64,000 nucleotides of DNA, from NCBI RefSeq assembly GCF_030413175.1, contig NZ_CP129212.1, positions 2,542,001 through 2,606,000 on the forward strand, written 5' to 3'. The DNA is from Bradyrhizobium roseum (lineage in GTDB: Bacteria > Pseudomonadota > Alphaproteobacteria > Rhizobiales > Xanthobacteraceae). Below the pieces are notes generated by a model. It worked only from the letters and a program-made list of their open reading frames with translations, did no database searches and was not told the DNA's origin. Of this stretch, positions 1-64,000 are shown piece after piece; position 1 is the stretch's first letter; each line of letters starts with the position of its first letter. Position numbers and translations under genes: made by a program.

Positions 1-108
1 GCAACATGGTTCAAACCTATGTTTAAGTAGATGATCCAAAGCGGGGTCAAAACGCCGCATTGAGTGTTTTCAGTTGACGAAGCAGTCATCAACCGACGTA
101 TGTAACCG

Positions 109-1500
109 ATGCCAAGTTCATATCTAGACGTTTCCGGGCTGTTTGTTGAGCGGCAAGCGCAGCGCAGTTCCATGCATGCACGCCACCTCAACGAGCAACT
201 CGTCCGTGTGCTGAAAACCATCGGCTACGATGTTGGGTTTCAGAGGGGTCAAGGTCAATACCTGTTCGATCGGGACGACGCCCGCTATCTCGATCTACTG
301 AGCGGATTTGGCGTTTTTGCGATTGGCCGCAATCATCCGGCGCTGCGCGAGGCGCTTAAAAGCGTGCTCGACAGCGATTTTCCCAATTTGGTTCAACTTG
401 ACGTGTCCACGCTCGCCGGCGTGTTGGCGGAACGCCTGCTGGAACATGTGCCATATCTGGACAAGGTGTTCTTTGCCAATTCCGGCGCGGAAACCGTCGA
501 GGCTGCGATCAAGTTCGCGCGCGGCGCGACCGGTCGCCCCGGCATCGTCTCCTGCTCGCATTCGTTCCATGGTCTATCATATGGCGCACTTTCGCTGATG
601 GACGATGCGAACTTCCGCAGCGGGTTCGAGCCGCTGCTGCCGGGATGCACGCAAATCCCGTTCAACGATCTCGCAGCCCTCGAGCAGGCGTTGTCGTCGC
701 GTCAGGTCGCGGCCTTTATCGTCGAACCGATCCAGGGCAAGGGCGTCAACATGCCCACCGATGAATTTCTGCCGGGCGCCGCCGCGCTGTGCAAGAAATA
801 CGGCTCTATCTTCATTGCCGACGAAATCCAGACCGGCATCGGCCGCACCGGAAAATTTCTCGCCGTCGAGCACTGGAATGTCGAACCCGACATGGTGCTG
901 TTGGCGAAGGCGCTGTCGGGCGGTCATGTTCCGGTGGGCGCGCTGCTGACGCGCAAAAGTATCTTCGACAAGATATTCAACCAGATGGATCGCGCGGTCG
1001 TGCACGGCTCGACCTTTGCGAAAAACGATCTGGCAATGGCCGCGGGCATCGCCACGCTTGATGTCATCAAGCAGGAGCGACTGGTCGAGCAGGCAGCGCG
1101 GCGAGGCGCCGAGCTTCGTCTCGCGTTGACGCGGATGGTGCCCGGCTATGAATTGCTGAAGGAAGTGCGCGGCAAGGGACTGATGATCGGCATCGAGTTC
1201 GGTCCGCCCAAATCGCTGAAGCTGAAGGCGTCGTGGAATCTGCTGGAGACCGCGAACAAGGGCCTGTTTTGCCAGCTCATCACCGTGCCGCTGTTCAAGG
1301 AGCACAAGATCCTGACGCAGGTGTCCGGTCACGCCAGTCACACCATCAAGCTGCTGCCGCCGCTCGTGATCACGGAAGAAGACTGCAGCTGGATCGAAAA
1401 GTCGTTCGACGACGTGATCGCCGCCAGCCACAAGGTCCCCGGCGCGATCTGGTCGCTCGGCAAGACGCTGGTCGACAACGCGGTGCGCAAGTCGGCGTAG
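109..1500 (+). CDS. hpnO: Class III PLP aminotransferase, HpnO-like
   Basis: A 463-residue fold-type I, class III pyridoxal-phosphate aminotransferase. Visible marks are the cofactor Asp in FIADEIQTG (about residue 238), the Schiff-base Lys in LLAKALSGG (Lys267), the NSGAE phosphate-binding stretch (about 124-128) and HGSTF. The sequence style, including the N-terminal MHARHLNEQ segment and the SLGKTL tail, matches the rhizobial family containing HpnO, which makes aminobacteriohopanetriol from the hopanoid ribose/aldehyde precursor. No other hopanoid gene lies beside it here, so the substrate is inferred from family memory; acetylornithine/ornithine-type aminotransferase is the alternative. 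The ATG at 109 has no clear Shine-Dalgarno; a later ATG at residue 22 is possible. The gene appears to be monocistronic. Confidence 0.6.
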   Translation: MPSSYLDVSGLFVERQAQRSSMHARHLNEQLVRVLKTIGYDVGFQRGQGQYLFDRDDARYLDLLSGFGVFAIGRNHPALREALKSVLDSDFPNLVQLDVSTLAGVLAERLLEHVPYLDKVFFANSGAETVEAAIKFARGATGRPGIVSCSHSFHGLSYGALSLMDDANFRSGFEPLLPGCTQIPFNDLAALEQALSSRQVAAFIVEPIQGKGVNMPTDEFLPGAAALCKKYGSIFIADEIQTGIGRTGKFLAVEHWNVEPDMVLLAKALSGGHVPVGALLTRKSIFDKIFNQMDRAVVHGSTFAKNDLAMAAGIATLDVIKQERLVEQAARRGAELRLALTRMVPGYELLKEVRGKGLMIGIEFGPPKSLKLKASWNLLETANKGLFCQLITVPLFKEHKILTQVSGHASHTIKLLPPLVITEEDCSWIEKSFDDVIAASHKVPGAIWSLGKTLVDNAVRKSA

Positions 1501-1601
1501 GGCGCGCGCGACAGTAGGACGCAATAGCGAGACCATTGCGTTGCAGTCGCCAAATCTCCAAAGTTGTCGAGCGGGCAGGGCTGCATCGATCGGAGGAGAA
1601 C

Positions 1602-2009
1602 ATGGTCAACGTCACCGGCGGCTGTCACTGCGGCGCTGTCCGCTACGAGATCGCGGGCGAGCCGATCGTTCACGCGCTATGTCACTGCACCGATTGCCGC
1701 CGCCACGCCGGTGCGCCGATGGTCGGCTGGACCATGGTTCCGCAGGACGCGCTCAAGGTGACCAAGGGGTCACCGAAGGTCTATCAATCCTCCGAACACG
1801 GCCGGCGGCAGTTTTGCGCCGACTGCGGCACCGGACTGTTCTACATCAATGAGAACGTGCTGCCCGGTATCGTCGATATCCAGAGCGGCACCTACGATAA
1901 TCCCGATGCCGTTCCGGCGACGGTCCATATCCAGACTGCAGAGCGGTTGCGCTGGATGGAACATGCCCACGAACTGCCGAGCTTCGAGCGCTACCCGCCG
2001 CAGGCCTAG
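1602..2009 (+). CDS. GFA/CENP-V family zinc-binding protein
   Basis: 135 residues. The family is named after glutathione-dependent formaldehyde-activating enzyme, but most members are uncharacterised zinc proteins. The expected cysteine sets are present: GCHCGAVRY near the N-terminus, CHCTDCRR around residues 26-33, and CADCGTGL around residues 66-73. The ATG at 1602 is chosen because GGAGGAGAA sits directly upstream; an in-frame extension back to 1536 lacks this. It is probably a single-gene unit, about 100 bases after the aminotransferase. A second, divergent GFA protein lies at 60478-60942. Formaldehyde chemistry should not be assumed from the name alone. Confidence 0.8.
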   Translation: MVNVTGGCHCGAVRYEIAGEPIVHALCHCTDCRRHAGAPMVGWTMVPQDALKVTKGSPKVYQSSEHGRRQFCADCGTGLFYINENVLPGIVDIQSGTYDNPDAVPATVHIQTAERLRWMEHAHELPSFERYPPQA

Positions 2010-2055
2010 CACGTGCAATTCGGTGATATAGAAGGCTAACCTCGCGCGAGGGCAA

Positions 2056-2811
2056 ATGCCATCCATAACGTATTGCGACGACGGGATGATGGCCTATCGG
2101 TCGGCGAGAAAGATATATCAGCCGGGCGATGGCATCGTGTTCGATGCGGGATATCGGCTCGCGCACCTGCCTCTCGTCAATGCCGCACACCCCGCCGTCA
2201 TCAGCGAGGCAGAAGATCGCGACTATCGTAACGGCGTCTACGAGAAGACGCGCTATGCGCTGGTGATGCCAATTTCGGCAGACGCTTTTCTCGCATCCGA
2301 TAAAGCTCAGGCGCTCGAGCTCGCGATGAAGTCCGCGGGCTTCGCGCCAAAGATTTCGTGGGAAATGGGCGAGCGCCGCCGGGAGCGATTGCATGCAACG
2401 CTTGCAGGCGTTCCGGAGAGTGATCTCGATCGTTGCGTTGCGGAGGTTCAAGCGCTGCTGGATCAGCTCGGCCCGATATCCGTTCGCCTGAAAGAGCCCT
2501 TTCAGGGCACCCGGAACACTGGTCGTATCTATTTCCCCGTCTACCCGCAGAATATTCTGGGCGAAGATCCATTCGCGCTGGTGCAAAAAGCCGTCGGCGC
2601 GGTTCCGACAAAGCTCTACCTCGTCGGATATTATCATTTGCGCAGCGAACTCGATCCGATCGAAACCAGAGAACTGGTTGAACTGCTCGATCAGTGGCGG
2701 GAGCGGATTGTCGTCACGACGACCATTCCTTTCCTGGAATTGTATGCCACCAACGATGACCTCGCGCTTTCGGCGCGCGTCCATGCGAGGATGTCGGTCG
2801 GAGGGCGCTGA
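2056..2811 (+). CDS. Hypothetical protein, possible 2H-phosphoesterase-like fold
   Basis: 251 residues, soluble, no signal peptide or membrane segment. I do not recognise the family with certainty. One half contains LHATLAG (an H-x-T element), followed by a strand pattern GPISVRLKEPF and GRIYFPVY. The second half has YLVGYYHLRSEL and a final strand-rich FLELYATND. This arrangement recalls 2H phosphoesterases (2'-5' RNA ligase-like), which need two H-x-T/S motifs, but the second position reads H-L-R. If the fold is right, the active site is incomplete or differently placed. The gene starts 46 bases after the GFA gene and is convergent with the hydrolase at 2844-3746. Confidence 0.6.
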   Translation: MPSITYCDDGMMAYRSARKIYQPGDGIVFDAGYRLAHLPLVNAAHPAVISEAEDRDYRNGVYEKTRYALVMPISADAFLASDKAQALELAMKSAGFAPKISWEMGERRRERLHATLAGVPESDLDRCVAEVQALLDQLGPISVRLKEPFQGTRNTGRIYFPVYPQNILGEDPFALVQKAVGAVPTKLYLVGYYHLRSELDPIETRELVELLDQWRERIVVTTTIPFLELYATNDDLALSARVHARMSVGGR

Positions 2812-2843
2812 CAAGAAAGCCGGATGATTGGCGCCGGATGGAT

Positions 2844-3746
2844 CTAGCGGTCTCTTGCCGCGAATATTCGCAAGGCATCCAGCAGGAGTTCTGGATCCTC
2901 CTGCCCGACGCAGTGACCGACCCCTTCGAACGTCCATTGGCTCGCCGTCGGAAGCAGCGCCGCGGCACGTGATGCCATCTCTTTATAGATGGGCCAGGAT
3001 TTTTCCGTGATCGCAATGCGAACCGGGCAGGCGATCTCGGATAGCCCGGCAAACGGGTTGCCGCGCGCATCGCCGCTGTAGACCTGCTCCATGGCTTCGA
3101 AGATCGGACGTAGCATCGCCGATTCCATTTCCGGTGTGCAGCGCAGTCGCACGCGGCCGTCTTGTTGCACGGCGAAACCGTTCTGGATGTAGGCCTTGAG
3201 TGACGATGTGGTCCAGTCCGCAAACGCCGGTGCAGCCTGGTAGCGCTGGAAGACGGTTTCCGCGTTCTCGAACTCGGGCTGGCGCCGCAGCACGCTTTGT
3301 ACCGCGCCGGTGGCGAAATCGCTCAATCCGCCGGCACGGGCCGCGCGTGGATCCATCACGGTCGGTTCGACCACGAACAGGCGGGAGAAGCGTCCGGGGC
3401 GGAGCTTCGCGGCGAGCAGCAGGTCGGTCGCACCGGCGCTGTGTCCGATGCCGTAGATGTCGGAAAGACCGAGCGCCTCAACCGCGATGCAAACGTCCTC
3501 GGCGAAATCCAGGAAGTGGTAGCGATCGGCGGCCGGCTTGTGGCTCTCGCCGTGGCCGCGGCGATCGAATGCATAGACGGTATAGTCGGACGCAAGTAGG
3601 CGGCCGATGTCATCCCAGACCTCGGCGACGAAGCCGGTGCCGTGCATCAGAAGTGCAGGCGGCTTGCGCGAATCTTCCTCGCCCCATCGTGCGAGTGCAA
3701 TCCGTTGGCCGTCAGGTCCGATCGAGAAGCGCTGCGGGTTCGTCAA
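2844..3746 (-). CDS. Alpha/beta hydrolase
   Basis: 300 residues of a single alpha/beta-hydrolase domain with no signal peptide, so probably cytoplasmic. The nucleophile elbow is GHSAGA, the oxyanion strand is LLMHGTGF, and the late catalytic His is in EGVGHCVGQ near the C-terminus. Translation starts at a TTG that overlaps the stop of the upstream GMC oxidoreductase by four bases (TTGA), with GAGGA nine bases upstream, so the two are translationally coupled. Substrate unknown. The pairing suggests that the hydrolase cleaves the product of the oxidoreductase (ester, lactone or oxidised ketone), which is inference from position only. Confidence 0.85.
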   Translation of the reverse strand: MTNPQRFSIGPDGQRIALARWGEEDSRKPPALLMHGTGFVAEVWDDIGRLLASDYTVYAFDRRGHGESHKPAADRYHFLDFAEDVCIAVEALGLSDIYGIGHSAGATDLLLAAKLRPGRFSRLFVVEPTVMDPRAARAGGLSDFATGAVQSVLRRQPEFENAETVFQRYQAAPAFADWTTSSLKAYIQNGFAVQQDGRVRLRCTPEMESAMLRPIFEAMEQVYSGDARGNPFAGLSEIACPVRIAITEKSWPIYKEMASRAAALLPTASQWTFEGVGHCVGQEDPELLLDALRIFAARDR

Positions 3747-5365
3747 GCGCGCGCATCCTCGAGGATCATCGTCGCCCCTTTTTCCGCGATCATCGCCGTC
3801 GGCGTGTTGGTATTGCCCGACGTAATCGTCGGCATCACCGAGGCGTCGACGACACGCAGGCCGCCGATGCCGTAGAATTTCAGGCGCTCATCCACGACAG
3901 CCATCGGATCGCCCGCCGTTCCCATCTTCGCCGTCCCCACGGGATGGAAGATCGTGGTGCCGATATCGCCGGCCGCTTGCGCCAGCGACGCATCGTCGTC
4001 GCCGACGGCGGGACCGGGCAGATATTCCTGCGGATGATAGCGCTCCAGCCGCTTCTGCTTCATCAGTTTCCGCGTGGTGCGGATGGCATCGGCCGCCACC
4101 TGGCGGTCGTCGTCGGTCGAGAGGTAATTCGGCGCGATCGACGGCGCCTCGTCCGGTTTTGCGGAGCGGATGCGCACGGTGCCGCGCGAGGTCGGCTGCA
4201 GATTGCAGGCGCTGACGGTGATGGCGGGAAAACGATGCAGGGGATCGCCGAACTTATCCAGCGACAGCGGCTGGACGTGGAACTGGATATTGGCGCGCTC
4301 GCGGCGTGGATCGGAGCGGGTGAAAATGCCGAGCTGCGATGGCGCCATGGTCAGCGGGCCACGGCGGCGGAAGGCGTAGTCGAGCCCCATCAGGCCGCGC
4401 CGGAGCAGGTTATAATAGGTCTCGTTCAACGTGCGCACGCCAGAAACCTGGTAGATCGCACGCTGCTGCAGATGGTCCTGCAGATTGCGGCCGACGCCTG
4501 GTTTGTCGAGCACGACATCGATGCCCAGCGGCGACAGCCAGTCAGCAGGCCCGATGCCGGTCCGGTGCAGCACCTGGGTCGAGCCGATCGATCCGGCGCA
4601 CAGAAGGACTTCGCCTCTGGTGCGCGCCTCGACCGCCTCGCCATCTTGCATGAAGCGCACGCCGACGGCGCGGCCGTTCTCGACCATCAGCCGGTCGACC
4701 AGCACGTTCTTTTCCAGTCGCAGATTGCCACGGTTCAGCACCGGCTTGAGGAAGCCGCGCGCCGACGACCAGCGGCGGCCGCGCTTCTGGTTGACGTGGA
4801 AATAGCTGGTGCCTTCATTGTTGCCGGTGTTGAAATCGGGAATGCGCTTGATGCCCATTTCCTCGGCGGCGTCGCCGACGGCGTCGAGGATGTCCCAGGA
4901 CAGCCGTGGCGCTTCGATCCGCCAGCCCCCGCCGGCACCGTGATGTTCGCTCTCGCCCAGGAAATGATCTTCCAGCCGTCGGAACAGCGGCAGTACATCG
5001 TCGTAACCCCAGCCGGTCAAGCCAAGCTGGCGCCAGTGATCGTAATCGGCGGCCTGACCCCGCATCGAGATCATGGCGTTGATGGCGGAACACCCGCCGA
5101 TCACCTTGCCGCGTGGGTAGGCCAGTGACCGACCGTTGAGCCCGGGCTCCGCTTCGGTCCTGAACATCCAGTCCGAACGTGGATTGCCGATCGCGAAGAG
5201 GTAGCCGACCGGGATATGAAACCAGATCCAGTTGTCGTTGCCGCCGGCTTCCAGCAGCAGCACGCGTTTTTTCGGATCGGCCGACAGCCGGTTGGCCATG
5301 ATGCAACCGGCGGTACCCGCGCCGACCACGATATAGTCGAAATCGCCTTCGAGCCTTTGCGGCAT
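3743..5365 (-). CDS. GMC family FAD-dependent oxidoreductase
   Basis: 540 residues, a glucose-methanol-choline oxidoreductase of the choline/alcohol dehydrogenase type. The N-terminal FAD-binding Rossmann motif is YIVVGAGTAG (about residues 11-20). The second GMC signature, GGCSAINAMISMRG, follows about 80 residues later. Near the C-terminus are the catalytic His in HPVGTAKMG and the NTNTPTAMIAEKG block. There is no export signal. ATG 5365 is preferred over an in-frame GTG at 5383. It is first in a two-gene operon with the overlapping hydrolase 2844-3746 and is divergent from the M20 genes. The alcohol substrate cannot be read from sequence. Confidence 0.88.
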   Translation of the reverse strand: MPQRLEGDFDYIVVGAGTAGCIMANRLSADPKKRVLLLEAGGNDNWIWFHIPVGYLFAIGNPRSDWMFRTEAEPGLNGRSLAYPRGKVIGGCSAINAMISMRGQAADYDHWRQLGLTGWGYDDVLPLFRRLEDHFLGESEHHGAGGGWRIEAPRLSWDILDAVGDAAEEMGIKRIPDFNTGNNEGTSYFHVNQKRGRRWSSARGFLKPVLNRGNLRLEKNVLVDRLMVENGRAVGVRFMQDGEAVEARTRGEVLLCAGSIGSTQVLHRTGIGPADWLSPLGIDVVLDKPGVGRNLQDHLQQRAIYQVSGVRTLNETYYNLLRRGLMGLDYAFRRRGPLTMAPSQLGIFTRSDPRRERANIQFHVQPLSLDKFGDPLHRFPAITVSACNLQPTSRGTVRIRSAKPDEAPSIAPNYLSTDDDRQVAADAIRTTRKLMKQKRLERYHPQEYLPGPAVGDDDASLAQAAGDIGTTIFHPVGTAKMGTAGDPMAVVDERLKFYGIGGLRVVDASVMPTITSGNTNTPTAMIAEKGATMILEDARA

Positions 5366-5408
5366 CTTTGGTTTCCACCCCACCTAATTCCGGCTTTCAA
5401 TACTTGGC

Positions 5409-5459
5409 TGGCCGGGACCCGTCTACGCCGAGGCTTCGCTGGGCAGACAAGCCCGGCCA
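5409..5459. repeat. Palindromic intergenic element (family E)
   Basis: A 51-bp near-palindrome whose ends are TGGCCGGG and CCCGGCCA, with an inner GTCT/AGAC pair. It would form a long hairpin on either strand. It sits between the divergent GMC operon and the first M20 gene, outside the -24/-12 site. The layout is typical of dispersed rhizobial palindromic repeats; its genomic copy number is not visible here. Confidence 0.5.
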
Positions 5460-5498
5460 TGACAGCCGGAATGGGCGGCGTTCCCGGTGGCGGCTGGG

Positions 5499-5514
5499 TG
5501 GACCGCCCTTTGCA
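5499..5514 (+). promoter_or_regulatory. Sigma-54 type -24/-12 promoter candidate, M20 copy 1
   Basis: TGGACCGCCCTTTGCA has the invariant GG and GC dinucleotides of a sigma-54 promoter exactly 10 bases apart, with TTGCA at the -12 side. The -24 box reads TGGACC where the consensus is TGGCAC. The GC is 41 bases before the ATG at 5553. The same site is kept upstream of the second copy (6800-6815) although neighbouring bases have diverged, which supports function. Confidence 0.5.
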
Positions 5515-5552
5515 TGCTACAGGGACAGAAGCGTCCAACCCGGAAGTCCTCG

Positions 5553-6725
5553 ATGCCCATCGTCAACCGTGTCGCCGAGTTTCAACCCGATATCCAGGCC
5601 TGGCGCCGGGATATCCATGAACACCCGGAGCTGCTCTACGACGTTCACCGCACTGCGGCATTGGTGGCGGACCGGCTGCGAGAATTCGGCTGCGACGAGG
5701 TGATCACCGGCATCGGCCGTACCGGTGTCGTCGGTGTTATCAAAGGCAACCGGCCCACCGGCGGAGGCGACGTGAAGGTCATCGGGCTGCGGGCGGATAT
5801 GGACGCGCTGCCGATCGAGGAGGCGACCGATCTGTCCTACGCTTCCAAGACCAAGGGCCTGATGCACGCCTGTGGTCATGACGGCCACACCGCCATGCTG
5901 CTGGGGGCGGCACGCTATCTCGCCGAGACCCGCAATTTCGCAGGCAAAGCCGTCGTGATCTTCCAGCCGGCCGAGGAGGGGGGCGCCGGAGCGGTGGCGA
6001 TGATCGAGGACGGTCTGATGGACCGTTTCGGCATCGAGCAGGTTTACGGCATGCATAACGGTCCGGGCATTCCGGTCGGTTCTTTCGCCCTTCGGCCCGG
6101 TCCGATCATGGCCGGCGGCGATGCGGTCTCAATCGAGATCGAGGGGCTTGGCGGGCACGCCGCGCAGCCGCACAAGAGTATCGATTCCGTTCTCGTCGGC
6201 GCGCAGTTGATCACGGCGCTGCAATCGATCGTGTCGCGCAGCGTCGATCCGCTGGAATCGGCGGTCATTTCCATCTGCGAGTTTCACGCCGGCAATGCCC
6301 GCAACGTGATCCCGCACACCGCCACGCTGGCCGGCACGGTTCGCACCCTGGATGGCGAGGTGCGGAACATGGTGGAGCGGCGGGTCCGCGATGTGGTCGC
6401 GGGTGTCGCGCAGGCCACGGGTGCCAAAATCGATTTGACCTACAAACGCGGCTACCCGGTCACGGTCAATCATGCCGGGCAGACCGAGGTCGCGACACGG
6501 GCCGCCCGCGACATCGCCGGCAATGCCAACGTGCAGGAGATGGCGCCGCTGATGGCCGGCGAGGATTTCGCCTACATGCTGGAGCAACGGCCGGGCGCGC
6601 TGATCTTTTGCGGCAATGGCGACAGCGCAGGGCTGCATCACCCTGCTTACAATTTCAACGACGAGGCGCTGGTCTACGGCACCTCGTACTGGATCAGGCT
6701 GGTCGAGAACACGCTGGCCGCATGA
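5553..6725 (+). CDS. M20 family amidohydrolase, copy 1 (HipO-like)
   Basis: 390 residues of the M20D amidohydrolase group (hippurate hydrolase, N-acyl amino acid and IAA-amino-acid hydrolases). It removes acyl groups from N-acylated amino acids using a metal centre. Metal-site motifs are visible: HACGHDGHT (about residues 105-113), PAEEGGAGA (about 139-147), and EDFAYMLE with GLHHPAYNF near the C-terminus. The lid/dimerisation domain begins around GLGGHAAQP. The ATG at 5553 matches the start of the paralogue at 6861; an upstream ATG at 5487 would read through the promoter-like site. Cytoplasmic, no signal. It is the first of two tandem paralogues of identical length. Confidence 0.88.
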   Translation: MPIVNRVAEFQPDIQAWRRDIHEHPELLYDVHRTAALVADRLREFGCDEVITGIGRTGVVGVIKGNRPTGGGDVKVIGLRADMDALPIEEATDLSYASKTKGLMHACGHDGHTAMLLGAARYLAETRNFAGKAVVIFQPAEEGGAGAVAMIEDGLMDRFGIEQVYGMHNGPGIPVGSFALRPGPIMAGGDAVSIEIEGLGGHAAQPHKSIDSVLVGAQLITALQSIVSRSVDPLESAVISICEFHAGNARNVIPHTATLAGTVRTLDGEVRNMVERRVRDVVAGVAQATGAKIDLTYKRGYPVTVNHAGQTEVATRAARDIAGNANVQEMAPLMAGEDFAYMLEQRPGALIFCGNGDSAGLHHPAYNFNDEALVYGTSYWIRLVENTLAA

Positions 6726-6799
6726 GGCCGATCGTCGGGTCTTCCACCCGGACCGGTCAAGCGCTCGGGTGGATGGCGGCCCTGCGGCAGAGGGTTGGG

Positions 6800-6815
6800 T
6801 GGACCGGCCCTTGCA
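6800..6815 (+). promoter_or_regulatory. Sigma-54 type -24/-12 promoter candidate, M20 copy 2
   Basis: TGGACCGGCCCTTGCA repeats the GG-N10-GC spacing of the site upstream of copy 1, and the flanking GGG on the left and TGCTACAG on the right are shared as well. The GC lies 48 bases before ATG 6861. The duplicated unit therefore carried its promoter, and each M20 gene can be transcribed on its own. Confidence 0.5.
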
Positions 6816-6860
6816 TGCTACAGAGGCTTAGCATTCCAACCGTTTGAGGTCAGAATTCCC

Positions 6861-8033
6861 ATGCCCATCGTCAACCGCGTCGCCGATCTGCAACCCGATA
6901 TTCAGGCCTGGCGCCGCGATATCCATGAAAACCCCGAACTGCTCTATGAGGTCCATCGCACCGCGGCATTCGTGGCCGATCGCCTGCGCGAATTCGGCTG
7001 CGACGAGGTCGCTACCGGGCTCGGCAAGACCGGCGTCGTCGGCGTCATCAAGGGCAAGCAGCCCGGCAAGGGCGAGATCAAGGTGATCGGGCTTCGCGCC
7101 GACATGGATGCGCTGCCGATCGAGGAAGCCACCAATCTGCCCCATGCCTCCAAGACCCCGGGCCTGATGCATGCCTGCGGCCATGACGGCCACACCGCGA
7201 TGCTGTTGGGTGCAGCGCGGTATCTCGCCGAGACCCGGAATTTCGCCGGCGATGCGGTCGTGATCTTCCAGCCGGCCGAGGAGGGCGGGGCAGGCGCCGA
7301 CGCCATGATCAAGGACGGGCTGATGGACCGCTTCGGCATCGAGCAGGTCTATGGCATGCATAACGGCCCGGGGATTCCGGTTGGCTCTTTTGCCATCCGC
7401 TCCGGCCCTGTCATGGCCGCGACCGACTCGATCGACATCAGGATTGAAGGGCTCGGCGGCCACGCCGCGCGTCCCAACAAGTGCATCGATTCCGTCCTTG
7501 TCGGCTCGCAATTGATCACCGCGCTGCAGTCGATCGTCTCGCGAACCATCGATCCACTGGACTCTGCCGTGATCTCGATCTGCGAGTTCCATGCCGGTAA
7601 TGCCCGCAACGTGATCCCGCAGACCGCCGAACTGCGCGGCACGGTGCGGACGCTGACCCCGGAAGTCCGCGAACTGGTCGAGAAGCGGGTTCGCGAGGTG
7701 TGCGAGGGCGTCGCCAAGATGACCGGCGCCAAGGTCGATCTGGTCTACGAGCGCGGCTATCCCGTGACCAAGAACCATGCCGACCAGACCGACTTCGCCA
7801 CGCAGGTGGCCAAGGAAGTAGCCGGTGCCCAGAACGTCCATGACATGCCGCCGCTGATGGGCGCAGAAGATTTCGCATACATGCTGGAAGCGCGGCCGGG
7901 CGCCTTCATCTTTTGCGGCAATGGCGACAGCGCAGGCCTCCATCACCCCGCCTATGATTTCAACGACGAGGCGATCGTCTACGGCACCTCGTACTGGATC
8001 AAGCTGGTCGAGAACAAGCTGGCCGCGGCGTAA
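6861..8033 (+). CDS. M20 family amidohydrolase, copy 2 (HipO-like)
   Basis: 390 residues, collinear with the protein at 5553-6725 without a gap and identical over long stretches, so this is a tandem duplicate. All metal motifs are kept (HACGHDGHT, PAEEGGAGA, EDFAYMLE, GLHHPAYDF). Differences cluster in surface segments and in the lid domain: for example MAATDSIDIRIEG here versus MAGGDAVSIEIEG in copy 1, and AARPNKCIDS versus AAQPHKSIDS. This suggests shifted acyl or amino-acid preference rather than a recent identical copy. ATG 6861 follows GAGGT and the repeated promoter-like site. A strong intrinsic terminator follows at 8079-8113. Confidence 0.88.
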   Translation: MPIVNRVADLQPDIQAWRRDIHENPELLYEVHRTAAFVADRLREFGCDEVATGLGKTGVVGVIKGKQPGKGEIKVIGLRADMDALPIEEATNLPHASKTPGLMHACGHDGHTAMLLGAARYLAETRNFAGDAVVIFQPAEEGGAGADAMIKDGLMDRFGIEQVYGMHNGPGIPVGSFAIRSGPVMAATDSIDIRIEGLGGHAARPNKCIDSVLVGSQLITALQSIVSRTIDPLDSAVISICEFHAGNARNVIPQTAELRGTVRTLTPEVRELVEKRVREVCEGVAKMTGAKVDLVYERGYPVTKNHADQTDFATQVAKEVAGAQNVHDMPPLMGAEDFAYMLEARPGAFIFCGNGDSAGLHHPAYDFNDEAIVYGTSYWIKLVENKLAAA

Positions 8034-8078
8034 GGCGCGCCGCAGGTTCTTCACATCTGAGTTTGAGGATATATCAAG

Positions 8079-8113
8079 GAAGGCCCGTATCTTCAGTACG
8101 GGCCTTCTTTTTT
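8079..8113 (+). terminator. Intrinsic terminator after the M20 pair
   Basis: An 11-bp perfect stem (GAAGGCCCGTA / TACGGGCCTTC) with a 7-base loop, followed by six T residues. It is 46 bases past the stop of M20 copy 2 and is a textbook Rho-independent terminator on the plus strand. Confidence 0.9.
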
Positions 8114-8450
8114 GCCGTTGAAGTCGGATATGAAGATGACACGCGCGTTGTTCGCGTCTCGGGCGTGATCCCGTTGGCGGTCTGGATGGATCGGTTGTGC
8201 CCGGCGGATGTAATGGCGAGGGGCTGCGACGCTACAAGACGAGCGGCAGAGTGGGTCGCGCGCTGCACGGCACCGGGGCTGAAGGGGGACCGCGCAGCGC
8301 GTCGACCATATGGAGCGTCATGGCGTGACCAGACGTTCCACATTGCCTTGAGAATGCGATTATGATTTCTGTCAATTAATGGTTGTGAAAGGAATTGTCA
8401 ACTTTGCCGTTATATTTCATCAGAAATTGCGCCTGACAAATTGGCGCAGC
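8114..8450. other. Intergenic stretch, no gene seen
   Basis: Between the terminator and the end of udgX. No open frame with a convincing start or coding character. The last 90 bases are distinctly richer in A and T than the surroundings. No recognisable repeat or RNA gene was found. Confidence 0.5.
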
Positions 8451-9911
8451 TCAGGCCGCATCTGCTGATTTTCGCAGCAGGTCGGCGGCGATTCTGAGAT
8501 CCTGCACGAAGCGCTCGTATTCGTGGGCCTTGGCTTCGGCATCGGGCAAGCGCAACAGGTAGGACGGATGCACCGTCACCAGCGCCCGGGTTCCATCATC
8601 GAGATGGATCAGGCTGCCGCGATTTTTGTTGATTGGCGTGATTTTCCCCAGAACGCTTTGCGCTGCGGTGGCGCCCATCGCCACCACCAGTTCGGGCTTG
8701 ATTGCGGTGAGTTCGCGCACGTACCATGGCCGGCACGCCCTGATTTCCGCCGTGTTCGGCTTCTGGTGCAGGCGGATTTTTCCGCGTGGCACGAACTTGA
8801 AATGCTTCACCGCATTGGTGACGTAGACGGTGCGGCGGTCGATCCCGGCTTCTTGCAGCGCACGATCCAGCATTTGCCCGGCGGGCCCGACGAACGGTTT
8901 TCCGGCGAGGTCTTCCTTGTCGCCCGGCTGCTCGCCCACCAGCATGATCCGTGCAGTGGGCGGGCCTTCGCCGAATACGGTCTGGGTGGCATCCTTGTAG
9001 AGGGGACAGGCGCGGCAATCGGCGGCTTCCTCGCGCAACGTTTCGATGTCGTCGCCGTCGTGCTTGGGAGGCATATCGTTTCCCTCGTCGTTTCCTTTGG
9101 ACAGATCCAGTCGCTTCTGCGCCTTATGCGGCTCGGTCGCCGCATTGGTGATCATTGCGCTTGTGCTACGTGCCGCGCCTTCGATCAGGGGTTTAATCAA
9201 CGAGGCCTCCGGCAGGTTCCTCCAATACTTCTTCGGCATCTCGTTGCGCATCGCCTTAACCTTCAGCCGGGCCGGGTTGAAGATCGAGGCGTAGTAGCTG
9301 CGCCAGGTTTCTTCCAGTCGGTCGGCGGTGGGCGCTTCCGACTTGGCGACACCCGGTGTGATCGAGACCGCATGGCCGTCCCAATGCGCGCAGAGATCCG
9401 GCGTCAGGATCGACCAGGGCATATCGGCGAACCGTCGCGCGAAGAACGGCGCGGCGAGTTCGACGATATGGTGCTCCGGTTCGAACCAGGCGACGTAGTG
9501 CGATTTGTGCTCGCGGCCGATTTCGCGGAAGCGGACGAAGGCGTGCATCTTGTGCTCGTCGCGGCGCACGGCCTTTGCCATTGCGGCAATCTCTGCGACA
9601 TCGGGATCGGTCGCGATATCGAGCAAATCATGGTTGCTGCGCAGCCGCCACAGCAGCCGGTATAGCAGGGCGAACCGTTGCGGATTTCGATGCAGGATCG
9701 CTATCTTCGCTAGTTCAACGAATCTGGACGATACATTGAAGGTGCCATGGGGCGGCTCGAGCGGCAGCGCCGTCGGCGCAAACAGTTCGGGCGCATTGCC
9801 GGCGATGGTCCAGCTTACGTCTGAGGGTTTTACGTCGTTCAGCGCCAGCGCGCGTGCCGCCTTTCGCCAGCCGTGGAAATCTGTTTCGTGGTCGAGGGGG
9901 ATGATGTGCAT
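8451..9911 (-). CDS. udgX: UdgX-type uracil-DNA glycosylase with N-terminal DUF4130 domain
   Basis: 486 residues in two parts. Residues 1 to about 260 form the DUF4130/TIGR03915-type region found with DNA-repair radical SAM proteins. The C-terminal 200 residues are a family 4-like uracil-DNA glycosylase: CRAC and CPLY cysteines for an Fe-S cluster, motif GEQPGDKEDLAG, then FVGPAG, and VHPSYLLR. The segment GKIRLHQKP carries His382, at the place of the His that in mycobacterial UdgX (KRRIH loop) stays covalently bound to the abasic sugar after uracil removal. The protein is therefore likely a suicide-type uracil binder rather than a turnover enzyme. It lies downstream of the radical SAM gene on the same strand, separated by a palindromic repeat. 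Confidence 0.88.
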   Translation of the reverse strand: MHIIPLDHETDFHGWRKAARALALNDVKPSDVSWTIAGNAPELFAPTALPLEPPHGTFNVSSRFVELAKIAILHRNPQRFALLYRLLWRLRSNHDLLDIATDPDVAEIAAMAKAVRRDEHKMHAFVRFREIGREHKSHYVAWFEPEHHIVELAAPFFARRFADMPWSILTPDLCAHWDGHAVSITPGVAKSEAPTADRLEETWRSYYASIFNPARLKVKAMRNEMPKKYWRNLPEASLIKPLIEGAARSTSAMITNAATEPHKAQKRLDLSKGNDEGNDMPPKHDGDDIETLREEAADCRACPLYKDATQTVFGEGPPTARIMLVGEQPGDKEDLAGKPFVGPAGQMLDRALQEAGIDRRTVYVTNAVKHFKFVPRGKIRLHQKPNTAEIRACRPWYVRELTAIKPELVVAMGATAAQSVLGKITPINKNRGSLIHLDDGTRALVTVHPSYLLRLPDAEAKAHEYERFVQDLRIAADLLRKSADAA

Positions 9912-9936
9912 CTAATTACTTTCCGCATACCCCGCT

Positions 9937-10014
9937 GTCATTGCGAGAGCGACGAAGCAATCCATGCCTCCGCGTATACCGCGCGATGGATTGCTTCGCT
10001 GCGCTCGCAATGAC
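9937..10014. repeat. Palindromic repeat, family B copy 1
   Basis: Ends GTCATTGCGAG and CTCGCAATGAC, with inner AAGCAATCCAT/ATGGATTGCTTCG arms; the whole 78-bp unit can fold on itself. It fills the gap between the radical SAM gene and udgX. A second, weaker copy is at 34386-34476, and a decayed half-copy may lie around 23822-23890. Confidence 0.8.
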
Positions 10015-10025
10015 GGCTGTGATAC

Positions 10026-11264
10026 TCAAAACCCAAATCCCAATTGCGTTGCTTTCGGCTTGAATCTTTCCGCCAAACCAGCACCATCGAGCAGATGCAG
10101 CGACGGCCGGTGGTCGCTGAGCACGATGAATGGCAGCGCCTTCTTTTGCGGAATATGCAGCCGCGCCAGATCGGCGACCCGGATCGAGGTCAGGCGGCGC
10201 GTGGCGATGATGCGGTCGACCGCCTTGGTGCCGAACCCCGGCACCCGCAACAGATCTTCGCGACTGGCGGTGGCGACATCGAGCGGAAAGCGGTCGCGGT
10301 GGCGCAGCGCCCAGGCCAGCTTGGGGTCGATGTCGAGCGACAGCATGCCTTTGGTCTCATCCACGATCTCGTCGGCGTCGAAACCGTAAAACCGCATCAG
10401 CCAGTCGGCCTGGTAGAGCCGGTGCTCGCGAATGAGCGGCGGCGAAACCAGCGGCAGCGCGCGGCTGGCATCGGGGATCGGGCTGAAGGCCGAATAATAC
10501 ACGCGCTTGAGCCGGTAGGAGCCGTAGAGATTGGCGCTGGTGTCGAGGATGGTCTTGTCGCTGGCCGCATCCGCGCCGATGATCATCTGTGTGCTCTGGC
10601 CGGCAGGCGCGAACCGCGGCGGCTTTGTCTTCGTCGCGGTCCTGACGTTCTCTTTGGTTTCGTCGAGCTTCAGGCGCAGACGGCCCATGGTGCGGCGGAT
10701 CGCGCGCACGTCCTTTTCCGGCGCGAATTTGGCCAGGCTGTTTTCTTCCGGCATTTCGATGTTGATGGAAAGTCGGTCGGCATATTTACCGGCTTCCGCG
10801 ATCAGCGCGTCGTCGGCCTCAGGGATGGTCTTGAGGTGGATGTAGCCGCGGAAGCGATGCTCCTCGCGCAATTTTCGTGCGACGCTTACCACCTGCTCCA
10901 TGGTGTAATCGGCGCTGCGGATGATGCCGGAGGAGAGAAACAATCCCTCGATGTAGTTGCGGCGATAGAAGTCGATCGTCAGCTGCACCACCTCGTCGAC
11001 CGTGAAGCGCGCGCGCGGTACGTTCGAGGACGTACGGTTGACGCAATATAAGCAATCGTAATTGCAGGCGTTGGTGAGCAGCACTTTCAGCAGCGAGATG
11101 CAGCGGCCATCCGGCGCGTAGGAATGGCAGATGCCCATGCCCGGCGCGGTCGAGCCGAGGCCCTTGCCGTCGCTGGAATCCCGCTTCTCGGTGCCCGAGG
11201 AGGCGCAGGAAGCGTCGTATTTCGCGGCATCCGCCAGGATCTCCAGCTTGCGTTGCACATCCAT
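10026..11264 (-). CDS. Radical SAM DNA modification/repair protein (TIGR03916 type)
   Basis: 412 residues. The radical SAM cluster motif CNYDCLYC is at Cys67, Cys71 and Cys74, in a SPL-like context, and binds a [4Fe-4S] cluster and S-adenosylmethionine. The C-terminus has a helix-hairpin-helix pattern (LLRVPGFGTKAVDRII), pointing to DNA contact. This family is consistently found with DUF4130-UdgX fusions and is annotated as putative DNA modification/repair protein; the reaction is unknown. ATG 11264 is chosen because the family starts with MDVQRKLEILADAAKYDA; the longer in-frame reading to 11492 would cross the SOS box and the imuA start. Transcription probably starts near the SOS box at 11347, so SOS control is plausible. 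Confidence 0.88.
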   Translation of the reverse strand: MDVQRKLEILADAAKYDASCASSGTEKRDSSDGKGLGSTAPGMGICHSYAPDGRCISLLKVLLTNACNYDCLYCVNRTSSNVPRARFTVDEVVQLTIDFYRRNYIEGLFLSSGIIRSADYTMEQVVSVARKLREEHRFRGYIHLKTIPEADDALIAEAGKYADRLSINIEMPEENSLAKFAPEKDVRAIRRTMGRLRLKLDETKENVRTATKTKPPRFAPAGQSTQMIIGADAASDKTILDTSANLYGSYRLKRVYYSAFSPIPDASRALPLVSPPLIREHRLYQADWLMRFYGFDADEIVDETKGMLSLDIDPKLAWALRHRDRFPLDVATASREDLLRVPGFGTKAVDRIIATRRLTSIRVADLARLHIPQKKALPFIVLSDHRPSLHLLDGAGLAERFKPKATQLGFGF

Positions 11265-11346
11265 TATTGAATCCCTTTGATTCCATTCACGAATCGACCA
11301 GCCGTCGATCTCGATTGACTCTGCCGGGCCGGTTAGCTTTATATTA

Positions 11347-11361
11347 GAACATATCATGAAC
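11347..11361. promoter_or_regulatory. LexA-binding SOS box
   Basis: GAAC-ATATCAT-GAAC, the exact alphaproteobacterial LexA operator (GAAC/GTTC direct repeats with a 7-base gap). It lies 68 bases before the imuA ATG and 83 bases before the divergent radical SAM start, so one operator may control both sides. Confidence 0.88.
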
Positions 11362-11428
11362 AAATGAGCCAGCCGCGGGTTCATTCGGGAAGAAGCGGTA
11401 ACGGCAAAATTTTCTGAAGGAGCGGGGC

Positions 11429-12223
11429 ATGAGCACCGCACGCACACGCACGCTTGCGAATTTGCGCGGGCGCATCGAACGGATCGGTACACATGGCGAG
11501 ACGGGCGACCTCAACAAGGTCGCGCTGGGCCATGCGGCCGCGGATTCCGTGCTGCAGGGTGGGCTCGCGGTCGCCGCGGTGCATGAAGTGTTCGCCGAGG
11601 GCCATCAGAGCGCGACGGCCACGGGTTTTATTGCGGGACTGGCGGGAAGGGTGTCGCCGCGCCGGCCGCTGGTCTGGGTGCGGCAGGATTTTTCGGAAAT
11701 CGAATCCGGTGCGCTGTCGATGCAGGGGCTATGCGAACTCGGCCTCGATCCGCGGCTGCTGGTGACCGTGCGCGCGCCCGACACCGACGCCGCGTTGCGC
11801 ACCGCCGCCGACGCGCTGGCCTGCGATGCGCTCGGCGCGGTCGTACTGGAGGTCTGGGGCGTGGCGCGTCAGCTTGATCTCGTCGCCAGCCGAAAACTCA
11901 CGCTGGTCGCGGCCGCCTCCGGCGTCACCGCGCTGCTGTTGCGGATGGCAGCAGAGCCGCGGCCCTCGACCGCGGAAACCAGATGGATCGTGCGCGCGGC
12001 GCATTCGCCGCCGTCGGCGCCATGGACCGCCTGGGGCGCGCCGGTGTTCGACGCGCAACTGGTTCGTCACCGTCATGGCCCGGTCGGCCGCTGGATCATG
12101 GAATGGAATTGCGATGAGTGCCTCTTCAGCGAACCGGCGGCGCATCCTCAGCCTCTGGCTGCCACGCCTGCCCATCGACCGCATCAAGCGCAAGCTTTCG
12201 GCCACCAGCGACGCGCTGGATAA
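11429..12223 (+). CDS. imuA: ImuA, mutasome accessory protein
   Basis: 264 residues, first gene of the SOS-inducible imuA-imuB-dnaE2 cassette, which carries out mutagenic translesion synthesis. ImuA is a RecA-fold relative that links the mutasome to RecA. Features seen are GGLAVAAVHEVFAEG near residues 40-55, the PLVWVRQDFSEIESG strand, and the conserved end region VGRWIMEWNCDE. There is no canonical Walker A lysine. A ribosome-binding site, GAAGGAG, precedes ATG 11429. The 3' end overlaps imuB by 110 bases in another frame, so the two are tightly coupled. SOS box at 11347-11361. Confidence 0.88.
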   Translation: MSTARTRTLANLRGRIERIGTHGETGDLNKVALGHAAADSVLQGGLAVAAVHEVFAEGHQSATATGFIAGLAGRVSPRRPLVWVRQDFSEIESGALSMQGLCELGLDPRLLVTVRAPDTDAALRTAADALACDALGAVVLEVWGVARQLDLVASRKLTLVAAASGVTALLLRMAAEPRPSTAETRWIVRAAHSPPSAPWTAWGAPVFDAQLVRHRHGPVGRWIMEWNCDECLFSEPAAHPQPLAATPAHRPHQAQAFGHQRRAG

Positions 12224-13700
12224 AGCTCCCTCCGTGGTCGTCGCTAAACAGCACAACGCCATTGTGATCCATGCCCTCGACGATCTCGCCGTGCATGCCG
12301 GCCTCTCGATCGGCCTGCCGCTCGCCAATGCCCGCGCCATCTGTCCCGAACTCACGGTGTTCGACGCCGATGAAGCCGCCGACCGCAAGACGCTGGATGA
12401 CATCGCCGACTGGTGCGACCGCTTTACCCCGCTGGTGGCGCTCGATCCGCCGTATGGGCTCTATCTCGACATCACCGGCTGTGCCCATCTGTTCGGCGGC
12501 GAACGCGCGCTGCTGCAGATCGTCTGCGGCGCGCTCAGCCGCCGCGGCTTTGCCGTCAGTGCTGCGATCGCGAGCACCTCAGTCTGCGCCCGCACGCTGA
12601 CACGACAGGCTTCCGGAAAGATCATTGCAGAAGGCGAGGAGGCCGCGGCTGTTGCGCCGCTGCCGGTCTCCGCGCTCGGCGCAGGCGAGGCCATCACCAT
12701 CGGCCTGCGCCGTGCGGGATTGAAGACCATCGGCGATGTTGCCACACGCGCGCCGCACGAAATCACGGCCCGGTTCGGCGCCCATTTCACGGCGCTATTG
12801 GCGCAGGCACTGGGCGAGGGCGATGCGCCGATCAGCCCGCGAAAGCCGCTGCCGGATTACATCGTCGAAAAGCGCTTTCCCGAGCCTGTCGCCACCGACA
12901 CCGTGATCGCGCTGAACCTGTCCGCGCTCGCCGCCATGCTGGTCGCGGCGATGGACAAACAGGGCAAGGGCGCGCGGCGGCTGGACGCCAGCTTCTTCCG
13001 CACCGACGGTGCGGTGCGCACGATCTCGGTCGAGACCGGCCGTCCGGTGACAAAGCCGGAGGTGATCGACCGCCTGTTCCGCGAGCGGCTCGATGCGCTC
13101 AACGATCCGCTCGACCCAGGCTTCGGTTTCGATTTGATCAGGCTTTCTGCCGGCCGCACCGAGATCGTGGTGCAGCAGCAGCGCGACCTCGACGCCAACG
13201 TGCACGACAATGACGAGCTTTCCGCGCTGATCGACCGCATCGCCGCGCGGATCGGCGGCAAGCGCGTCGTCGTGCATCTGCCGCAGGAGACCCACATCCC
13301 CGAACGCGCGGTGATGGCCGTCGCCGCCCAGCATCATCTGGCGATCGCCGTGCAGGCGGCGTGGCCGGAGCGCATCGAGAGCGAGCCGCCGCTGCGGCCG
13401 TTGCGGCTGTTCGATCGGCCGGAACCGATCAACGTGCCGTTTGCCACCGTGCCAGACGGTCCGCCGCATCAGTTCACCTGGCGCCGCGTGACGCATGCGG
13501 TGGTGCGGGTGGAGGGGCCCGAACGCGTCGCGATGGAATGGTGGAAGCAGAACGGCGACGCCCCGACGCGGGACTATTTCCGGATCGAGGACGAGGCTGG
13601 ATTGCGTTTCTGGATCTTTCGCGATGGGCTCTATGAACAGGCGGATGGGCAGGGCGAGCCCGCGCCGGTCCGCTGGTTCGTGCACGGACTGTTCGCATGA
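12114..13700 (+). CDS. imuB: ImuB, catalytically inactive Y-family polymerase relative
   Basis: 528 residues. It matches ImuB (DinB/UmuC superfamily): SLWLPRLPIDRIKRKL at the N-terminus, GLPLANARAICPEL, then GLYLDITGCAHLFGGE. The acidic catalytic positions of active Y-family polymerases are not present at the start (LWLP replaces the usual DxDxFFA). This fits the known role as a non-catalytic hub that tethers DnaE2 to the beta clamp. ATG 12114 is chosen because homology begins there; an open frame extends upstream through imuA. The last codons overlap dnaE2 (ATGA at 13697-13700). Confidence 0.88.
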   Translation: MSASSANRRRILSLWLPRLPIDRIKRKLSATSDALDKAPSVVVAKQHNAIVIHALDDLAVHAGLSIGLPLANARAICPELTVFDADEAADRKTLDDIADWCDRFTPLVALDPPYGLYLDITGCAHLFGGERALLQIVCGALSRRGFAVSAAIASTSVCARTLTRQASGKIIAEGEEAAAVAPLPVSALGAGEAITIGLRRAGLKTIGDVATRAPHEITARFGAHFTALLAQALGEGDAPISPRKPLPDYIVEKRFPEPVATDTVIALNLSALAAMLVAAMDKQGKGARRLDASFFRTDGAVRTISVETGRPVTKPEVIDRLFRERLDALNDPLDPGFGFDLIRLSAGRTEIVVQQQRDLDANVHDNDELSALIDRIAARIGGKRVVVHLPQETHIPERAVMAVAAQHHLAIAVQAAWPERIESEPPLRPLRLFDRPEPINVPFATVPDGPPHQFTWRRVTHAVVRVEGPERVAMEWWKQNGDAPTRDYFRIEDEAGLRFWIFRDGLYEQADGQGEPAPVRWFVHGLFA

Positions 13701-16700
13701 ACGGCCCCGCGAACATTCCCTTCTATGCCGAAATCGGCATCACCAGCAATTTCTCCTTCCTGCGCGGCGGCTCCGATCCGCGCGCCTATGTCCATCAGGC
13801 CAACGAACTCGGCATTCCCGCGATCGGCATCGCCGACCATAACACGCTGGCCGGCGTGGTCCGCGCCTGGAAGGAACTGGACAACCCTGAGGTCACCAAC
13901 AAACCCAAATTTTTGGTCGGCGCACGCATCGTCTTCATCGACGGCACGCCCGATATTCTGGTCTATCCGCGCGACCGCGCAGCCTACGGCCGGCTCTGCC
14001 AGTTGCTGACTCGCGGCAAGCGCGGCGACGGCATCACGCGGATCGAGAAGGGCGATTGCCATCTGCGCTTCGACGATCTGATGGATTTTGCCGAGGGGCA
14101 GCTTGTGGTGGTGGTGCTGCCGCATCGTTTCGATGCGGCGAGCGCACAGAAAATTCTGCTACGCCTGAAGGACAGTGGCGCCGATAACGTCTGGCTTGCC
14201 GCGAGCCTGCTCTATCGCGGCGACGACAAGCGCCGGCTGGCGCGGCTGCATCGTCTGGCGGTTGCCGTCAAAGTGCCGCTGCTGGCGACCAACGAGGTGC
14301 TGTATCACCATCCCGCCCGCCGCCGGTTGCAGGACGTGCTGACCTGCATCCGCGAGAAGACCACCATCGACGCCGTCGGCCGGCGGCTGGAGGCCAATGC
14401 CGAGCGTTACCTGAAGCCGCCGCGAGAAATGGCGCGGCTGTTCCGCGACCTGCCCGAGGCGATCGCGGAAACCATGCGCTTTGCGGGACGCATTTCGTTT
14501 TCGCTCGACCAGCTCAAATACCAATATCCCGACGAGCCGGTGCCGCCGGGCAAGACCGCGCAGGAGCACCTGGAAGACCTGACCTGGGCCGGTGTCAAAA
14601 CCTATTTCGACGACGATATCGACGACAAGCTGCGCGCCACCCTGCGCAAGGAACTCGACCTGATCGCTGAGCTCAATTACGCGCATTATTTCCTGACCGT
14701 GCACGACATCGTGCAGTACGCGCGAAGCCAGAACATTTTGTGCCAGGGCCGCGGTTCGGCGGCGAACTCGGCCGTCTGCTACGTGCTTGGCGTCACCTCG
14801 GTCGATCCGACCAAGGTCGATCTGCTGTTCGAGCGCTTCATCTCCAAGGAACGGCTGGAGCCGCCCGACATCGACGTCGATTTCGAACATTCGCGGCGGG
14901 AAGAGGTGATGCAATATGTGTATCGCCGCTACGGCCGCCACCGTGCCGCGATCATCGCCACCGTCATCCATTATCGTCCGCGCAGCGCGATCCGCGACGT
15001 CGGCAAGGCGCTCGGGCTGACGGAGGACGTCACGGCGGCGCTGGCCGACACCGTGTGGGGAAGCTGGGGCAAGGGCCTCAACGAGATGCAGATCCGGCAG
15101 GCCGGGCTCGATCCCCAGAATGCGATGGTGGAACTCGCGGTCGAGCTTGCCACCGAACTGATCGAATTTCCCCGCCATCTGTCGCAGCATGTCGGCGGCT
15201 ACGTGCTGACGCAGGACCGGCTCGACACCTATGTGCCGATCGGCAACGCCGCGATGGACGACCGCACCTTCATCGAATGGGACAAGGACGACGTCGACGC
15301 GCTTCATATGATGAAGGTCGACGTGCTGGCGCTGGGCATGCTGACCTGCATCCGCAAATGTTTTGACCTGATTGCCGACCACAAGGGCGAGCGCTGGGAA
15401 CTCGCCAGCGTCGAGCAGGACGACAAGAATGTGTACGACATGCTGTGCCGCGGCGAATCGCTCGGCGTGTTCCAGGTCGAGAGCCGCGCCCAGATGAACA
15501 TGCTGCCGCGCCTGAAGCCGCGCACCTTCTACGACCTCGTCATTGAAGTGGCGATCGTGCGTCCCGGTCCGATCCAGGGCGATATGGTGCACCCGTATCT
15601 GCGTCGGCGAAACAAGATCGAGCAGGTGAGCTATCCGTCGCCGGCGCCCGAGCACGGCGAACCGGATGAGCTTTACAAGGTGCTGCACAAGACGCTTGGC
15701 GTGCCGCTGTTCCAGGAACAGGCGATGCGGATCGCAATCGAAGCCGCAAAGTTCACCTCCGAGGAGGCCAACGGCCTGCGCCGCGCGATGGCGACGTTTC
15801 GCAATGTCGGCACCATCGGCAAGTTCGAAGAGAAGATGATCGGCAACATGATCGCGCGCGGCTACGATCCGGAATTTGCCAAGAATTGCTTTGACCAGAT
15901 CAAGGGGTTTGGCAGTTACGGTTTTCCGGAAAGCCACGCCGCGAGTTTTGCCCAGTTGGTCTATATCTCCTCATGGCTGAAGCATTATCATCCCGATGCC
16001 TTCTGCTGCGGCCTGCTGAATTCGCAGCCGATGGGCTTTTATGCCCCGGCGCAGATCGTCGGCGACGCCCGCGCCAACGGCGTCGAGGTGCGCGAGGTCG
16101 ATGTATCCTTCAGTTTTGCGCAGAACACGCTGGAGGAGGGGGCGGTGAAATATTGCGCGGTGCGTTTGGGTTTCCGCCAGATCGACGGATTCAGTTGGGT
16201 CGATGAGGATGAGGAAAGGTTGAAAAGAAGCCAGCTGTCATTCCGGGGCGCGCCTCTTGGCGCGAACCCGGAATCCATGTGGCCGCATCCGCGTGGAGAA
16301 ATGGATTCCGGGTTCTCGCTGCGCGAGCCCCGGAATGACGATGGAGCGAAAGACTGGGCCGACCGCATCATCGCCGCCCGCAAACGCCGGCCCTTCACCT
16401 CGCTCGAGGAATTCGCCCGCGACACCGCGCTGCCGAAGCGCGCGCTGATCCTCTTGGCCGACGCCGACGCCTTTCGCTCCGTCGGGCTCGATCGACGCGC
16501 CGCGTTATGGGCGGTGCGGCGGCTGCCCGACGATGTACCGCTGCCGCTGTTTCAGGCCGCGATCGCCCGCGAGCTGCCCGACGAGAACGCAAAGCCGCTG
16601 CCGGAGATGCCGCTGCCCGAGCAGGTGGTCGCCGACTATCAGACGGTCCGCCTGTCGCTGAAGGGGCACCCGATGGAGTTTTTGCGCGAGAGATTCACCA

Positions 16701-17164
16701 GCGAACGCATCGTCGCTTGCCGCCACGTCAATCCGCGGCATGACAAGCGCCGCGTCCGCTGCGCCGGCGTGGTGCTGGTGCGTCAGCGCCCGGGCAGCGC
16801 CAAGGGCGTCGTCTTCATGACGCTGGAGGACGAAACCGGCATCGCCAATATCGTGGTGTGGCCCAAGGTGATGGAGCAGTACCGCAAGGAGGTGATGGGC
16901 GCCCGCCTGATCCTGGTCGAGGGCTATATCCAGAGCAGTCCGGAAGGGGTGACGCATCTGGTGGCGCAGCGGATGGTCGACCGCTCCCACGATCTGGTCG
17001 GCCTCGCCAACGATACGCCAGGCCGCAAACATGCCGTGCCGGCCGGCGCCGCGCTGATCGAGCCGCTCAACGACGACCGCCGCGCACACCCCGATGCGCC
17101 GGCCCAGAAAATCCGCCACCCGCGCAACGTCCGCATCCTGCCGCCGTCGCGGGATTTTCACTGA
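13697..17164 (+). CDS. dnaE2: Error-prone DNA polymerase DnaE2 (ImuC)
   Basis: 1155 residues, C-family polymerase of the SOS mutasome. An N-terminal PHP domain begins YAEIGITSNFSFLRG. The polymerase core has CQGRGSAANSAVCY and the catalytic PDIDVDF (about residues 391-397). A C-terminal OB-fold region (RCAGVVLVRQRPGS, MTLEDETGIANIVVW) follows. Residues about 847-881 are encoded by an in-frame palindromic repeat (16237-16339) and do not look like polymerase sequence; they lie between GFSWVDEDEERL and DWADRI, at the start of the region after the core. Reading frame and flanking motifs are intact, so the enzyme is probably still made, with a 34-35 residue insert. The start overlaps the imuB stop. 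Confidence 0.95.
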   Translation: MNGPANIPFYAEIGITSNFSFLRGGSDPRAYVHQANELGIPAIGIADHNTLAGVVRAWKELDNPEVTNKPKFLVGARIVFIDGTPDILVYPRDRAAYGRLCQLLTRGKRGDGITRIEKGDCHLRFDDLMDFAEGQLVVVVLPHRFDAASAQKILLRLKDSGADNVWLAASLLYRGDDKRRLARLHRLAVAVKVPLLATNEVLYHHPARRRLQDVLTCIREKTTIDAVGRRLEANAERYLKPPREMARLFRDLPEAIAETMRFAGRISFSLDQLKYQYPDEPVPPGKTAQEHLEDLTWAGVKTYFDDDIDDKLRATLRKELDLIAELNYAHYFLTVHDIVQYARSQNILCQGRGSAANSAVCYVLGVTSVDPTKVDLLFERFISKERLEPPDIDVDFEHSRREEVMQYVYRRYGRHRAAIIATVIHYRPRSAIRDVGKALGLTEDVTAALADTVWGSWGKGLNEMQIRQAGLDPQNAMVELAVELATELIEFPRHLSQHVGGYVLTQDRLDTYVPIGNAAMDDRTFIEWDKDDVDALHMMKVDVLALGMLTCIRKCFDLIADHKGERWELASVEQDDKNVYDMLCRGESLGVFQVESRAQMNMLPRLKPRTFYDLVIEVAIVRPGPIQGDMVHPYLRRRNKIEQVSYPSPAPEHGEPDELYKVLHKTLGVPLFQEQAMRIAIEAAKFTSEEANGLRRAMATFRNVGTIGKFEEKMIGNMIARGYDPEFAKNCFDQIKGFGSYGFPESHAASFAQLVYISSWLKHYHPDAFCCGLLNSQPMGFYAPAQIVGDARANGVEVREVDVSFSFAQNTLEEGAVKYCAVRLGFRQIDGFSWVDEDEERLKRSQLSFRGAPLGANPESMWPHPRGEMDSGFSLREPRNDDGAKDWADRIIAARKRRPFTSLEEFARDTALPKRALILLADADAFRSVGLDRRAALWAVRRLPDDVPLPLFQAAIARELPDENAKPLPEMPLPEQVVADYQTVRLSLKGHPMEFLRERFTSERIVACRHVNPRHDKRRVRCAGVVLVRQRPGSAKGVVFMTLEDETGIANIVVWPKVMEQYRKEVMGARLILVEGYIQSSPEGVTHLVAQRMVDRSHDLVGLANDTPGRKHAVPAGAALIEPLNDDRRAHPDAPAQKIRHPRNVRILPPSRDFH
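16237..16339. repeat. Palindromic repeat family A copy 1, inside dnaE2
   Basis: Outer arms GTCATTCCGGGGC / GCCCCGGAATGAC and inner arms GAACCCGGAATCCAT / ATGGATTCCGGGTTC, total 103 bp. The element lies wholly inside dnaE2 and is translated without a stop. Related elements outside genes are at 22779-22902 and 37435-37540. Confidence 0.92.
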
Positions 17165-17208
17165 CAGGGCTACCTATCGATCAACCGAGCGTCAGAGACG
17201 CAATGTCT

Positions 17209-18261
17209 TCAGGGGCTCGCGACCTTGTCCGAACGGAAATAGACGTCGGCCTTCATGCCGATCGTCAGATCCCCGGCACCCGTCAATCCGATCGTGACCC
17301 TGATGACGTCGAGTTCGGCCTGGTTGCGCGATCCCGGCGGATCGAGCCGACCGGGCTCGACCAGTGGGGCAATCGATTGGACACTGCCTTCGAACTCGCG
17401 ATCGGGAAATGCAGCCGCCCGTACCGTCACCGCCTGTCCAGTCCTGACCGATCCGAGGTCGCGTTCGTCCAGTTCCGCGCGCACACACAGCGCCGAGAGG
17501 TCGGCGAGTTGCAGCGGCGGCTGCGGCGAACCCGGCGACACCACTTCACCCACACGTACGTTGACCTGCAGCACGGTGCCGTCGATCGGCGCGCGCACCG
17601 TCATTTTGTCGAGCACGGATCGCGCGACCGCGGACTCCGACCGGGCGATGCTGAGCTGGCCTTCCAGCGACGTCGGCAGGGCGCCGTCATCCTCGGCGGT
17701 GCGAAGCTCGTCCTGCCGTGTCGAGAGTTCATTCTGCGCCCGTGTGAACGCCAGACGGGCCGCGGTCAGGTCGGCCTCCGATCCGCCGCCGGCCCGCCGC
17801 CTTGCAGCCGATCGGTCAACGGCCGCTCGTGCGTCATAGAGCGTCCGTTCGGCTTCGGCCACGGCATCCAGCGCCTTGCGCCGCGTCTTGGCGCTGCCGG
17901 TCGCCGACTTCTCGTCCCGGGCCCGCTCACGCAACCCCACCTGCGTCTCTGCCGCCGCCAGCCGCGCCCGCAGCTCCTCGTCCGCGAGTTGGAGCAGCGG
18001 TTCGCCGGCAAACACCTTGTCGTTGGTCTTGACCAGCACCTTCTGCACCACCCCGACCACCGCTGTTGCGACCTTGATCTGGCCGGAGCAGGCCTCGATG
18101 CGCCCGGGCGCAACCGCCTGCCAGCGCTTTTCCGGCGGGGCATCGGTTGACGCGCCCCACCTGGCTGGCCCGCCGGGGCCGATCGCCGTGATCGCGTACA
18201 GGGCCCCGGCGCCCGCAATCAGGGCCGTTAGGGCGACCAGGGCGGTCCGGCGCTTCGACAT
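17209..18261 (-). CDS. DevB/HlyD-type periplasmic adaptor of an ABC exporter
   Basis: 350 residues. One N-terminal membrane anchor (about residues 7-27) is followed by a split lipoyl domain (PGRIEACSGQIKVAT ... VRAPIDGTVLQVNVRVGEVV). Between them lies a long alanine/arginine-rich alpha-helical coiled coil (about residues 95-210). It would link the inner-membrane ABC pair to an outer-membrane channel. ATG 18261 lies three bases after the ATPase stop. It is third in the operon permease-ATPase-adaptor, as in cyanobacterial DevBCA or MacAB-like exporters. A TolC-type partner is not adjacent; one is present at 37550-38965. Substrate unknown. Confidence 0.85.
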   Translation of the reverse strand: MSKRRTALVALTALIAGAGALYAITAIGPGGPARWGASTDAPPEKRWQAVAPGRIEACSGQIKVATAVVGVVQKVLVKTNDKVFAGEPLLQLADEELRARLAAAETQVGLRERARDEKSATGSAKTRRKALDAVAEAERTLYDARAAVDRSAARRRAGGGSEADLTAARLAFTRAQNELSTRQDELRTAEDDGALPTSLEGQLSIARSESAVARSVLDKMTVRAPIDGTVLQVNVRVGEVVSPGSPQPPLQLADLSALCVRAELDERDLGSVRTGQAVTVRAAAFPDREFEGSVQSIAPLVEPGRLDPPGSRNQAELDVIRVTIGLTGAGDLTIGMKADVYFRSDKVASP

Positions 18262-18263
18262 GA

Positions 18264-18980
18264 CTAGTGGTTCTCCAGCGTTTGGCGAATGCCGCCGCGT
18301 TCCTCGGCACTGATCCGGCCGTCCTCGATATGAACGACCCGGTCCGCAAATGGCAACAGACGCGGATCGTGGGTCACAATCAGCACGGCGTGTCCCCGTT
18401 CCCTGGCGATTTCGGCAAGCAGCTTCATGACCGCCTGGCCGTTGGCGCCATCGAGTGCGGCCGTCGGCTCGTCCGCCAGGATAATGGACGGGTTTCCGAC
18501 GATGGCGCGCGCAATCGCGACCCGCTGCTGTTCGCCGCCGCTGAGTTCGCGCGGATAGGCCTTTATCTTGTGGGCCAGGCCGACCTTTGCCAGTGCTTCG
18601 CGCGACCGGACCTTGGCCGCCCTCGAAGGCTCGCCACGGACATCGAGCGCGAGCCTCACATTGTCGGTCGTGGACAGCGTCGGAAACAGGTGAAACGACT
18701 GGAAAACGAAACCGATATGGTCGCGCCTGAGCCGCGCCAGTTCCTCGGGATCGAGACCGGCGGTCGAGTGCTGGCCGACGCGAACCGTTCCCTCCGTCGG
18801 CGTCAACATGCATCCGAGAATGGACAGCAGCGTGGTCTTGCCGCTCCCGGACGGTCCCATCAGCAGCGTGAGTTCGCCGCCGTTGAGCGCCAGGCTCACG
18901 CCCTTGAGCGCCGCCACCTTGCCGGCGCCGCTGCCAAGCTCCTTCGTCAGGTTGACCGCCTCGAGCAATGGTTCGGTCAT
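18264..18980 (-). CDS. ABC exporter ATP-binding protein, DevA/LolD type
   Basis: 238 residues. Walker A is GPSGSGKTT, signature LSGGEQQR, Walker B ILADEPTAALD, and the H-loop His is in VTHDPRLLPFADR. This is the MacB/LolD/DevA class of ATPases that pair with FtsX-like permeases and perform mechanotransmission rather than classical transport. ATG 18980 overlaps the end of the permease gene by four bases; an in-frame extension upstream to 19049 is ignored because it is antisense-like and the family starts at MTEPLLEAVNL. Second gene of the operon. Confidence 0.9.
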   Translation of the reverse strand: MTEPLLEAVNLTKELGSGAGKVAALKGVSLALNGGELTLLMGPSGSGKTTLLSILGCMLTPTEGTVRVGQHSTAGLDPEELARLRRDHIGFVFQSFHLFPTLSTTDNVRLALDVRGEPSRAAKVRSREALAKVGLAHKIKAYPRELSGGEQQRVAIARAIVGNPSIILADEPTAALDGANGQAVMKLLAEIARERGHAVLIVTHDPRLLPFADRVVHIEDGRISAEERGGIRQTLENH

Positions 18981-20110
18981 CGCGTGAACACCACGGCGGG
19001 TTCGATGCGGGTGACCTGAACGATCGCCGCGATCGAAGACCCGATGCACATGAAGAGAGTCAAAACGAACAGCCCGGCCATCAGTTCGGGCGTGATGAGG
19101 ATCGGCAATGCCGTCCCCGCGGTCAGCCGCACGACGGCGTCGCCGGCCAGCGCGGCGAGCGCGAAGCCGATGACGGCGCTCAGCACCGCCTGCCAGATGA
19201 TCACGTTGTAGATATACCGCCGCGAGGAGCCGATCGCCCGCAGGGTGGCGAATTCGTTCAGGTGCTCCTTCGTGCTGGCATAAAGCGTCTGGGCGACCAC
19301 GACGGTGCCGACGATCACGCCGAGCAGGGCGCCCGCAAACAGCGCGGCACCGGCGCCGGTCCCGAACAGCCAGAACGTGCGGCTGCGTTCGCGAAACTCG
19401 GCCGGGGTGAGGACTTCCACATTATCGATGTTCGACATCAGTTGCTGGCGAACGGCGCCGCGATCGGCATCGGCGGCCAGGCGAACAATAATGTAGGTCG
19501 CCTTTCCGGAGGGCACTCCCGTGTAGGTCCGTGCCCGCTCGACGTCCATGAACACAAACGGCGTCGTGGTGAACGACCTGATACCGTTGGTGACGGCCGC
19601 CACCTGCACCGGTTGCTGACGGATCTCGGCGGTCGCGCCGATCCCGGAGATGCCAAGGCGATCGAAATAGGTGCGGTCGACCGCCACCGCCCTGGCGCTT
19701 GCCAGCGCCTCGATCCGGCCTTCCACCAGGTCCCACGGCTGCAGCCCGCCCGCCCGCAGGTCAGAACCGATGACGAATACCGGCGTCATCGCCCCGCTCG
19801 GCATGCGCCAATCGGCAAATCCGATCACGACGGGAATGGCGTCCGCCACGCCGTTGATGGCAAGCGCGCGATAGCGCTCGCGCGTGTTTAGCAGGGACGG
19901 GTCCTCGAAGGCCTTGGTTCCGCGCGGCATGACCCAGAGATCGGCGGACGAATGGTCGATCATCGTCGTCACCATGCGCCCGAAGCCGAAATAGAGGCCC
20001 ATCTGGATGGTGACGAGAACGATCGAAAACACGATCCCGATCACGGTGGCAACGAAACGCAGCCGGTCATGAAACAGGTTCCGAAAAGCGATGGTGAAAA
20101 CCAATGGCAT
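18977..20110 (-). CDS. ABC exporter permease, DevC/FtsX type
   Basis: 377 residues. One N-terminal membrane segment (about residues 16-38) is followed by a periplasmic domain of roughly 220 residues. Three C-terminal membrane segments then come in FtsX order (GAGAALFAGALLGVIVGTVV; VLSAVIGFALAALAG; ELMAGLFVLTLFMCIGSS). Start ATG 20110 gives the family-like MPLVFTIAFRNLFHDR. It heads the operon with ATPase and adaptor. The intergenic region upstream (20111-20401) shows no other gene. The class fits DevC or MacB-split permeases; cargo unknown. Confidence 0.87.
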   Translation of the reverse strand: MPLVFTIAFRNLFHDRLRFVATVIGIVFSIVLVTIQMGLYFGFGRMVTTMIDHSSADLWVMPRGTKAFEDPSLLNTRERYRALAINGVADAIPVVIGFADWRMPSGAMTPVFVIGSDLRAGGLQPWDLVEGRIEALASARAVAVDRTYFDRLGISGIGATAEIRQQPVQVAAVTNGIRSFTTTPFVFMDVERARTYTGVPSGKATYIIVRLAADADRGAVRQQLMSNIDNVEVLTPAEFRERSRTFWLFGTGAGAALFAGALLGVIVGTVVVAQTLYASTKEHLNEFATLRAIGSSRRYIYNVIIWQAVLSAVIGFALAALAGDAVVRLTAGTALPILITPELMAGLFVLTLFMCIGSSIAAIVQVTRIEPAVVFTR

Positions 20111-20401
20111 GCTAGCGGGGGCCGATTGCTTTCTGTCGCATGTCAGTCTGGGTTTCGGTGATCTGAAACGCCAGCCATTATTGGCGGGCGCCATCCAAAG
20201 GAGCGAGATCGATGGCGCAAGGCGAGCCAGGGAGGATGGGATGGAACGCCAGCACTCCGCCCGCAATTCGCCGTCAACGTGACGATTTGGTGGCGCATCC
20301 TGCACTATAGTTCGCGGTGCCGACTGGCAGCGGTTGCACTGCAGCGCTGGCGACAAGGCGGAAATCCAGACAGAGAATCCGTCGCGGACAATCGATGAGG
20401 T

Positions 20402-20854
20402 TCAGTCCGACTTGCCGCCGACCTCGTCCTTCGTGACGTCGGCTTCTTCCTTCATCAACGTGAGCAGCTTGAGCGTCAGGAACGTAAACACTGCCACCGT
20501 CACCGCGACATCATAGCTGCCGAGCCCGACTGAAACGCCGATTGCGCCGGTGGCCCACAGGCTTGCGGCTGTGGCCGTACCTTGCACGGTGTTGCCCTGC
20601 TTGAGGATCGCGCCGCCGCCGATGAAGCCGATCCCCGTGATCAGGCCCTCAACGACCTTTGCCAGTCCGTCGGGCGAATGCACCAGCAGCCCCTCGCTGG
20701 CCTGGATGAACCCGCAGCTTGCCATCGCGACCAGCGGAAAAGTCCGCAAGCCCGCACTGCGCGCCCGCTTCTCGCGGTCCCATCCGATCGGAACGGCGAG
20801 TGCGAACGCCGCGGCCAGTGCCAGGAAATGAGCGCCAATCTGAAATCTGTCCAA
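20402..20854 (-). CDS. MgtC/SapB family membrane protein
   Basis: 150 residues with four or five membrane segments. The MgtC signature is clear: PIGWDREKR after the first helix, AGLRTFPLVAMASC, then GLITGIGFIGGGAIL and the TAASLWATGAIGV helix. Family members act in low-magnesium adaptation or modulate the F-ATP synthase. This one is short and lacks the C-terminal ACT-like domain of Salmonella MgtC, so regulation of Mg2+ is not certain. The start is a TTG with GGAAGGA six to eight bases upstream. No Mg-responsive leader was recognised. Confidence 0.85.
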   Translation of the reverse strand: MDRFQIGAHFLALAAAFALAVPIGWDREKRARSAGLRTFPLVAMASCGFIQASEGLLVHSPDGLAKVVEGLITGIGFIGGGAILKQGNTVQGTATAASLWATGAIGVSVGLGSYDVAVTVAVFTFLTLKLLTLMKEEADVTKDEVGGKSD

Positions 20855-20944
20855 AACCCGTCCTTCCGAAACCAGCGCAGCCGCCAGTCGGTTAAGCCGG
20901 CAGGCAACGCGGTAAGCGGCGTAAGGTTTCAGCGCACGCTGAGA

Positions 20945-21862
20945 TTACCGCTGGATGGCGCTGACTGGCGCGGCGGTCGTCGTGCCGACGATTGCAGCGC
21001 TGGTGCGATACGGCGGGAGATGATGCTCAAGCGAGTAGACGACACACAGCGCCAGGCTCGACCAGACCGCCAGGCTGAAATACAGCGCCATCCAGGCCAT
21101 TTCTTCCTTCCATTCGGCAATGTCGTGCGTCACGATCCAGCGCGTCCGGACATCGCGCAGCCCTTCGCGCGGCGTCAGGCGTTTGTCGCCGTCCGCATCT
21201 CCGGTTCGCCAGCGCTTGAGGTACATCGGCACGTCGATCGTCATGAGAAACGCCAGATAGGCGGCGATGCCGGCGATCGAGATCGCCAGTACCAGCCGGG
21301 CCACCCCGTGGAATTCCGGCACGAGCCGGCACAGCGCGACGCCGATGGCGAAGAAGGCCACCGCCCACAGCGAATTTTCGATCGCGTTGCCGAGATAGTT
21401 GCGGGTCAGCACCGCATACCACGACAGGCATTCCGCGATCAGGATCAGCGGGACGATTGCCCAAGCCACGTTCACGACCGTTTCTGCCCCTGTCATGCTG
21501 CCGATCTGGTGCAGGAGAATGGCCCATTGCGCCACAAAAGCGATCTCGGCGACGGTCGCCACCGACCGTCCGACCATGACGCTCGACAGCCAGGTGTCGA
21601 ACAGGCAGATCCGCTGCACATCCGCGCGCGGCAGAAACGAGCGGAACGCGCATCCGAATACATAGGCCGCGCAGAACAGCAGCATCATTCCGACGTCGGA
21701 CGCATTGCCCGTGGCGCCGGCCGACGGAAAGGGAAGCTCGCGATACAGCACGAACCAGACCGCGATATTGACGCCGCTCACCAGCGTCAGCAGGCCCCAC
21801 CACCGGGCCACGGGATTAGACCAGGCCAGCGAACCTGACCGCGCCTGCCATTCCAAACTCAT
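20945..21862 (-). CDS. Unknown multi-pass membrane protein
   Basis: 305 residues with about seven predicted membrane segments and short loops. After the fifth or sixth helix there is a 50-residue hydrophilic region (MYLKRWRTGDADGDKRLTPREG), then EWKEEMAWM and a last helix. The segment DADGDKRLTPREGL resembles a single calcium-binding EF-hand loop (D-x-D-G-D-x-x-x-x-x-x-E), but only one is present. The C-terminal tail is Thr/Ala-rich. I do not recognise the family. ATG 21862 has CGGAG upstream. An AT-rich region with TGACA/TGTCA arms precedes it and may hold its promoter. Confidence 0.7.
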   Translation of the reverse strand: MSLEWQARSGSLAWSNPVARWWGLLTLVSGVNIAVWFVLYRELPFPSAGATGNASDVGMMLLFCAAYVFGCAFRSFLPRADVQRICLFDTWLSSVMVGRSVATVAEIAFVAQWAILLHQIGSMTGAETVVNVAWAIVPLILIAECLSWYAVLTRNYLGNAIENSLWAVAFFAIGVALCRLVPEFHGVARLVLAISIAGIAAYLAFLMTIDVPMYLKRWRTGDADGDKRLTPREGLRDVRTRWIVTHDIAEWKEEMAWMALYFSLAVWSSLALCVVYSLEHHLPPYRTSAAIVGTTTAAPVSAIQR

Positions 21863-22288
21863 TATTCACTCCGCCGTAATCGAATTGACATTTATATGTA
21901 ATAATACTGTCACGGATGGCGGCAGGTCACGACAAAAATGCGTGTGGGGCGGCGGGCTAATCGGGCTGGGTCTTGGCGATTCGCGAGGATCGTCAACGCC
22001 GCGGCGGCGAGAACGGCGCGATCATCGTGTTATGGAAGGCCGCGACCTGGCGTATCTAACGCCAGCGCGGACAGCGAACCGGTCAAAGGTGATCGGCCCG
22101 ATTCCCGGGCTCGACTACCTGATCTTCCTTTTCGCACACAAGAACGTCGGGAGGTTGTCGAGGGTCAGCGCCGTCTTCGACTATGGCCAAAGTCGGTGCT
22201 GCTGCGCGGCGGGATGAAACGATCGCAGCGAGGCGACGATTGACCTCGTCGCACAGGCGCTGTCGCAAATCTCGGGGCGAGCGTTTTT
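21863..22288. other. Intergenic stretch with candidate operator
   Basis: The first 45 bases (upstream of the membrane protein on the minus strand) are AT-rich and contain inverted TGACA/TGTCA arms 17 bases apart (about 21891-21917), a possible operator or promoter. The remaining approximately 370 bases show no credible gene or repeat. Confidence 0.4.
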
Positions 22289-22570
22289 TCAGGGCGTGAA
22301 TTTGACGCCGTAGGTCTTGCCCCGGCGCCAGACCACTTCGCACGACTGGCGCGTCGTATGCTCGGGCACCAGCGCCAGCTGAAAGCCGTCTCTGACGTCC
22401 AGCGGCACGTCGGTCACGACCTTGGCGCCGCCCGGCGAGACATCCATGATGAAGCATTCAATCTTGGTCGCCCCGTCGTCGACGGTCATCCAGGTCGGCC
22501 GCTTGCGCAGTTCGCGTCGTGGCTCGCGCTTCACCTTTAGTCGTTGATCGTCGACAATCATGCTAGCCAT
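22289..22570 (-). CDS. PilZ domain protein
   Basis: 93 residues, a stand-alone PilZ domain that binds cyclic di-GMP. The N-terminal Arg cluster (KREPRRELR) supplies the RxxxR motif and MDVSPGGAKV supplies the D/N-x-S-x-x-G motif. The final strand CEVVWRRGKTYGVKF is typical. There is no attached output domain, so it would act by protein contact. It is unlinked to other c-di-GMP genes here, though a diguanylate cyclase is at 45352-46494. A second in-frame ATG at 22561 is possible. Confidence 0.88.
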   Translation of the reverse strand: MASMIVDDQRLKVKREPRRELRKRPTWMTVDDGATKIECFIMDVSPGGAKVVTDVPLDVRDGFQLALVPEHTTRQSCEVVWRRGKTYGVKFTP

Positions 22571-22778
22571 CCGTTTGCAACCCAGTCGGCTGGGTGTTGG
22601 GCAGGCGGCAGCGTGAGGGAAATGTGGTAAATTTCCCTTAGTTTATAGTTTCAAATTTATCGGTTTGCTTCGCTGGTTATTGGGCGGTCTCCGCGACCGC
22701 AGAACATCAGGCCGAAGAGCATGGTCCTGTCGGCGCCTACGTCGTCGCGCTGGATTCACCGCCGTTCATGCTTCCTCC
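22571..22778. other. Intergenic stretch upstream of PilZ gene
   Basis: Together with the repeat at 22779-22902 this makes a gap of about 400 bases between the PilZ gene and the SDR gene. An A/T-rich run around 22620-22680 may contain the PilZ promoter on the minus strand. No gene seen. Confidence 0.4.
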
Positions 22779-22902
22779 GTCATTCCAGGGCGCGCGCAGC
22801 GCGAGCTATGATGTGCAAATGCACATCTGAGAGATCCATCGAGCCGCATCTTAGCCGTGAAATGGATTCCGGGTTCAGCCCTGCGGACTACCCCGGAATG
22901 AC
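22779..22902. repeat. Palindromic repeat family A copy 2
   Basis: Outer arms GTCATTCCAGGGCGC and CCCCGGAATGAC, with an inner right arm AATGGATTCCGGGTTC as in the dnaE2 copy. The inner left arm is degraded and the middle is longer (124 bp in all). It is intergenic, beyond the 3' end of the SDR gene. Confidence 0.8.
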
Positions 22903-22969
22903 GGCTGGAATGGTCGAAGGTTCGGATGGGTCTGACGCTTGCGCCCTTTGTCCGCCCTGCAAAGGGACC

Positions 22970-23740
22970 TCAGAAATTCACACGGTTCGAGATCGCACCG
23001 TCGACGACGAGGTTCGAGCCCGTCGTGAAGGAGGAGGCCGGGCTCGCCAGAAACACCGCCGCATTGGCCACTTCCTGCGGCGTCGCCATGCGGCCGGTCG
23101 GGTTGCGCGCCAGAGCATCCTGGTAACGCTTCGGCATGTTCTGCTCGACCGTGTTCCAGATGCCGCCCTTGAAATACACAGTGCCCGGCGACACGACGTT
23201 GACGCGGATTTTCTTGCCCGCGTATTGCCGCGCCAATCCCTTGGCCATGTGGATCAGCGCCGCCTTGATCGGGCCGTACGAACTGGCGATGTCGGCCTGC
23301 GCTGCCGATATCGACGAGATGATGATGAAGGCCGCGTCGCCGGTCTTCTCGCCGCTGGCCTCGAGCAGCGGCCGTGCCGCCTCGAACGCATTCACGGCGC
23401 CGAGCACGTCGAGCCGGAAATTCTGCTCCCAGGAAGCGGGATCGCCGCCTTGCGCCATGGCCCCTGCGTTGGAGAACAGCATGTCGACGCTGCCGAGTTC
23501 CCGGGCCGCATCGACGATCCACGCCTTCAAAGCGGCTGCGTCGGTGATATCCACGGCCGCGCCGGTCGCCTTCACCCCCAACGCCTGCAGTTCTGTGACG
23601 GTGCCGGCGACCTGATCGGCGTTGCGGGCGCACACGGCAACGCCCGCGCCTTCGGCCGCCAGCGTATCGGCGATTGCCCGCCCGATGCCGCGCGTGCCGC
23701 CCAGCACCACGGCGTTTCTGCCCTTCAACCCCAAATCCAT
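22970..23740 (-). CDS. SDR family NAD(P)-dependent oxidoreductase
   Basis: 256 residues, classical short-chain dehydrogenase. The cofactor motif GGTRGIGRAIA is at about residues 14-24, NAGA is at about 90-93, and the active-site set is Ser in IIISSISAAQ with YGPIK further on. The C-terminus VVDGAISNRVNF is complete. ATG 23740 follows AAAGGAA. The gene is divergent from the CoA-transferase at 23930, which suggests a shared role in an acyl-CoA or hydroxyacid route, but the substrate cannot be read. It lacks a signal or membrane segment. Confidence 0.9.
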   Translation of the reverse strand: MDLGLKGRNAVVLGGTRGIGRAIADTLAAEGAGVAVCARNADQVAGTVTELQALGVKATGAAVDITDAAALKAWIVDAARELGSVDMLFSNAGAMAQGGDPASWEQNFRLDVLGAVNAFEAARPLLEASGEKTGDAAFIIISSISAAQADIASSYGPIKAALIHMAKGLARQYAGKKIRVNVVSPGTVYFKGGIWNTVEQNMPKRYQDALARNPTGRMATPQEVANAAVFLASPASSFTTGSNLVVDGAISNRVNF

Positions 23741-23929
23741 TTTGGTTTCCTTTGTTGCAATCCATACAGTGTAGCGGTGAAGGCAACCCGGGAGAAAGCT
23801 CAAATAGTGGCTCGGACGGTGAAGGCGGCAGCAGCGCACCTCTCCGCGCGGAGTGGTACGGATTGCTTTGCTTCGCTCTGGCAAGGACGGGTAAAGATCA
23901 TCGAAAGAACGCCAGGTAAGAGGCCGCCG

Positions 23930-25327
23930 ATGCAAAGTCCCCGCGAAATTCTGTTCGACATCTGGACCTCTGCCGGCGGTGGGCCCTCCGCACTCGATGC
24001 GCTGACGCTGACTGGCGATGAACCGCAACTGCCGTCCTCGTTCCGCGTCGCCGCCGCCGCGCAGGTCGGTGTCGCCGCGACCGGGCTCGCCGCGGCGGAG
24101 ATCTGGAAAATGCGCAGCGGCGAGGCGCAGGAAGTTGCGGTCGACATGCGCCATGCCGTGGTCGAATGCCGGAGCGAGCGCTATCTGCGTCTCGACGGCA
24201 AGCCGCCGCCGCCGGCCTGGGATGCGATCGCCGGAATCTACAGGACGCGCGACGGTGGTTTTGTGCGGCTCCACACTAATTTCCCGCATCACCGCGACGC
24301 CGTCTGCAAGGTGCTGGACTGCAGGCCGGAACGCGACGCGGTGCAGGCTGCGCTCATGCAATGGGACGGCGAGGCGTTCGAGACCGCGGCCTATGCCGGC
24401 GGCGCTGTCGTGGCCTTCATGCGCTCGCACGAGCAATGGTCGACGACGTCCCAAGCCCGTGCGCTCGCCGGATTGCCGCTGATCTCGATCACGAAAATTG
24501 GCGACGCCGCGCCGAAGCCATGGCCCAAAGGCGACCGGCCGCTGGCCGGCATCCGCGTGCTCGATCTGTCGCGGGTGATCGCGGGCCCGGTGGCGGGCCG
24601 GACGCTTGCCGCGCATGGCGCCGACGTGCTGCTGATCTCGAGCCCCGAACTGCCGGCGATCCCGTGGCTCTCCATCGATACCGGCCGCGGCAAGCTGACG
24701 AGTTTCGTCGAACTGAAGAACGAGCAGGGGCGGGCGACCTTGCGCGGTCTGCTGGCGCAGGCGGATATTTTTTCGCAGGGTTACCGGCCGCGCGCGATTG
24801 CCGGCCTCGGGTTCTCGCCGGAGGACGCCGCACGCATCAATCCTGGAATCATTTATGTCACGTTATCGGCCTATGGTGCCGCAGGTCCCTGGGCCGAGCG
24901 GCGCGGCTTCGACTCGCTGGTCCAGACCGCGACTGGCTTCAACCATGCCGAGGGGCAGGCTGCCGGTGTCGATGGACCGAAGGAATTGCCGGCGCAGATG
25001 CTTGACCACGCCACCGGATATTTCATGGCGTTCGGCGCCATGATGGCCAAGGCGCGCCAGGCGCGTGAGGGCGGAAGCTGGCATGTCGAGGTATCGTTGG
25101 CGCAGACCGGGCGGTGGTTATGGAATCTCGGCCGGGTTGCCGATGGACTTGCGGCCGATGAGCTGAAGGAGGACGGGGTGCAGCCTTTCATGGAGGAGAT
25201 CGACTCAGGCTTTGGTGCACTGCGGTCGGTCCGCCACTCGGCGCGGCTGTCGAAAACACCGGCATACTGGGCTCGTCCGGCGATGTCGCTGGGCAGCCAT
25301 CCGCCGCAATGGCCGCCGCGCGAATAG
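23930..25327 (+). CDS. Family III (CaiB/BaiF) CoA-transferase, permuted two-part form
   Basis: 465 residues. Residues from about 205 carry the start of a CaiB-type domain (PLAGIRVLDLSRVIAGP, YVTLSAYG, then the catalytic Asp region MLDHATGYFMAFG). Residues 1-200 resemble the other part of the fold (AAAQVGVAATGLAAAEIW, GIYRTRDGGFVRLHTNFPHH). The protein therefore looks like a fusion in permuted order, a form also seen in other actinobacterial and rhizobial CoA-transferases. The reaction would be CoA exchange between an acyl-CoA and a free acid; partner acids are unknown. ATG 23930 follows AAGAGG. A longer open frame upstream crosses the antisense of the SDR gene and is disregarded. Confidence 0.85.
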   Translation: MQSPREILFDIWTSAGGGPSALDALTLTGDEPQLPSSFRVAAAAQVGVAATGLAAAEIWKMRSGEAQEVAVDMRHAVVECRSERYLRLDGKPPPPAWDAIAGIYRTRDGGFVRLHTNFPHHRDAVCKVLDCRPERDAVQAALMQWDGEAFETAAYAGGAVVAFMRSHEQWSTTSQARALAGLPLISITKIGDAAPKPWPKGDRPLAGIRVLDLSRVIAGPVAGRTLAAHGADVLLISSPELPAIPWLSIDTGRGKLTSFVELKNEQGRATLRGLLAQADIFSQGYRPRAIAGLGFSPEDAARINPGIIYVTLSAYGAAGPWAERRGFDSLVQTATGFNHAEGQAAGVDGPKELPAQMLDHATGYFMAFGAMMAKARQAREGGSWHVEVSLAQTGRWLWNLGRVADGLAADELKEDGVQPFMEEIDSGFGALRSVRHSARLSKTPAYWARPAMSLGSHPPQWPPRE

Positions 25328-25446
25328 GTATTTTTCCCAGGCGCTTTGGCAGCCTCTCCAATCTTTGCCCTCGCCGCCAATGGGATTTGCATTTTCGGGG
25401 TTGTGCGGGACGCCAATTCGGCACTATTAGCGCAAGGTGAGACAAA

Positions 25447-26721
25447 TTGTCGCTATTGTCGCTGGGTCCGGATTGCATGTTGAACGAATTGTTGAAGCAA
25501 TTGCAAATAGTTAGTCGGCAGCGATGGACCGTGGCCGGTGCGCTCGTCGTGCTGGTCGGCGCGGCCGTCTACGGTTTCGTCCCCTTTGGGAGCGCCAAGC
25601 GGGGGCATTCGGAAGTCTCCAGTCAGTCGCGCAAGGGATTGAGCCGATACACGCCCAGCCCCGCCGAATGGGCCAGCCTCTCCATTCAACCGGTCGCCGA
25701 ACGCGGCTTCCGCGCCGAACACGTTACCGAAGGCAAGATCGCGATCGATGAGGACCGCTCGACGCCGGTGTTCTCGCCCTATGCCGGCCGCGTCACCCGG
25801 CTTCTGGCGCGGCCGGGCGACAGCGTCGTCAAGGGCCAGCCGCTGTTCGTGATCGAGGCGGCCGATAACGTTCAGGCGCAGAACGATTTCGTCGCCGCGA
25901 TGAGCGTCATGAACAAGGCGAAGTCCGCGCTCGATCTGGCGCAGTTGCAGGGAGCGCGGGCCAAGGATCTGTTCGAGGGCAAGGCCGTTCCGCTGAAGGA
26001 TTACCAGCAGAGCCAGGCGACCCTGATCCAGGCCGAAAACGACATGCGCTCGTCGCAGACAGCGATGGAAGCGGCGCGCAACAAATTGCGCATCCTCGGT
26101 CTCACCGATGAGGACATCGCGACCTTCCAGGAAAAGCGCCGCATCAATCCGGAGACTACCATCTTCGCACCGATCGCCGGCACCGTGGTCCAGCGCAAGA
26201 TCGGTCCCGGCCAGTATGTCGGCGCCGGCGCCAGCGACCCCGTCTATGTGATCGGCGATCTCTCCACCGTGTGGATGATGGCCTTCGTTCGCGAGAGCGA
26301 CAGCGCGAGCGTCGCGGTCGGGCAGGAGGTGACGTTCAACGTGCTGGCGCTGCCGGGCCGCCCGCTGTCGGCACGGCTCAACTATGTCGGCACCGCCATC
26401 GATCCGGCGACGCGGCGGCTATTGGCCCGCGCCACCATCGACAACAAGGACTTCATGCTGAAGCCGGAGATGTTCGCCAATGTCACGATCTATTCGGCGG
26501 GCGACCATCCGGCGGTCGGCGTGCCGAAGCAGGCCTTGATCTATGAAGGCGATCAGGTGCGGGTCTGGGTCGCGCATCCGGACAAGACGATCGAACTACG
26601 TCAGATCAAGCCTGGCCTCACCAATGGCGACCTCGTCGAGGTGATCGGTAACCTGAAGCCAGGCGAGCAGATCGTCACCAAGGGCGCGCTGTTCATCGAC
26701 CGCGCCGCCTCCGGCAGCTGA
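25447..26721 (+). CDS. RND efflux periplasmic adaptor, CusB/CzcB type
   Basis: 424 residues (TTG start at 25447, with AAGGTGAG just upstream) or 414 from ATG 25477, which has no clear ribosome site. A membrane anchor at about residues 27-46 is followed by a lipoyl-like half (FSPYAGRVTRLLARPGDSV), a helical hairpin (about 140-220), and FAPIAGTVVQRKIGPGQYV. The beta-barrel and membrane-proximal domains lie at the end (GDLVEVIGNLKPGEQIV). It is coupled to the HME-type pump at 26747, so metal ion or small-cation efflux from the periplasm is likely. The methionine triad of copper-specific CusB is not evident. Confidence 0.88.
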   Translation: MSLLSLGPDCMLNELLKQLQIVSRQRWTVAGALVVLVGAAVYGFVPFGSAKRGHSEVSSQSRKGLSRYTPSPAEWASLSIQPVAERGFRAEHVTEGKIAIDEDRSTPVFSPYAGRVTRLLARPGDSVVKGQPLFVIEAADNVQAQNDFVAAMSVMNKAKSALDLAQLQGARAKDLFEGKAVPLKDYQQSQATLIQAENDMRSSQTAMEAARNKLRILGLTDEDIATFQEKRRINPETTIFAPIAGTVVQRKIGPGQYVGAGASDPVYVIGDLSTVWMMAFVRESDSASVAVGQEVTFNVLALPGRPLSARLNYVGTAIDPATRRLLARATIDNKDFMLKPEMFANVTIYSAGDHPAVGVPKQALIYEGDQVRVWVAHPDKTIELRQIKPGLTNGDLVEVIGNLKPGEQIVTKGALFIDRAASGS

Positions 26722-26746
26722 CCCCTCATTGAAAGCTTCGATCTGA

Positions 26747-29869
<3,123 letters not shown>

Positions 29870-29882
29870 TTGCGGCTCTTTT

Positions 29883-29945
29883 GAGCATGATCCTTCGGAA
29901 AACCGGCCCCCAGTTTTCCGGATGATGCATGGGCGCATGCCCATG
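29883..29945. repeat. Palindromic repeat (family D) and adjoining hairpin
   Basis: GAGCATGATCC, then CGGAAAAC and GTTTTCCG around a short CGG-rich loop, followed by GGATGATGC; a unit of about 46 bp. This matches a dispersed element I associate with Bradyrhizobium/Rhodopseudomonas intergenic regions. Directly after it CATGGGC-GCAT-GCCCATG (29928-29945) forms a second hairpin. There is no T-run, so an intrinsic terminator is not claimed. Confidence 0.6.
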
Positions 29946-30026
29946 TTTCCTGCCCACACGGTTTGTGGTTGACGCGATCCGGCGGCCGTCCCTTGATACC
30001 GATAGGGACAACCGCAGGAGAAAACC

Positions 30027-31481
30027 ATGCGGATCGAGGGAAGCCAGGAATTGACGGGCCCGCAGAACGGCCATGCGCAGCCGTCCAAATCGGGGCCGAC
30101 GGCCGAGCAGATCCTCGGGGAAATTCGCGACTATTGCCGCCAGACCCGAACCGCCGAGTCGACCTTTGGTCGGCTGGTGGTCAACGACGGCAAGCTGGTG
30201 TCGCGGCTGCGCGACGGTGCCCGGATCACCACCGGTACGCTCGACAAGGTTCGCGCCTATCTCGCCGAACACTTGCCTTCCGCGCCGGCCACGGCAGGCC
30301 AGCCGTCACCGGCTGCAAGGCCGCTGAACGCCGCGGTTGCCGCCAACGCCGTGGCGCCTTCGGGTTTTCGCTTCTTCGATAACCGGCAAAAATACCTGCT
30401 GTTCGTCTCGACCTGCAGCGAGAAGACCGAGGTCGGCCACCGCATTTCACTCGAACTCGGCAATCTGCAGCCGGCGCCGCCGGCGCTGCGGATCTTCGAT
30501 GCCGGGGTCGGCGACGGCACCGTGCTGTCGCGGGTGATGCGCGCGGTGCATGCGCGGTTTCCGACCATGCCGCTTTATGTTGTGGCCAAGGAGATCAGCT
30601 ACGAAGACGTCCGACTGACGCTGGAGAAGATGGCCGACCGCCTGTTCGAGCATCCCGCCACCGTGCTGGTCGTGACCAATCTCTATTACGCCGAGGCGCC
30701 GTGGCTGACGCCGCGCTCGGTGACGTCGGCGCAGGGCCTGATCTGGAAGGACGTCACGCTGACCGGCAACACTGCGCATGGTTTTGCCGAGCAGATCGGC
30801 GAGCTCGAAGGCTTTCTTGCCGAGAACTGGCGCGCCGGCATCAGCCCGACCACGGGCAATCCGGTCTATCAGCGGCCTGTCATCCTGACGCTGCGGCGCG
30901 AGGATCATTCGTTCCTCCTCGACCCGATCATGCCGCGGCCCGGCCGGGTGACAGCGGATTACGATTTGGTCATCGCCTCGCAGCCTTATCGCGCCCGCGC
31001 CAGCGTGGAATTCAAGGCTTCTAAGATTGTTACGCCGCTGGTGAGGTCACTGAGGCCGGGCGGGCGGCTGGTCGGCATTCATTCGCACGGCAAGGACCCG
31101 GGCATCGAAATCATCGACCAGGTCTGGCCGGGCGACGATCCTTTCAAGACCGACCGTTACGCCATCCTGCGCCAGGTCAAGCACGAGCTCGGCTCGGCTG
31201 CCCGGCACTACAATTTCAACGCCTCCTCCGACGCGCGCTCGATCTTCCGCTATCGGATGCACACGCTGCCGGACGAAGTCAGCGGGCCGATCGGCACCTC
31301 GACGCTGTTCGCAGCCTGGAACGCCGCGATCTATGTCGCGCAGATCGAGGACAACCGCCTGTCGGAAGTGGTCCGCGACGGCCGCTACCTCGAAGCCACC
31401 GACCGCGTATTGAAGAAGCACGGCGGCCTCTGGTTCAACGACGAAACCTACGTGATCTCGCGCCGCCGTGCGCCGGCTTGA
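30027..31481 (+). CDS. SAM-dependent methyltransferase with N-terminal HTH-like region
   Basis: 484 residues. Residues about 25-85 form a small helical segment (STFGRLVVNDGKLVSRLRDG) resembling stand-alone HTH proteins of rhizobia. From about residue 110 a class I methyltransferase-like fold follows: motif I DAGVGDGTVL (about 159-168), motif IV DLVIASQPYRA and post-motif SLRPGGRLVGIHSHG. A C-terminal domain contains FDN- and GPIGTSTLF-type segments. The substrate is unknown. GCAGGAG precedes ATG 30027. The next gene, an MTHFR-like protein, starts 13 bases after its stop, so both are co-expressed and the pair probably belongs to one-carbon metabolism. Confidence 0.7.
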   Translation: MRIEGSQELTGPQNGHAQPSKSGPTAEQILGEIRDYCRQTRTAESTFGRLVVNDGKLVSRLRDGARITTGTLDKVRAYLAEHLPSAPATAGQPSPAARPLNAAVAANAVAPSGFRFFDNRQKYLLFVSTCSEKTEVGHRISLELGNLQPAPPALRIFDAGVGDGTVLSRVMRAVHARFPTMPLYVVAKEISYEDVRLTLEKMADRLFEHPATVLVVTNLYYAEAPWLTPRSVTSAQGLIWKDVTLTGNTAHGFAEQIGELEGFLAENWRAGISPTTGNPVYQRPVILTLRREDHSFLLDPIMPRPGRVTADYDLVIASQPYRARASVEFKASKIVTPLVRSLRPGGRLVGIHSHGKDPGIEIIDQVWPGDDPFKTDRYAILRQVKHELGSAARHYNFNASSDARSIFRYRMHTLPDEVSGPIGTSTLFAAWNAAIYVAQIEDNRLSEVVRDGRYLEATDRVLKKHGGLWFNDETYVISRRRAPA

Positions 31482-31494
31482 TTGGGAGGCACCC

Positions 31495-32400
31495 GTGACC
31501 ATTGCGGAGCATGCGTCTGGATTGACGGAGATGCTGTCTTCGGCTTCCGTCGAAGTCTCCTCGCGCGGGCATCAGCTGACGGACCTGCGCAACAATTTCG
31601 CAGCCGGCATCGACGTCACCATCACGTACCTGCCTGGCGATAATTATCGCCGCAATGTTGCAACGGCTGCCATGCTCCGCCGCGCCGGCTTCAATCCGGT
31701 GCCGCATATCGCAGCGCGCGAGATGCCCTCGCGGGAAGCGCTCGATGACTTCCTGGCTCGCGCACGGGGCGAAGCCGATGTCACGCGCATTCTCCTGATC
31801 GCGGGCGATGTCGCCGCGGCGAGAGGGCCGTTCAAATCGGCGGCCGATGTCCGCGCCAGCGGACTGATCGAGGCGCAAGGGATTGCCTCCGTCAGCGTGG
31901 CCGGTCATCCCGAAGGCCATCCATTCCTCAAGCCGCCCGATGCGCTGAATGCGCTCGGCAGCTGGCGCGACTGGGGACGGCAGACCGGGATACGCGTCGA
32001 CGCCCTCACGCAATTCTGCTTCGAGAGCGGTCCGATCCTGCAATGGATGGCCGACCTTGACCGCGTCGGCATTGATCTCCCCGTCATCGTCGGTCTGGCC
32101 GGCCCGGCCACGCCGGCGACCTTGACAAGGTTCGCGCTCCGCTGCGGCATCGGCACTTCCATGCGCGCGCTGCGGGCCCAGATCGGCCGGTTTGGACGGC
32201 TGTTGACGGATACCGGTCCCGACGAAGTCGTCAGGGGATTGCGCTCTGCGCCGGCGGCCGCAACGGCATCGATCGCCGGCTTTCACCTGTTCCCGTTCGG
32301 CGGCCTGCGCAAGGCCGGAGACTTGCTACGCCAATACCACTGCGACCCGTCCAGCGTCGAGCGGGGGGCGATGTCGGGCGTTGGGTTTCAGAACCCTTAA
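31495..32400 (+). CDS. Methylenetetrahydrofolate reductase-like protein
   Basis: 301 residues, a TIM-barrel protein of the MTHFR family that handles the 5,10-methylene-THF/5-methyl-THF step with FAD. Visible parts are DVTITYLPGDNYRRNVATAAMLRRAGF near residues 40-65, the barrel strand HIAAREM, LIAGDVA, TQFCFESG and VPVIVGLAGPATPATL-type strands. It is short and divergent from MetF, so a specialised role (for example in a demethylation route) is possible. The GTG start at 31495 is supported by GGGAGG five bases upstream, while an in-frame ATG at 31468 would overlap the methyltransferase gene. Second gene of a two-gene unit. Confidence 0.78.
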   Translation: MTIAEHASGLTEMLSSASVEVSSRGHQLTDLRNNFAAGIDVTITYLPGDNYRRNVATAAMLRRAGFNPVPHIAAREMPSREALDDFLARARGEADVTRILLIAGDVAAARGPFKSAADVRASGLIEAQGIASVSVAGHPEGHPFLKPPDALNALGSWRDWGRQTGIRVDALTQFCFESGPILQWMADLDRVGIDLPVIVGLAGPATPATLTRFALRCGIGTSMRALRAQIGRFGRLLTDTGPDEVVRGLRSAPAAATASIAGFHLFPFGGLRKAGDLLRQYHCDPSSVERGAMSGVGFQNP

Positions 32401-32782
32401 GAGCGGTGACCATCCTTGATCGCGGCGATCAGCGCCGGGTCGGTGCGCGCCAGCCGCGCGCCCTACGCTTGCCGGGCGCGATAGCGGCAGCAGCATACTG
32501 TGTCGCGTCGGTATTGGCGTTCGCGCTGGATAATAGTCTGACTGTTGTCCGGACAGTCGCGTTGACCGTCGATTTGAGCGTTCCTCGCTGGCGACGGCAT
32601 TGCTTCGCACGCGGCGCGGCCGGCAGACCGCCGGTAGAAGTAAGGCGCGGGAAGGGCGGCATCCTCCGGATACATTGCCCCGTCGGTTCGCTGACGCAGC
32701 CGGTCTATCGAACCGGAAGGTGCTGCGATTTGACTAATCATCCGTCGGCTCGGAATATCCCGTAGTCCTCTGGAATCACTTC
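32401..32782. other. Intergenic stretch with one inverted repeat
   Basis: No convincing gene; the frame at 32406-32765 lacks a family, coding character and a good start. One inverted repeat, GACTGT-N7-ACAGTC (32540-32558), could be an operator. The promoter of the FAD oxidoreductase at 32783 must lie in this region. Confidence 0.45.
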
Positions 32783-34381
32783 ATGCGAAAATTTTCACAA
32801 CAATTCAAAACCGGCGTGTCCGTTGCCGCCGTGGTCGTGGTGCTGCTGGGGGTCTACAGCTATCGCAAGCTGCAGGCGCTGGCGGCCGATCCCACCGGGG
32901 AAAAAGATTGCGGGCCGGCGGTCGGCGGCGGCGAGCCGGCGAAGCTCGATCTGGAGCGGATCAAGGCGATCGCGCCGCTGAAGGATGTGAAATGGTCGCA
33001 GCTTGGCGGCAGCATCAATGATGCGAGCTGCCTCAACAGGACCGAAATCTATGGTGTGGTCGACGTGCGCAGCGTCGACGATATCGCCAGGACGCTGACC
33101 TTTGCGCGCGACAACAAGCTCTCGGTGACGACATCAGGCGTGCGCCACAGCATGGGCGGGCATGCCTTCCGCAAGGGCGGCATCGTGCTCGACATGCGCG
33201 GCTTCAACAAGATCGTGCTGAATGAGAGCGCGCGTTCTGTCACGGTGCAGCCGGGCGCGACCTGGCACGACATCCAGAACGTGCTGCACCCGCGCTTTGC
33301 GGTCCGCGCCATGCAGTCGACCGATATCTTTACGGTCGGCGGCTCGATCTCGGTTAATGCCCACGGCATGGACCATCAGGCCGGCGCGCTCGCCAAGTCG
33401 ATCAAGTCGATGAAGGTAATGCTGGCGGATGGCTCATTGAAGACGGTATCGGCGACCGAGAATCCCGACCTGTTCAATCTCGTGGTCGGCGGTTACGGCC
33501 TGTTCGGCGTGATCATCGAGGCCGAACTCGATATCGCGGACAATCTGGTCTACCAGACCGGCCGGCGCGTGATGGACTACAAGGAATTCCCCGCGCTGTT
33601 CGCCGGCGAGATCGAGAAGAACGCCGATATCGGCCTGATGTACGGCCATCTCTCCACCGCGCCGAGCTCGTTCCTGAAGGAATTGCTGCTCTATACCTAC
33701 ACCAAAGTGGACGGCAGCGACTTCAAGCGACAGCCGCTCGGCGAGGTGTCCGGCGTCAAGCTGCGCCGGTTGACCGTCAATCTCTCCAAGCAGGGCGCGC
33801 TGTTCCAGGAGATGAAGTGGTTGTCGGAAAAGCACATCGAGCACCGCATGGAAAACTGCACGGTGACACGCGCACAGGCGATCGGATCGGCGGAGGCCTG
33901 CCTCGTCAACCGCAACGACCCGATGCACGATTCCGTGCCTTACCTGCGCAACGCGCTGCCTGACGACACCGACATCCTGCACGAATACTTCATTCCGCGC
34001 AGCCAGTTCGTATCGTTCGTCGACGGCATGCGCAAGGTGCTGACCGACAACAAGACCAATCTGCTGAACGCCTCGGTGCGCGTCGTGCATCAGGAAAACA
34101 ATTTTTTGACCTACTCGCCGGAGCCGGCATTCTCGCTGGTGCTCTACATCAACCAGACCACGGACGATGAAGGCAACCGGCGGATGAAGAAGGCGACCGA
34201 GGACCTGATCGACCTCACCATCGCGCACAAGGGAAGGTTTTTCCTGCCGTATCAGCTCTATTATTCGAAGGATCAGTTGCAGCGGTCCTACCCGCAGATC
34301 AACGACTTCTTCGCGGCGAAGCGGAAGTATGATCCGGGTGAGCTGTTCACCAACACGTTTTATCAGAAGTATGCGTCGTAG
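32783..34381 (+). CDS. Membrane-anchored FAD-binding oxidoreductase
   Basis: 532 residues. An N-terminal hydrophobic segment (about residues 11-26) suggests an anchor or uncleaved signal. The FAD_binding_4 domain follows: VVDVRSVDDIARTLTFARD, then SGVRHSMGGHAF (loop of the VAO/PCMH fold) and GGSISVNAHGMDH. The C-terminal part (FIPRSQFVSFVDGM; DDEGNRRMKKATEDL) resembles aldonolactone oxidase/alditol oxidase relatives, which oxidise sugar lactones or alditols. The His of RHS could hold flavin covalently. Substrate and acceptor are unknown. It is a single gene, and a palindromic repeat lies immediately downstream (34386-34476). Confidence 0.82.
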   Translation: MRKFSQQFKTGVSVAAVVVVLLGVYSYRKLQALAADPTGEKDCGPAVGGGEPAKLDLERIKAIAPLKDVKWSQLGGSINDASCLNRTEIYGVVDVRSVDDIARTLTFARDNKLSVTTSGVRHSMGGHAFRKGGIVLDMRGFNKIVLNESARSVTVQPGATWHDIQNVLHPRFAVRAMQSTDIFTVGGSISVNAHGMDHQAGALAKSIKSMKVMLADGSLKTVSATENPDLFNLVVGGYGLFGVIIEAELDIADNLVYQTGRRVMDYKEFPALFAGEIEKNADIGLMYGHLSTAPSSFLKELLLYTYTKVDGSDFKRQPLGEVSGVKLRRLTVNLSKQGALFQEMKWLSEKHIEHRMENCTVTRAQAIGSAEACLVNRNDPMHDSVPYLRNALPDDTDILHEYFIPRSQFVSFVDGMRKVLTDNKTNLLNASVRVVHQENNFLTYSPEPAFSLVLYINQTTDDEGNRRMKKATEDLIDLTIAHKGRFFLPYQLYYSKDQLQRSYPQINDFFAAKRKYDPGELFTNTFYQKYAS

Positions 34382-34385
34382 ACCT

Positions 34386-34476
34386 CATCGTGATTGCCAG
34401 GAGCGAAGCGACGACGCAATCCAGCTCTTACTTAGCTCAAAGATGGATTGCTGCGCTTCGCCCGCAAGGACGGTGA
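34386..34476. repeat. Palindromic repeat family B copy 2, overlapping a gene end
   Basis: Arms GATTGCCAGGAGCGAAG...CAATCCAG and ATGGATTGCTGCGCTTCG...GCAAGGACGGTGA correspond to copy 1 at 9937-10014. The right half overlaps the last codons of the minus-strand gene 34432-34797 and supplies its stop. Confidence 0.75.
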
Positions 34477-34797
34477 TAGGCCGCTGCAGCCGCCGGCCTG
34501 TTCGGCGTCCAGGACCAGCAGCGCGCCCGCTGCATAGAGGCGGGCGACAAAGCCGGCGTCATCGGAACGCGCGATGGTGACGTAGTCGTTCGAGGCAAGG
34601 ATGCGGCCGTTGGCTCGGGTGATCGCGGCTAGCGCTTGTGACTGTGGACCGATAACGGCCATCGATTTGCCGGGAGCGGATCCAAAAGTCAGCGCAACGA
34701 CAACAGCAAGCCAGCCCAAGACGACAAGAGCAGTCGCGCCGGTGATGCGGCCCAGCGGCAATGTCCGGTTCTGCTGCTGAGGCCCCTCAGTAATCAT
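34432..34797 (-). CDS. Small membrane protein, unknown; C-terminus derived from repeat
   Basis: 121 residues. One membrane segment at about residues 19-39 (ATALVVLGWLAVVVALTFG) is followed by a domain of some 60 residues (QALAAITRANGRILASNDY; ARLYAAGALLVLDAEQAGG), presumably periplasmic. The final LSPSLRAKRSNPSLS is the translation of the family B palindromic repeat, so the natural C-terminus was probably different or ended before GGCSG. ATG 34797 overlaps the stop of the upstream gene by 11 bases. Third gene of an operon with 34787-35884 and 35877-36299. Family not recognised. Confidence 0.6.
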   Translation of the reverse strand: MITEGPQQQNRTLPLGRITGATALVVLGWLAVVVALTFGSAPGKSMAVIGPQSQALAAITRANGRILASNDYVTIARSDDAGFVARLYAAGALLVLDAEQAGGCSGLSPSLRAKRSNPSLS

Positions 34798-35884
34798 AGA
34801 AATGCTCGATGCTTGCGCCTTTGGTCTTGAGGTCGCGGTTGATGTCGACAAGTTGGCCGACCCTCGCTTTCAGGCCCGCGCGACGAAATCCGGGCCGGGC
34901 ATCCAGCTCAAGCGAAAACAGTTCAGTCGTACCCTTGATGTCGAGTTTCGCGGCATCGGGGGCAATCACGGTGATGAGCATGTCGTGATTGCCGGCGATC
35001 TCCGCAAGTCTGATGCCCTGATCCAGCAGGCCCTGCAGGATTTCGCCGAACGCCTTGTAGCGCGGTGCCTGCACCAGCTGCCATTGCGCATCGAGCGCAC
35101 GGATCGGTTTGATGCGCGGTTCCTTGGCCAGGGCCTGGGGCGATGCTGCGACCACGAACATGATATCGCGCGGCTCGTTGTCGCCGCCGGCATCAAGCGC
35201 CTTCTGGATCAGCGAGGCGTAGCCGATCTTGACGAAATAATCCGCGCCGAGCGCAAAATGGCGCTCCCAGCTGCGCAACGGGCTCGGCGTCGGCGCCGAG
35301 ATCGCCATCAGGCCGTCGAGCTTTTCGCGGAACGGATATTTGTACCATGGGACGGTGTAGAGGAAGGCGGCGTAATCTTGCAGCACGGCGCGGCCGAACT
35401 CGTCCTGCGGGGTCAGCTTGTCGCCCCTGATCCACTCGAACGCGCGACCAACGGTGTTCTCGTAGAATCCCTTGACGGCGTATTCGACGGAATAGCTGAT
35501 GCCGATGATGTAGATCATCGTCTTCACTTCGGTCAGCGATTCACCCGTCGCGGGCACCGCGCGGTTGATGGTGCAGAAACTCCGCCAGAACCCGAAGATG
35601 TGACCGAGATAGCCGAACTGGCTTTCGCTGGCGCGATCGAGGAAGCGGCCGAAGTCCTCGAAGGAATAGACGATGTACCATTCGGGGAAGGTGAAGAAGG
35701 TATTGTTCAGCTTGCGCCGGTAGCCGGGCTCGTCGATCGCCGGCAGGGTTACCGCCGATGCATTGGTCGATGCGACGGCGGAGGAGGGGCGGCACGTGCC
35801 CTCAATGTAGACGAGCGGCAAAAACACCGTCAGCGCGATCAGGATCGCGATGACAGCCAGGAAGCGGCGTAACCACTTAAGCAT
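34787..35884 (-). CDS. Unknown membrane-anchored protein
   Basis: 365 residues. An N-terminal membrane segment (about residues 8-26) precedes an otherwise soluble domain rich in aromatic residues (NTFFTFPEWYIVYSFEDFG; FGFWRSFCTIN; IIGISYSVEYAVKGFYENT). The C-terminal half has alpha/beta texture (IMFVVAASPQALAKEP; DMLITVIAPDAAKLDI; TELFSLELDARPGF). I do not know the family. The strong conservation-like clustering of Trp, Tyr and Phe suggests a real binding surface. ATG 35884 overlaps the upstream gene by 8 bases, and the downstream small membrane protein overlaps this one by 11, so the three are co-translated. Confidence 0.7.
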   Translation of the reverse strand: MLKWLRRFLAVIAILIALTVFLPLVYIEGTCRPSSAVASTNASAVTLPAIDEPGYRRKLNNTFFTFPEWYIVYSFEDFGRFLDRASESQFGYLGHIFGFWRSFCTINRAVPATGESLTEVKTMIYIIGISYSVEYAVKGFYENTVGRAFEWIRGDKLTPQDEFGRAVLQDYAAFLYTVPWYKYPFREKLDGLMAISAPTPSPLRSWERHFALGADYFVKIGYASLIQKALDAGGDNEPRDIMFVVAASPQALAKEPRIKPIRALDAQWQLVQAPRYKAFGEILQGLLDQGIRLAEIAGNHDMLITVIAPDAAKLDIKGTTELFSLELDARPGFRRAGLKARVGQLVDINRDLKTKGASIEHFYDY

Positions 35885-36299
35885 GCGCAACCGACCGCGT
35901 CCGCGGCGCCAGCCCATAGCCGATCAGGATCGCCACGCCGCCGAGGCCGAGATGCGGCGCATTGGCGAAGAACCGCGTCGCGAGCGGCAAATCGAGGACG
36001 CCGTTGATCAAGATGCCGAAATCGAGATAGCCGCTGCCGGTCAGCAGGCCGAGCACGCCATCGGCAAAGTAGAACGCACCGAACAGTCGGAAGAACAATT
36101 CCGAGGCGCGGCGCGAGGTGATCGCCGCGGCTGCCGCCCACAGCGCCGAAACCAGATGCAGCCCGTCGGCGTACCAGGTGCGGCGGAACAGGCCGAAGAT
36201 CATGTCGTTGGCGTCGATGAAAGCCGGGATATAGCCGGTGAGGATCACGAAGCCGAGCAGGGCGGCATAGCCCCAGGCGCATAGTCTGATGATGTCCAT
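35877..36299 (-). CDS. Unknown four-helix membrane protein
   Basis: 140 residues, mostly membrane: about four helices (7-27, 48-62, 66-86, 113-130) with RRTWYADGLHLVS and ASELFFRLFGAFYF between them. It resembles small DUF4383/DoxX-size membrane proteins in organisation but no signature could be confirmed. ATG 36299 follows GGAG by five bases. First gene of the three-gene operon ending at 34432; the promoter should lie in 36300-36346 or within the upstream hydrolase gene. Confidence 0.7.
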   Translation of the reverse strand: MDIIRLCAWGYAALLGFVILTGYIPAFIDANDMIFGLFRRTWYADGLHLVSALWAAAAAITSRRASELFFRLFGAFYFADGVLGLLTGSGYLDFGILINGVLDLPLATRFFANAPHLGLGGVAILIGYGLAPRTRSVAHA

Positions 36300-36346
36300 G
36301 ATGTCTCCGGCGGCGATCTTCGGGGCATGTCGAATCTCGGGCTATT

Positions 36347-37315
36347 TTAAAGTTTTCCGAGGGTCTTGAGCAGGGCGTCGTTGAACATGGCGGGGTCTTC
36401 GATCTGCGGAATGTGGCCAAGTCCGGGCAGCAGGGTCAGGTTGGTTTGCGGTGGCAGCAGTGACCGCAGGTCAAGGGCCTGCTCAACGGGCGTGATCGTG
36501 TCCTTGTCGCCCCACAGGATGGCGACGGGGATTTGCAGCTTCGCATAGGCGGTACGGTCCGCGCTCGTCGCACCCGTGTCGGCGCCGAGAAAATAATACA
36601 GCCAGTCGGCGATGTCGCTCGTGCTGTCGCGCTGCGTCAGCGGCCGTTGCAGGATTGCGACATACTCCGGCAGCGCGCGCTCCTTCTTCGCGATCATCGA
36701 TTTGAGCAGTGGTTCTGTCGCCACCGGATTGGTGATGGTCAGCGACACCAGAATTTCGCGGATCCATTGCGGCCGGATCACCCAGGGTGCGTCCGATGGC
36801 GCGGCCATCAATCCGAGCGCCGCGTCGACCAGCACCAGCGCGCGCGCCCGGTCCGGATAGCGCATCGCGAGTTCAGTCGCCGCACCGGCGCCGAAGGAAT
36901 GACCGACGATGATGGCGGGCGGCGCCTTCAGCGCGCCCAGCACATCGCTGATCCGGTCCGCCTGATCCTGTCGGGTGTAACGGCCGGGGCGGTCGGAAAA
37001 TCCAAACGGCGGTAGATCGAGCGCGATGACATGAAATCCGGCCGCTGCGAGTGCGTCGCTGGTGTGCCGCCACAGTTCGCTCCACGCCGCCGTGCCGTGA
37101 AACAGCACCACGGGAACGCCATCCGCCGGACCCTTCTCCTGCACGAACACGCCGCCGGAGCGCGTCGGCACCAGCTGGCCGGTGCGCGGCGCCAGTTGGG
37201 GGCGTGTGGCGGTTTCGCGTATCGACGCGGCGATGCGGAACGAGGCGATCACGAGGATCAAGGCCAGCAGCAAGACCAGCAGGCCGTTGCCCGACCAGCG
37301 CAGAAGTTTCGTCAC
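36347..37315 (-). CDS. Membrane-anchored alpha/beta hydrolase
   Basis: About 322 residues from the GTG at 37315, which is preceded by GAGG; an in-frame ATG at 37366 gives 339 residues. An N-terminal hydrophobic segment (NGLLVLLLALILVIASF) marks an anchor or signal, so the enzyme faces the periplasm. Catalytic marks are the oxyanion strand VVLFHGTAAW, the nucleophile elbow GHSFGAG, an acidic residue in LWGDKDTITP and the late His in PGLGHIPQIEDP. It resembles haloalkane dehalogenase/epoxide hydrolase-like esterases, but the substrate is unknown. It may be cotranscribed with the downstream operon (47 bases apart). Confidence 0.85.
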   Translation of the reverse strand: MTKLLRWSGNGLLVLLLALILVIASFRIAASIRETATRPQLAPRTGQLVPTRSGGVFVQEKGPADGVPVVLFHGTAAWSELWRHTSDALAAAGFHVIALDLPPFGFSDRPGRYTRQDQADRISDVLGALKAPPAIIVGHSFGAGAATELAMRYPDRARALVLVDAALGLMAAPSDAPWVIRPQWIREILVSLTITNPVATEPLLKSMIAKKERALPEYVAILQRPLTQRDSTSDIADWLYYFLGADTGATSADRTAYAKLQIPVAILWGDKDTITPVEQALDLRSLLPPQTNLTLLPGLGHIPQIEDPAMFNDALLKTLGKL

Positions 37316-37434
37316 CACGGGGCCTCGTAAAATCGATCGAAACGGGGGCGGAAACGGAAACTGCATGAGGCAAGCAAGATTGCTTGGCGACAGAATACAC
37401 CCGTCATGATCAGTGTCCGGTTAACACGCTTGCC

Positions 37435-37540
37435 GTCATTCCGGGATGGTCCGAAGGACCAGACCCGGAATCCATCTACCGGCATAACGTGCCGTCACGA
37501 TGGATTCCGGGTTCGATGCTTCGCATCGCCCCGGAATGAC
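37435..37540. repeat. Palindromic repeat family A copy 3
   Basis: Outer arms GTCATTCCGGG and CCCCGGAATGAC, inner arms GACCCGGAATCCATC and GATGGATTCCGGGTTC; 106 bp. It lies between the hydrolase and the TolC-type gene, ten bases beyond the latter's stop, where it could fold in the mRNA. Closest in structure to the copy within dnaE2. Confidence 0.9.
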
Positions 37541-37549
37541 GCGTGCCGT

Positions 37550-38965
37550 TTACTGCCCTGACGGCGTCCGCAGGCCGTGCCAGGCATCGCGCACCTGGTG
37601 ATAGTGCACCTCCGGCAGATAATCCGGCGTGTTGAGGCCGAGGTTCTTGACGTCGAGCCGGCCGATCGCGCTGAGCAGGGTGTACGACGCGATCACGCGA
37701 TCGCGCTGCGCGCCGATCAGCCGGGCCTTGGCCAGTATCAAATCCTGCTGCGCGTTCAGCACGTCGACGGTGGTGCGCTGGCCGCCGGCAGCCTCCCGCT
37801 GTACGCCCTGCAGGGCAACGGTGGCGGCGCGGACCTCGGCCTCGGACGCAGTGACCGCAACCTTGGCGCCTTCATTGGCGACCCAGGCACCGACCGCCGC
37901 GGTGCGGGCCTGGTTGCGGTACTGGTCGAGCACCAGCCGGCTCTGGCTGGCGATTTCCTTGGCCTGTCGGGTCTGTGAGGCGGCCAGGCCGCCATCATAG
38001 ATCGGCTGGTTCAACTGGGTGGTCACCGAGGCCTGGTCGGTACCAAACGTGCCGAGCGTCGGATCCGACTGCCGGGCGCGGCTGGCGCTGCCCTGCAGCG
38101 TGATCGTCGGCAACAGGCTGCCTTCGGCGACGCGGATCGTGGTGGTGGCGACATCGAAGTCGTAGCTCGCCGCCATGACAGCCGGATGCTGGCGGAAGGC
38201 AAGCCCGGTGGCGTCATCGCGGCTGCGCGGCGCCAGGCGGTCCACGGTATCCGCGGGGCGGAGCAGGGTGGGTGCGTTGCCGATCACCTGGGTATAGGTC
38301 GCCTGGCTGACCGCAAGGTTTACCTCGGCGGCGTTCAGATCGGCGCGGCCGCGGGCGAGGCGCGCCTCGGCCTGCGCGGTATCGGTCGGCGTGACGTCGC
38401 CGGCATTGAGGCGCTTCTGGGTGATGCCGAGCGTTTCCTGCAGGAAGGCGACGTTGGCGCGCTGCGCTTCGACCAGAGACTGGTTGGCGAGCACATTGGT
38501 GTAGACGGTGACGGCATCGAGCAGCACGCCCTGGCCGACATTGCGTAGCGCCTCGCGGCCGGACTGCACCTGCAGTTCCGCAACGCGAACGCTGTTGGCG
38601 GTCCTGAACCCGTTGAACAGCGTCTGGGTCACGGTCACGCCAACGGTCCAGGGTTTCAGGTTCGCAGACTGGATCGTGTTGTCCGGGAGCAGGTTCCGTA
38701 CCGCCTGGAAACCGGCGGACAGCGTCGCGATGATTTGCGGCCTATACCCTGAAAGGGCCTGCGGCACGTTCTCGTCGGTGGCGCGCTGGCGAGCACGTTC
38801 GGCGTTGAGCGCCGGATTGGTCTGGTAGGCCTTGGTCAGCGCCTCGGGGAGGCTTTCGCCATGTGCGGCCGGTGACGCCAACGCAAAGTACGCCGCTGCA
38901 AGGCAAACGCCCGATCGAAGCAACCGCCATTTAACGAGGCCAACCCTCGCGGCACGCCTAGCCAT
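37550..38965 (-). CDS. TolC family outer-membrane efflux protein
   Basis: 471 residues from ATG 38965 (GGGATCAA upstream), or 487 from ATG 39013. A signal peptide ends near AAHG-ESLPEAL. The TolC/OEP duplicated pattern follows: YQTNPALNAERARQRATDENVPQA early and ALNAQQDLILAKARLIGAQRDRV late, each with long helices, and AGDVTPTDTAQAEARLARG at the half-way equatorial turn. It forms an outer-membrane channel trimer for efflux or type I secretion. It stands alone, so it could serve the DevBCA-type exporter (17-20 kb), the RND pump (25-30 kb), or others. A family A repeat follows its stop. Confidence 0.9.
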   Translation of the reverse strand: MARRAARVGLVKWRLLRSGVCLAAAYFALASPAAHGESLPEALTKAYQTNPALNAERARQRATDENVPQALSGYRPQIIATLSAGFQAVRNLLPDNTIQSANLKPWTVGVTVTQTLFNGFRTANSVRVAELQVQSGREALRNVGQGVLLDAVTVYTNVLANQSLVEAQRANVAFLQETLGITQKRLNAGDVTPTDTAQAEARLARGRADLNAAEVNLAVSQATYTQVIGNAPTLLRPADTVDRLAPRSRDDATGLAFRQHPAVMAASYDFDVATTTIRVAEGSLLPTITLQGSASRARQSDPTLGTFGTDQASVTTQLNQPIYDGGLAASQTRQAKEIASQSRLVLDQYRNQARTAAVGAWVANEGAKVAVTASEAEVRAATVALQGVQREAAGGQRTTVDVLNAQQDLILAKARLIGAQRDRVIASYTLLSAIGRLDVKNLGLNTPDYLPEVHYHQVRDAWHGLRTPSGQ

Positions 38966-39309
38966 TTGATCCCGTAGCCAACACAAGAACGTGATAACCC
39001 TGCTTCGAGCCATCGCACTCTATCTGCTTGTTTGAACATGACCTTCAGGGAACGCCGGTCACCCGTCGTTCCAGATCATGTATGGTTTGCCCGCCCCGCC
39101 GACATCCTCGGCTCGTCTAGCTGTTTAGGCGGCGTCGCCGCTACAGGCAAACTGCCGCGCGACATCAGTACACTGATTCAGTGAATTCAGCGCTTGGCTG
39201 TTGCGGGTTCGTCACAGGCGAATTTCAACGGTAACATGCGCTACGCTTCACTGGCTGGCGTCCGATTCGGGGCGGTTGGCTCTCCAGGTTTGCCCCGGGT
39301 CCGCAACTG

Positions 39310-41163
39310 ATGCCAAAGCTGTTTTCCGATCCCGAAGCGATCGCGGAGGATATCATCCGCGATGTTGGAACCAACCTCGTGGTGGGCCTGCCGCTCGGTC
39401 TCGGCAAGGCTAATCATGTCGTCAACGCGCTGTACGCACGCGCCGCTGCCGAACCATCGATCAAGCTCACCTTGTTCTCGGCGCTGACGCTGGAAAAGCC
39501 CCGGCCGTCAAGTTTGCTCGAACGGCGCTTTATCGGCCCGGTGATCGACCGCCTGTTCGGCGGCTATCCGGATCTTGCCTATGCCGGCGCGCTGCATGCC
39601 GGCAAGTTGCCGCCCAACGTCGAGGTGATCGAGTTCTTCTTTCTCGCCGGTAAATGGCTGCGCGTGCCGCCTGCGCAGCAGCATTACATCTCCGCGAACT
39701 ATACCCATGCCTCGGCCTACCTGCTGTCGCGCGGGCTGAACGTGGTCACCCAACTGGTCGCGAAACGTGTCGTGGATGGCGAGACGCGTTACAGCCTGAG
39801 CTGCAACACCGACACCTCGCTCGACATCCTGCGCGCACGGCGCGAGGGCCGGGCATCGTTCAGGCTGATCGGCCAGGTCAATTCCGAACTGCCCTTCATG
39901 CCGGGCGCCGGCGATCTGCCGGCGGATGAGTTTTCGGCGGTGCTCGATAGTCCTGCGACCGACTTCCCGCTTTTCGCACCGCCGGCCGAGCCCGTGAGCG
40001 ACACCAAATACGCGATCGGACTTCATGCGGCCAGCCTGGTGCCTGACGGCGGCACCTTGCAGATCGGCATCGGGCAGGTCGGCGATGCGCTGGCGCAGGG
40101 CTTGATCGTTCGTCACCGCGACAACGCGCAGTTCCACGCCATCATGAAGCGGCTTGCGCCGGGAACAGAGCCCGCTGAGGGCGGGCCGTTTTCGAAAGGG
40201 CTTTATGGGGTCAGCGAAATGCTGATCGAGGCATTTCTCGGCCTGATCGACGCCGGCATTCTCAAGCGCGAGGTCGATGGTGCGACGCTGCACGGCGCGT
40301 TCTTCCTTGGGCCCAAATCGTTCTACCGCGCGCTGCGCGAGATGCCGGCCGAGCAACTCGCGCGCATCCAGATGATGCCGGTCTCCTTTACCAACCAGCT
40401 CTATGGCGACGAGCATGCCAAGCGTCACGCCCGCCTCGATGCGCGCTTTGTCAACACCGCGATGATGGCGACGCTGATGGGGGCCGCCGTTTCTGACGGG
40501 CTTGAGGACGGCCAGGTCATCAGCGGCGTCGGCGGCCAGTACAATTTCGTTGCCCAGGCGTTCGAGCTTGAAGGCGCGCGCTCGATCCTCGCGCTGGAAT
40601 CGACACGGCAGGCGGGCCGCAAGACGCTCTCCAACATGCGCTGGAACTACGGCCACCAGACCATTCCGCGGCACCTGCGCGATGCGTTCATTACCGAATA
40701 CGGCGTTGCCGACGTCAGGGGTAAATCGGACGCCGAGACCATCGCTGCGATGCTGGCGATCACGGATTCCCGCTTCCAGGATGAACTGGCCAAGGTCGCC
40801 AAGGATGCCGGCAAGCTGCCGAAGGGTTTTGATATTCCGCGCAGCCATCGCGAGAACTATCCGGAGCGGATTGCAATGGCCTTGAAGCCCGCGCGCGAGG
40901 CCGGGCTGCTGCCCATATTTCCGTTCGGCAGCGACTTCGACGCCGTCGAGCAGCGGCTGATCCCGGCGCTGCAGCTTTTGCGCGAAGCGCAGCGCACGCC
41001 GCTCAATTTGCCCGGCTTGCTGTGGCAGGGCATGACGCAGCCGCCGGACGGCGCGAATCTCGAATGCCTGGCGCGGCTGGGTCTCGACACGCCGACAACG
41101 TTTGCCGAACGCGCCTATCGCGCGCTGGTCAATGCGGCGTTGGCGCGGAGTGGCGGAAAATAG
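39310..41163 (+). CDS. Acetyl-CoA hydrolase/transferase family protein
   Basis: 617 residues. It belongs to the acetyl-CoA hydrolase/4-hydroxybutyrate CoA-transferase superfamily (class I CoA-transferases): GLPLGLGKANHVVNAL near the start, HAASLVPDGGTLQIGIGQVGDAL in the middle (about 237-262), and GVGGQYNFVAQAF (about 400-412). The C-terminal domain reads LSNMRWNYGHQTIPR and VTEYGVAD-like ITEYGVADVRG. It is longer than bacterial Cat1/Cat2-type proteins (about 500 residues), with an N-terminal extension and tail. The reaction is CoA transfer between carboxylates or hydrolysis of acyl-CoA. An enoyl-CoA hydratase lies downstream on the opposite strand. The start lacks a strong ribosome site. Confidence 0.82.
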   Translation: MPKLFSDPEAIAEDIIRDVGTNLVVGLPLGLGKANHVVNALYARAAAEPSIKLTLFSALTLEKPRPSSLLERRFIGPVIDRLFGGYPDLAYAGALHAGKLPPNVEVIEFFFLAGKWLRVPPAQQHYISANYTHASAYLLSRGLNVVTQLVAKRVVDGETRYSLSCNTDTSLDILRARREGRASFRLIGQVNSELPFMPGAGDLPADEFSAVLDSPATDFPLFAPPAEPVSDTKYAIGLHAASLVPDGGTLQIGIGQVGDALAQGLIVRHRDNAQFHAIMKRLAPGTEPAEGGPFSKGLYGVSEMLIEAFLGLIDAGILKREVDGATLHGAFFLGPKSFYRALREMPAEQLARIQMMPVSFTNQLYGDEHAKRHARLDARFVNTAMMATLMGAAVSDGLEDGQVISGVGGQYNFVAQAFELEGARSILALESTRQAGRKTLSNMRWNYGHQTIPRHLRDAFITEYGVADVRGKSDAETIAAMLAITDSRFQDELAKVAKDAGKLPKGFDIPRSHRENYPERIAMALKPAREAGLLPIFPFGSDFDAVEQRLIPALQLLREAQRTPLNLPGLLWQGMTQPPDGANLECLARLGLDTPTTFAERAYRALVNAALARSGGK

Positions 41164-41170
41164 TCTCTGG

Positions 41171-41290
41171 TCGTCCCTGCGAACGCAGGGACCCATAACG
41201 ACCGGGCGTGGTTGTGTATCGCGATATATCCTCCACCGTCGCTTCAACATGACCGCCGCGGCGTATGGGTCCCTGCGTTCGCAGGGACGA
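41171..41290. repeat. Palindromic repeat family C
   Basis: Outer halves TCGTCCCTGCGAACGCAGGG-ACCCATA and TATGGGT-CCCTGCGTTCGCAGGGACGA, each itself a hairpin, around a 60-bp centre. It occupies nearly all of the gap between the convergent CoA-transferase and enoyl-CoA hydratase genes. A third repeat type, different in sequence from families A and B. Confidence 0.9.
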
Positions 41291-41313
41291 CGTGGGGAGG
41301 GAGCGGGGGTCGG

Positions 41314-42093
41314 CTACCTGTTCTTGTTCACTGGCTTTCGCTTCTCGATGAACGCCGCCATGCCCTCGGCGCGGTCTTCCAGCGCGAAGGTCGAGTGGAA
41401 CAGATTGCGCTCGACATTCATGCCTTCCGACAGCGGTGTTTCGAACGCGCGGTTGATGGCTTCCTTGGCCATGGCCGCCGCGGGACGCGACATCGAGGCG
41501 ATCTTTTCCGCCGCCGCCATCGACTCTTCCATCAGCCTGTCCGCCGGCACGACGCGGCTCACGAGGCCGGACCGTTCGGCTTCCGCCGCATCCATCATCC
41601 GGCCGGTGAGGCAAAGATCCATCGCCTTGGATTTGCCGATCGCGCGCGTCAACCGCTGCGTGCCGCCGATGCCCGGGATGGTGCCGAGCGTGATTTCCGG
41701 CTGGCCGAATTTGGCAGTGTCGGAGGCGATGATGATGTCGCACATCATGGCAAGCTCGCAGCCGCCGCCGAGCGCATAGCCGCTGACGGCGGCGATGGTG
41801 GGCTTGCGGCAGGTCGCAACGCGGCCGCCGCCGATCGCGGCAAAATCGCTTGCGAACATGTCGATGAAGCTCTTCGGCCGCATCTCCTTGATATCGGCGC
41901 CGGCGGCGAACGCCTTCTCACTGCCGGTGATCAGGATGCAGCCGATATTGTCGTCGGCCTCGAGGCCATCGACGGCCGCCGCGATTTCGCGAAACACGCC
42001 GAAAGACAGCGCATTGAGCATTTTCGGCCGATTCAGCGTGATGATGCCGACCGCGCCTTTGCTCTCGACAATGATGTGTTCGAACGTCGCCAT
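41314..42093 (-). CDS. Enoyl-CoA hydratase/isomerase family protein
   Basis: 259 residues, full-length crotonase fold. The oxyanion-hole peptides are [11 protein letters not shown] and [15 protein letters not shown], and catalytic Glu residues are in GGGCELAMM and GQPEITLG, matching hydratases rather than isomerases. The end PVNKNR is usual for short-chain enoyl-CoA hydratases of rhizobia. No signal. It is a single gene with GGGTGG upstream. The neighbouring acetyl-CoA hydrolase/transferase gene is convergent and separated by a family C repeat. Confidence 0.93.
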
Positions 42094-42191
42094 GATCCAC
42101 CCCGCGCTACGATTTGGCAGGCAATGTGCCCGCTGCCGGGGTGGGCATCAAGTGGGGCCGGACGGGGCATGCCCACGTCCGGAAATCGTTG

Positions 42192-42662
42192 CTAGGCCAT
42201 GAACATGCGCGCGGCCGATGCCACGGTGAGCAATGCGCCGATGGCGATAAATATCTTTCCGATCATGGACGTCTTGTCCAGCGTCGAACTGTCGTTGCTC
42301 GCCGCCTGGGCATCCGGCGACGCTCTGGAGGTCGAGGCCAGAACAACCCCCTGCGTGGTCGCCGTAACCGGCTGTTCGGTAGGGGTCAATGAGCGGTCGA
42401 AGGTGTTGGGCTGGTCGGCGGCAACCGCGCCGGGCTCGGCCGGCGTCTCGGTCTCAGTCGACTTGTCAGCGGTGGCCTGCAGGGCGGTATTGGCTTTTTC
42501 GGACGTGGCCGCCGACATGCTCCTCGCGCTGTCGGGCGGCGCGTCGGCTGCCGTCATCTGCGCGTTGGCGACCCCATCGGCCGCTGCCGCGGACAATGGT
42601 CCGGCAAAGCTCATCAAAAGCCCTGCCGCAAAAATCAAGGCCGCGCTGGCTTTGACCGTCAT
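42192..42662 (-). CDS. Small secreted or membrane-tethered Ala/Thr-rich protein
   Basis: 156 residues. A clear signal peptide ends near LSAAAADG, followed by a low-complexity Ala/Thr/Ser/Asp-rich middle (about residues 30-125) and a C-terminal membrane segment (MIGKIFIAIGALLTVASAARMFMA, about 133-156). The architecture suggests a protein anchored by its C-terminus with a disordered periplasmic part. No family recognised. ATG 42662 follows AAGGGGAG. It is divergent from the ECF sigma gene and may share its control region, but no matching sigma-F-type promoter could be found on its side. Confidence 0.65.
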   Translation of the reverse strand: MTVKASAALIFAAGLLMSFAGPLSAAAADGVANAQMTAADAPPDSARSMSAATSEKANTALQATADKSTETETPAEPGAVAADQPNTFDRSLTPTEQPVTATTQGVVLASTSRASPDAQAASNDSSTLDKTSMIGKIFIAIGALLTVASAARMFMA

Positions 42663-42909
42663 GTTAAATCTCCCCTTAGCCACTGCCCAGTGCCGAAATG
42701 AGACCCTGCCGATGTCCACAGCGCGGCAGAAAAAGGGAATCTTCGGGTAGCAGCGGGCAAAACCGAGGCAATCTCGTTCGCGCCGGGTGTGGGTTCCGGA
42801 GTAGGGATGCGAGCCCGCGGAATCGATGTTATGAGCCTGCCATCTGTACAATCGGCCGTTTCGATTCCTCTTCGAAACGAAGCCGTCCGCGACTGGCACC
42901 GACGACTTC

Positions 42910-42925
42910 ATCACGAATTCGTGAT
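42910..42925. promoter_or_regulatory. Perfect 16-bp palindrome upstream of sigma gene
   Basis: ATCACGAATTCGTGAT, 15 bases before the -35 element of the ECF promoter candidate. This is the right size and position for an operator of a dimeric regulator acting on the sigma/anti-sigma operon. Confidence 0.4.
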
Positions 42926-42939
42926 CAGTTGACGATAGT

Positions 42940-42964
42940 GTAACAATTTAAAGGGCCGGCCGAA
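42940..42964 (+). promoter_or_regulatory. ECF sigma-F type promoter candidate
   Basis: GTAAC at 42940, then 16 bases, then CGAA at 42961. The order and spacing match the consensus I recall for Caulobacter sigma-F (GTAACC-N16-CGAA), allowing one change. It is 20 bases ahead of the GTG start of the sigma gene, consistent with autoregulation. Confidence 0.5.
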
Positions 42965-42983
42965 CTTCAGGGGTAGGAGCGCT

Positions 42984-43529
42984 GTGCGCGAACGGAATGA
43001 CGAATGGACCGACCTGATGCGGTCGGCCATTGCAGGCGACAGTGCGGCGTATCATCGCCTGCTCAAGGCCGTCACGCCGGTGCTCCGCGCCGCGGCGCGT
43101 CGCGGCCTGGCGCGAGCCGGGCAACCGGTCGATCAGTCCGAGGATATTGTGCAGGATATTTTGCTGGCGGTCCATCTGAAGCGGCACACCTGGGACGTCA
43201 GTGCCCCGTTTGCCCCGTGGCTGTTTGCGATCGCCCGCAACAAGCTGATCGACGCGTTGCGCCGCCGCGGCCGGCGCGTCTTCGTGGACATCGACGATTT
43301 CGCCGAGAAGCTGCCGGGCGAAGTGCCGGCCGAGATCGCCCCGGCAAGCGAGGTCGCCGCCCAGCTTCAGACGTTGCCGGCGCGGCAGCGCGACGTGCTG
43401 CAATCGATCGCGGTCGAAAGCGCGTCGATCAAGGATACGGCCGCGAAATTTTCCATGAGCGAGGGTGCGGTGCGGGTGGCGCTGCACCGCGGGCTTGCCA
43501 GCCTGACGGCGAAGCTACGGGAACGGTGA
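42984..43529 (+). CDS. ECF sigma factor, SigF/NrsF class
   Basis: 181 residues. It has region 2 (QSEDIVQDILLAVHLKRHTWD, with APWLFAIARNKLIDALRRRGRR) and region 4 (LQTLPARQRDVLQSIAVESAS ... MSEGAVRVALHRGLASLTAKLRE), joined by a short linker. GTG 42984 has TAGGAG upstream. The next gene (43531) is an NrsF-type (DUF1109) six-helix anti-sigma factor one base later, which places this sigma factor in the group of Caulobacter SigF (heavy-metal or oxidative stress). Its own promoter probably lies at 42940-42964. Target genes are not identified in this window. Confidence 0.9.
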   Translation: MRERNDEWTDLMRSAIAGDSAAYHRLLKAVTPVLRAAARRGLARAGQPVDQSEDIVQDILLAVHLKRHTWDVSAPFAPWLFAIARNKLIDALRRRGRRVFVDIDDFAEKLPGEVPAEIAPASEVAAQLQTLPARQRDVLQSIAVESASIKDTAAKFSMSEGAVRVALHRGLASLTAKLRER

Positions 43530-43530
43530 G

Positions 43531-44169
43531 ATGGATACCGATCAACTCATTCGAACGCTGGCAGCCGACAACCCGCACCGGACGCGGCCGGTCGGCTTTG
43601 CGCTGATGCTGGCGCTGCTGGCCGCGGCGCCGGTGTCGCTGTTGATGTTCTTCACCGAGCTCGGCATCCGGCCCGACGTGATGGTCGCGATGCGCAACCC
43701 GTTCTTCGACCTGAAATTCGCGGTGACGCTGGCGCTGGCGATTGCGGCGATCGCCGTCAGCCTGCATCTGTCGCGGCCCGAGGCCTCGCTGCGCGGATTC
43801 GGCTGGCTCTTGCTGGCGCCGGTCGGGATTTTGACCGCAGCGATCGGCGGCGAGATGATGATGCCGCAGCGCCTGCCGATGATGACGCGGCTGGTCGGCA
43901 AGAATTCATGGGTTTGCATGGCCGCGATCCCGCTGCTGTCGCTGCCGCTACTGGCCGGCGCGCTGATCGGGCTGCGCCGTGGTGCGCCGGCGCGGCCGGC
44001 GGTCGCCGGCGCCGTCGCGGGAATGTTGTCGGCGGGACTGGCGGCGACGCTCTACGCCTCGCACTGCACGGACGATTCGCCGTTGTTCGTGGCGTTCTGG
44101 TACACGATCGCGACCGCGCTCGTGAGTGCGGTCGGCGCGCTCGCGGGAGCGAAGCTGCTCAGATACTAG
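43531..44169 (+). CDS. nrsF: NrsF-type anti-sigma factor (DUF1109)
   Basis: 212 residues with six membrane helices and a short cytoplasmic N-terminus (MDTDQLIRTLAAD) that would hold the sigma factor. Two cysteines, Cys129 (GKNSWVCMAA) and Cys179 (ASHCTDD), lie in or near periplasmic loops and match the two cysteines needed for metal sensing in Caulobacter NrsF. Metals or oxidants would release the sigma factor. It is encoded one base downstream of the sigma gene. The last 11 bases overlap the convergent DUF2336 gene. Confidence 0.85.
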   Translation: MDTDQLIRTLAADNPHRTRPVGFALMLALLAAAPVSLLMFFTELGIRPDVMVAMRNPFFDLKFAVTLALAIAAIAVSLHLSRPEASLRGFGWLLLAPVGILTAAIGGEMMMPQRLPMMTRLVGKNSWVCMAAIPLLSLPLLAGALIGLRRGAPARPAVAGAVAGMLSAGLAATLYASHCTDDSPLFVAFWYTIATALVSAVGALAGAKLLRY

Positions 44170-45289
44170 GTACCGGCGTGCCGGGCGCGTTCTGCTGCAT
44201 GCGATGGAACCGCAGCACCTGATGGGCCGTCGAAGGCCGCAGCCGCTCGTAGGTGTCCTGGCAGGCGGATAGGTCGGTGGGTTCTTCCGCGCCCGACAGC
44301 TTGTCTCGCATCTTGATGATGGTCCTGACCGTCGGCCACGACAGCCCAGCGACCTTCGCCAAGATCATCACGCCTTCGGTCCGGCTCTCGATCATCATGT
44401 TCTCGGCGATCGCCACCGGCACGTTGGCCAGTGCGGCGATCGAGGCGTTGGCCTCGTCGAATTTCCCTGCTGCGGCGAACGACGCCAGTTCGGGTTCGTC
44501 GAGCCTCCCGTCCTCATGCAGCGACTTGATCAGAGCGTGCGCAATCTCGGTATTCTTGGTGATCGTCGAGGTCGCCGAACGCGCGCGGCGCGTCGCCTCC
44601 TTGACCACGTTCGGCACCGCGGCCGCTTGCTGCGGGTTGGCGGCTTCCAGCCGCTGGCGCACCGTGTTCGAGGCTTTGGCCAGAAGCCTCAAGTAGAGGT
44701 GGCGTGGCATGGACGGGCGGAGGCCGATGCTGGCGGCGAGATCGTCGTCGCCTTCGGCGCGGTCGACGAGACGGGTGAAACCGTTCTCGGTGAATTCAGC
44801 GCCCGGATTGTTCACGGTCGACTGCACCACCTCGTCGTTGCCGCGCTGGACCAGCACGTCGGTCACCGCGCCGCTCAGGACCTTTCGGGTCGAAATCGCC
44901 ATCAGATGCGCCTGGCTCTTGCTGCGCGCATTTTCGATCAGGGTCTTGTCGTCGAGCCGCGTCGATTGCGACAGCACCGGGCCGGCCACTTCGATGACGT
45001 CATCGAAGGCCAGCGCCCGGATGGTGAGCGGCGGCGCGGTGTCGATCGGAGCCAGGCGATTGGAGAGCAGCATCCTGGCCGAGGTTTCGATGTGATCGAT
45101 CATGAACTGGAAGACGTCGTCGAACACCCCGACCTGTTCGTTCGAATAGTCGCCTGCGCCGTTGATGAAGAGGTCGGTTACCCGGCGCAGGGTCTCCACC
45201 CGGCGCGCGACGGTGCCGTGCGCAAGCGTGGACTGCAACTCGTCGAGCAGGGTTGCGGGGGAGGCAGACTTGGCGGATCTGGAAATCAT
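44159..45289 (-). CDS. DUF2336 domain protein
   Basis: 376 residues, soluble, all-alpha. It is a HEAT-like DUF2336 protein of alphaproteobacteria: the N-terminal part (VARRVETLRRVTDLFINGAGDYSNEQVGVFDDVF) resembles the family's typical segment, followed by LSQSTRLDDKTLIENARSKSQAHLMAIS. Function unknown; members often sit near signalling genes. ATG 45289 follows AGGAC; an upstream TTG at 45307 is possible. It shares its direction with the diguanylate cyclase 63 bases upstream and may be in one operon with it. Confidence 0.8.
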   Translation of the reverse strand: MISRSAKSASPATLLDELQSTLAHGTVARRVETLRRVTDLFINGAGDYSNEQVGVFDDVFQFMIDHIETSARMLLSNRLAPIDTAPPLTIRALAFDDVIEVAGPVLSQSTRLDDKTLIENARSKSQAHLMAISTRKVLSGAVTDVLVQRGNDEVVQSTVNNPGAEFTENGFTRLVDRAEGDDDLAASIGLRPSMPRHLYLRLLAKASNTVRQRLEAANPQQAAAVPNVVKEATRRARSATSTITKNTEIAHALIKSLHEDGRLDEPELASFAAAGKFDEANASIAALANVPVAIAENMMIESRTEGVMILAKVAGLSWPTVRTIIKMRDKLSGAEEPTDLSACQDTYERLRPSTAHQVLRFHRMQQNAPGTPVPSI

Positions 45290-45351
45290 GACTCTGTCCT
45301 GGAACAAAATCGGCGGCGGTTTCTCCGCCGTCGGAGCTGAAATATATCGGA

Positions 45352-46494
45352 TCAGGCGCAGTTGATGCGGTTGCGTCCCTGTGCCTTGGCTGCATAAAGT
45401 GCGCTATCGGCGCGCGCGAGAAATAGGTCTGAGCTCTCGTTCGGTTTCAATGTTGCAACGCCCGCTGACATCGTCACCCTCATACCGGTCGAGAACGCGC
45501 TCCAGTCGAGATCGGCGATGATCGCGCGCAGCCGATCGAGCGCGCGCATGGCCTGGTCGGCGTCCATGTCGGGCAGCACCAGCAGAAATTCCTCGCCGCC
45601 ATAGCGGCCGAACCGGTCGACGCTGCGGATGTTGGCGAACATGGTGATCGAGAATGTCCGCAGCACCTCGTCGCCGGTCGGATGGCCGTAGGCGTCGTTG
45701 ATGCGCTTGAACCAGTCGAGGTCGATCAGCGCGATGGAGCAGGGCGACCCGGTGCGGGCGGCCCGCGCAATCTCTTCCTCCAGCATCCGCATGATGCAGC
45801 GCCGGTTGGACGCGCCCGTCAATTCGTCGAGTTCGGCCAACTCCTCTATCCGCTTGTACGCCGCCTTCAGTTCGAAGCTGCGGTCGTAGAGCATCTTGCG
45901 CATGGAGCTGCCGTACAGTCCCACGAAGGCGCACTGTCCGATCGTAAGGACGAACGAAAGCATGGCTGCGACGCGTTCGGTCTGGGTGGTGATCGGCAGG
46001 CCGATCGGTGTGCTGGCAAACAGGAAGATTGGTGCCAGGCCAATTATGGTGAGCGTCCAGGACACGATCGCCTGCCGCGACGTCATTCGTAGCCCGCCGA
46101 ATCCGAAGATCAGGAACACCACACTCAGGAAGACAAATCCGATTCCCGGCTCGGCGAGCAGGAAACAGAGCTGGAGGGCGACGTGGCCGGCTATCTGGAA
46201 ACTTGTCAGGTAATGGTCGCGGAAGCGGTCGTTGAAGCCGGCTTCCGACATGACGACAAAGATACCGACCAGCCCGACGCCGAAAATGAAATATGCCGCC
46301 GGGATGATCAGCGGGATGGTGCCTGCGTAGCAGTAGGCCAGCAGCACGAAAGTGATCAATGCGTAGCTGACGGCCTCGACACCGAGCATGTGGCGGCGCT
46401 GGCCGACACGGCGTTTCAAGACGTCCGGCGGCAGTATCGGCGCGGCCGATCTATGGGGGCTTTGCCCCTGAAGCAATGAAGCCGCGATGCTCAT
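45352..46494 (-). CDS. Membrane diguanylate cyclase (GGDEF)
   Basis: 380 residues. Six membrane helices (about residues 43-210) form an unknown sensor, joined by a short helix (KAAYKRIEELAELDEL) to a GGDEF domain. The catalytic motif is RYGGEEF and the I-site RSVD sits five residues upstream, so product inhibition is expected. The enzyme makes cyclic di-GMP from two GTP. LIDLDWFKRINDAYGHPTGDEVL is the substrate-binding region. The PilZ protein at 22289-22570 could be one of several receptors, though far away. ATG 46494 lies at the left edge of a 422-base intergenic region. Confidence 0.92.
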   Translation of the reverse strand: MSIAASLLQGQSPHRSAAPILPPDVLKRRVGQRRHMLGVEAVSYALITFVLLAYCYAGTIPLIIPAAYFIFGVGLVGIFVVMSEAGFNDRFRDHYLTSFQIAGHVALQLCFLLAEPGIGFVFLSVVFLIFGFGGLRMTSRQAIVSWTLTIIGLAPIFLFASTPIGLPITTQTERVAAMLSFVLTIGQCAFVGLYGSSMRKMLYDRSFELKAAYKRIEELAELDELTGASNRRCIMRMLEEEIARAARTGSPCSIALIDLDWFKRINDAYGHPTGDEVLRTFSITMFANIRSVDRFGRYGGEEFLLVLPDMDADQAMRALDRLRAIIADLDWSAFSTGMRVTMSAGVATLKPNESSDLFLARADSALYAAKAQGRNRINCA

Positions 46495-46916
46495 GTCTCG
46501 TCGCTGTTGAAGGTGCTGGACGAAACTTTAGGCAATAAAGCCTTTAGGTTTGGTATCTTTTGACCTCGAATCGGGTGCGTCAAAACCCGGCCATTGCACT
46601 GTTTTCGCAACGGAAATCTGCTGTTTTCCGATAGTGCGGGACCTGCTTCTGTGTGAGAAGCCCGGTTGGCAGGCGGGTGCTGCCCTGCCCGCAAAGCCTT
46701 GCTAAGGTTCCGGGGTGGCACGTCTTTAGGAAAGTGTTTCCCTATTATGGTACCAACTCGGGATTTCAGCTCATCTTCGTCGGGAAAGTGGCTCGGCTGT
46801 GTCCGTCTGTGCGATAGATCACATATGTTGTCCGGGCATTGCCGCAATGTGAAGAATCTCACCGTTCACATCGAACCGCCGGCCCGTCCCGTCAGACCTA
46901 CTTTGCGAGACGGCCA
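46495..46916. other. Divergent intergenic region
   Basis: Lies between the cyclase and the second ECF sigma gene. It contains a GGAAA-N3-TTTCC palindrome (about 46732-46744) and GGGAA-N17-CGTC (46782-46807), weakly like a general-stress EcfG promoter facing the sigma gene. The open frame 46491-46862 on the minus strand has no family support. Confidence 0.4.
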
Positions 46917-47486
46917 TTGAACGCGACACAGGCGGCTTCAGACGAAATTCTGATCGCTCGGATCGCCCAAGGCGACCGGCTCGCCATGCAGGTGCTTTAC
47001 GGAAGGCATCATGTCAGGGTGTTCCGTTTCGGGCTTCGGCTCGTAAGGGATGAGCAGATTGCGGAAGACCTCATCAGCGAGGTTTTTCTCGATGTGTGGC
47101 GTCAGGCCGGCAAGTTCGAAGGCCGATCCGCCGTTACCACCTGGCTCCTGGCGATTACGCGGTTCAAGGCGCTTTCGGCACTTCGGCGCCGCAAGGACGT
47201 TGGACTGGACGACGAGACTGCGAACGCGATCGAGGATACTTCCGACGATCCGGAAGTGGTGGTGCAGAAGAAGGATACGGGTGAAACGTTGCGCAAGTGC
47301 CTGACGGCGCTTTCGTCAGATCATCGGGAGATCGTCGATCTCGTCTACTACCACGAGAAGTCCGTGGAAGAGGTGGCCGAAATCGTCGGTATTCCGGAGA
47401 ACACCGTTAAGACGCGCCTGTTTTATGCGCGCAAGAAATTGGCCGAGTTGCTCAAGGCAGCCGGCGTAGAGCGAGGTTGGCCATGA
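46917..47486 (+). CDS. ECF sigma factor of the sigma/anti-sigma/subtilase operon
   Basis: 189 residues from TTG 46917 (the start MNATQAASDEILIARIAQGD agrees with region 2 expectations); an upstream in-frame ATG at 46839 lacks similarity. Region 2 is seen in MQVLYGRHHVRVFRFGLRLVRDEQIAEDLISEVF and region 4 in DHREIVDLVYYHEKSVEEVAEIVGIPENTVKTR. The downstream anti-sigma gene overlaps by four bases (ATGA at 47483) and the subtilase follows. The signal and regulon are unknown. Confidence 0.88.
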   Translation: MNATQAASDEILIARIAQGDRLAMQVLYGRHHVRVFRFGLRLVRDEQIAEDLISEVFLDVWRQAGKFEGRSAVTTWLLAITRFKALSALRRRKDVGLDDETANAIEDTSDDPEVVVQKKDTGETLRKCLTALSSDHREIVDLVYYHEKSVEEVAEIVGIPENTVKTRLFYARKKLAELLKAAGVERGWP

Positions 47487-48196
47487 TGGCGGCGAGCAAG
47501 AAAATGCTGGATGAAGAGCCCAGCGAAATCGAGATGCTGCTGCCGTTCCATGCGGCCGGCACCTTGAGCGCGCGCGATGCACGCCGCGTCGAGGAGGCTC
47601 TTTCCAGCGATCCCGCACTGGCGCGGCAATACGCCGTCATCCGCGAGGAATATGCCGAGACGATCAGCCTCAACGAGAGCCTCGGTGCGCCGTCCGCGCG
47701 CGCCATGCAGAAGCTGTTTGCCGCGATCGACGCCGAGCCCGCGCGCAAGCCGTCGGCGTCGATCCGTCTGTCCGCCCGGGTGTCGGAGTTTTTCGCAAGG
47801 CTGTCGCCGCGTACGCTGGCCTGGTCGGCGAGCCTCGGCGCCATCGCGCTGCTGCTGCAGGCCGGCGTGATCGGCGCTGTGCTGATGAAGAACCAGAACG
47901 CTTCGTTCGAGACCGCTTCGCTGAGCCTGAACGAGCCATCGTCCGGGCCTATTACCCGCGATCTCGGTGGCAGTGCCGCGCCGACGCGTGCGCTGGTGCG
48001 GTTTGCGCCGGAAGCGCGTATTTCCGACATCACGGCGTTGCTCGATACTTACCAGGCCTCGATCGTCGACGGCGCCAAGGGCGGCATGTTCCGCCTGCAG
48101 TTCGGCAACCGGGCCCTGAGCAAGGACGAGGCGGCCAACCTGCTCGCCAGGCTGGGGCGCGAGAAGATTGTCAGCCTCGCGGTGGCCACGCCTTAA
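47483..48196 (+). CDS. Transmembrane anti-sigma factor with C-terminal prodomain-like region
   Basis: 237 residues. The N-terminal anti-sigma domain (about 15-90; MLLPFHAAGTLSARDARRVEEAL) lacks cysteines, so it is not zinc-binding. One membrane helix (about 112-135) leads to a periplasmic domain (about 160-237), with ALVRFAPEARISDITALLDTYQASIVDG and FRLQFGNRALSKDEA. That domain resembles the I9/subtilisin-propeptide fold (beta-alpha-beta order), and the following gene is a subtilase. ATG 47483 overlaps the sigma gene's stop. I infer that the protease and this domain interact, controlling sigma release; no experimental support is visible in the sequence. Confidence 0.8.
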   Translation: MMAASKKMLDEEPSEIEMLLPFHAAGTLSARDARRVEEALSSDPALARQYAVIREEYAETISLNESLGAPSARAMQKLFAAIDAEPARKPSASIRLSARVSEFFARLSPRTLAWSASLGAIALLLQAGVIGAVLMKNQNASFETASLSLNEPSSGPITRDLGGSAAPTRALVRFAPEARISDITALLDTYQASIVDGAKGGMFRLQFGNRALSKDEAANLLARLGREKIVSLAVATP

Positions 48197-48231
48197 GGCG
48201 CGCGACCGGCGTCCCGGGAGGGCCGAAGTCC

Positions 48232-49914
48232 ATGGTTCACGATGGCCTTAACTGGCTGACGAAGGTGCGCCGCACGGCATTGATCCTTTCGGCGTCGCTT
48301 GTGCCACTGATCGCTTTCGTCGCCTCGGAGGGCCGTGCGCAAAGCGTGATGCGCACGCCCAATCTCAATGTCGGCTCCCGGGTGCCCACCATCAATCCGG
48401 TGGCGCCACGAACCACCCCGAACATCGCAGCCCGGCCGGACTTCGGCGTCATGGCGCGGCCGCACTCGGATCTCGGTGGGCGCTCGACACTGTCTGCGGG
48501 TCGATTCCCGACCAATTCCAGATCGACCTGCCAGGGCGCTGGCGGCGGCGCGGACGGCGAATGCCTGGCGACATCGGCTGACAGCGGCAAGGGTGGTTCC
48601 GGCAAGACTCTGGCGAGGAAGGGAAAGGGCGGGTCGGAAAAGGGCAGTCCGCAGGCCGCGTTCAATCTGCGTTCCGTTCCTAACGAACTCGTTGCGGAAA
48701 TCGACGGCGCCTTGTCCACCGCCGAGGCTGATGAACTGGCACGGCGTCACGGCCTGGAGCGCATCGCCTCGCAAAATTTTCCGCTGATCGGCGGCACCAT
48801 CGGCCTGTTCCGCATCGTCGACCGGAGGCCGGTGGACGTGGTGCGCCGCGAACTCGCCGCCGACGGCAGCGTGCGTTCGGTACAGCTCAATCTCCTTCAC
48901 TTCCTGCAGCAGACGAAGAAACCCGCGATGGAGGGCGATGCCGCGCAATATGCCGTCGCCCAGCTCAGGCTGCCGCAGGCGCATGCGTTCGTCCGCGGCA
49001 TGAACGTGACGATCGCGGTGATCGATTCCGGGATCGATGCCAGACATCCCGAACTCGCCAATTCCGTCGCCGACAGTTTCGACGCGCTCGGCAGCAGCGA
49101 AGGTCCGCATATCCATGGAACCGGGATTGCCGGCGCGATCGTGGCGCACGGCAGGTTGATGGGTAGCGCGCCGGAGGCGCGGCTGCTCGCGATCCGCGCC
49201 TTCGGCAAGGGATCGAAGGGCCCGGAGAGCACGTCCTATGTGATCCTGAGAGGATTGAACTACGTCGCCGAGCACGGCGCACAGATCATCAATATGAGCT
49301 TTGCCGGTCCGAAGGACCCGCTGATCGAGCGCGGCATCGCGGCGACCGCTGCCCGTGGCATCCTGATGGTGGCTGCGGCCGGCAATGCCGGGGCGAAATC
49401 GCCGCCGCTCTATCCCGCCGCCTATCCGAATGTGATCGCGGTAAGCGGAACCGATGCGCAGGAAAGACTTTTTTCGGCCTCGAACCGGGGCAGCCACATC
49501 GCGGTCGCCGCACCCGGCGCGGATATCTTCCTGCCCGCGCCGGACGAAAAATATCAGATCACATCGGGCACCTCGTTCTCGGCCGCCTATGTCAGCGGCG
49601 TCGCGGCGCTGATGCTGGAGCGTAATCCGGCATTGAAGCCGTCCGATGTTCGCGCAATCCTGACGAAGACCGCCCGCGATCTCGGTGTGCCTGGTCGTGA
49701 CGATCAGTTTGGCGCAGGGGAGGCCGACGCCTTTGCCGCGGTTACCGCCGCAGCCGCAGCGCTGGCGGTTCCGCTGGCCTCGACCGGCAAGCCTGCGGGA
49801 GAAAAGACGCCGGCGCTCGATCCGTCCGCGGATAACGCTTCCGTGAGCCGGGCGCTGAATGACTCTCCGCCATCGATGGCAGCGGAAAAATCGGCGGCAA
49901 ACGCTGCGAAATAG
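48232..49914 (+). CDS. Secreted S8 subtilisin-like serine peptidase
   Basis: 560 residues. A signal peptide (about 1-37, ending near GRAQS) precedes a low-complexity region (about 38-145) with few structural motifs. A prodomain-like part follows (NELVAEIDGALSTAEADELARRHG; about 148-225), then the catalytic domain: Asp in AVIDSGIDARHPE (about 264), His in HIHGTGIAGAI (about 293) and Ser in TSGTSFSAAYVSG (about 447). The C-terminal tail is Ala/Pro-rich. It is exported to the periplasm or beyond. Third gene of the sigma/anti-sigma operon, 35 bases after the anti-sigma stop, with GGGAGG before ATG 48232. Substrate unknown. Confidence 0.9.
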   Translation: MVHDGLNWLTKVRRTALILSASLVPLIAFVASEGRAQSVMRTPNLNVGSRVPTINPVAPRTTPNIAARPDFGVMARPHSDLGGRSTLSAGRFPTNSRSTCQGAGGGADGECLATSADSGKGGSGKTLARKGKGGSEKGSPQAAFNLRSVPNELVAEIDGALSTAEADELARRHGLERIASQNFPLIGGTIGLFRIVDRRPVDVVRRELAADGSVRSVQLNLLHFLQQTKKPAMEGDAAQYAVAQLRLPQAHAFVRGMNVTIAVIDSGIDARHPELANSVADSFDALGSSEGPHIHGTGIAGAIVAHGRLMGSAPEARLLAIRAFGKGSKGPESTSYVILRGLNYVAEHGAQIINMSFAGPKDPLIERGIAATAARGILMVAAAGNAGAKSPPLYPAAYPNVIAVSGTDAQERLFSASNRGSHIAVAAPGADIFLPAPDEKYQITSGTSFSAAYVSGVAALMLERNPALKPSDVRAILTKTARDLGVPGRDDQFGAGEADAFAAVTAAAAALAVPLASTGKPAGEKTPALDPSADNASVSRALNDSPPSMAAEKSAANAAK

Positions 49915-50010
49915 CCTGCTGCGCGGTCATTTTCCGGTAATGGCTCCGGATCATAGGGTAAAAAAATCGCCGGCCGCTTTGAACGTTCGGCGATGGGGCT
50001 GCGACTTATT

Positions 50011-50127
50011 GATGTGGGAGCGGTAATCCCTCCCCATCGGCTATATTAGGCGCGAGCGCCCATCCACCCCAAGCGCCCATATGGCTTGACCCGTCCGGTT
50101 GTCCCCCCGGACGGGTCTTTCATTTTC
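50011..50127 (+). ncRNA. Candidate trans-acting small RNA
   Basis: Three hairpins in a row without an open frame: GATG(T)GGGAG/CTCCCCATC (50011-50038), a short GGCG/CGCC stem (50049-50060), and an 11-bp terminator stem (50088-50117) followed by a T-rich run. The direct repeat AGCGCCCAT occurs twice between them. The layout of two stem-loops plus a Rho-independent terminator matches rhizobial alpha-r-type sRNAs. The 5' end is uncertain and could lie some bases upstream. Confidence 0.45.
50088..50126 (+). terminator. Intrinsic terminator
   Basis: An 11-bp stem GACCCGTCCGG / CCGGACGGGTC with an 8-base loop, then a T-rich run (TTTCATTTT). It would end the candidate sRNA, or less likely serve the subtilase operon 170 bases upstream. 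Confidence 0.8.
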
Positions 50128-50449
50128 CCAACGAATACCGAACGTGTGGTCGCGCGCAACGCGCGTGAACACTCCGCCTCGCTTTCCGTCGCCGATGCGG
50201 CGTACAATTTTATCGTGCGTTTATCGGTGTAGACAACGCATGGTGCGTGACGCGATCATGCCGCACACCCTTCGAATGTGGATAGCTGTGCCAATACCCG
50301 TAATTGTGCGGGCACCTTTTGTTGTTCCGTGCTTCCGTAGTTTTCGCGCACTAGACAACGAAAAAGTTTTCCACAGAATATCCCAGTACTCTCCAAACTG
50401 ATTCGTCGCTGGTTGCGTCTGCGTCCGTCTCTCTCTTACGGGCTAATTT
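50128..50449. other. Intergenic stretch with two DnaA-box-like 9-mers
   Basis: TGTGGATAG at 50277-50285 (reverse of CTATCCACA) and TTTTCCACA at 50367-50375 each differ by one base from TTATCCACA. Only two are seen and no replication gene is adjacent, so an origin is not claimed. No gene found. Confidence 0.35.
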
Positions 50450-51034
50450 ATGGCACACCCTGCAGACGTCGCGCGCGGCCGCAACATCGTTGCGCGCTGG
50501 TGCAACCTGGCCGAGCGACGGTTGGAACACCTCACCGAACTGTTTGAGAGCGGGCGCTGGCGCCGATATCACAGCGAGCGCGAATTTCTCGAAAACATCC
50601 AGGAAGCCAAGGTTGCCGTGGAAACCTGGCGCGATCTGCTGAGCCGCGAAGCCGCGCTCGACAACACGGCGATCGACCTGACCTGGCTCGGCCGCCGCCG
50701 AACCACCCCGCTGCCGTTGACACCGCTGCCGCGCGATCAGGGACTTCATCAGCCGATTGTGCAGCTTAAGCCGAAACCGGCGCCTGCCGTCGTCGCGGCC
50801 GCGGTCGCCGCAACGCCTGTTGTCACACCGCCTGTCGTCGCGGCGCCCGTGATCGCGGCGACGCCGTTCCGCGAGGTGCCCGCCGACGTCCTGGTCGCAC
50901 TGGAAAGCCAGCTCGTGGCCGCGGACGAGGCACGTTCCGCGCCGGATGGGCTGGGGCTCGATGAAATGCAGTTCCCCGCGCTCGATCTCGACGCCATGAA
51001 GGATCGGTATCCGCTGCTGCGCAACGCGCTGTAA
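50450..51034 (+). CDS. TIGR03809-type uncharacterised protein
   Basis: 194 residues. N-terminal helices (about 5-70; VARWCNLAERRLEHLTELFESGRW) have a coiled-coil-like pattern, followed by a linker rich in Pro and Ala (about 85-145) and a C-terminal tail with LGLDEMQFPALDLDAMKDRYPLLRNAL. This matches my memory of the TIGR03809 family, known only from Bradyrhizobium/Rhodopseudomonas and frequently beside the Tat-exported TIGR03808 protein, which here is convergent 11 bases away. Function unknown. The start region lies behind a 320-base gap. Confidence 0.7.
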   Translation: MAHPADVARGRNIVARWCNLAERRLEHLTELFESGRWRRYHSEREFLENIQEAKVAVETWRDLLSREAALDNTAIDLTWLGRRRTTPLPLTPLPRDQGLHQPIVQLKPKPAPAVVAAAVAATPVVTPPVVAAPVIAATPFREVPADVLVALESQLVAADEARSAPDGLGLDEMQFPALDLDAMKDRYPLLRNAL

Positions 51035-51045
51035 CTCGGCGCGTG

Positions 51046-52416
51046 CTACCGCCGCACCGCATTGCCGCCGACCACCACCTGCGCGTAACGCTGCGCGCCT
51101 TCGGCCGACAGATCGGTCGTGATGGTGCGGGCGTGATCGAGGCCGACCACGGCGCCGCGCGGGGTTCCTGAAATCATGTTGTTGTTGACCAGCGCCGTGC
51201 CGGCGCCCGGCAGCACCGAGACCCCGACGCCGACGAAGGCGTTGCGGATGACGTTGCCCGTGATGGCGACGTCGCGGAGATATTTGCCCCAGCCGGCGAT
51301 GATCCCGAACGAGGGGGCGTTTTCGACCACGTTGCCGGTCACCGATGAGTCCGCCTCGACATAGATGCCGATCCCGGCGTCGTCGTCCGGCGCGGTGCCG
51401 ATCGGCCGTTTTGGCAGGAGATTGCGAATGATGTTGCCCTGGACGACGGCGATGCGCCCGCCCTCGTTGAAGTTGCACACGGAGACGCCGACCGCGGCCC
51501 CGTCCACCGTATTGTTGGCGATCACGGCGGCCTCGAAGGCGAACTCCGAATAGAGCGCGACCTCGCGGACATTGCTGACGCTGTTGTCGGTGATGTGGAT
51601 GTTCGATGCCGAATTGCCGCGCACCGCGGAGTAGTCGCAATTCTTGATCCGATTGCCGCGCACGATCACATTGCCGGCGCGAAACGCGTTGATGGCGTTG
51701 CCGTATTGCCCGGAGCCGCCGGGGCCGGCCTTGATGTCCTCGATGCGGTTGTCGAGGACGAGCGTGCCGTCGTCGCCGATCGAGGTGCGCAGGATCTCGA
51801 TGCCGTTGTCGTTGGTGCCACTGATGGTGTTGCGCGAGACGATCAGGCCCTTTGCGTCGAAGGAAACGACGGCGGTGGTCGCGATCCTGGTAAAGATGTT
51901 GCCGGAGACGTCGCCCGAAACCTGCTCCAGCCAGATGCCGTTGCCGCCGCTATCCGATAGTTCGCAGTCGACGATGCGGACATCGCGTCCGCCGAGGCAA
52001 TGTACCAGTCCGCGCCGCTCGGGCAGCGGAATTTTGCCGCCGTCGAGACTGATGCCGGTCAGGCCGATGCTGTTGCCGCCTTCGCTCTGCAGCATTGAAG
52101 CCCCACCACTGAAGACCAGCTTCGTTGCGCCCCGCACGCCAACCAGTTGCGTACCGCTTTGCAGGCGAAGCAAGCCGGTGCGATAGACCCCTGGCGGCAG
52201 CGCCAGCGGCACTTGCGCGCGGGCGGCCTCGTCGATCGCGCGCTGCAGCTTTGCGGTCTGGTCGTCGGGGCTGCCGGGACGCACGCCATATTGCGAGACG
52301 TCGCGCCCGAGCGTGGCGGTCAGGGGCGCGGCACGCGCAGCGTCGGGCGACATCGCCAGCGCGCCGGCGACCCCGGCGGCGGATCCTCCAATGAGACGGC
52401 GGCGGTTCATGTCCAT
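51046..52416 (-). CDS. Tat-exported right-handed beta-helix repeat protein (TIGR03808 type)
   Basis: 456 residues. The N-terminus MDMNRRRLIGGSAAG...ALAMSPDAARAAP has a twin-arginine signal (RRRLIGG). A pectate-lyase-like beta-helix follows, beginning DVSQYGVRPGSPDDQTAKLQRAID and continuing with repeated N-x-I-x-N type turns (VSRNTISGTND; VIANNTVDGAA; VVENAPSFGI). It belongs to the TIGR03807/TIGR03808 cofactor-binding-repeat proteins with no known activity. ATG 52416 is chosen because it directly precedes the signal; an earlier ATG at 52464 adds 16 residues. Exported after folding, so it probably carries a cofactor or metal. Confidence 0.83.
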   Translation of the reverse strand: MDMNRRRLIGGSAAGVAGALAMSPDAARAAPLTATLGRDVSQYGVRPGSPDDQTAKLQRAIDEAARAQVPLALPPGVYRTGLLRLQSGTQLVGVRGATKLVFSGGASMLQSEGGNSIGLTGISLDGGKIPLPERRGLVHCLGGRDVRIVDCELSDSGGNGIWLEQVSGDVSGNIFTRIATTAVVSFDAKGLIVSRNTISGTNDNGIEILRTSIGDDGTLVLDNRIEDIKAGPGGSGQYGNAINAFRAGNVIVRGNRIKNCDYSAVRGNSASNIHITDNSVSNVREVALYSEFAFEAAVIANNTVDGAAVGVSVCNFNEGGRIAVVQGNIIRNLLPKRPIGTAPDDDAGIGIYVEADSSVTGNVVENAPSFGIIAGWGKYLRDVAITGNVIRNAFVGVGVSVLPGAGTALVNNNMISGTPRGAVVGLDHARTITTDLSAEGAQRYAQVVVGGNAVRR

Positions 52417-52508
52417 GCGGAACAGGTATCGCGAAAACGCGGACAAGCATGGTGAAGACGGCAACGGACCGCGGCGATTGTTAGGGGTAGGGTTAATGTT
52501 GGGTAGGC

Positions 52509-53153
52509 CTACGCAGACCGTCGCGCCAGCCTCACCATTTCCAGCAACATGGCCTCGCCGGCATCGACCAGTTCGTCCAGCGTGATCCGCGAAAATCCCC
52601 TGCGCTGGACGGCGCCGCCGCGTGCCAGGGGCGGGATGTGGATGAAGGCGGCGAGGCGCGGGCCGTTGGCTGTCTCGACGGCCTCGATCGCGCGCCAGCT
52701 CAGATAGTTGCAGAGATAGCTTCCGGCATCGCGCGAGGCGCGGGCGTCGATCCCGGTGGTCCGGGCGGCGCGCAGCAGCTTTGCGGTGTGCGGGCCGAAC
52801 CTCCGCGCGCCGGCGCCGTCGGCGATCGATCCCTTACGCGACCGGGTTTGCGCGGCGTCGGGCCACAGCATGGTGACGGCATTGCGGGCGCGGGTCTCGA
52901 TCCGGAGAAATCCGGTGCGGCCGGCGAGACCGAACATCAGCAGCGCGTGCGGCTTGTGTTGTGCCAACGCGATCGGCAATTCCCGATCGACCGCCGTGTA
53001 GGTCACGGGAAAGATATGACTGGAGAGTTCGACATCGCTGAAGGCGGGGCGCCGCAGCTGCGTCAGCCGCGCCACCAGCGGCTGCGTCGGGTTGTACGGC
53101 GCGCCGGGAAACGGGCCGAAGCCGGTGACGAGAATGCGAAGCTTTTCGCTCAC
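52509..53153 (-). CDS. Pyroglutamyl-peptidase I-like protein (C15 family)
   Basis: 214 residues. The start LRILVTGFGPFPGAPYNPTQPL is the C15 signature. The catalytic set can be traced: Glu in GFLRIETRARN, Cys in SYLCNYLSW and His in FIHIPPLA. Such enzymes remove N-terminal pyroglutamate from peptides. The GTG start overlaps the stop of meaB by four bases (GTGA), so expression is coupled to meaB. The functional link to methylmalonyl-CoA metabolism is unclear and probably accidental. Some divergence around the Cys motif leaves the activity unproved. Confidence 0.83.
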   Translation of the reverse strand: MSEKLRILVTGFGPFPGAPYNPTQPLVARLTQLRRPAFSDVELSSHIFPVTYTAVDRELPIALAQHKPHALLMFGLAGRTGFLRIETRARNAVTMLWPDAAQTRSRKGSIADGAGARRFGPHTAKLLRAARTTGIDARASRDAGSYLCNYLSWRAIEAVETANGPRLAAFIHIPPLARGGAVQRRGFSRITLDELVDAGEAMLLEMVRLARRSA

Positions 53154-54142
53154 CGCAGCCACTCCGCGATCTGCTCGGCGGCGACCGCGGGTGCGATTCG
53201 GCCGTCGGCCACCTCGGCCTCGGTCTTCTTCACCCTGGCGCGAACCGCCGGATCGGCGCGCAAACGGGCCATCATCCGCTGTTCCAGCATCGACCACATC
53301 CATTTTACCTGCTGCTCGCGCCGCCTTGCTGCGAACTCGCCCGAGGCGTTCATGGCGGTGCGGTGATCGAGGATCTTCTGCCACAGCGCATCCATCCCGG
53401 TGCCGGTCAGCGCCGAATAGGTTAGCACCGGCGGATGCCAGTGCTCGGAGCGGGGGCTCAGAATATGCAGCGCGCCGCGATATTCGGCCGCCGCCAGGTT
53501 GGCGCGCTTGATGTTGTCGCCGTCGGCCTTGTTGATGGCGATCATGTCGGCGAGTTCGACCAGGCCCTTCTTGATGCCCTGCAATTCGTCGCCGGCGCCG
53601 GGCAGCATCAAGGCAAGAAAGAAATCGGTCATGTCGCAGACCGCGGTCTCGGACTGGCCGATGCCGACGGTTTCCACCAGCACCACGTCGAAGCCGGCCG
53701 CCTCGCACAGCAGCATCGCCTCGCGGGTCTTGGCGGCGACGCCGCCGAGCGTGCCTGACGAGGGCGAGGGCCGGATGAAGGCGGCGTCCGAATTCGAAAG
53801 CCGCGCCATCCGCGTCTTGTCGCCGAGGATCGAGCCGCCGGTGCGGGCCGAGGAGGGGTCCACCGCCAGCACCGCGACCTTGTGGCCGCGCCCGATCAGG
53901 AACATGCCGAGTTCATCGATGGTGGTGGATTTGCCGACCCCGGGCGAACCGGTGATGCCGACGCGGATCGCCTTGCCGGTGTCCGCCAGCAGCGCCTGCA
54001 CCAGATCACGCGCCGCCGCCTGGTGATCGCCGCGCCGGCTCTCGACCAGCGTGATCGCGCGCGCCAGCGCCGCGCGCTGGCCGGAACGGAGGTCGTCGGC
54101 GAGTTTCCCGATATCGGGGGACGGATTCTTCGGCAGGGTCAT
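53150..54142 (-). CDS. meaB: Methylmalonyl-CoA mutase-associated GTPase MeaB
   Basis: 330 residues from ATG 54142 (337 from GTG 54163). It is a G3E-family P-loop GTPase: Walker A GSPGVGKST (about 65-73), DPSSARTGGSILGDKTRM as switch region, and ETVGIGQSETAVCDMTDFF (Walker B). NKADGDN gives guanine specificity. MeaB/ArgK protects and repairs methylmalonyl-CoA mutase by gating cobalamin transfer. The mutase subunits are at 58280-62816 in the same direction. It lies 52 bases downstream of tctA and overlaps the peptidase gene downstream. Confidence 0.92.
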   Translation of the reverse strand: MTLPKNPSPDIGKLADDLRSGQRAALARAITLVESRRGDHQAAARDLVQALLADTGKAIRVGITGSPGVGKSTTIDELGMFLIGRGHKVAVLAVDPSSARTGGSILGDKTRMARLSNSDAAFIRPSPSSGTLGGVAAKTREAMLLCEAAGFDVVLVETVGIGQSETAVCDMTDFFLALMLPGAGDELQGIKKGLVELADMIAINKADGDNIKRANLAAAEYRGALHILSPRSEHWHPPVLTYSALTGTGMDALWQKILDHRTAMNASGEFAARRREQQVKWMWSMLEQRMMARLRADPAVRARVKKTEAEVADGRIAPAVAAEQIAEWLR

Positions 54143-54194
54143 GGCTTGGTTTACAACGCCCACGCCATGCAGGCGAGGGGGCCCTGCGCGTCCC

Positions 54195-55706
54195 TCAGCG
54201 CGCCGATGCGCCCGCGGGCGCCGTTCCCCTGGCCTTCCGCCATACCCAGATCAGCAACGGCCAGATCAGCGCACCGATCGCCATGGCGGCGAGGATCGCG
54301 GCGATCGGCCGCTCGAAGAACGGAAATATGCTGCCGTCGGACTTGATCAGCGACGTGACGAAGCTCTGCTCGATCATGGTGCCCATCACGATGCCGAGCA
54401 CCATCGCGGCGACCGGATAGCCGTTTTCTTCCATGACGTAGCCGATGATCCCGAAGGTCGCGACGGTGACGACGCCGAACATGTTGTTGCCGATGGCAAA
54501 GGAACCGACCGCGCAGCACAGCATGATGACCGGCATGATGCTGGAGCGTGGCGCGCGCAGCACGTGGCTCGCCAGCCGGATCATGATGATTCCCAGCGGA
54601 ATCATGATGATGTTGGCGATGATGAACATCAGATAGATCGCGTACATGCTCGACGCTTTTTCGGTGAATAGCGTCGGGCCGGGGTTCAGGCCCTTCATGT
54701 AAAGCACGCCGATCGCGATGGCCGCGATGGTGTCGCCGGGAATGCCGAACAGCAGCGACGGCACCCATCCCGAGGCGATGCTGGCGTTGTTGCTGGCGCC
54801 GGCCTCGACCAGGCCCTCGACATGGCCGGTGCCGAATTTTTCCGGCTCCTTGGAAAAGCGCTTGGACATCGCGTAGCTGACCCAGGCCGCCATGTCGGCG
54901 CCAGCGCCCGGCAAGACGCCGATGATGATGCCGATGATATTTCCGCGCGTCATCTGCCAGTGATACTTCTTGGTCAGCCGCCACTGGCCCGCCATGATGC
55001 TCCCGAATTTGCGCTTCGGGATCGGCGGCGGCTCCGGCGTCAGCATCGCGCGCATCACCTGTGCCACGGCGAAAACGCCGACCAGCGCCGGGATCGGTTC
55101 GATGCCGCCGAACAGGTCGGTGATGCCGAACGTGAAGCGCGGCACGCCGCCGGGATTTTCGATGCCGATGCAGGCGACCAGCAGTCCGATGAACATGCTG
55201 GCGATGGCCTTCACCGGCGAGGAGCGGGCGACCAGCGTGGCGCACATCAGGCCGAGCAGCGCCAGCCAGAAATATTCGAACGTCGAGAACGACAGCGCGA
55301 TTTCGGCTAGCGGCGGCGCCAGGATCATCAGCGACAGCGTGCCGGCGATGCCGCCCACGGCGGAGAACCAGACGCCCGCGCCGAGCGCCAGTTCCGCCTC
55401 GCCCTTGCGCGTCATCGCATAGGCCTCGTCGGCGTAGGCCGCCGAAGCCGGGGTGCCGGGAATCCGCAGCAGCGCGCCGGGGATGTCGCCGGAGAAAATC
55501 GCCATCGTGGACGCCGCGACGATGGTCGCGATCGCCGCGATCGGCGACAGATAGAAGGTGACGGGGACCAGCAGCGCGGTCGCCATGGTCGCGGACAGGC
55601 CGGGGAGCGAGCCGATCACAAGGCCATACACCGAGGCCGCGAACATCGCGATGATGACTTCCCAGGTGGAAATGAGCGCGAACGCGTCAATCAGGGTTTT
55701 GAGCAT
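54195..55706 (-). CDS. tctA: Tripartite tricarboxylate transporter permease TctA
   Basis: 503 residues, 11-12 membrane helices with the TctA signatures GLVIGSLPGLSATMATALLVP at the start and ILPGAGADMAAWVSY in the middle. It is the large permease of a tripartite tricarboxylate transporter (secondary uptake of citrate, dicarboxylates or other acids, driven by ions). It is third in the operon tctC-tctB-tctA (17 bases from tctB). meaB follows 52 bases downstream, so co-transcription is possible. Confidence 0.95.
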   Translation of the reverse strand: MLKTLIDAFALISTWEVIIAMFAASVYGLVIGSLPGLSATMATALLVPVTFYLSPIAAIATIVAASTMAIFSGDIPGALLRIPGTPASAAYADEAYAMTRKGEAELALGAGVWFSAVGGIAGTLSLMILAPPLAEIALSFSTFEYFWLALLGLMCATLVARSSPVKAIASMFIGLLVACIGIENPGGVPRFTFGITDLFGGIEPIPALVGVFAVAQVMRAMLTPEPPPIPKRKFGSIMAGQWRLTKKYHWQMTRGNIIGIIIGVLPGAGADMAAWVSYAMSKRFSKEPEKFGTGHVEGLVEAGASNNASIASGWVPSLLFGIPGDTIAAIAIGVLYMKGLNPGPTLFTEKASSMYAIYLMFIIANIIMIPLGIIMIRLASHVLRAPRSSIMPVIMLCCAVGSFAIGNNMFGVVTVATFGIIGYVMEENGYPVAAMVLGIVMGTMIEQSFVTSLIKSDGSIFPFFERPIAAILAAMAIGALIWPLLIWVWRKARGTAPAGASAR

Positions 55707-55723
55707 CGGTCACCAATCACCAA

Positions 55724-56212
55724 CTACCAGGGCATCGGCAGCAGCCCGATGGGCAGCGGCACGCGCAGCAGTTTCGAGAAAATCAGATGGACGCCGATCG
55801 GCGCCAGCACGGCGAGCGGCAGCGACAGCTTCCAGCGGGCGCCGAGCGCGGTCGAGGTCACGAATACGATCAGCGCGGCCGTGATGATGAAGCCGAGCCG
55901 GTCGGCGACCGCCACATAGAACAGCAGTAGCGCCGGCGGCAGCAGCGCGCGAAGCCCGTAGAACCGGCCGGGCGGCGCCGGCTTGGGCTGGTCGCCCTCG
56001 ACCGGGATCAGCTCTTCTTCCTCTTCGAAGGAGTGCCCGATCCCGAATGCGATGGCGAGCCCGCATAATGCGAGCCCCGTTCCGATCACCAGCGGAAACA
56101 CGTTGGGCCCGACCGGCTGCCCCGGCACCGGCGGCAGCTGCCAGCCGCCATAGGCCGCAGCCGCGCCGAGGCCAACGAGAAACAATCCCGTGACGCGATC
56201 GGGAAGACGCAT
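55724..56212 (-). CDS. tctB: Tripartite tricarboxylate transporter small subunit TctB
   Basis: 162 residues, four membrane helices (about 5-22, 37-57, 88-105, 125-150) with the short acidic loop EEEEELIPVEGDQP between the second and third. Small membrane component of the transporter, weakly conserved in sequence but positioned as expected between tctC (33 bases upstream) and tctA (17 bases downstream). Confidence 0.88.
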   Translation of the reverse strand: MRLPDRVTGLFLVGLGAAAAYGGWQLPPVPGQPVGPNVFPLVIGTGLALCGLAIAFGIGHSFEEEEELIPVEGDQPKPAPPGRFYGLRALLPPALLLFYVAVADRLGFIITAALIVFVTSTALGARWKLSLPLAVLAPIGVHLIFSKLLRVPLPIGLLPMPW

Positions 56213-56245
56213 GGACGAACTCCGCGGATTGACGATGAAGCGCGA

Positions 56246-57241
56246 TCAGGCCTTCGAGAGGCCGGCGGCTTTCATCGCCACACCCATCTGGGCGTCGCCC
56301 TTGTCCATGAATCCGGCGAATTCGGTCGCGTCACCCCAGACGGTACCAAAACCGCGGTTGCTCATGAACTCCTTGAATTCCTTGGAGTCGTAAACCTTCT
56401 TCAGCGCCGCGGTGAGCTTGGTCGCGACGTCGGCCGGCAGGCCTTTCGGGCCGGCGATGCCGCGCCACGCCCCGGTCGAATAGTCGATGCCCATGGCTTC
56501 CTTCAGCGTCGGCACGTCGGGGAAGGCGGGATTTCGGGCCTTGGCCATCACGGCGAGGCTGCGCGCCTTGCCGGCCTCGATGATCGCGCGCGCTTCCGGC
56601 ACCGAGCAGGTGGTGAGGTCGAGGCCGCCGGCAGCGAGATCCTGCATCGCGGGCGCGGCGCCGTTCGACGGCACCCAGGCAACATGATTTGGCGCCAGGC
56701 CCATCGCCTGCATCCAGCCCACCAGCGCCAGATGCCAGATGCCGCCCTGGCCGGTGCCGGAGGCCTTGAACTTGCCGGCGGGTGCTGCCTTGATGGCGTC
56801 GGCGAGTTCCTTGACGGTCTTGTAGGGCGATCCCGAACTGACCTGGATGCCGGGCGGATCCTCGTTCATCAGCGCCAGCGGCGTGTAGCTCTTGGGTGCC
56901 AGTTCCGTGAGCCCCTGCCAGTGCATCATCGAGATTTCCACCGTCAGCATGCCGATGGTGTAGCCGTCGGGCGCCGCGGTGGCGATGGCGGAATGGCCGA
57001 CCACGCCGGAGCCGCCGGTGCGGTTGACGACGTTGAACGGCTGGCCGAGGTCTTTCTCCAGCAGGGCTGCTACGATGCGCGCGGTGGCATCTGTGCCGCC
57101 GCCGGCGCCCCACGGCACGATCACGGTCACCGGACGCGCCGGATAGGCCTGCGCGAAGGCCGGCTTGAGGCCGAAACCGGCGACAGCCGCCGCAGCCGCT
57201 GATGAAGCCGCAAACGCACGGCGCGTGATCTTTCTGGACAT
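56246..57241 (-). CDS. tctC: TctC/Bug family periplasmic solute-binding protein
   Basis: 331 residues. The N-terminus carries RRAFAASSAAAAAVAGFGLK, a Tat-like signal with two arginines, cleaved near AFAQAYPARPV. The Bug fold is shown by YPARPVTVIVPWGAGGGTDATAR and TQDLAA-type loops (AMQDLAAGGLDLT). The extracytoplasmic receptor feeds TctAB. Ligand unknown; Bug proteins bind carboxylates, amino acids or nicotinamide. First gene of the operon. Proximity to methylmalonyl-CoA mutase suggests an organic acid that yields propionyl- or succinyl-CoA, but this is an inference from position. Confidence 0.92.
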   Translation of the reverse strand: MSRKITRRAFAASSAAAAAVAGFGLKPAFAQAYPARPVTVIVPWGAGGGTDATARIVAALLEKDLGQPFNVVNRTGGSGVVGHSAIATAAPDGYTIGMLTVEISMMHWQGLTELAPKSYTPLALMNEDPPGIQVSSGSPYKTVKELADAIKAAPAGKFKASGTGQGGIWHLALVGWMQAMGLAPNHVAWVPSNGAAPAMQDLAAGGLDLTTCSVPEARAIIEAGKARSLAVMAKARNPAFPDVPTLKEAMGIDYSTGAWRGIAGPKGLPADVATKLTAALKKVYDSKEFKEFMSNRGFGTVWGDATEFAGFMDKGDAQMGVAMKAAGLSKA

Positions 57242-57446
57242 CGCGATCCTCCCCTGCGGCGCCCGTGAGTCCGGGCGCTCTTGTCATGTCCCGCATTGTA
57301 GGCGGCTTTGCGCCGCGCTCGCAAGCCGTTGGCCGATCGAACGGTTTCATGGCAGACGGGGCATCTCGCCACATCCGGAAATCGGGTGGCGGCGGTCGGA
57401 CCACCCGAAATAGGCAGTCATATGCGGCTCAGTCATTGAGCCGCGA

Positions 57447-58247
57447 TCATTGCGGCCGGTCTTCGTCGTGCTTCGGCCGCGCTCCGCCGAAAATCCTGAC
57501 GCCTTCGGGGGTCAGGTACGGCCGCAAGGTCTCCCACGGCACGAAGGCGACATAGGCGCCCTCGGCGTAGGAGCCGACCGCGTAAGGCGAGTAGTGAAAG
57601 GTCAGGCCGGAGCTCTTGCCTTTCACGGTCGATGGCGCCAGCGACACCGGCCCGATCTTGAGCAGCTTTGGCTCGATGGCTTCGATGGCGCTGACATCGA
57701 AGTCTTCCAGCCCGCGCTGCTTCTTTTCGGTCTTGAGCGAGGCCACGACGCCTAGCCGCATCGCCTTCAGCGTCTGACCGCTGTCGTCCGTTTCGGTGAA
57801 GAACGGTCGGATGCTGATGCGTTTGCCGGCGGTTTTGTCCCACAGGATCGTGTCCGTCGAACTGTTGGGATGCGCGCCGCCGGTGTTTTCGTAATCGTTC
57901 CTGACGATGCTGACATAGCGGCCATCGACCACCGAGCGCGTCTCGTATTTTCGCTCCATGGTCCAGGGACCGTTGGGGAACAGTTCCGGATTGCTCTCGT
58001 GATCCTTGTCGGCTTCGGCGCGGTTTTTCTCCGCCCACTTCCTGCCCTCGGCCACGCTGTTCGCGGCAAGCGCAGGGTCGGCCTTGATCTTCGCGTCGAG
58101 GAAAACGCTGGCTTCGAGCGCTTTGGTCTTGATGGAAATGTCCGGTTTGGGTTCGGCGGCGAGGGCGACGCCCAGCGCCGCCATGCACGCGACGGCGCCG
58201 GCCAGAACGACGGTTCTAGAAAGTCTAAGCGATGTCATGCCGCGCAC
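57447..58247 (-). CDS. Secreted DUF3298 (RsiV-like) domain protein
   Basis: About 266 residues from GTG 58247 (AAAGGA six bases upstream); an ATG at 58238 is possible. Signal peptide, then a DUF4163/DUF3298 pattern: YVSIVRNDYENTGGAHPNS (the GGAHPN motif), SIRPFFT, LEDFDVSA, and SGLTFHYSPYAVGSYAEGAYVAFVPWE towards the end. The family includes the extracytoplasmic part of RsiV and lipoprotein relatives that bind lysozyme, but this protein has no sigma-binding domain. Role unknown. It sits between tctC and the mutase large subunit without clear operon linkage. Confidence 0.82.
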   Translation of the reverse strand: MRGMTSLRLSRTVVLAGAVACMAALGVALAAEPKPDISIKTKALEASVFLDAKIKADPALAANSVAEGRKWAEKNRAEADKDHESNPELFPNGPWTMERKYETRSVVDGRYVSIVRNDYENTGGAHPNSSTDTILWDKTAGKRISIRPFFTETDDSGQTLKAMRLGVVASLKTEKKQRGLEDFDVSAIEAIEPKLLKIGPVSLAPSTVKGKSSGLTFHYSPYAVGSYAEGAYVAFVPWETLRPYLTPEGVRIFGGARPKHDEDRPQ

Positions 58248-58279
58248 GGGCAATCCTTTGCGAGACGCTCGACGATGAA

Positions 58280-60436
<2,157 letters not shown>

Positions 60437-60477
60437 GGTATCCATCATAGCATAAGTGAGCGTCGGGGGCGTCGCCC

Positions 60478-60942
60478 CTAATCATGGTCCGGATGCTGGT
60501 GGCTGTTGATCGTCGCCATCTTCTCCGGCCCGTAATTCTGCATGGTCGTCTGGCTCGGCAGGTTGGCGATGCCGACCACCCAGCCGAGCCGGGATTCGGT
60601 GCCATATTGCCGCGTCGGCACCACCCGGTCGGGGCGGTCGAACGCGCCGGTCATGATCTCGATCCGGGGGCCGCCGATCCGGCGGTAGCTCAAGGGCGTG
60701 CCGCAGGCGGCGCAGAAATCACGCTCGGCGATCGACGACGATTTGAACGAGGCCGGCGTGCCGCGGGTCCAGGCGAAATCCTCGTGTTCGATGTCGGCGA
60801 GGGAGGCAAAGGGCGCGCCCGAGGCCTTCTGGCACATCCGGCAATGGCAGATGCTGATCTTGGCGGGCGCCTTCGACATTGCAAAGCGGATGGCGCCGCA
60901 CTGGCAGCCGCCGGTCAGGACGGCCCTGTTGTTTTCAGTCAT
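60478..60942 (-). CDS. GFA/CENP-V family protein inside the mutase operon
   Basis: 154 residues. Zinc-site cysteines are GCQCGAIRF (about 12-20), CHCRMCQK (about 32-39) and CAACGTPL (about 78-85). The start overlaps the small-subunit stop by four bases (ATGA at 60939-60942) and the end is 41 bases before the large subunit, so it is embedded in the mutase operon. It is longer and distinct from the GFA protein at 1602-2009. Whether it serves the mutase pathway (for instance by handling aldehyde by-products) is unknown; the position is the only clue. Confidence 0.88.
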
Positions 60943-62816
60943 GCTTGCTCCATCCGCTGCCAGGTTTCCCGCAGCATCGCCAGCGCGTCGCCACCGGCAT
61001 AGATGAAATCATTGACGCCGGCTTCGCGCAGCGCGGCCTCCTGTTCGCCGGGCCGCCCTGCCAGATAGATATGCTTGGCGCCTCCGGCGTGAAGGGCCTT
61101 GGCGGCGGCTACCGCGTGTTCCGCATAGGCCTTATCGGAGGAACACAGGCAGGCAATCGCGGCGCCGGACGCCTTGAAAGCCGTGGCCAGTGCTGTCGGG
61201 TCGGCAAATCCTTCGGTGTCGATCGCCTCGATGCCGCCAGTTTCGAAAAAACTCTTGGCGAATGTCGCGCGCGCGGTGAAGTCGGCCGCCGTGCCGAGAT
61301 TGGCGAGGAAGATTATTGGCCGCGCGCCGGAGGCCTTCCGTTTTTCGTCCGACTTGTCGCGCAGCGCCTCGAACGGTGCCGCCAGCCGCATCGGCGCCAG
61401 CGCATCGAATTTGTGTTTTGCCTCGCCATAGGGCGGCAACACGATCGGCCTGGCATCCAGAACGGCGGCCTCGGCCTCATGCAGGTTCGGGAATTCGCTT
61501 GCCCCGGTCAGCACGTCACGCCGCCTGGCGATATTGAGTTCGCGCGCGGCGCGGGTGGCGGCGACCTTGCGCTGGATCAGGTTCTGTTCCAGCGCCGCAA
61601 AAATGCCGCCGGCCTTTTCGATCTCCTGGAACAGCGACCATGCGGAGTCGCAAAGCTGTCTCGTGAGGGTTTCGATGCCGCCGGCGCCGGCCGCGGGATC
61701 GCTCACCTTGGCGAGGTTGGACTCTTCCAGCAGCACCAGCTGCGTGTTGCGCGCGGCACGCCGCGCGAACGGATCGGGCAGTCCCAGGGCGAGCGTATGC
61801 GGCAATACGGTGATGGCGTTGGCGCCGGCGAGGCCCGCGGAGAAGGTGGCCATCGTCGCGCGAAGCATGTTCACATAGGCATCGCGCTGCGTCAGCATGC
61901 GCCATGCAGTATCCGCCGCGACGAACAGCGGTTTTGGCGACAATCCGCAAGCCTGCTCGATCCGCGCCCACAACAGCCGCAGCGCGCGGAATTTCGCCAG
62001 CGTCAGAAACTGATCCGCATCCGCGCTGAGCCGCGCATAGACCATGCCTTGCGCATCTTCGAGCGCAACGCCGGCCTGTTCGATCGCGCGCAGATAGGCG
62101 ACACCGCACGCCAGCACGAACGCCAGTTCCTGCACCTCCGATCCGCCGGCATCATGGATCACCCGTCCATCGGCGGCGGCGAGGGGGCTTTTGAACCCCA
62201 TCGCGGCAAGGCCTTTGACTGCGTCGGTGATGGCGGGCACGATCTCGTCCCAGCTGTAGGGGCTGGAGCCCCACACCGCACAAGACCCCAGCGGGTCGAG
62301 CCCGAAGCGGATGTCGCAGGCCGCGGGATCGAGGCCCTTGCCCTTGATGTATTCGGCGAGGTGCATGGCGGCCATTCGCGATTGCGGGCCGATCTGAAGT
62401 TCGATGCCGATGCCGGCGTCGAGATGGATCCCGTCAAGGACCTGTGCGACGGCCTCCGCAGAAGGATCCAGCCCAAAGCCATGGGCGCCATTGCCGCCGG
62501 CGAATACGAGCGTCAGCCCGGTCGCGCCGTTCTCGAGGTCGTGCAGCGCCTGGGCGTTGGCCGCTTTCGCATCCGGATGGTCGACCCGCTGCATGATCTG
62601 CCAGGGTGCCGCCGCGGCACGGCCGGCGACCGGCGCGGCGCCCTTGGCGCGGCGGTAGATCGGATCGATTTTCAGCCCGTCGGCTGTCTTGCTGACCAGT
62701 TTTTCGAATGGCGCACCCTTCAGCACCCCGTCGACCAGCTTGCGCCAGTCCTCAAAGGTCGCCTGTGGAAACTCCGCCGCCAATGTCAGTTCGTCAGTCT
62801 TGGTCATCCCGCCCAT
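60939..62816 (-). CDS. mutA: Methylmalonyl-CoA mutase, small subunit
   Basis: About 625 residues (ATG 62816; the alternative at 62807 gives 622). It has the barrel domain of the mutase family (EFPQATFEDWRKLVDGVLKG; RATMATFSAGLAGANAITVLPHTLA) and a C-terminal flavodoxin-like domain. There the D-x-H-x-x-G cobalamin motif is absent (LANLGTAADFTARATF instead), as expected for the non-catalytic partner in heterodimeric mutases. First gene of the mutase block, about 84 bases downstream of folK, so read-through from the fol genes is possible. Overlaps the GFA gene. Confidence 0.93.
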   Translation of the reverse strand: MGGMTKTDELTLAAEFPQATFEDWRKLVDGVLKGAPFEKLVSKTADGLKIDPIYRRAKGAAPVAGRAAAAPWQIMQRVDHPDAKAANAQALHDLENGATGLTLVFAGGNGAHGFGLDPSAEAVAQVLDGIHLDAGIGIELQIGPQSRMAAMHLAEYIKGKGLDPAACDIRFGLDPLGSCAVWGSSPYSWDEIVPAITDAVKGLAAMGFKSPLAAADGRVIHDAGGSEVQELAFVLACGVAYLRAIEQAGVALEDAQGMVYARLSADADQFLTLAKFRALRLLWARIEQACGLSPKPLFVAADTAWRMLTQRDAYVNMLRATMATFSAGLAGANAITVLPHTLALGLPDPFARRAARNTQLVLLEESNLAKVSDPAAGAGGIETLTRQLCDSAWSLFQEIEKAGGIFAALEQNLIQRKVAATRAARELNIARRRDVLTGASEFPNLHEAEAAVLDARPIVLPPYGEAKHKFDALAPMRLAAPFEALRDKSDEKRKASGARPIIFLANLGTAADFTARATFAKSFFETGGIEAIDTEGFADPTALATAFKASGAAIACLCSSDKAYAEHAVAAAKALHAGGAKHIYLAGRPGEQEAALREAGVNDFIYAGGDALAMLRETWQRMEQA

Positions 62817-62900
62817 TATTCCCTGGCCGTCGCTTGATTTGGCCGGAAATTGCCACGCCGCGCCCGCCAAGCCAAACGGTTGTTTTGGGTCCTTTGGGGC

Positions 62901-63392
62901 TTAATCGAGGTCAGGCAGCCGCTGGATCCCCTCGGTCGAAAGCTGTGCCAGCGCATCCGAGACGCGGCGTCCCGCAATGATACGGTCGGGCACGATCTCG
63001 GCCAGCGGCACCAGCACGAAAGCGCGCTCGAAAGTCCGCGGATGCGGCAGCGTCAGTTCCGGCTTGTCGAGCTTGACGTCGTCGTAGGCGATCAGGTCGA
63101 GGTCGAGGGTGCGCGGACCCCAGCGGGTCTCACGGGCGCGGTCGCGGCCGAACTTTTTCTCGATCTTGTGCAGCGTAAACAGCAGCGCATGTGGATCAAG
63201 GCTGGTTTCGATCTCGATGCAAGCATTGATGAAGGGCGCCTGATGCATCTCGCCCCAGGGCGGGGTGGTGTAGTCGGAGGAGCGCGCGAGCAGGGCGGCC
63301 TGCGTCATGCCGCAGATATTGGCGATGGCCTTTTGGAATGTCGCGCGGACATCGCCGACATTGCCGCCGAGCGCGATCAGCACGTCAGCCAT
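62901..63392 (-). CDS. folK: HPPK, folate pathway pyrophosphokinase
   Basis: 163 residues, 2-amino-4-hydroxy-6-hydroxymethyldihydropteridine pyrophosphokinase. Signatures are LIALGGNVGD at the N-terminus and RWGPRTLDLDLIAYDD with LTLPHPR. It transfers pyrophosphate from ATP to the pterin alcohol, one step before FolP. ATG 63392 is one base after folB's stop; the order folP-folB-folK is the usual cluster in alphaproteobacteria. Confidence 0.96.
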   Translation of the reverse strand: MADVLIALGGNVGDVRATFQKAIANICGMTQAALLARSSDYTTPPWGEMHQAPFINACIEIETSLDPHALLFTLHKIEKKFGRDRARETRWGPRTLDLDLIAYDDVKLDKPELTLPHPRTFERAFVLVPLAEIVPDRIIAGRRVSDALAQLSTEGIQRLPDLD

Positions 63393-63393
63393 G

Positions 63394-63765
63394 TCAGGGG
63401 GATGACCGCTTGCGGAACAGCACTACGCCGACGTCCTCGAAGATCGCGGCGATCGGCGCATGCGGCTTGTGCACGGTCACTTTCACCGCATCGATACGCG
63501 CGAAGGCTGCGAATATCGCATCGGCCACCGCGCCGGCGGCGCGCTCCAGCAGCTTGTAATTGGTGTTCTTGAACGCCGCCGTCGCGGTCGCCACCACGCT
63601 GGCATAGGATACGGTGTCGGCGAGATGATCGGTGTTCGCCGCTTGCGAGAGATCGGCCGACAGTTCGAGGTCGATGACGAAGCGCTGTCCGACTTCGGTC
63701 TCGTGTTCCATCACGCCGTGGCGGGCATGGATGACGACGCCGGTGATGAAGATCGTATCGCTCAT
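63394..63765 (-). CDS. folB: Dihydroneopterin aldolase
   Basis: 123 residues, complete. The start IFITGVVIHARHGVMEHETEVGQRF contains the conserved Glu and the VIHARHGV strand, then YASVVATATAAF and KVTVHKPHAPI. It makes the hydroxymethyl-pterin used by FolK. ATG 63765 overlaps the folP stop by four bases (ATGA). Confidence 0.95.
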   Translation of the reverse strand: MSDTIFITGVVIHARHGVMEHETEVGQRFVIDLELSADLSQAANTDHLADTVSYASVVATATAAFKNTNYKLLERAAGAVADAIFAAFARIDAVKVTVHKPHAPIAAIFEDVGVVLFRKRSSP

Positions 63766-64000
63766 CCCTGTTCCCTGATTGCGGCGGTGACGCGCAGCGC
63801 CTGGACGGTTTCGGCGACGTCATGTGCGCGGATGATCCGCGCGCCGTTTTCGGCCGCCAGCAGATGCGCGGCAATCGAGCCGCCGAGCCGCTGATGCGGC
63901 TCCGACGGCGTCACCGTGCTGATGAAGCGTTTTCGCGAGGCGCCGACCAGCAGTGGAAGTCCAAACGACTGCAACTCGGCCAGCCGCGCCAGCGCGATCA
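63762..64000 (-). CDS. folP: Dihydropteroate synthase, C-terminal fragment (cut by window end)
   Basis: Only the last 79 codons are in the window; the gene runs on past 64000. The segment GLPLLVGASRKRFI is the family's lysine/serine/arginine motif, and GSIAAHLLAAENGARIIRAHDV is the conserved C-terminal barrel strand. It condenses pterin pyrophosphate with p-aminobenzoate. First of the folP-folB-folK set. Confidence 0.95.
   Translation of the reverse strand, partial: IALARLAELQSFGLPLLVGASRKRFISTVTPSEPHQRLGGSIAAHLLAAENGARIIRAHDVAETVQALRVTAAIREQG

Follow-up and report, generated by a model that had tools for sequence, protein, structure and literature searches.

The window analysed here is a 64,000-nucleotide stretch of the Bradyrhizobium roseum genome (contig NZ_CP129212.1, positions 2,542,001 to 2,606,000). 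It carries dnaE2, whose product scored 1568.6 bits against the NCBIfam model NF004225 for error-prone DNA polymerases (cut-off 939) and contained the expected PHP, polymerase, fingers, HHH_6 and OB domains (Pfam). The overall predicted fold matched DnaE-type polymerases, e.g. 7pu7 and 5fkv. With an open frame and conserved domains, the enzyme has probably retained polymerase activity. A radical-SAM-like ORF, named by eye, occupies positions 10026-11492 of the minus strand just before imuA-imuB-dnaE2. The features needed in the following are:

11429 to 12223, plus strand: probable imuA, named from its position; the Pfam search gave no match.
12090 to 13700, plus strand: imuB-like Y-family polymerase homologue, directly 5' of dnaE2 (PF00817, PF11799, PF20114); putatively imuB.
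13697 to 17164, plus strand: dnaE2, error-prone C-family DNA polymerase, host of the element; 1155 amino acids without a stop.
16178 to 16348, plus strand: coding sequence of the variable loop within the helix-hairpin-helix region (PF14579), comprising residues 828-884, from QIDGF to the residue preceding DWADRI.
16237 to 16339, plus strand: the element, an in-frame inverted dimer of CGTC-type REPs (Br-REP2-like), read as SFRGAPLGANPESMWPHPRGEMDSGFSLREPRND.
16237 to 16277, plus strand: left REP with tag (T)GTC, stem ATTCCGGG/CCCGGAAT of 8 bp, inner hairpin of 19 bases and tail CCA, following the tag, stem and tail rule of PMC3733652.
16278 to 16301, plus strand: spacer of the dimer; the same spacer type occurs both ways round in dnaE2 of congeners.
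16302 to 16339, plus strand: right REP, inverted; like the published Br-REP2 consensus when compared by eye.
16352 to 16501, plus strand: second part of HHH_6 (PF14579 profile positions 36-89), the sole part matched in the window protein.
22779 to 22902, plus strand: related element with a nested small palindrome, gatgtgcaaatgcacatc, like those in several dnaE2 loops.
37435 to 37540, plus strand: related element that adjoins, at its 3' end, a gene identified by eye as TolC-like; it serves below as a control.

The outer arms of the element, GTCATTCCGGGGC (16237-16249) and GCCCCGGAATGAC (16327-16339), match exactly over 13 bases each. Folded as single-stranded RNA, the 103 bp reached -74.2 kcal/mol, compared with a mean of -41.0 kcal/mol for shuffled versions (z -8.5), and none of 200 shuffles equalled this value. 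The initial annotation had described a 103-bp palindromic element lying in the dnaE2 frame without a stop, and the exact arms, the fold and the ORF at 13697-17164 bear this out. It had also estimated that about 35 residues were added. The element does encode about 34-35 residues; the net gain is a different figure, the window's loop of 57 residues being 27 longer than the 30-residue loop of thirteen congeners and about 51 longer than that of loci with 5-6 residues. A search of Rfam returned sub-threshold matches to eukaryotic microRNA families only (best 29.9 bits, gathering threshold 168), and these were set aside as likely chance resemblance between hairpins.

The stem of CGTC repeats is 8-9 bp long with complementary AT at positions 1-2, and ATTCCGGG/CCCGGAAT forms such a stem of 8 bp in both halves. 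The loop of these repeats is given as 4-5 bp; in the left half the stem arms are instead separated by 19 bases, which form a hairpin, and PMC3733652 gives other loop lengths for Bradyrhizobium CGTC-1 that could cover a 19-base loop. The unpaired tail, mostly CCA, was found as GGAATCCA after the left stem, where the CCA is also part of a 15-bp inner arm within the dimer. The end tags of the dnaE2 copy are TGTC on the left and GACG on the right, and those of the copies at 22779 and 37435 are CGTC and GACG. By eye, the Br-REP2 consensus CGAGATTCCGGGTTCGGCTCTTCGAGCCGCCCCGGAATGA and the right half, ATTCCGGGTTC...GAGCCCCGGAATGA, agree in both stem arms and differ in the loop. The tag, the AT-starting 8-bp stem, the CCA tail, the inverted partner and the likeness to Br-REP2 therefore identify an element type that is already known.

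In the predicted structure, residues 852-883 lie between helices 837-850 and 887-897 and have pLDDT values below 50. The loop is most likely disordered and permissive, with selection on the polymerase preserving its frame. HHH_6 was matched unbroken across the site in L173 and L176, while in the window protein and in L141 the match began only after the insert, at profile position 36. In the Bradyrhizobium locus L142, which has a short loop, HHH_6 was likewise matched from profile position 35 only, so it was the enlarged loop of 30 residues, not the repeat, that first broke the match.

Insertions of at least 8 residues elsewhere were few in 93 full-length proteins, the N-terminal end and single rows aside: three rows had one near residue 111, and the same two rows had one near 130 and near 1120. 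A 20-residue DnaE2 insertion near residue 111, not obviously REP-derived, is common to the Bradyrhizobium loci L044, L063 and L079. In the PHP region, the Rhodopseudomonas loci L160 and L165 have 48-56 extra DnaE2 residues near 130 (SWPG..RPST...DARVKPGHDGG) that resemble repeat-derived sequence. L190, from a Bosea MAG, has a repeat-like DnaE2 insert (VIPGDRRETRDP..., PHPEEPRSG...) in the neighbouring loop before RLGFRQIDGF, and low-complexity, repeat-like inserts occur one helix later, past the AR motif, in DnaE2 of L087, L088, L092 and L099 from other genera.

Loop content was compared across 177 dnaE2 loci (L026-L202), of which 172 were scored, giving 156 distinct rows. Of the five others, L090, L164 and L170 run into contig ends, L199 carries an internal deletion, and L190 has its insert in another loop. 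Ninety-one rows were counted as Bradyrhizobium, because they carry the genus code of the window's genome or because the records are so named; they include L140, titled Frankia sp. RB7, and L059/L144, a genome with that genus code which is also titled Bradyrhizobiaceae bacterium. The segment from QIDGF to (W)A has 5-6 residues in 26 of the 27 loci scored among L173-L201, the more distant alphaproteobacteria. Short loops of 24-30 residues were found in 15 of the 91 Bradyrhizobium rows, 13 of them with exactly 30 residues, and the remaining 76 rows had long loops of 35-124 residues with 76 different peptides. Sorted by peptide signatures that we defined ourselves, 73 of these 76 fell into four repeat-like classes, namely A (the CGTC REP, 48 rows), C (12), B (8) and D (5); two were classed as other and one as a singleton, G. 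In the genomes tested, classes A, B and C proved to be dispersed repeats, B with 22-95 and C with 52-131 matches per genome on both strands in five genomes each. Two related genera (codes g60 and g80) had repeat-like inserts of classes E or F in the same loop (8 rows).

The 12-base arm pattern, with one mismatch allowed, occurred six times in the window, as three pairs, compared with 1.38 expected. The window's own genome gave 80 element matches on both strands at no fewer than about 41 distinct places, a lower bound, as 40 of 107 first-look candidates were scored. The copies at 22779-22902 and 37435-37540 both lie outside recognisable genes, as the initial annotation had stated in calling them intergenic. 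A further member of the family, with several left-arm copies, is located upstream of a dnaG-like gene in the same genome (L216 / L265). At 35 distinct places of the about 41 or more, dnaE2 was the sole recognisable gene with an internal copy; the test required the element to be preceded by 50 residues and followed by 30, and thus left gene-end copies uncounted. Ten ORFs spanning elements elsewhere in this genome gave no Pfam match (0/10), and their third-position G+C was 0.50-0.67, compared with 0.83 for dnaE2. Two more element-spanning ORFs, an antisense one in L001 and one in L011, had values of 0.78 and 0.59. When proteins were searched with element peptides, all 19 matches of DnaE2-like length carried DnaE2-type Pfam domains. 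A shorter peptide query gave 11 matches, three of them DnaE2 fragments. Five of the eight others were examined: three have Pfam domains and carry the peptide near the C-terminus, and two have none and carry it inside ORFs that may be spurious.

Two intergenic sites, a small number, served as controls, both picked because they are occupied in the window's genome. With up to one mismatch allowed, arms were present at the tolC-like site in 3 of 30 genomes (300 bases searched, no spacing rule), at the dnaG-like site in 9 of 30 (350 bases, arms 40-220 apart) and at dnaE2 in 19 of 30 in each of the two genome sets (spacing rule on). The search stretch and the spacing rule thus differed slightly among the three sites, and chance arms can only inflate the intergenic counts. 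A dnaE2 loop of more than 34 residues was found in 27 of 30 and 26 of 30 genomes of the two sets. Fisher's test on 27 versus 3 of 30 gave a p value of 3e-10, which is descriptive only, since the rows are related and any insert was compared with full A elements. Persistence at dnaE2 may reflect protection by the frame: imprecise losses would break the gene and so be removed by selection, and in intergenic DNA they would not be.

We give a probability of roughly 0.75 to the reading that the element is a dispersed CGTC REP dimer in a permissive loop of DnaE2, where the frame is under selection and the contents keep changing. The initial proposal of a mobile palindromic unit tolerated inside a gene, in the manner of the Rickettsia RPEs, is supported by these data as far as a dispersed unit in frame is concerned. 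Among 22 genomic copies, 16 of the 44 copy-orientations would be in frame and free of stops at the dnaE2 site, so that a swap for another copy would often be harmless to the frame. In 14 pairs picked for like structure, pN/pS was 0.45 in the loops and 0.087 in the flanks, which suggests that the peptide is weakly constrained and perhaps nearly neutral while the frame is kept. Synonymous divergence in the same pairs was lower in the loops (pS 0.159) than in the flanks (0.263), a difference compatible both with loops that are younger or homogenised and with a biased choice of pairs.

The same observations bear on the proposal that the inserts are adaptive, i.e. that the palindrome-derived peptides alter the grip of DnaE2 on DNA and tune induced mutagenesis, and that the loop has been diversified for this. 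The position in the helix-hairpin-helix region and the occupation of the loop in 76 of 91 rows agree with it, and REPs in repair genes have been speculated to modify activity (PMC3733652). We nevertheless consider it unlikely, because the peptides vary freely in sequence and length (35-124 residues), the loop is predicted with low confidence, its pN/pS is high relative to the flanks and 15 of 91 rows have no insert.

A permissive loop whose contents keep changing, as we favour, also fits the internal structure of the inserts. By eye and from the listing of stems, nested palindromes were found in L058, L061, L043, L064, L027, L067 and L141. A full A unit lies within or beside the remains of an older A in L058, L061, L043, L064 and L027, and a small palindrome lies inside the A units of L041 and L067. 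The loops of P0063 and P0096 differ solely in one nested piece, and L036, L137 and L202 resemble internal deletions. One spacer type occurs in opposite orientations between flanking hairpins that have stayed in place, e.g. in L026 and L028, suggesting local inversion or replacement. A rough scoring of the spacers in the 48 A loops gave 18 c1+, 7 c1- (several with low scores), 4 c2+, 2 c2- and 17 neither. L044 and L079 diverge by no more than 3% in 12 of the 14 windows compared, each of 120 bases, yet carry different repeat families in the loop.

A tree of the flanks was built from 125 rows, after removal of loops below 18 residues, save four outgroups, and of L083, L087, L088, L092 and L099; its 26 'empty' rows from outside Bradyrhizobium include the four outgroups. 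Over the 91 Bradyrhizobium rows it required at least 30 changes of loop class and at least 8 changes between short and long loops, and a tree built on these rows alone required 32 and 11. The 13 rows with a loop of 30 residues were rejected as one clade (p-AU 2.4e-5, from a quick tree and for a group named after the tree had been seen), and one gain followed by vertical descent is therefore not a sufficient history. As these 13 rows have a similar linker peptide in common and are nevertheless rejected as one clade, loop alleles have probably been exchanged between lineages, presumably by recombination, although gene-tree error is possible. No recombination tract stood out clearly in distance profiles of 22 close pairs, which were unaligned, so that three of them lose register far upstream.

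The many class changes, the different families in close pairs and the other repeat-like inserts in two related genera might also be expected if the loop were a favoured target and each filled lineage had gained its insert independently, without inheritance from species to species. This appears improbable, since the left edge of A, the motif S(F/S)R, is at the same codon position in 60 of the 76 long Bradyrhizobium loops, many of classes B, C and D included, and the B inserts have junction residues in common (by eye). Both features point to common descent plus remodelling. Occupation of the loop is old, and its contents turn over as elements nest in one another, parts are deleted and, probably, alleles are exchanged. 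The initial suggestion that the insertion followed the divergence of this strain is therefore untenable: 76 of 91 Bradyrhizobium rows are long at the same site, 60 of these 76 keep the left-edge codon position, and the content has been replaced repeatedly.

Hairpin-driven bypassing by the ribosome is known elsewhere, and the element forms a very stable hairpin in the coding strand. If it were bypassed or removed from the RNA, it would be absent from the final protein and no tolerance by the enzyme would be needed. A skipped element would not need an open frame, and the loop was stop-free and in frame in 172 of 172 scored loci over lengths of 5 to 124 residues (the scan took same-frame anchors only, and the five unscored loci had no frameshift in the loop), which makes this explanation very improbable. 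An artefact of assembly or annotation, of which one might think because the draft contigs L164 and L170 stop at the dnaE2 loop, repeats being a frequent cause of broken assemblies, can practically be dismissed, since the window's genome consists of a single contig and in-frame inserts also appear in independent records and in several more genomes of one contig each.

The favoured reading, a tolerated REP dimer with selected frame and changing content, would imply the following course of events. An ancestor of most Bradyrhizobium would have acquired a CGTC REP dimer in the helix-hairpin-helix loop of DnaE2, a loop already enlarged in this family. As the loop is probably disordered and permissive, the ribosome would read through and the polymerase would carry an extra peptide. 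Loop versions that broke the frame would have been removed by selection on the polymerase. Within this limit, palindromes would have inserted into older palindromes, spacers would have come to lie in both orientations, internal parts would have been deleted and loop alleles would probably have been swapped between lineages.

The loops document, in many natural replicates, how small palindromes enter coding sequence that must stay strictly in frame, and how they nest, invert and become shorter there. Since the job of the host enzyme is error-prone DNA synthesis, the question of whether the inserts are neutral or alter mutagenesis becomes testable. We mention as a speculation of low probability that the DnaE2 loop is a standing trap, in which palindromes insert into palindromes, alleles cross species and an SOS polymerase keeps gaining peptides next to DNA. 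If such peptides did change the action of DnaE2, mobile repeats would tune the mutation machinery of their host.

Mobilisation as a REPIN by a RAYT was considered and rejected. The window's genome has two Y1_Tnp genes, neither flanked by repeat copies, as neither GTC(A/G)TTCC nor GGAA(T/C)GAC was found within about 1.5 kb. This agrees with PMC3733652, which reports no association of CGTC repeats with transposase genes. Target-site duplications, one of the marks of a MITE derived from an insertion sequence, were not seen by eye at the dnaE2 and tolC-like sites.

Our searches of the open-licence literature found no report of the DnaE2 loop as a recurrent site of repeat insertion, and among the matches listed PMC3733652 was the only one joining intragenic REPs with DnaE2. 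That study, published in 2013, names DnaE2 among REP-tagged proteins, so the kind of element was known; what these searches did not turn up in print is the scale, with one loop occupied genus-wide by several repeat classes. Br-REP1 and Br-REP2 of Bradyrhizobium japonicum USDA 110 were described in PMC5082802. The right half of the dnaE2 element is similar to Br-REP2, and the Br-REP1 consensus equals the centre of some dnaE2 inserts (L043: CCGGAATCTCGAGATTCCGG). In PMC5082802, whose text contains neither 'in-frame' nor 'intragenic', these repeats are placed in intergenic regions and 3' UTRs. The Rickettsia palindromic elements are likewise in-frame palindromes in conserved genes, and PMC3733652 assigns RPE-4 and RPE-6 to the CGTC superfamily. 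In R. conorii many genes are hit by RPEs, whereas in the genome studied here dnaE2 is the one recognisable gene with an internal copy among 35 element places; its insert is in frame and open. The CGTC-tagged REPs of PMC3733652 are also close, with the same tag, the 8-bp AT-starting stem, the CCA tail, inverted dimers, an occurrence in Bradyrhizobium and intragenic copies. In that account, REPs in genes of one functional category do not share a site, the exception being recB of two Xanthomonas species. Intragenic REPs were known until now as scattered cases, unlike the one loop of one gene described here, which several repeat classes occupy throughout a genus.
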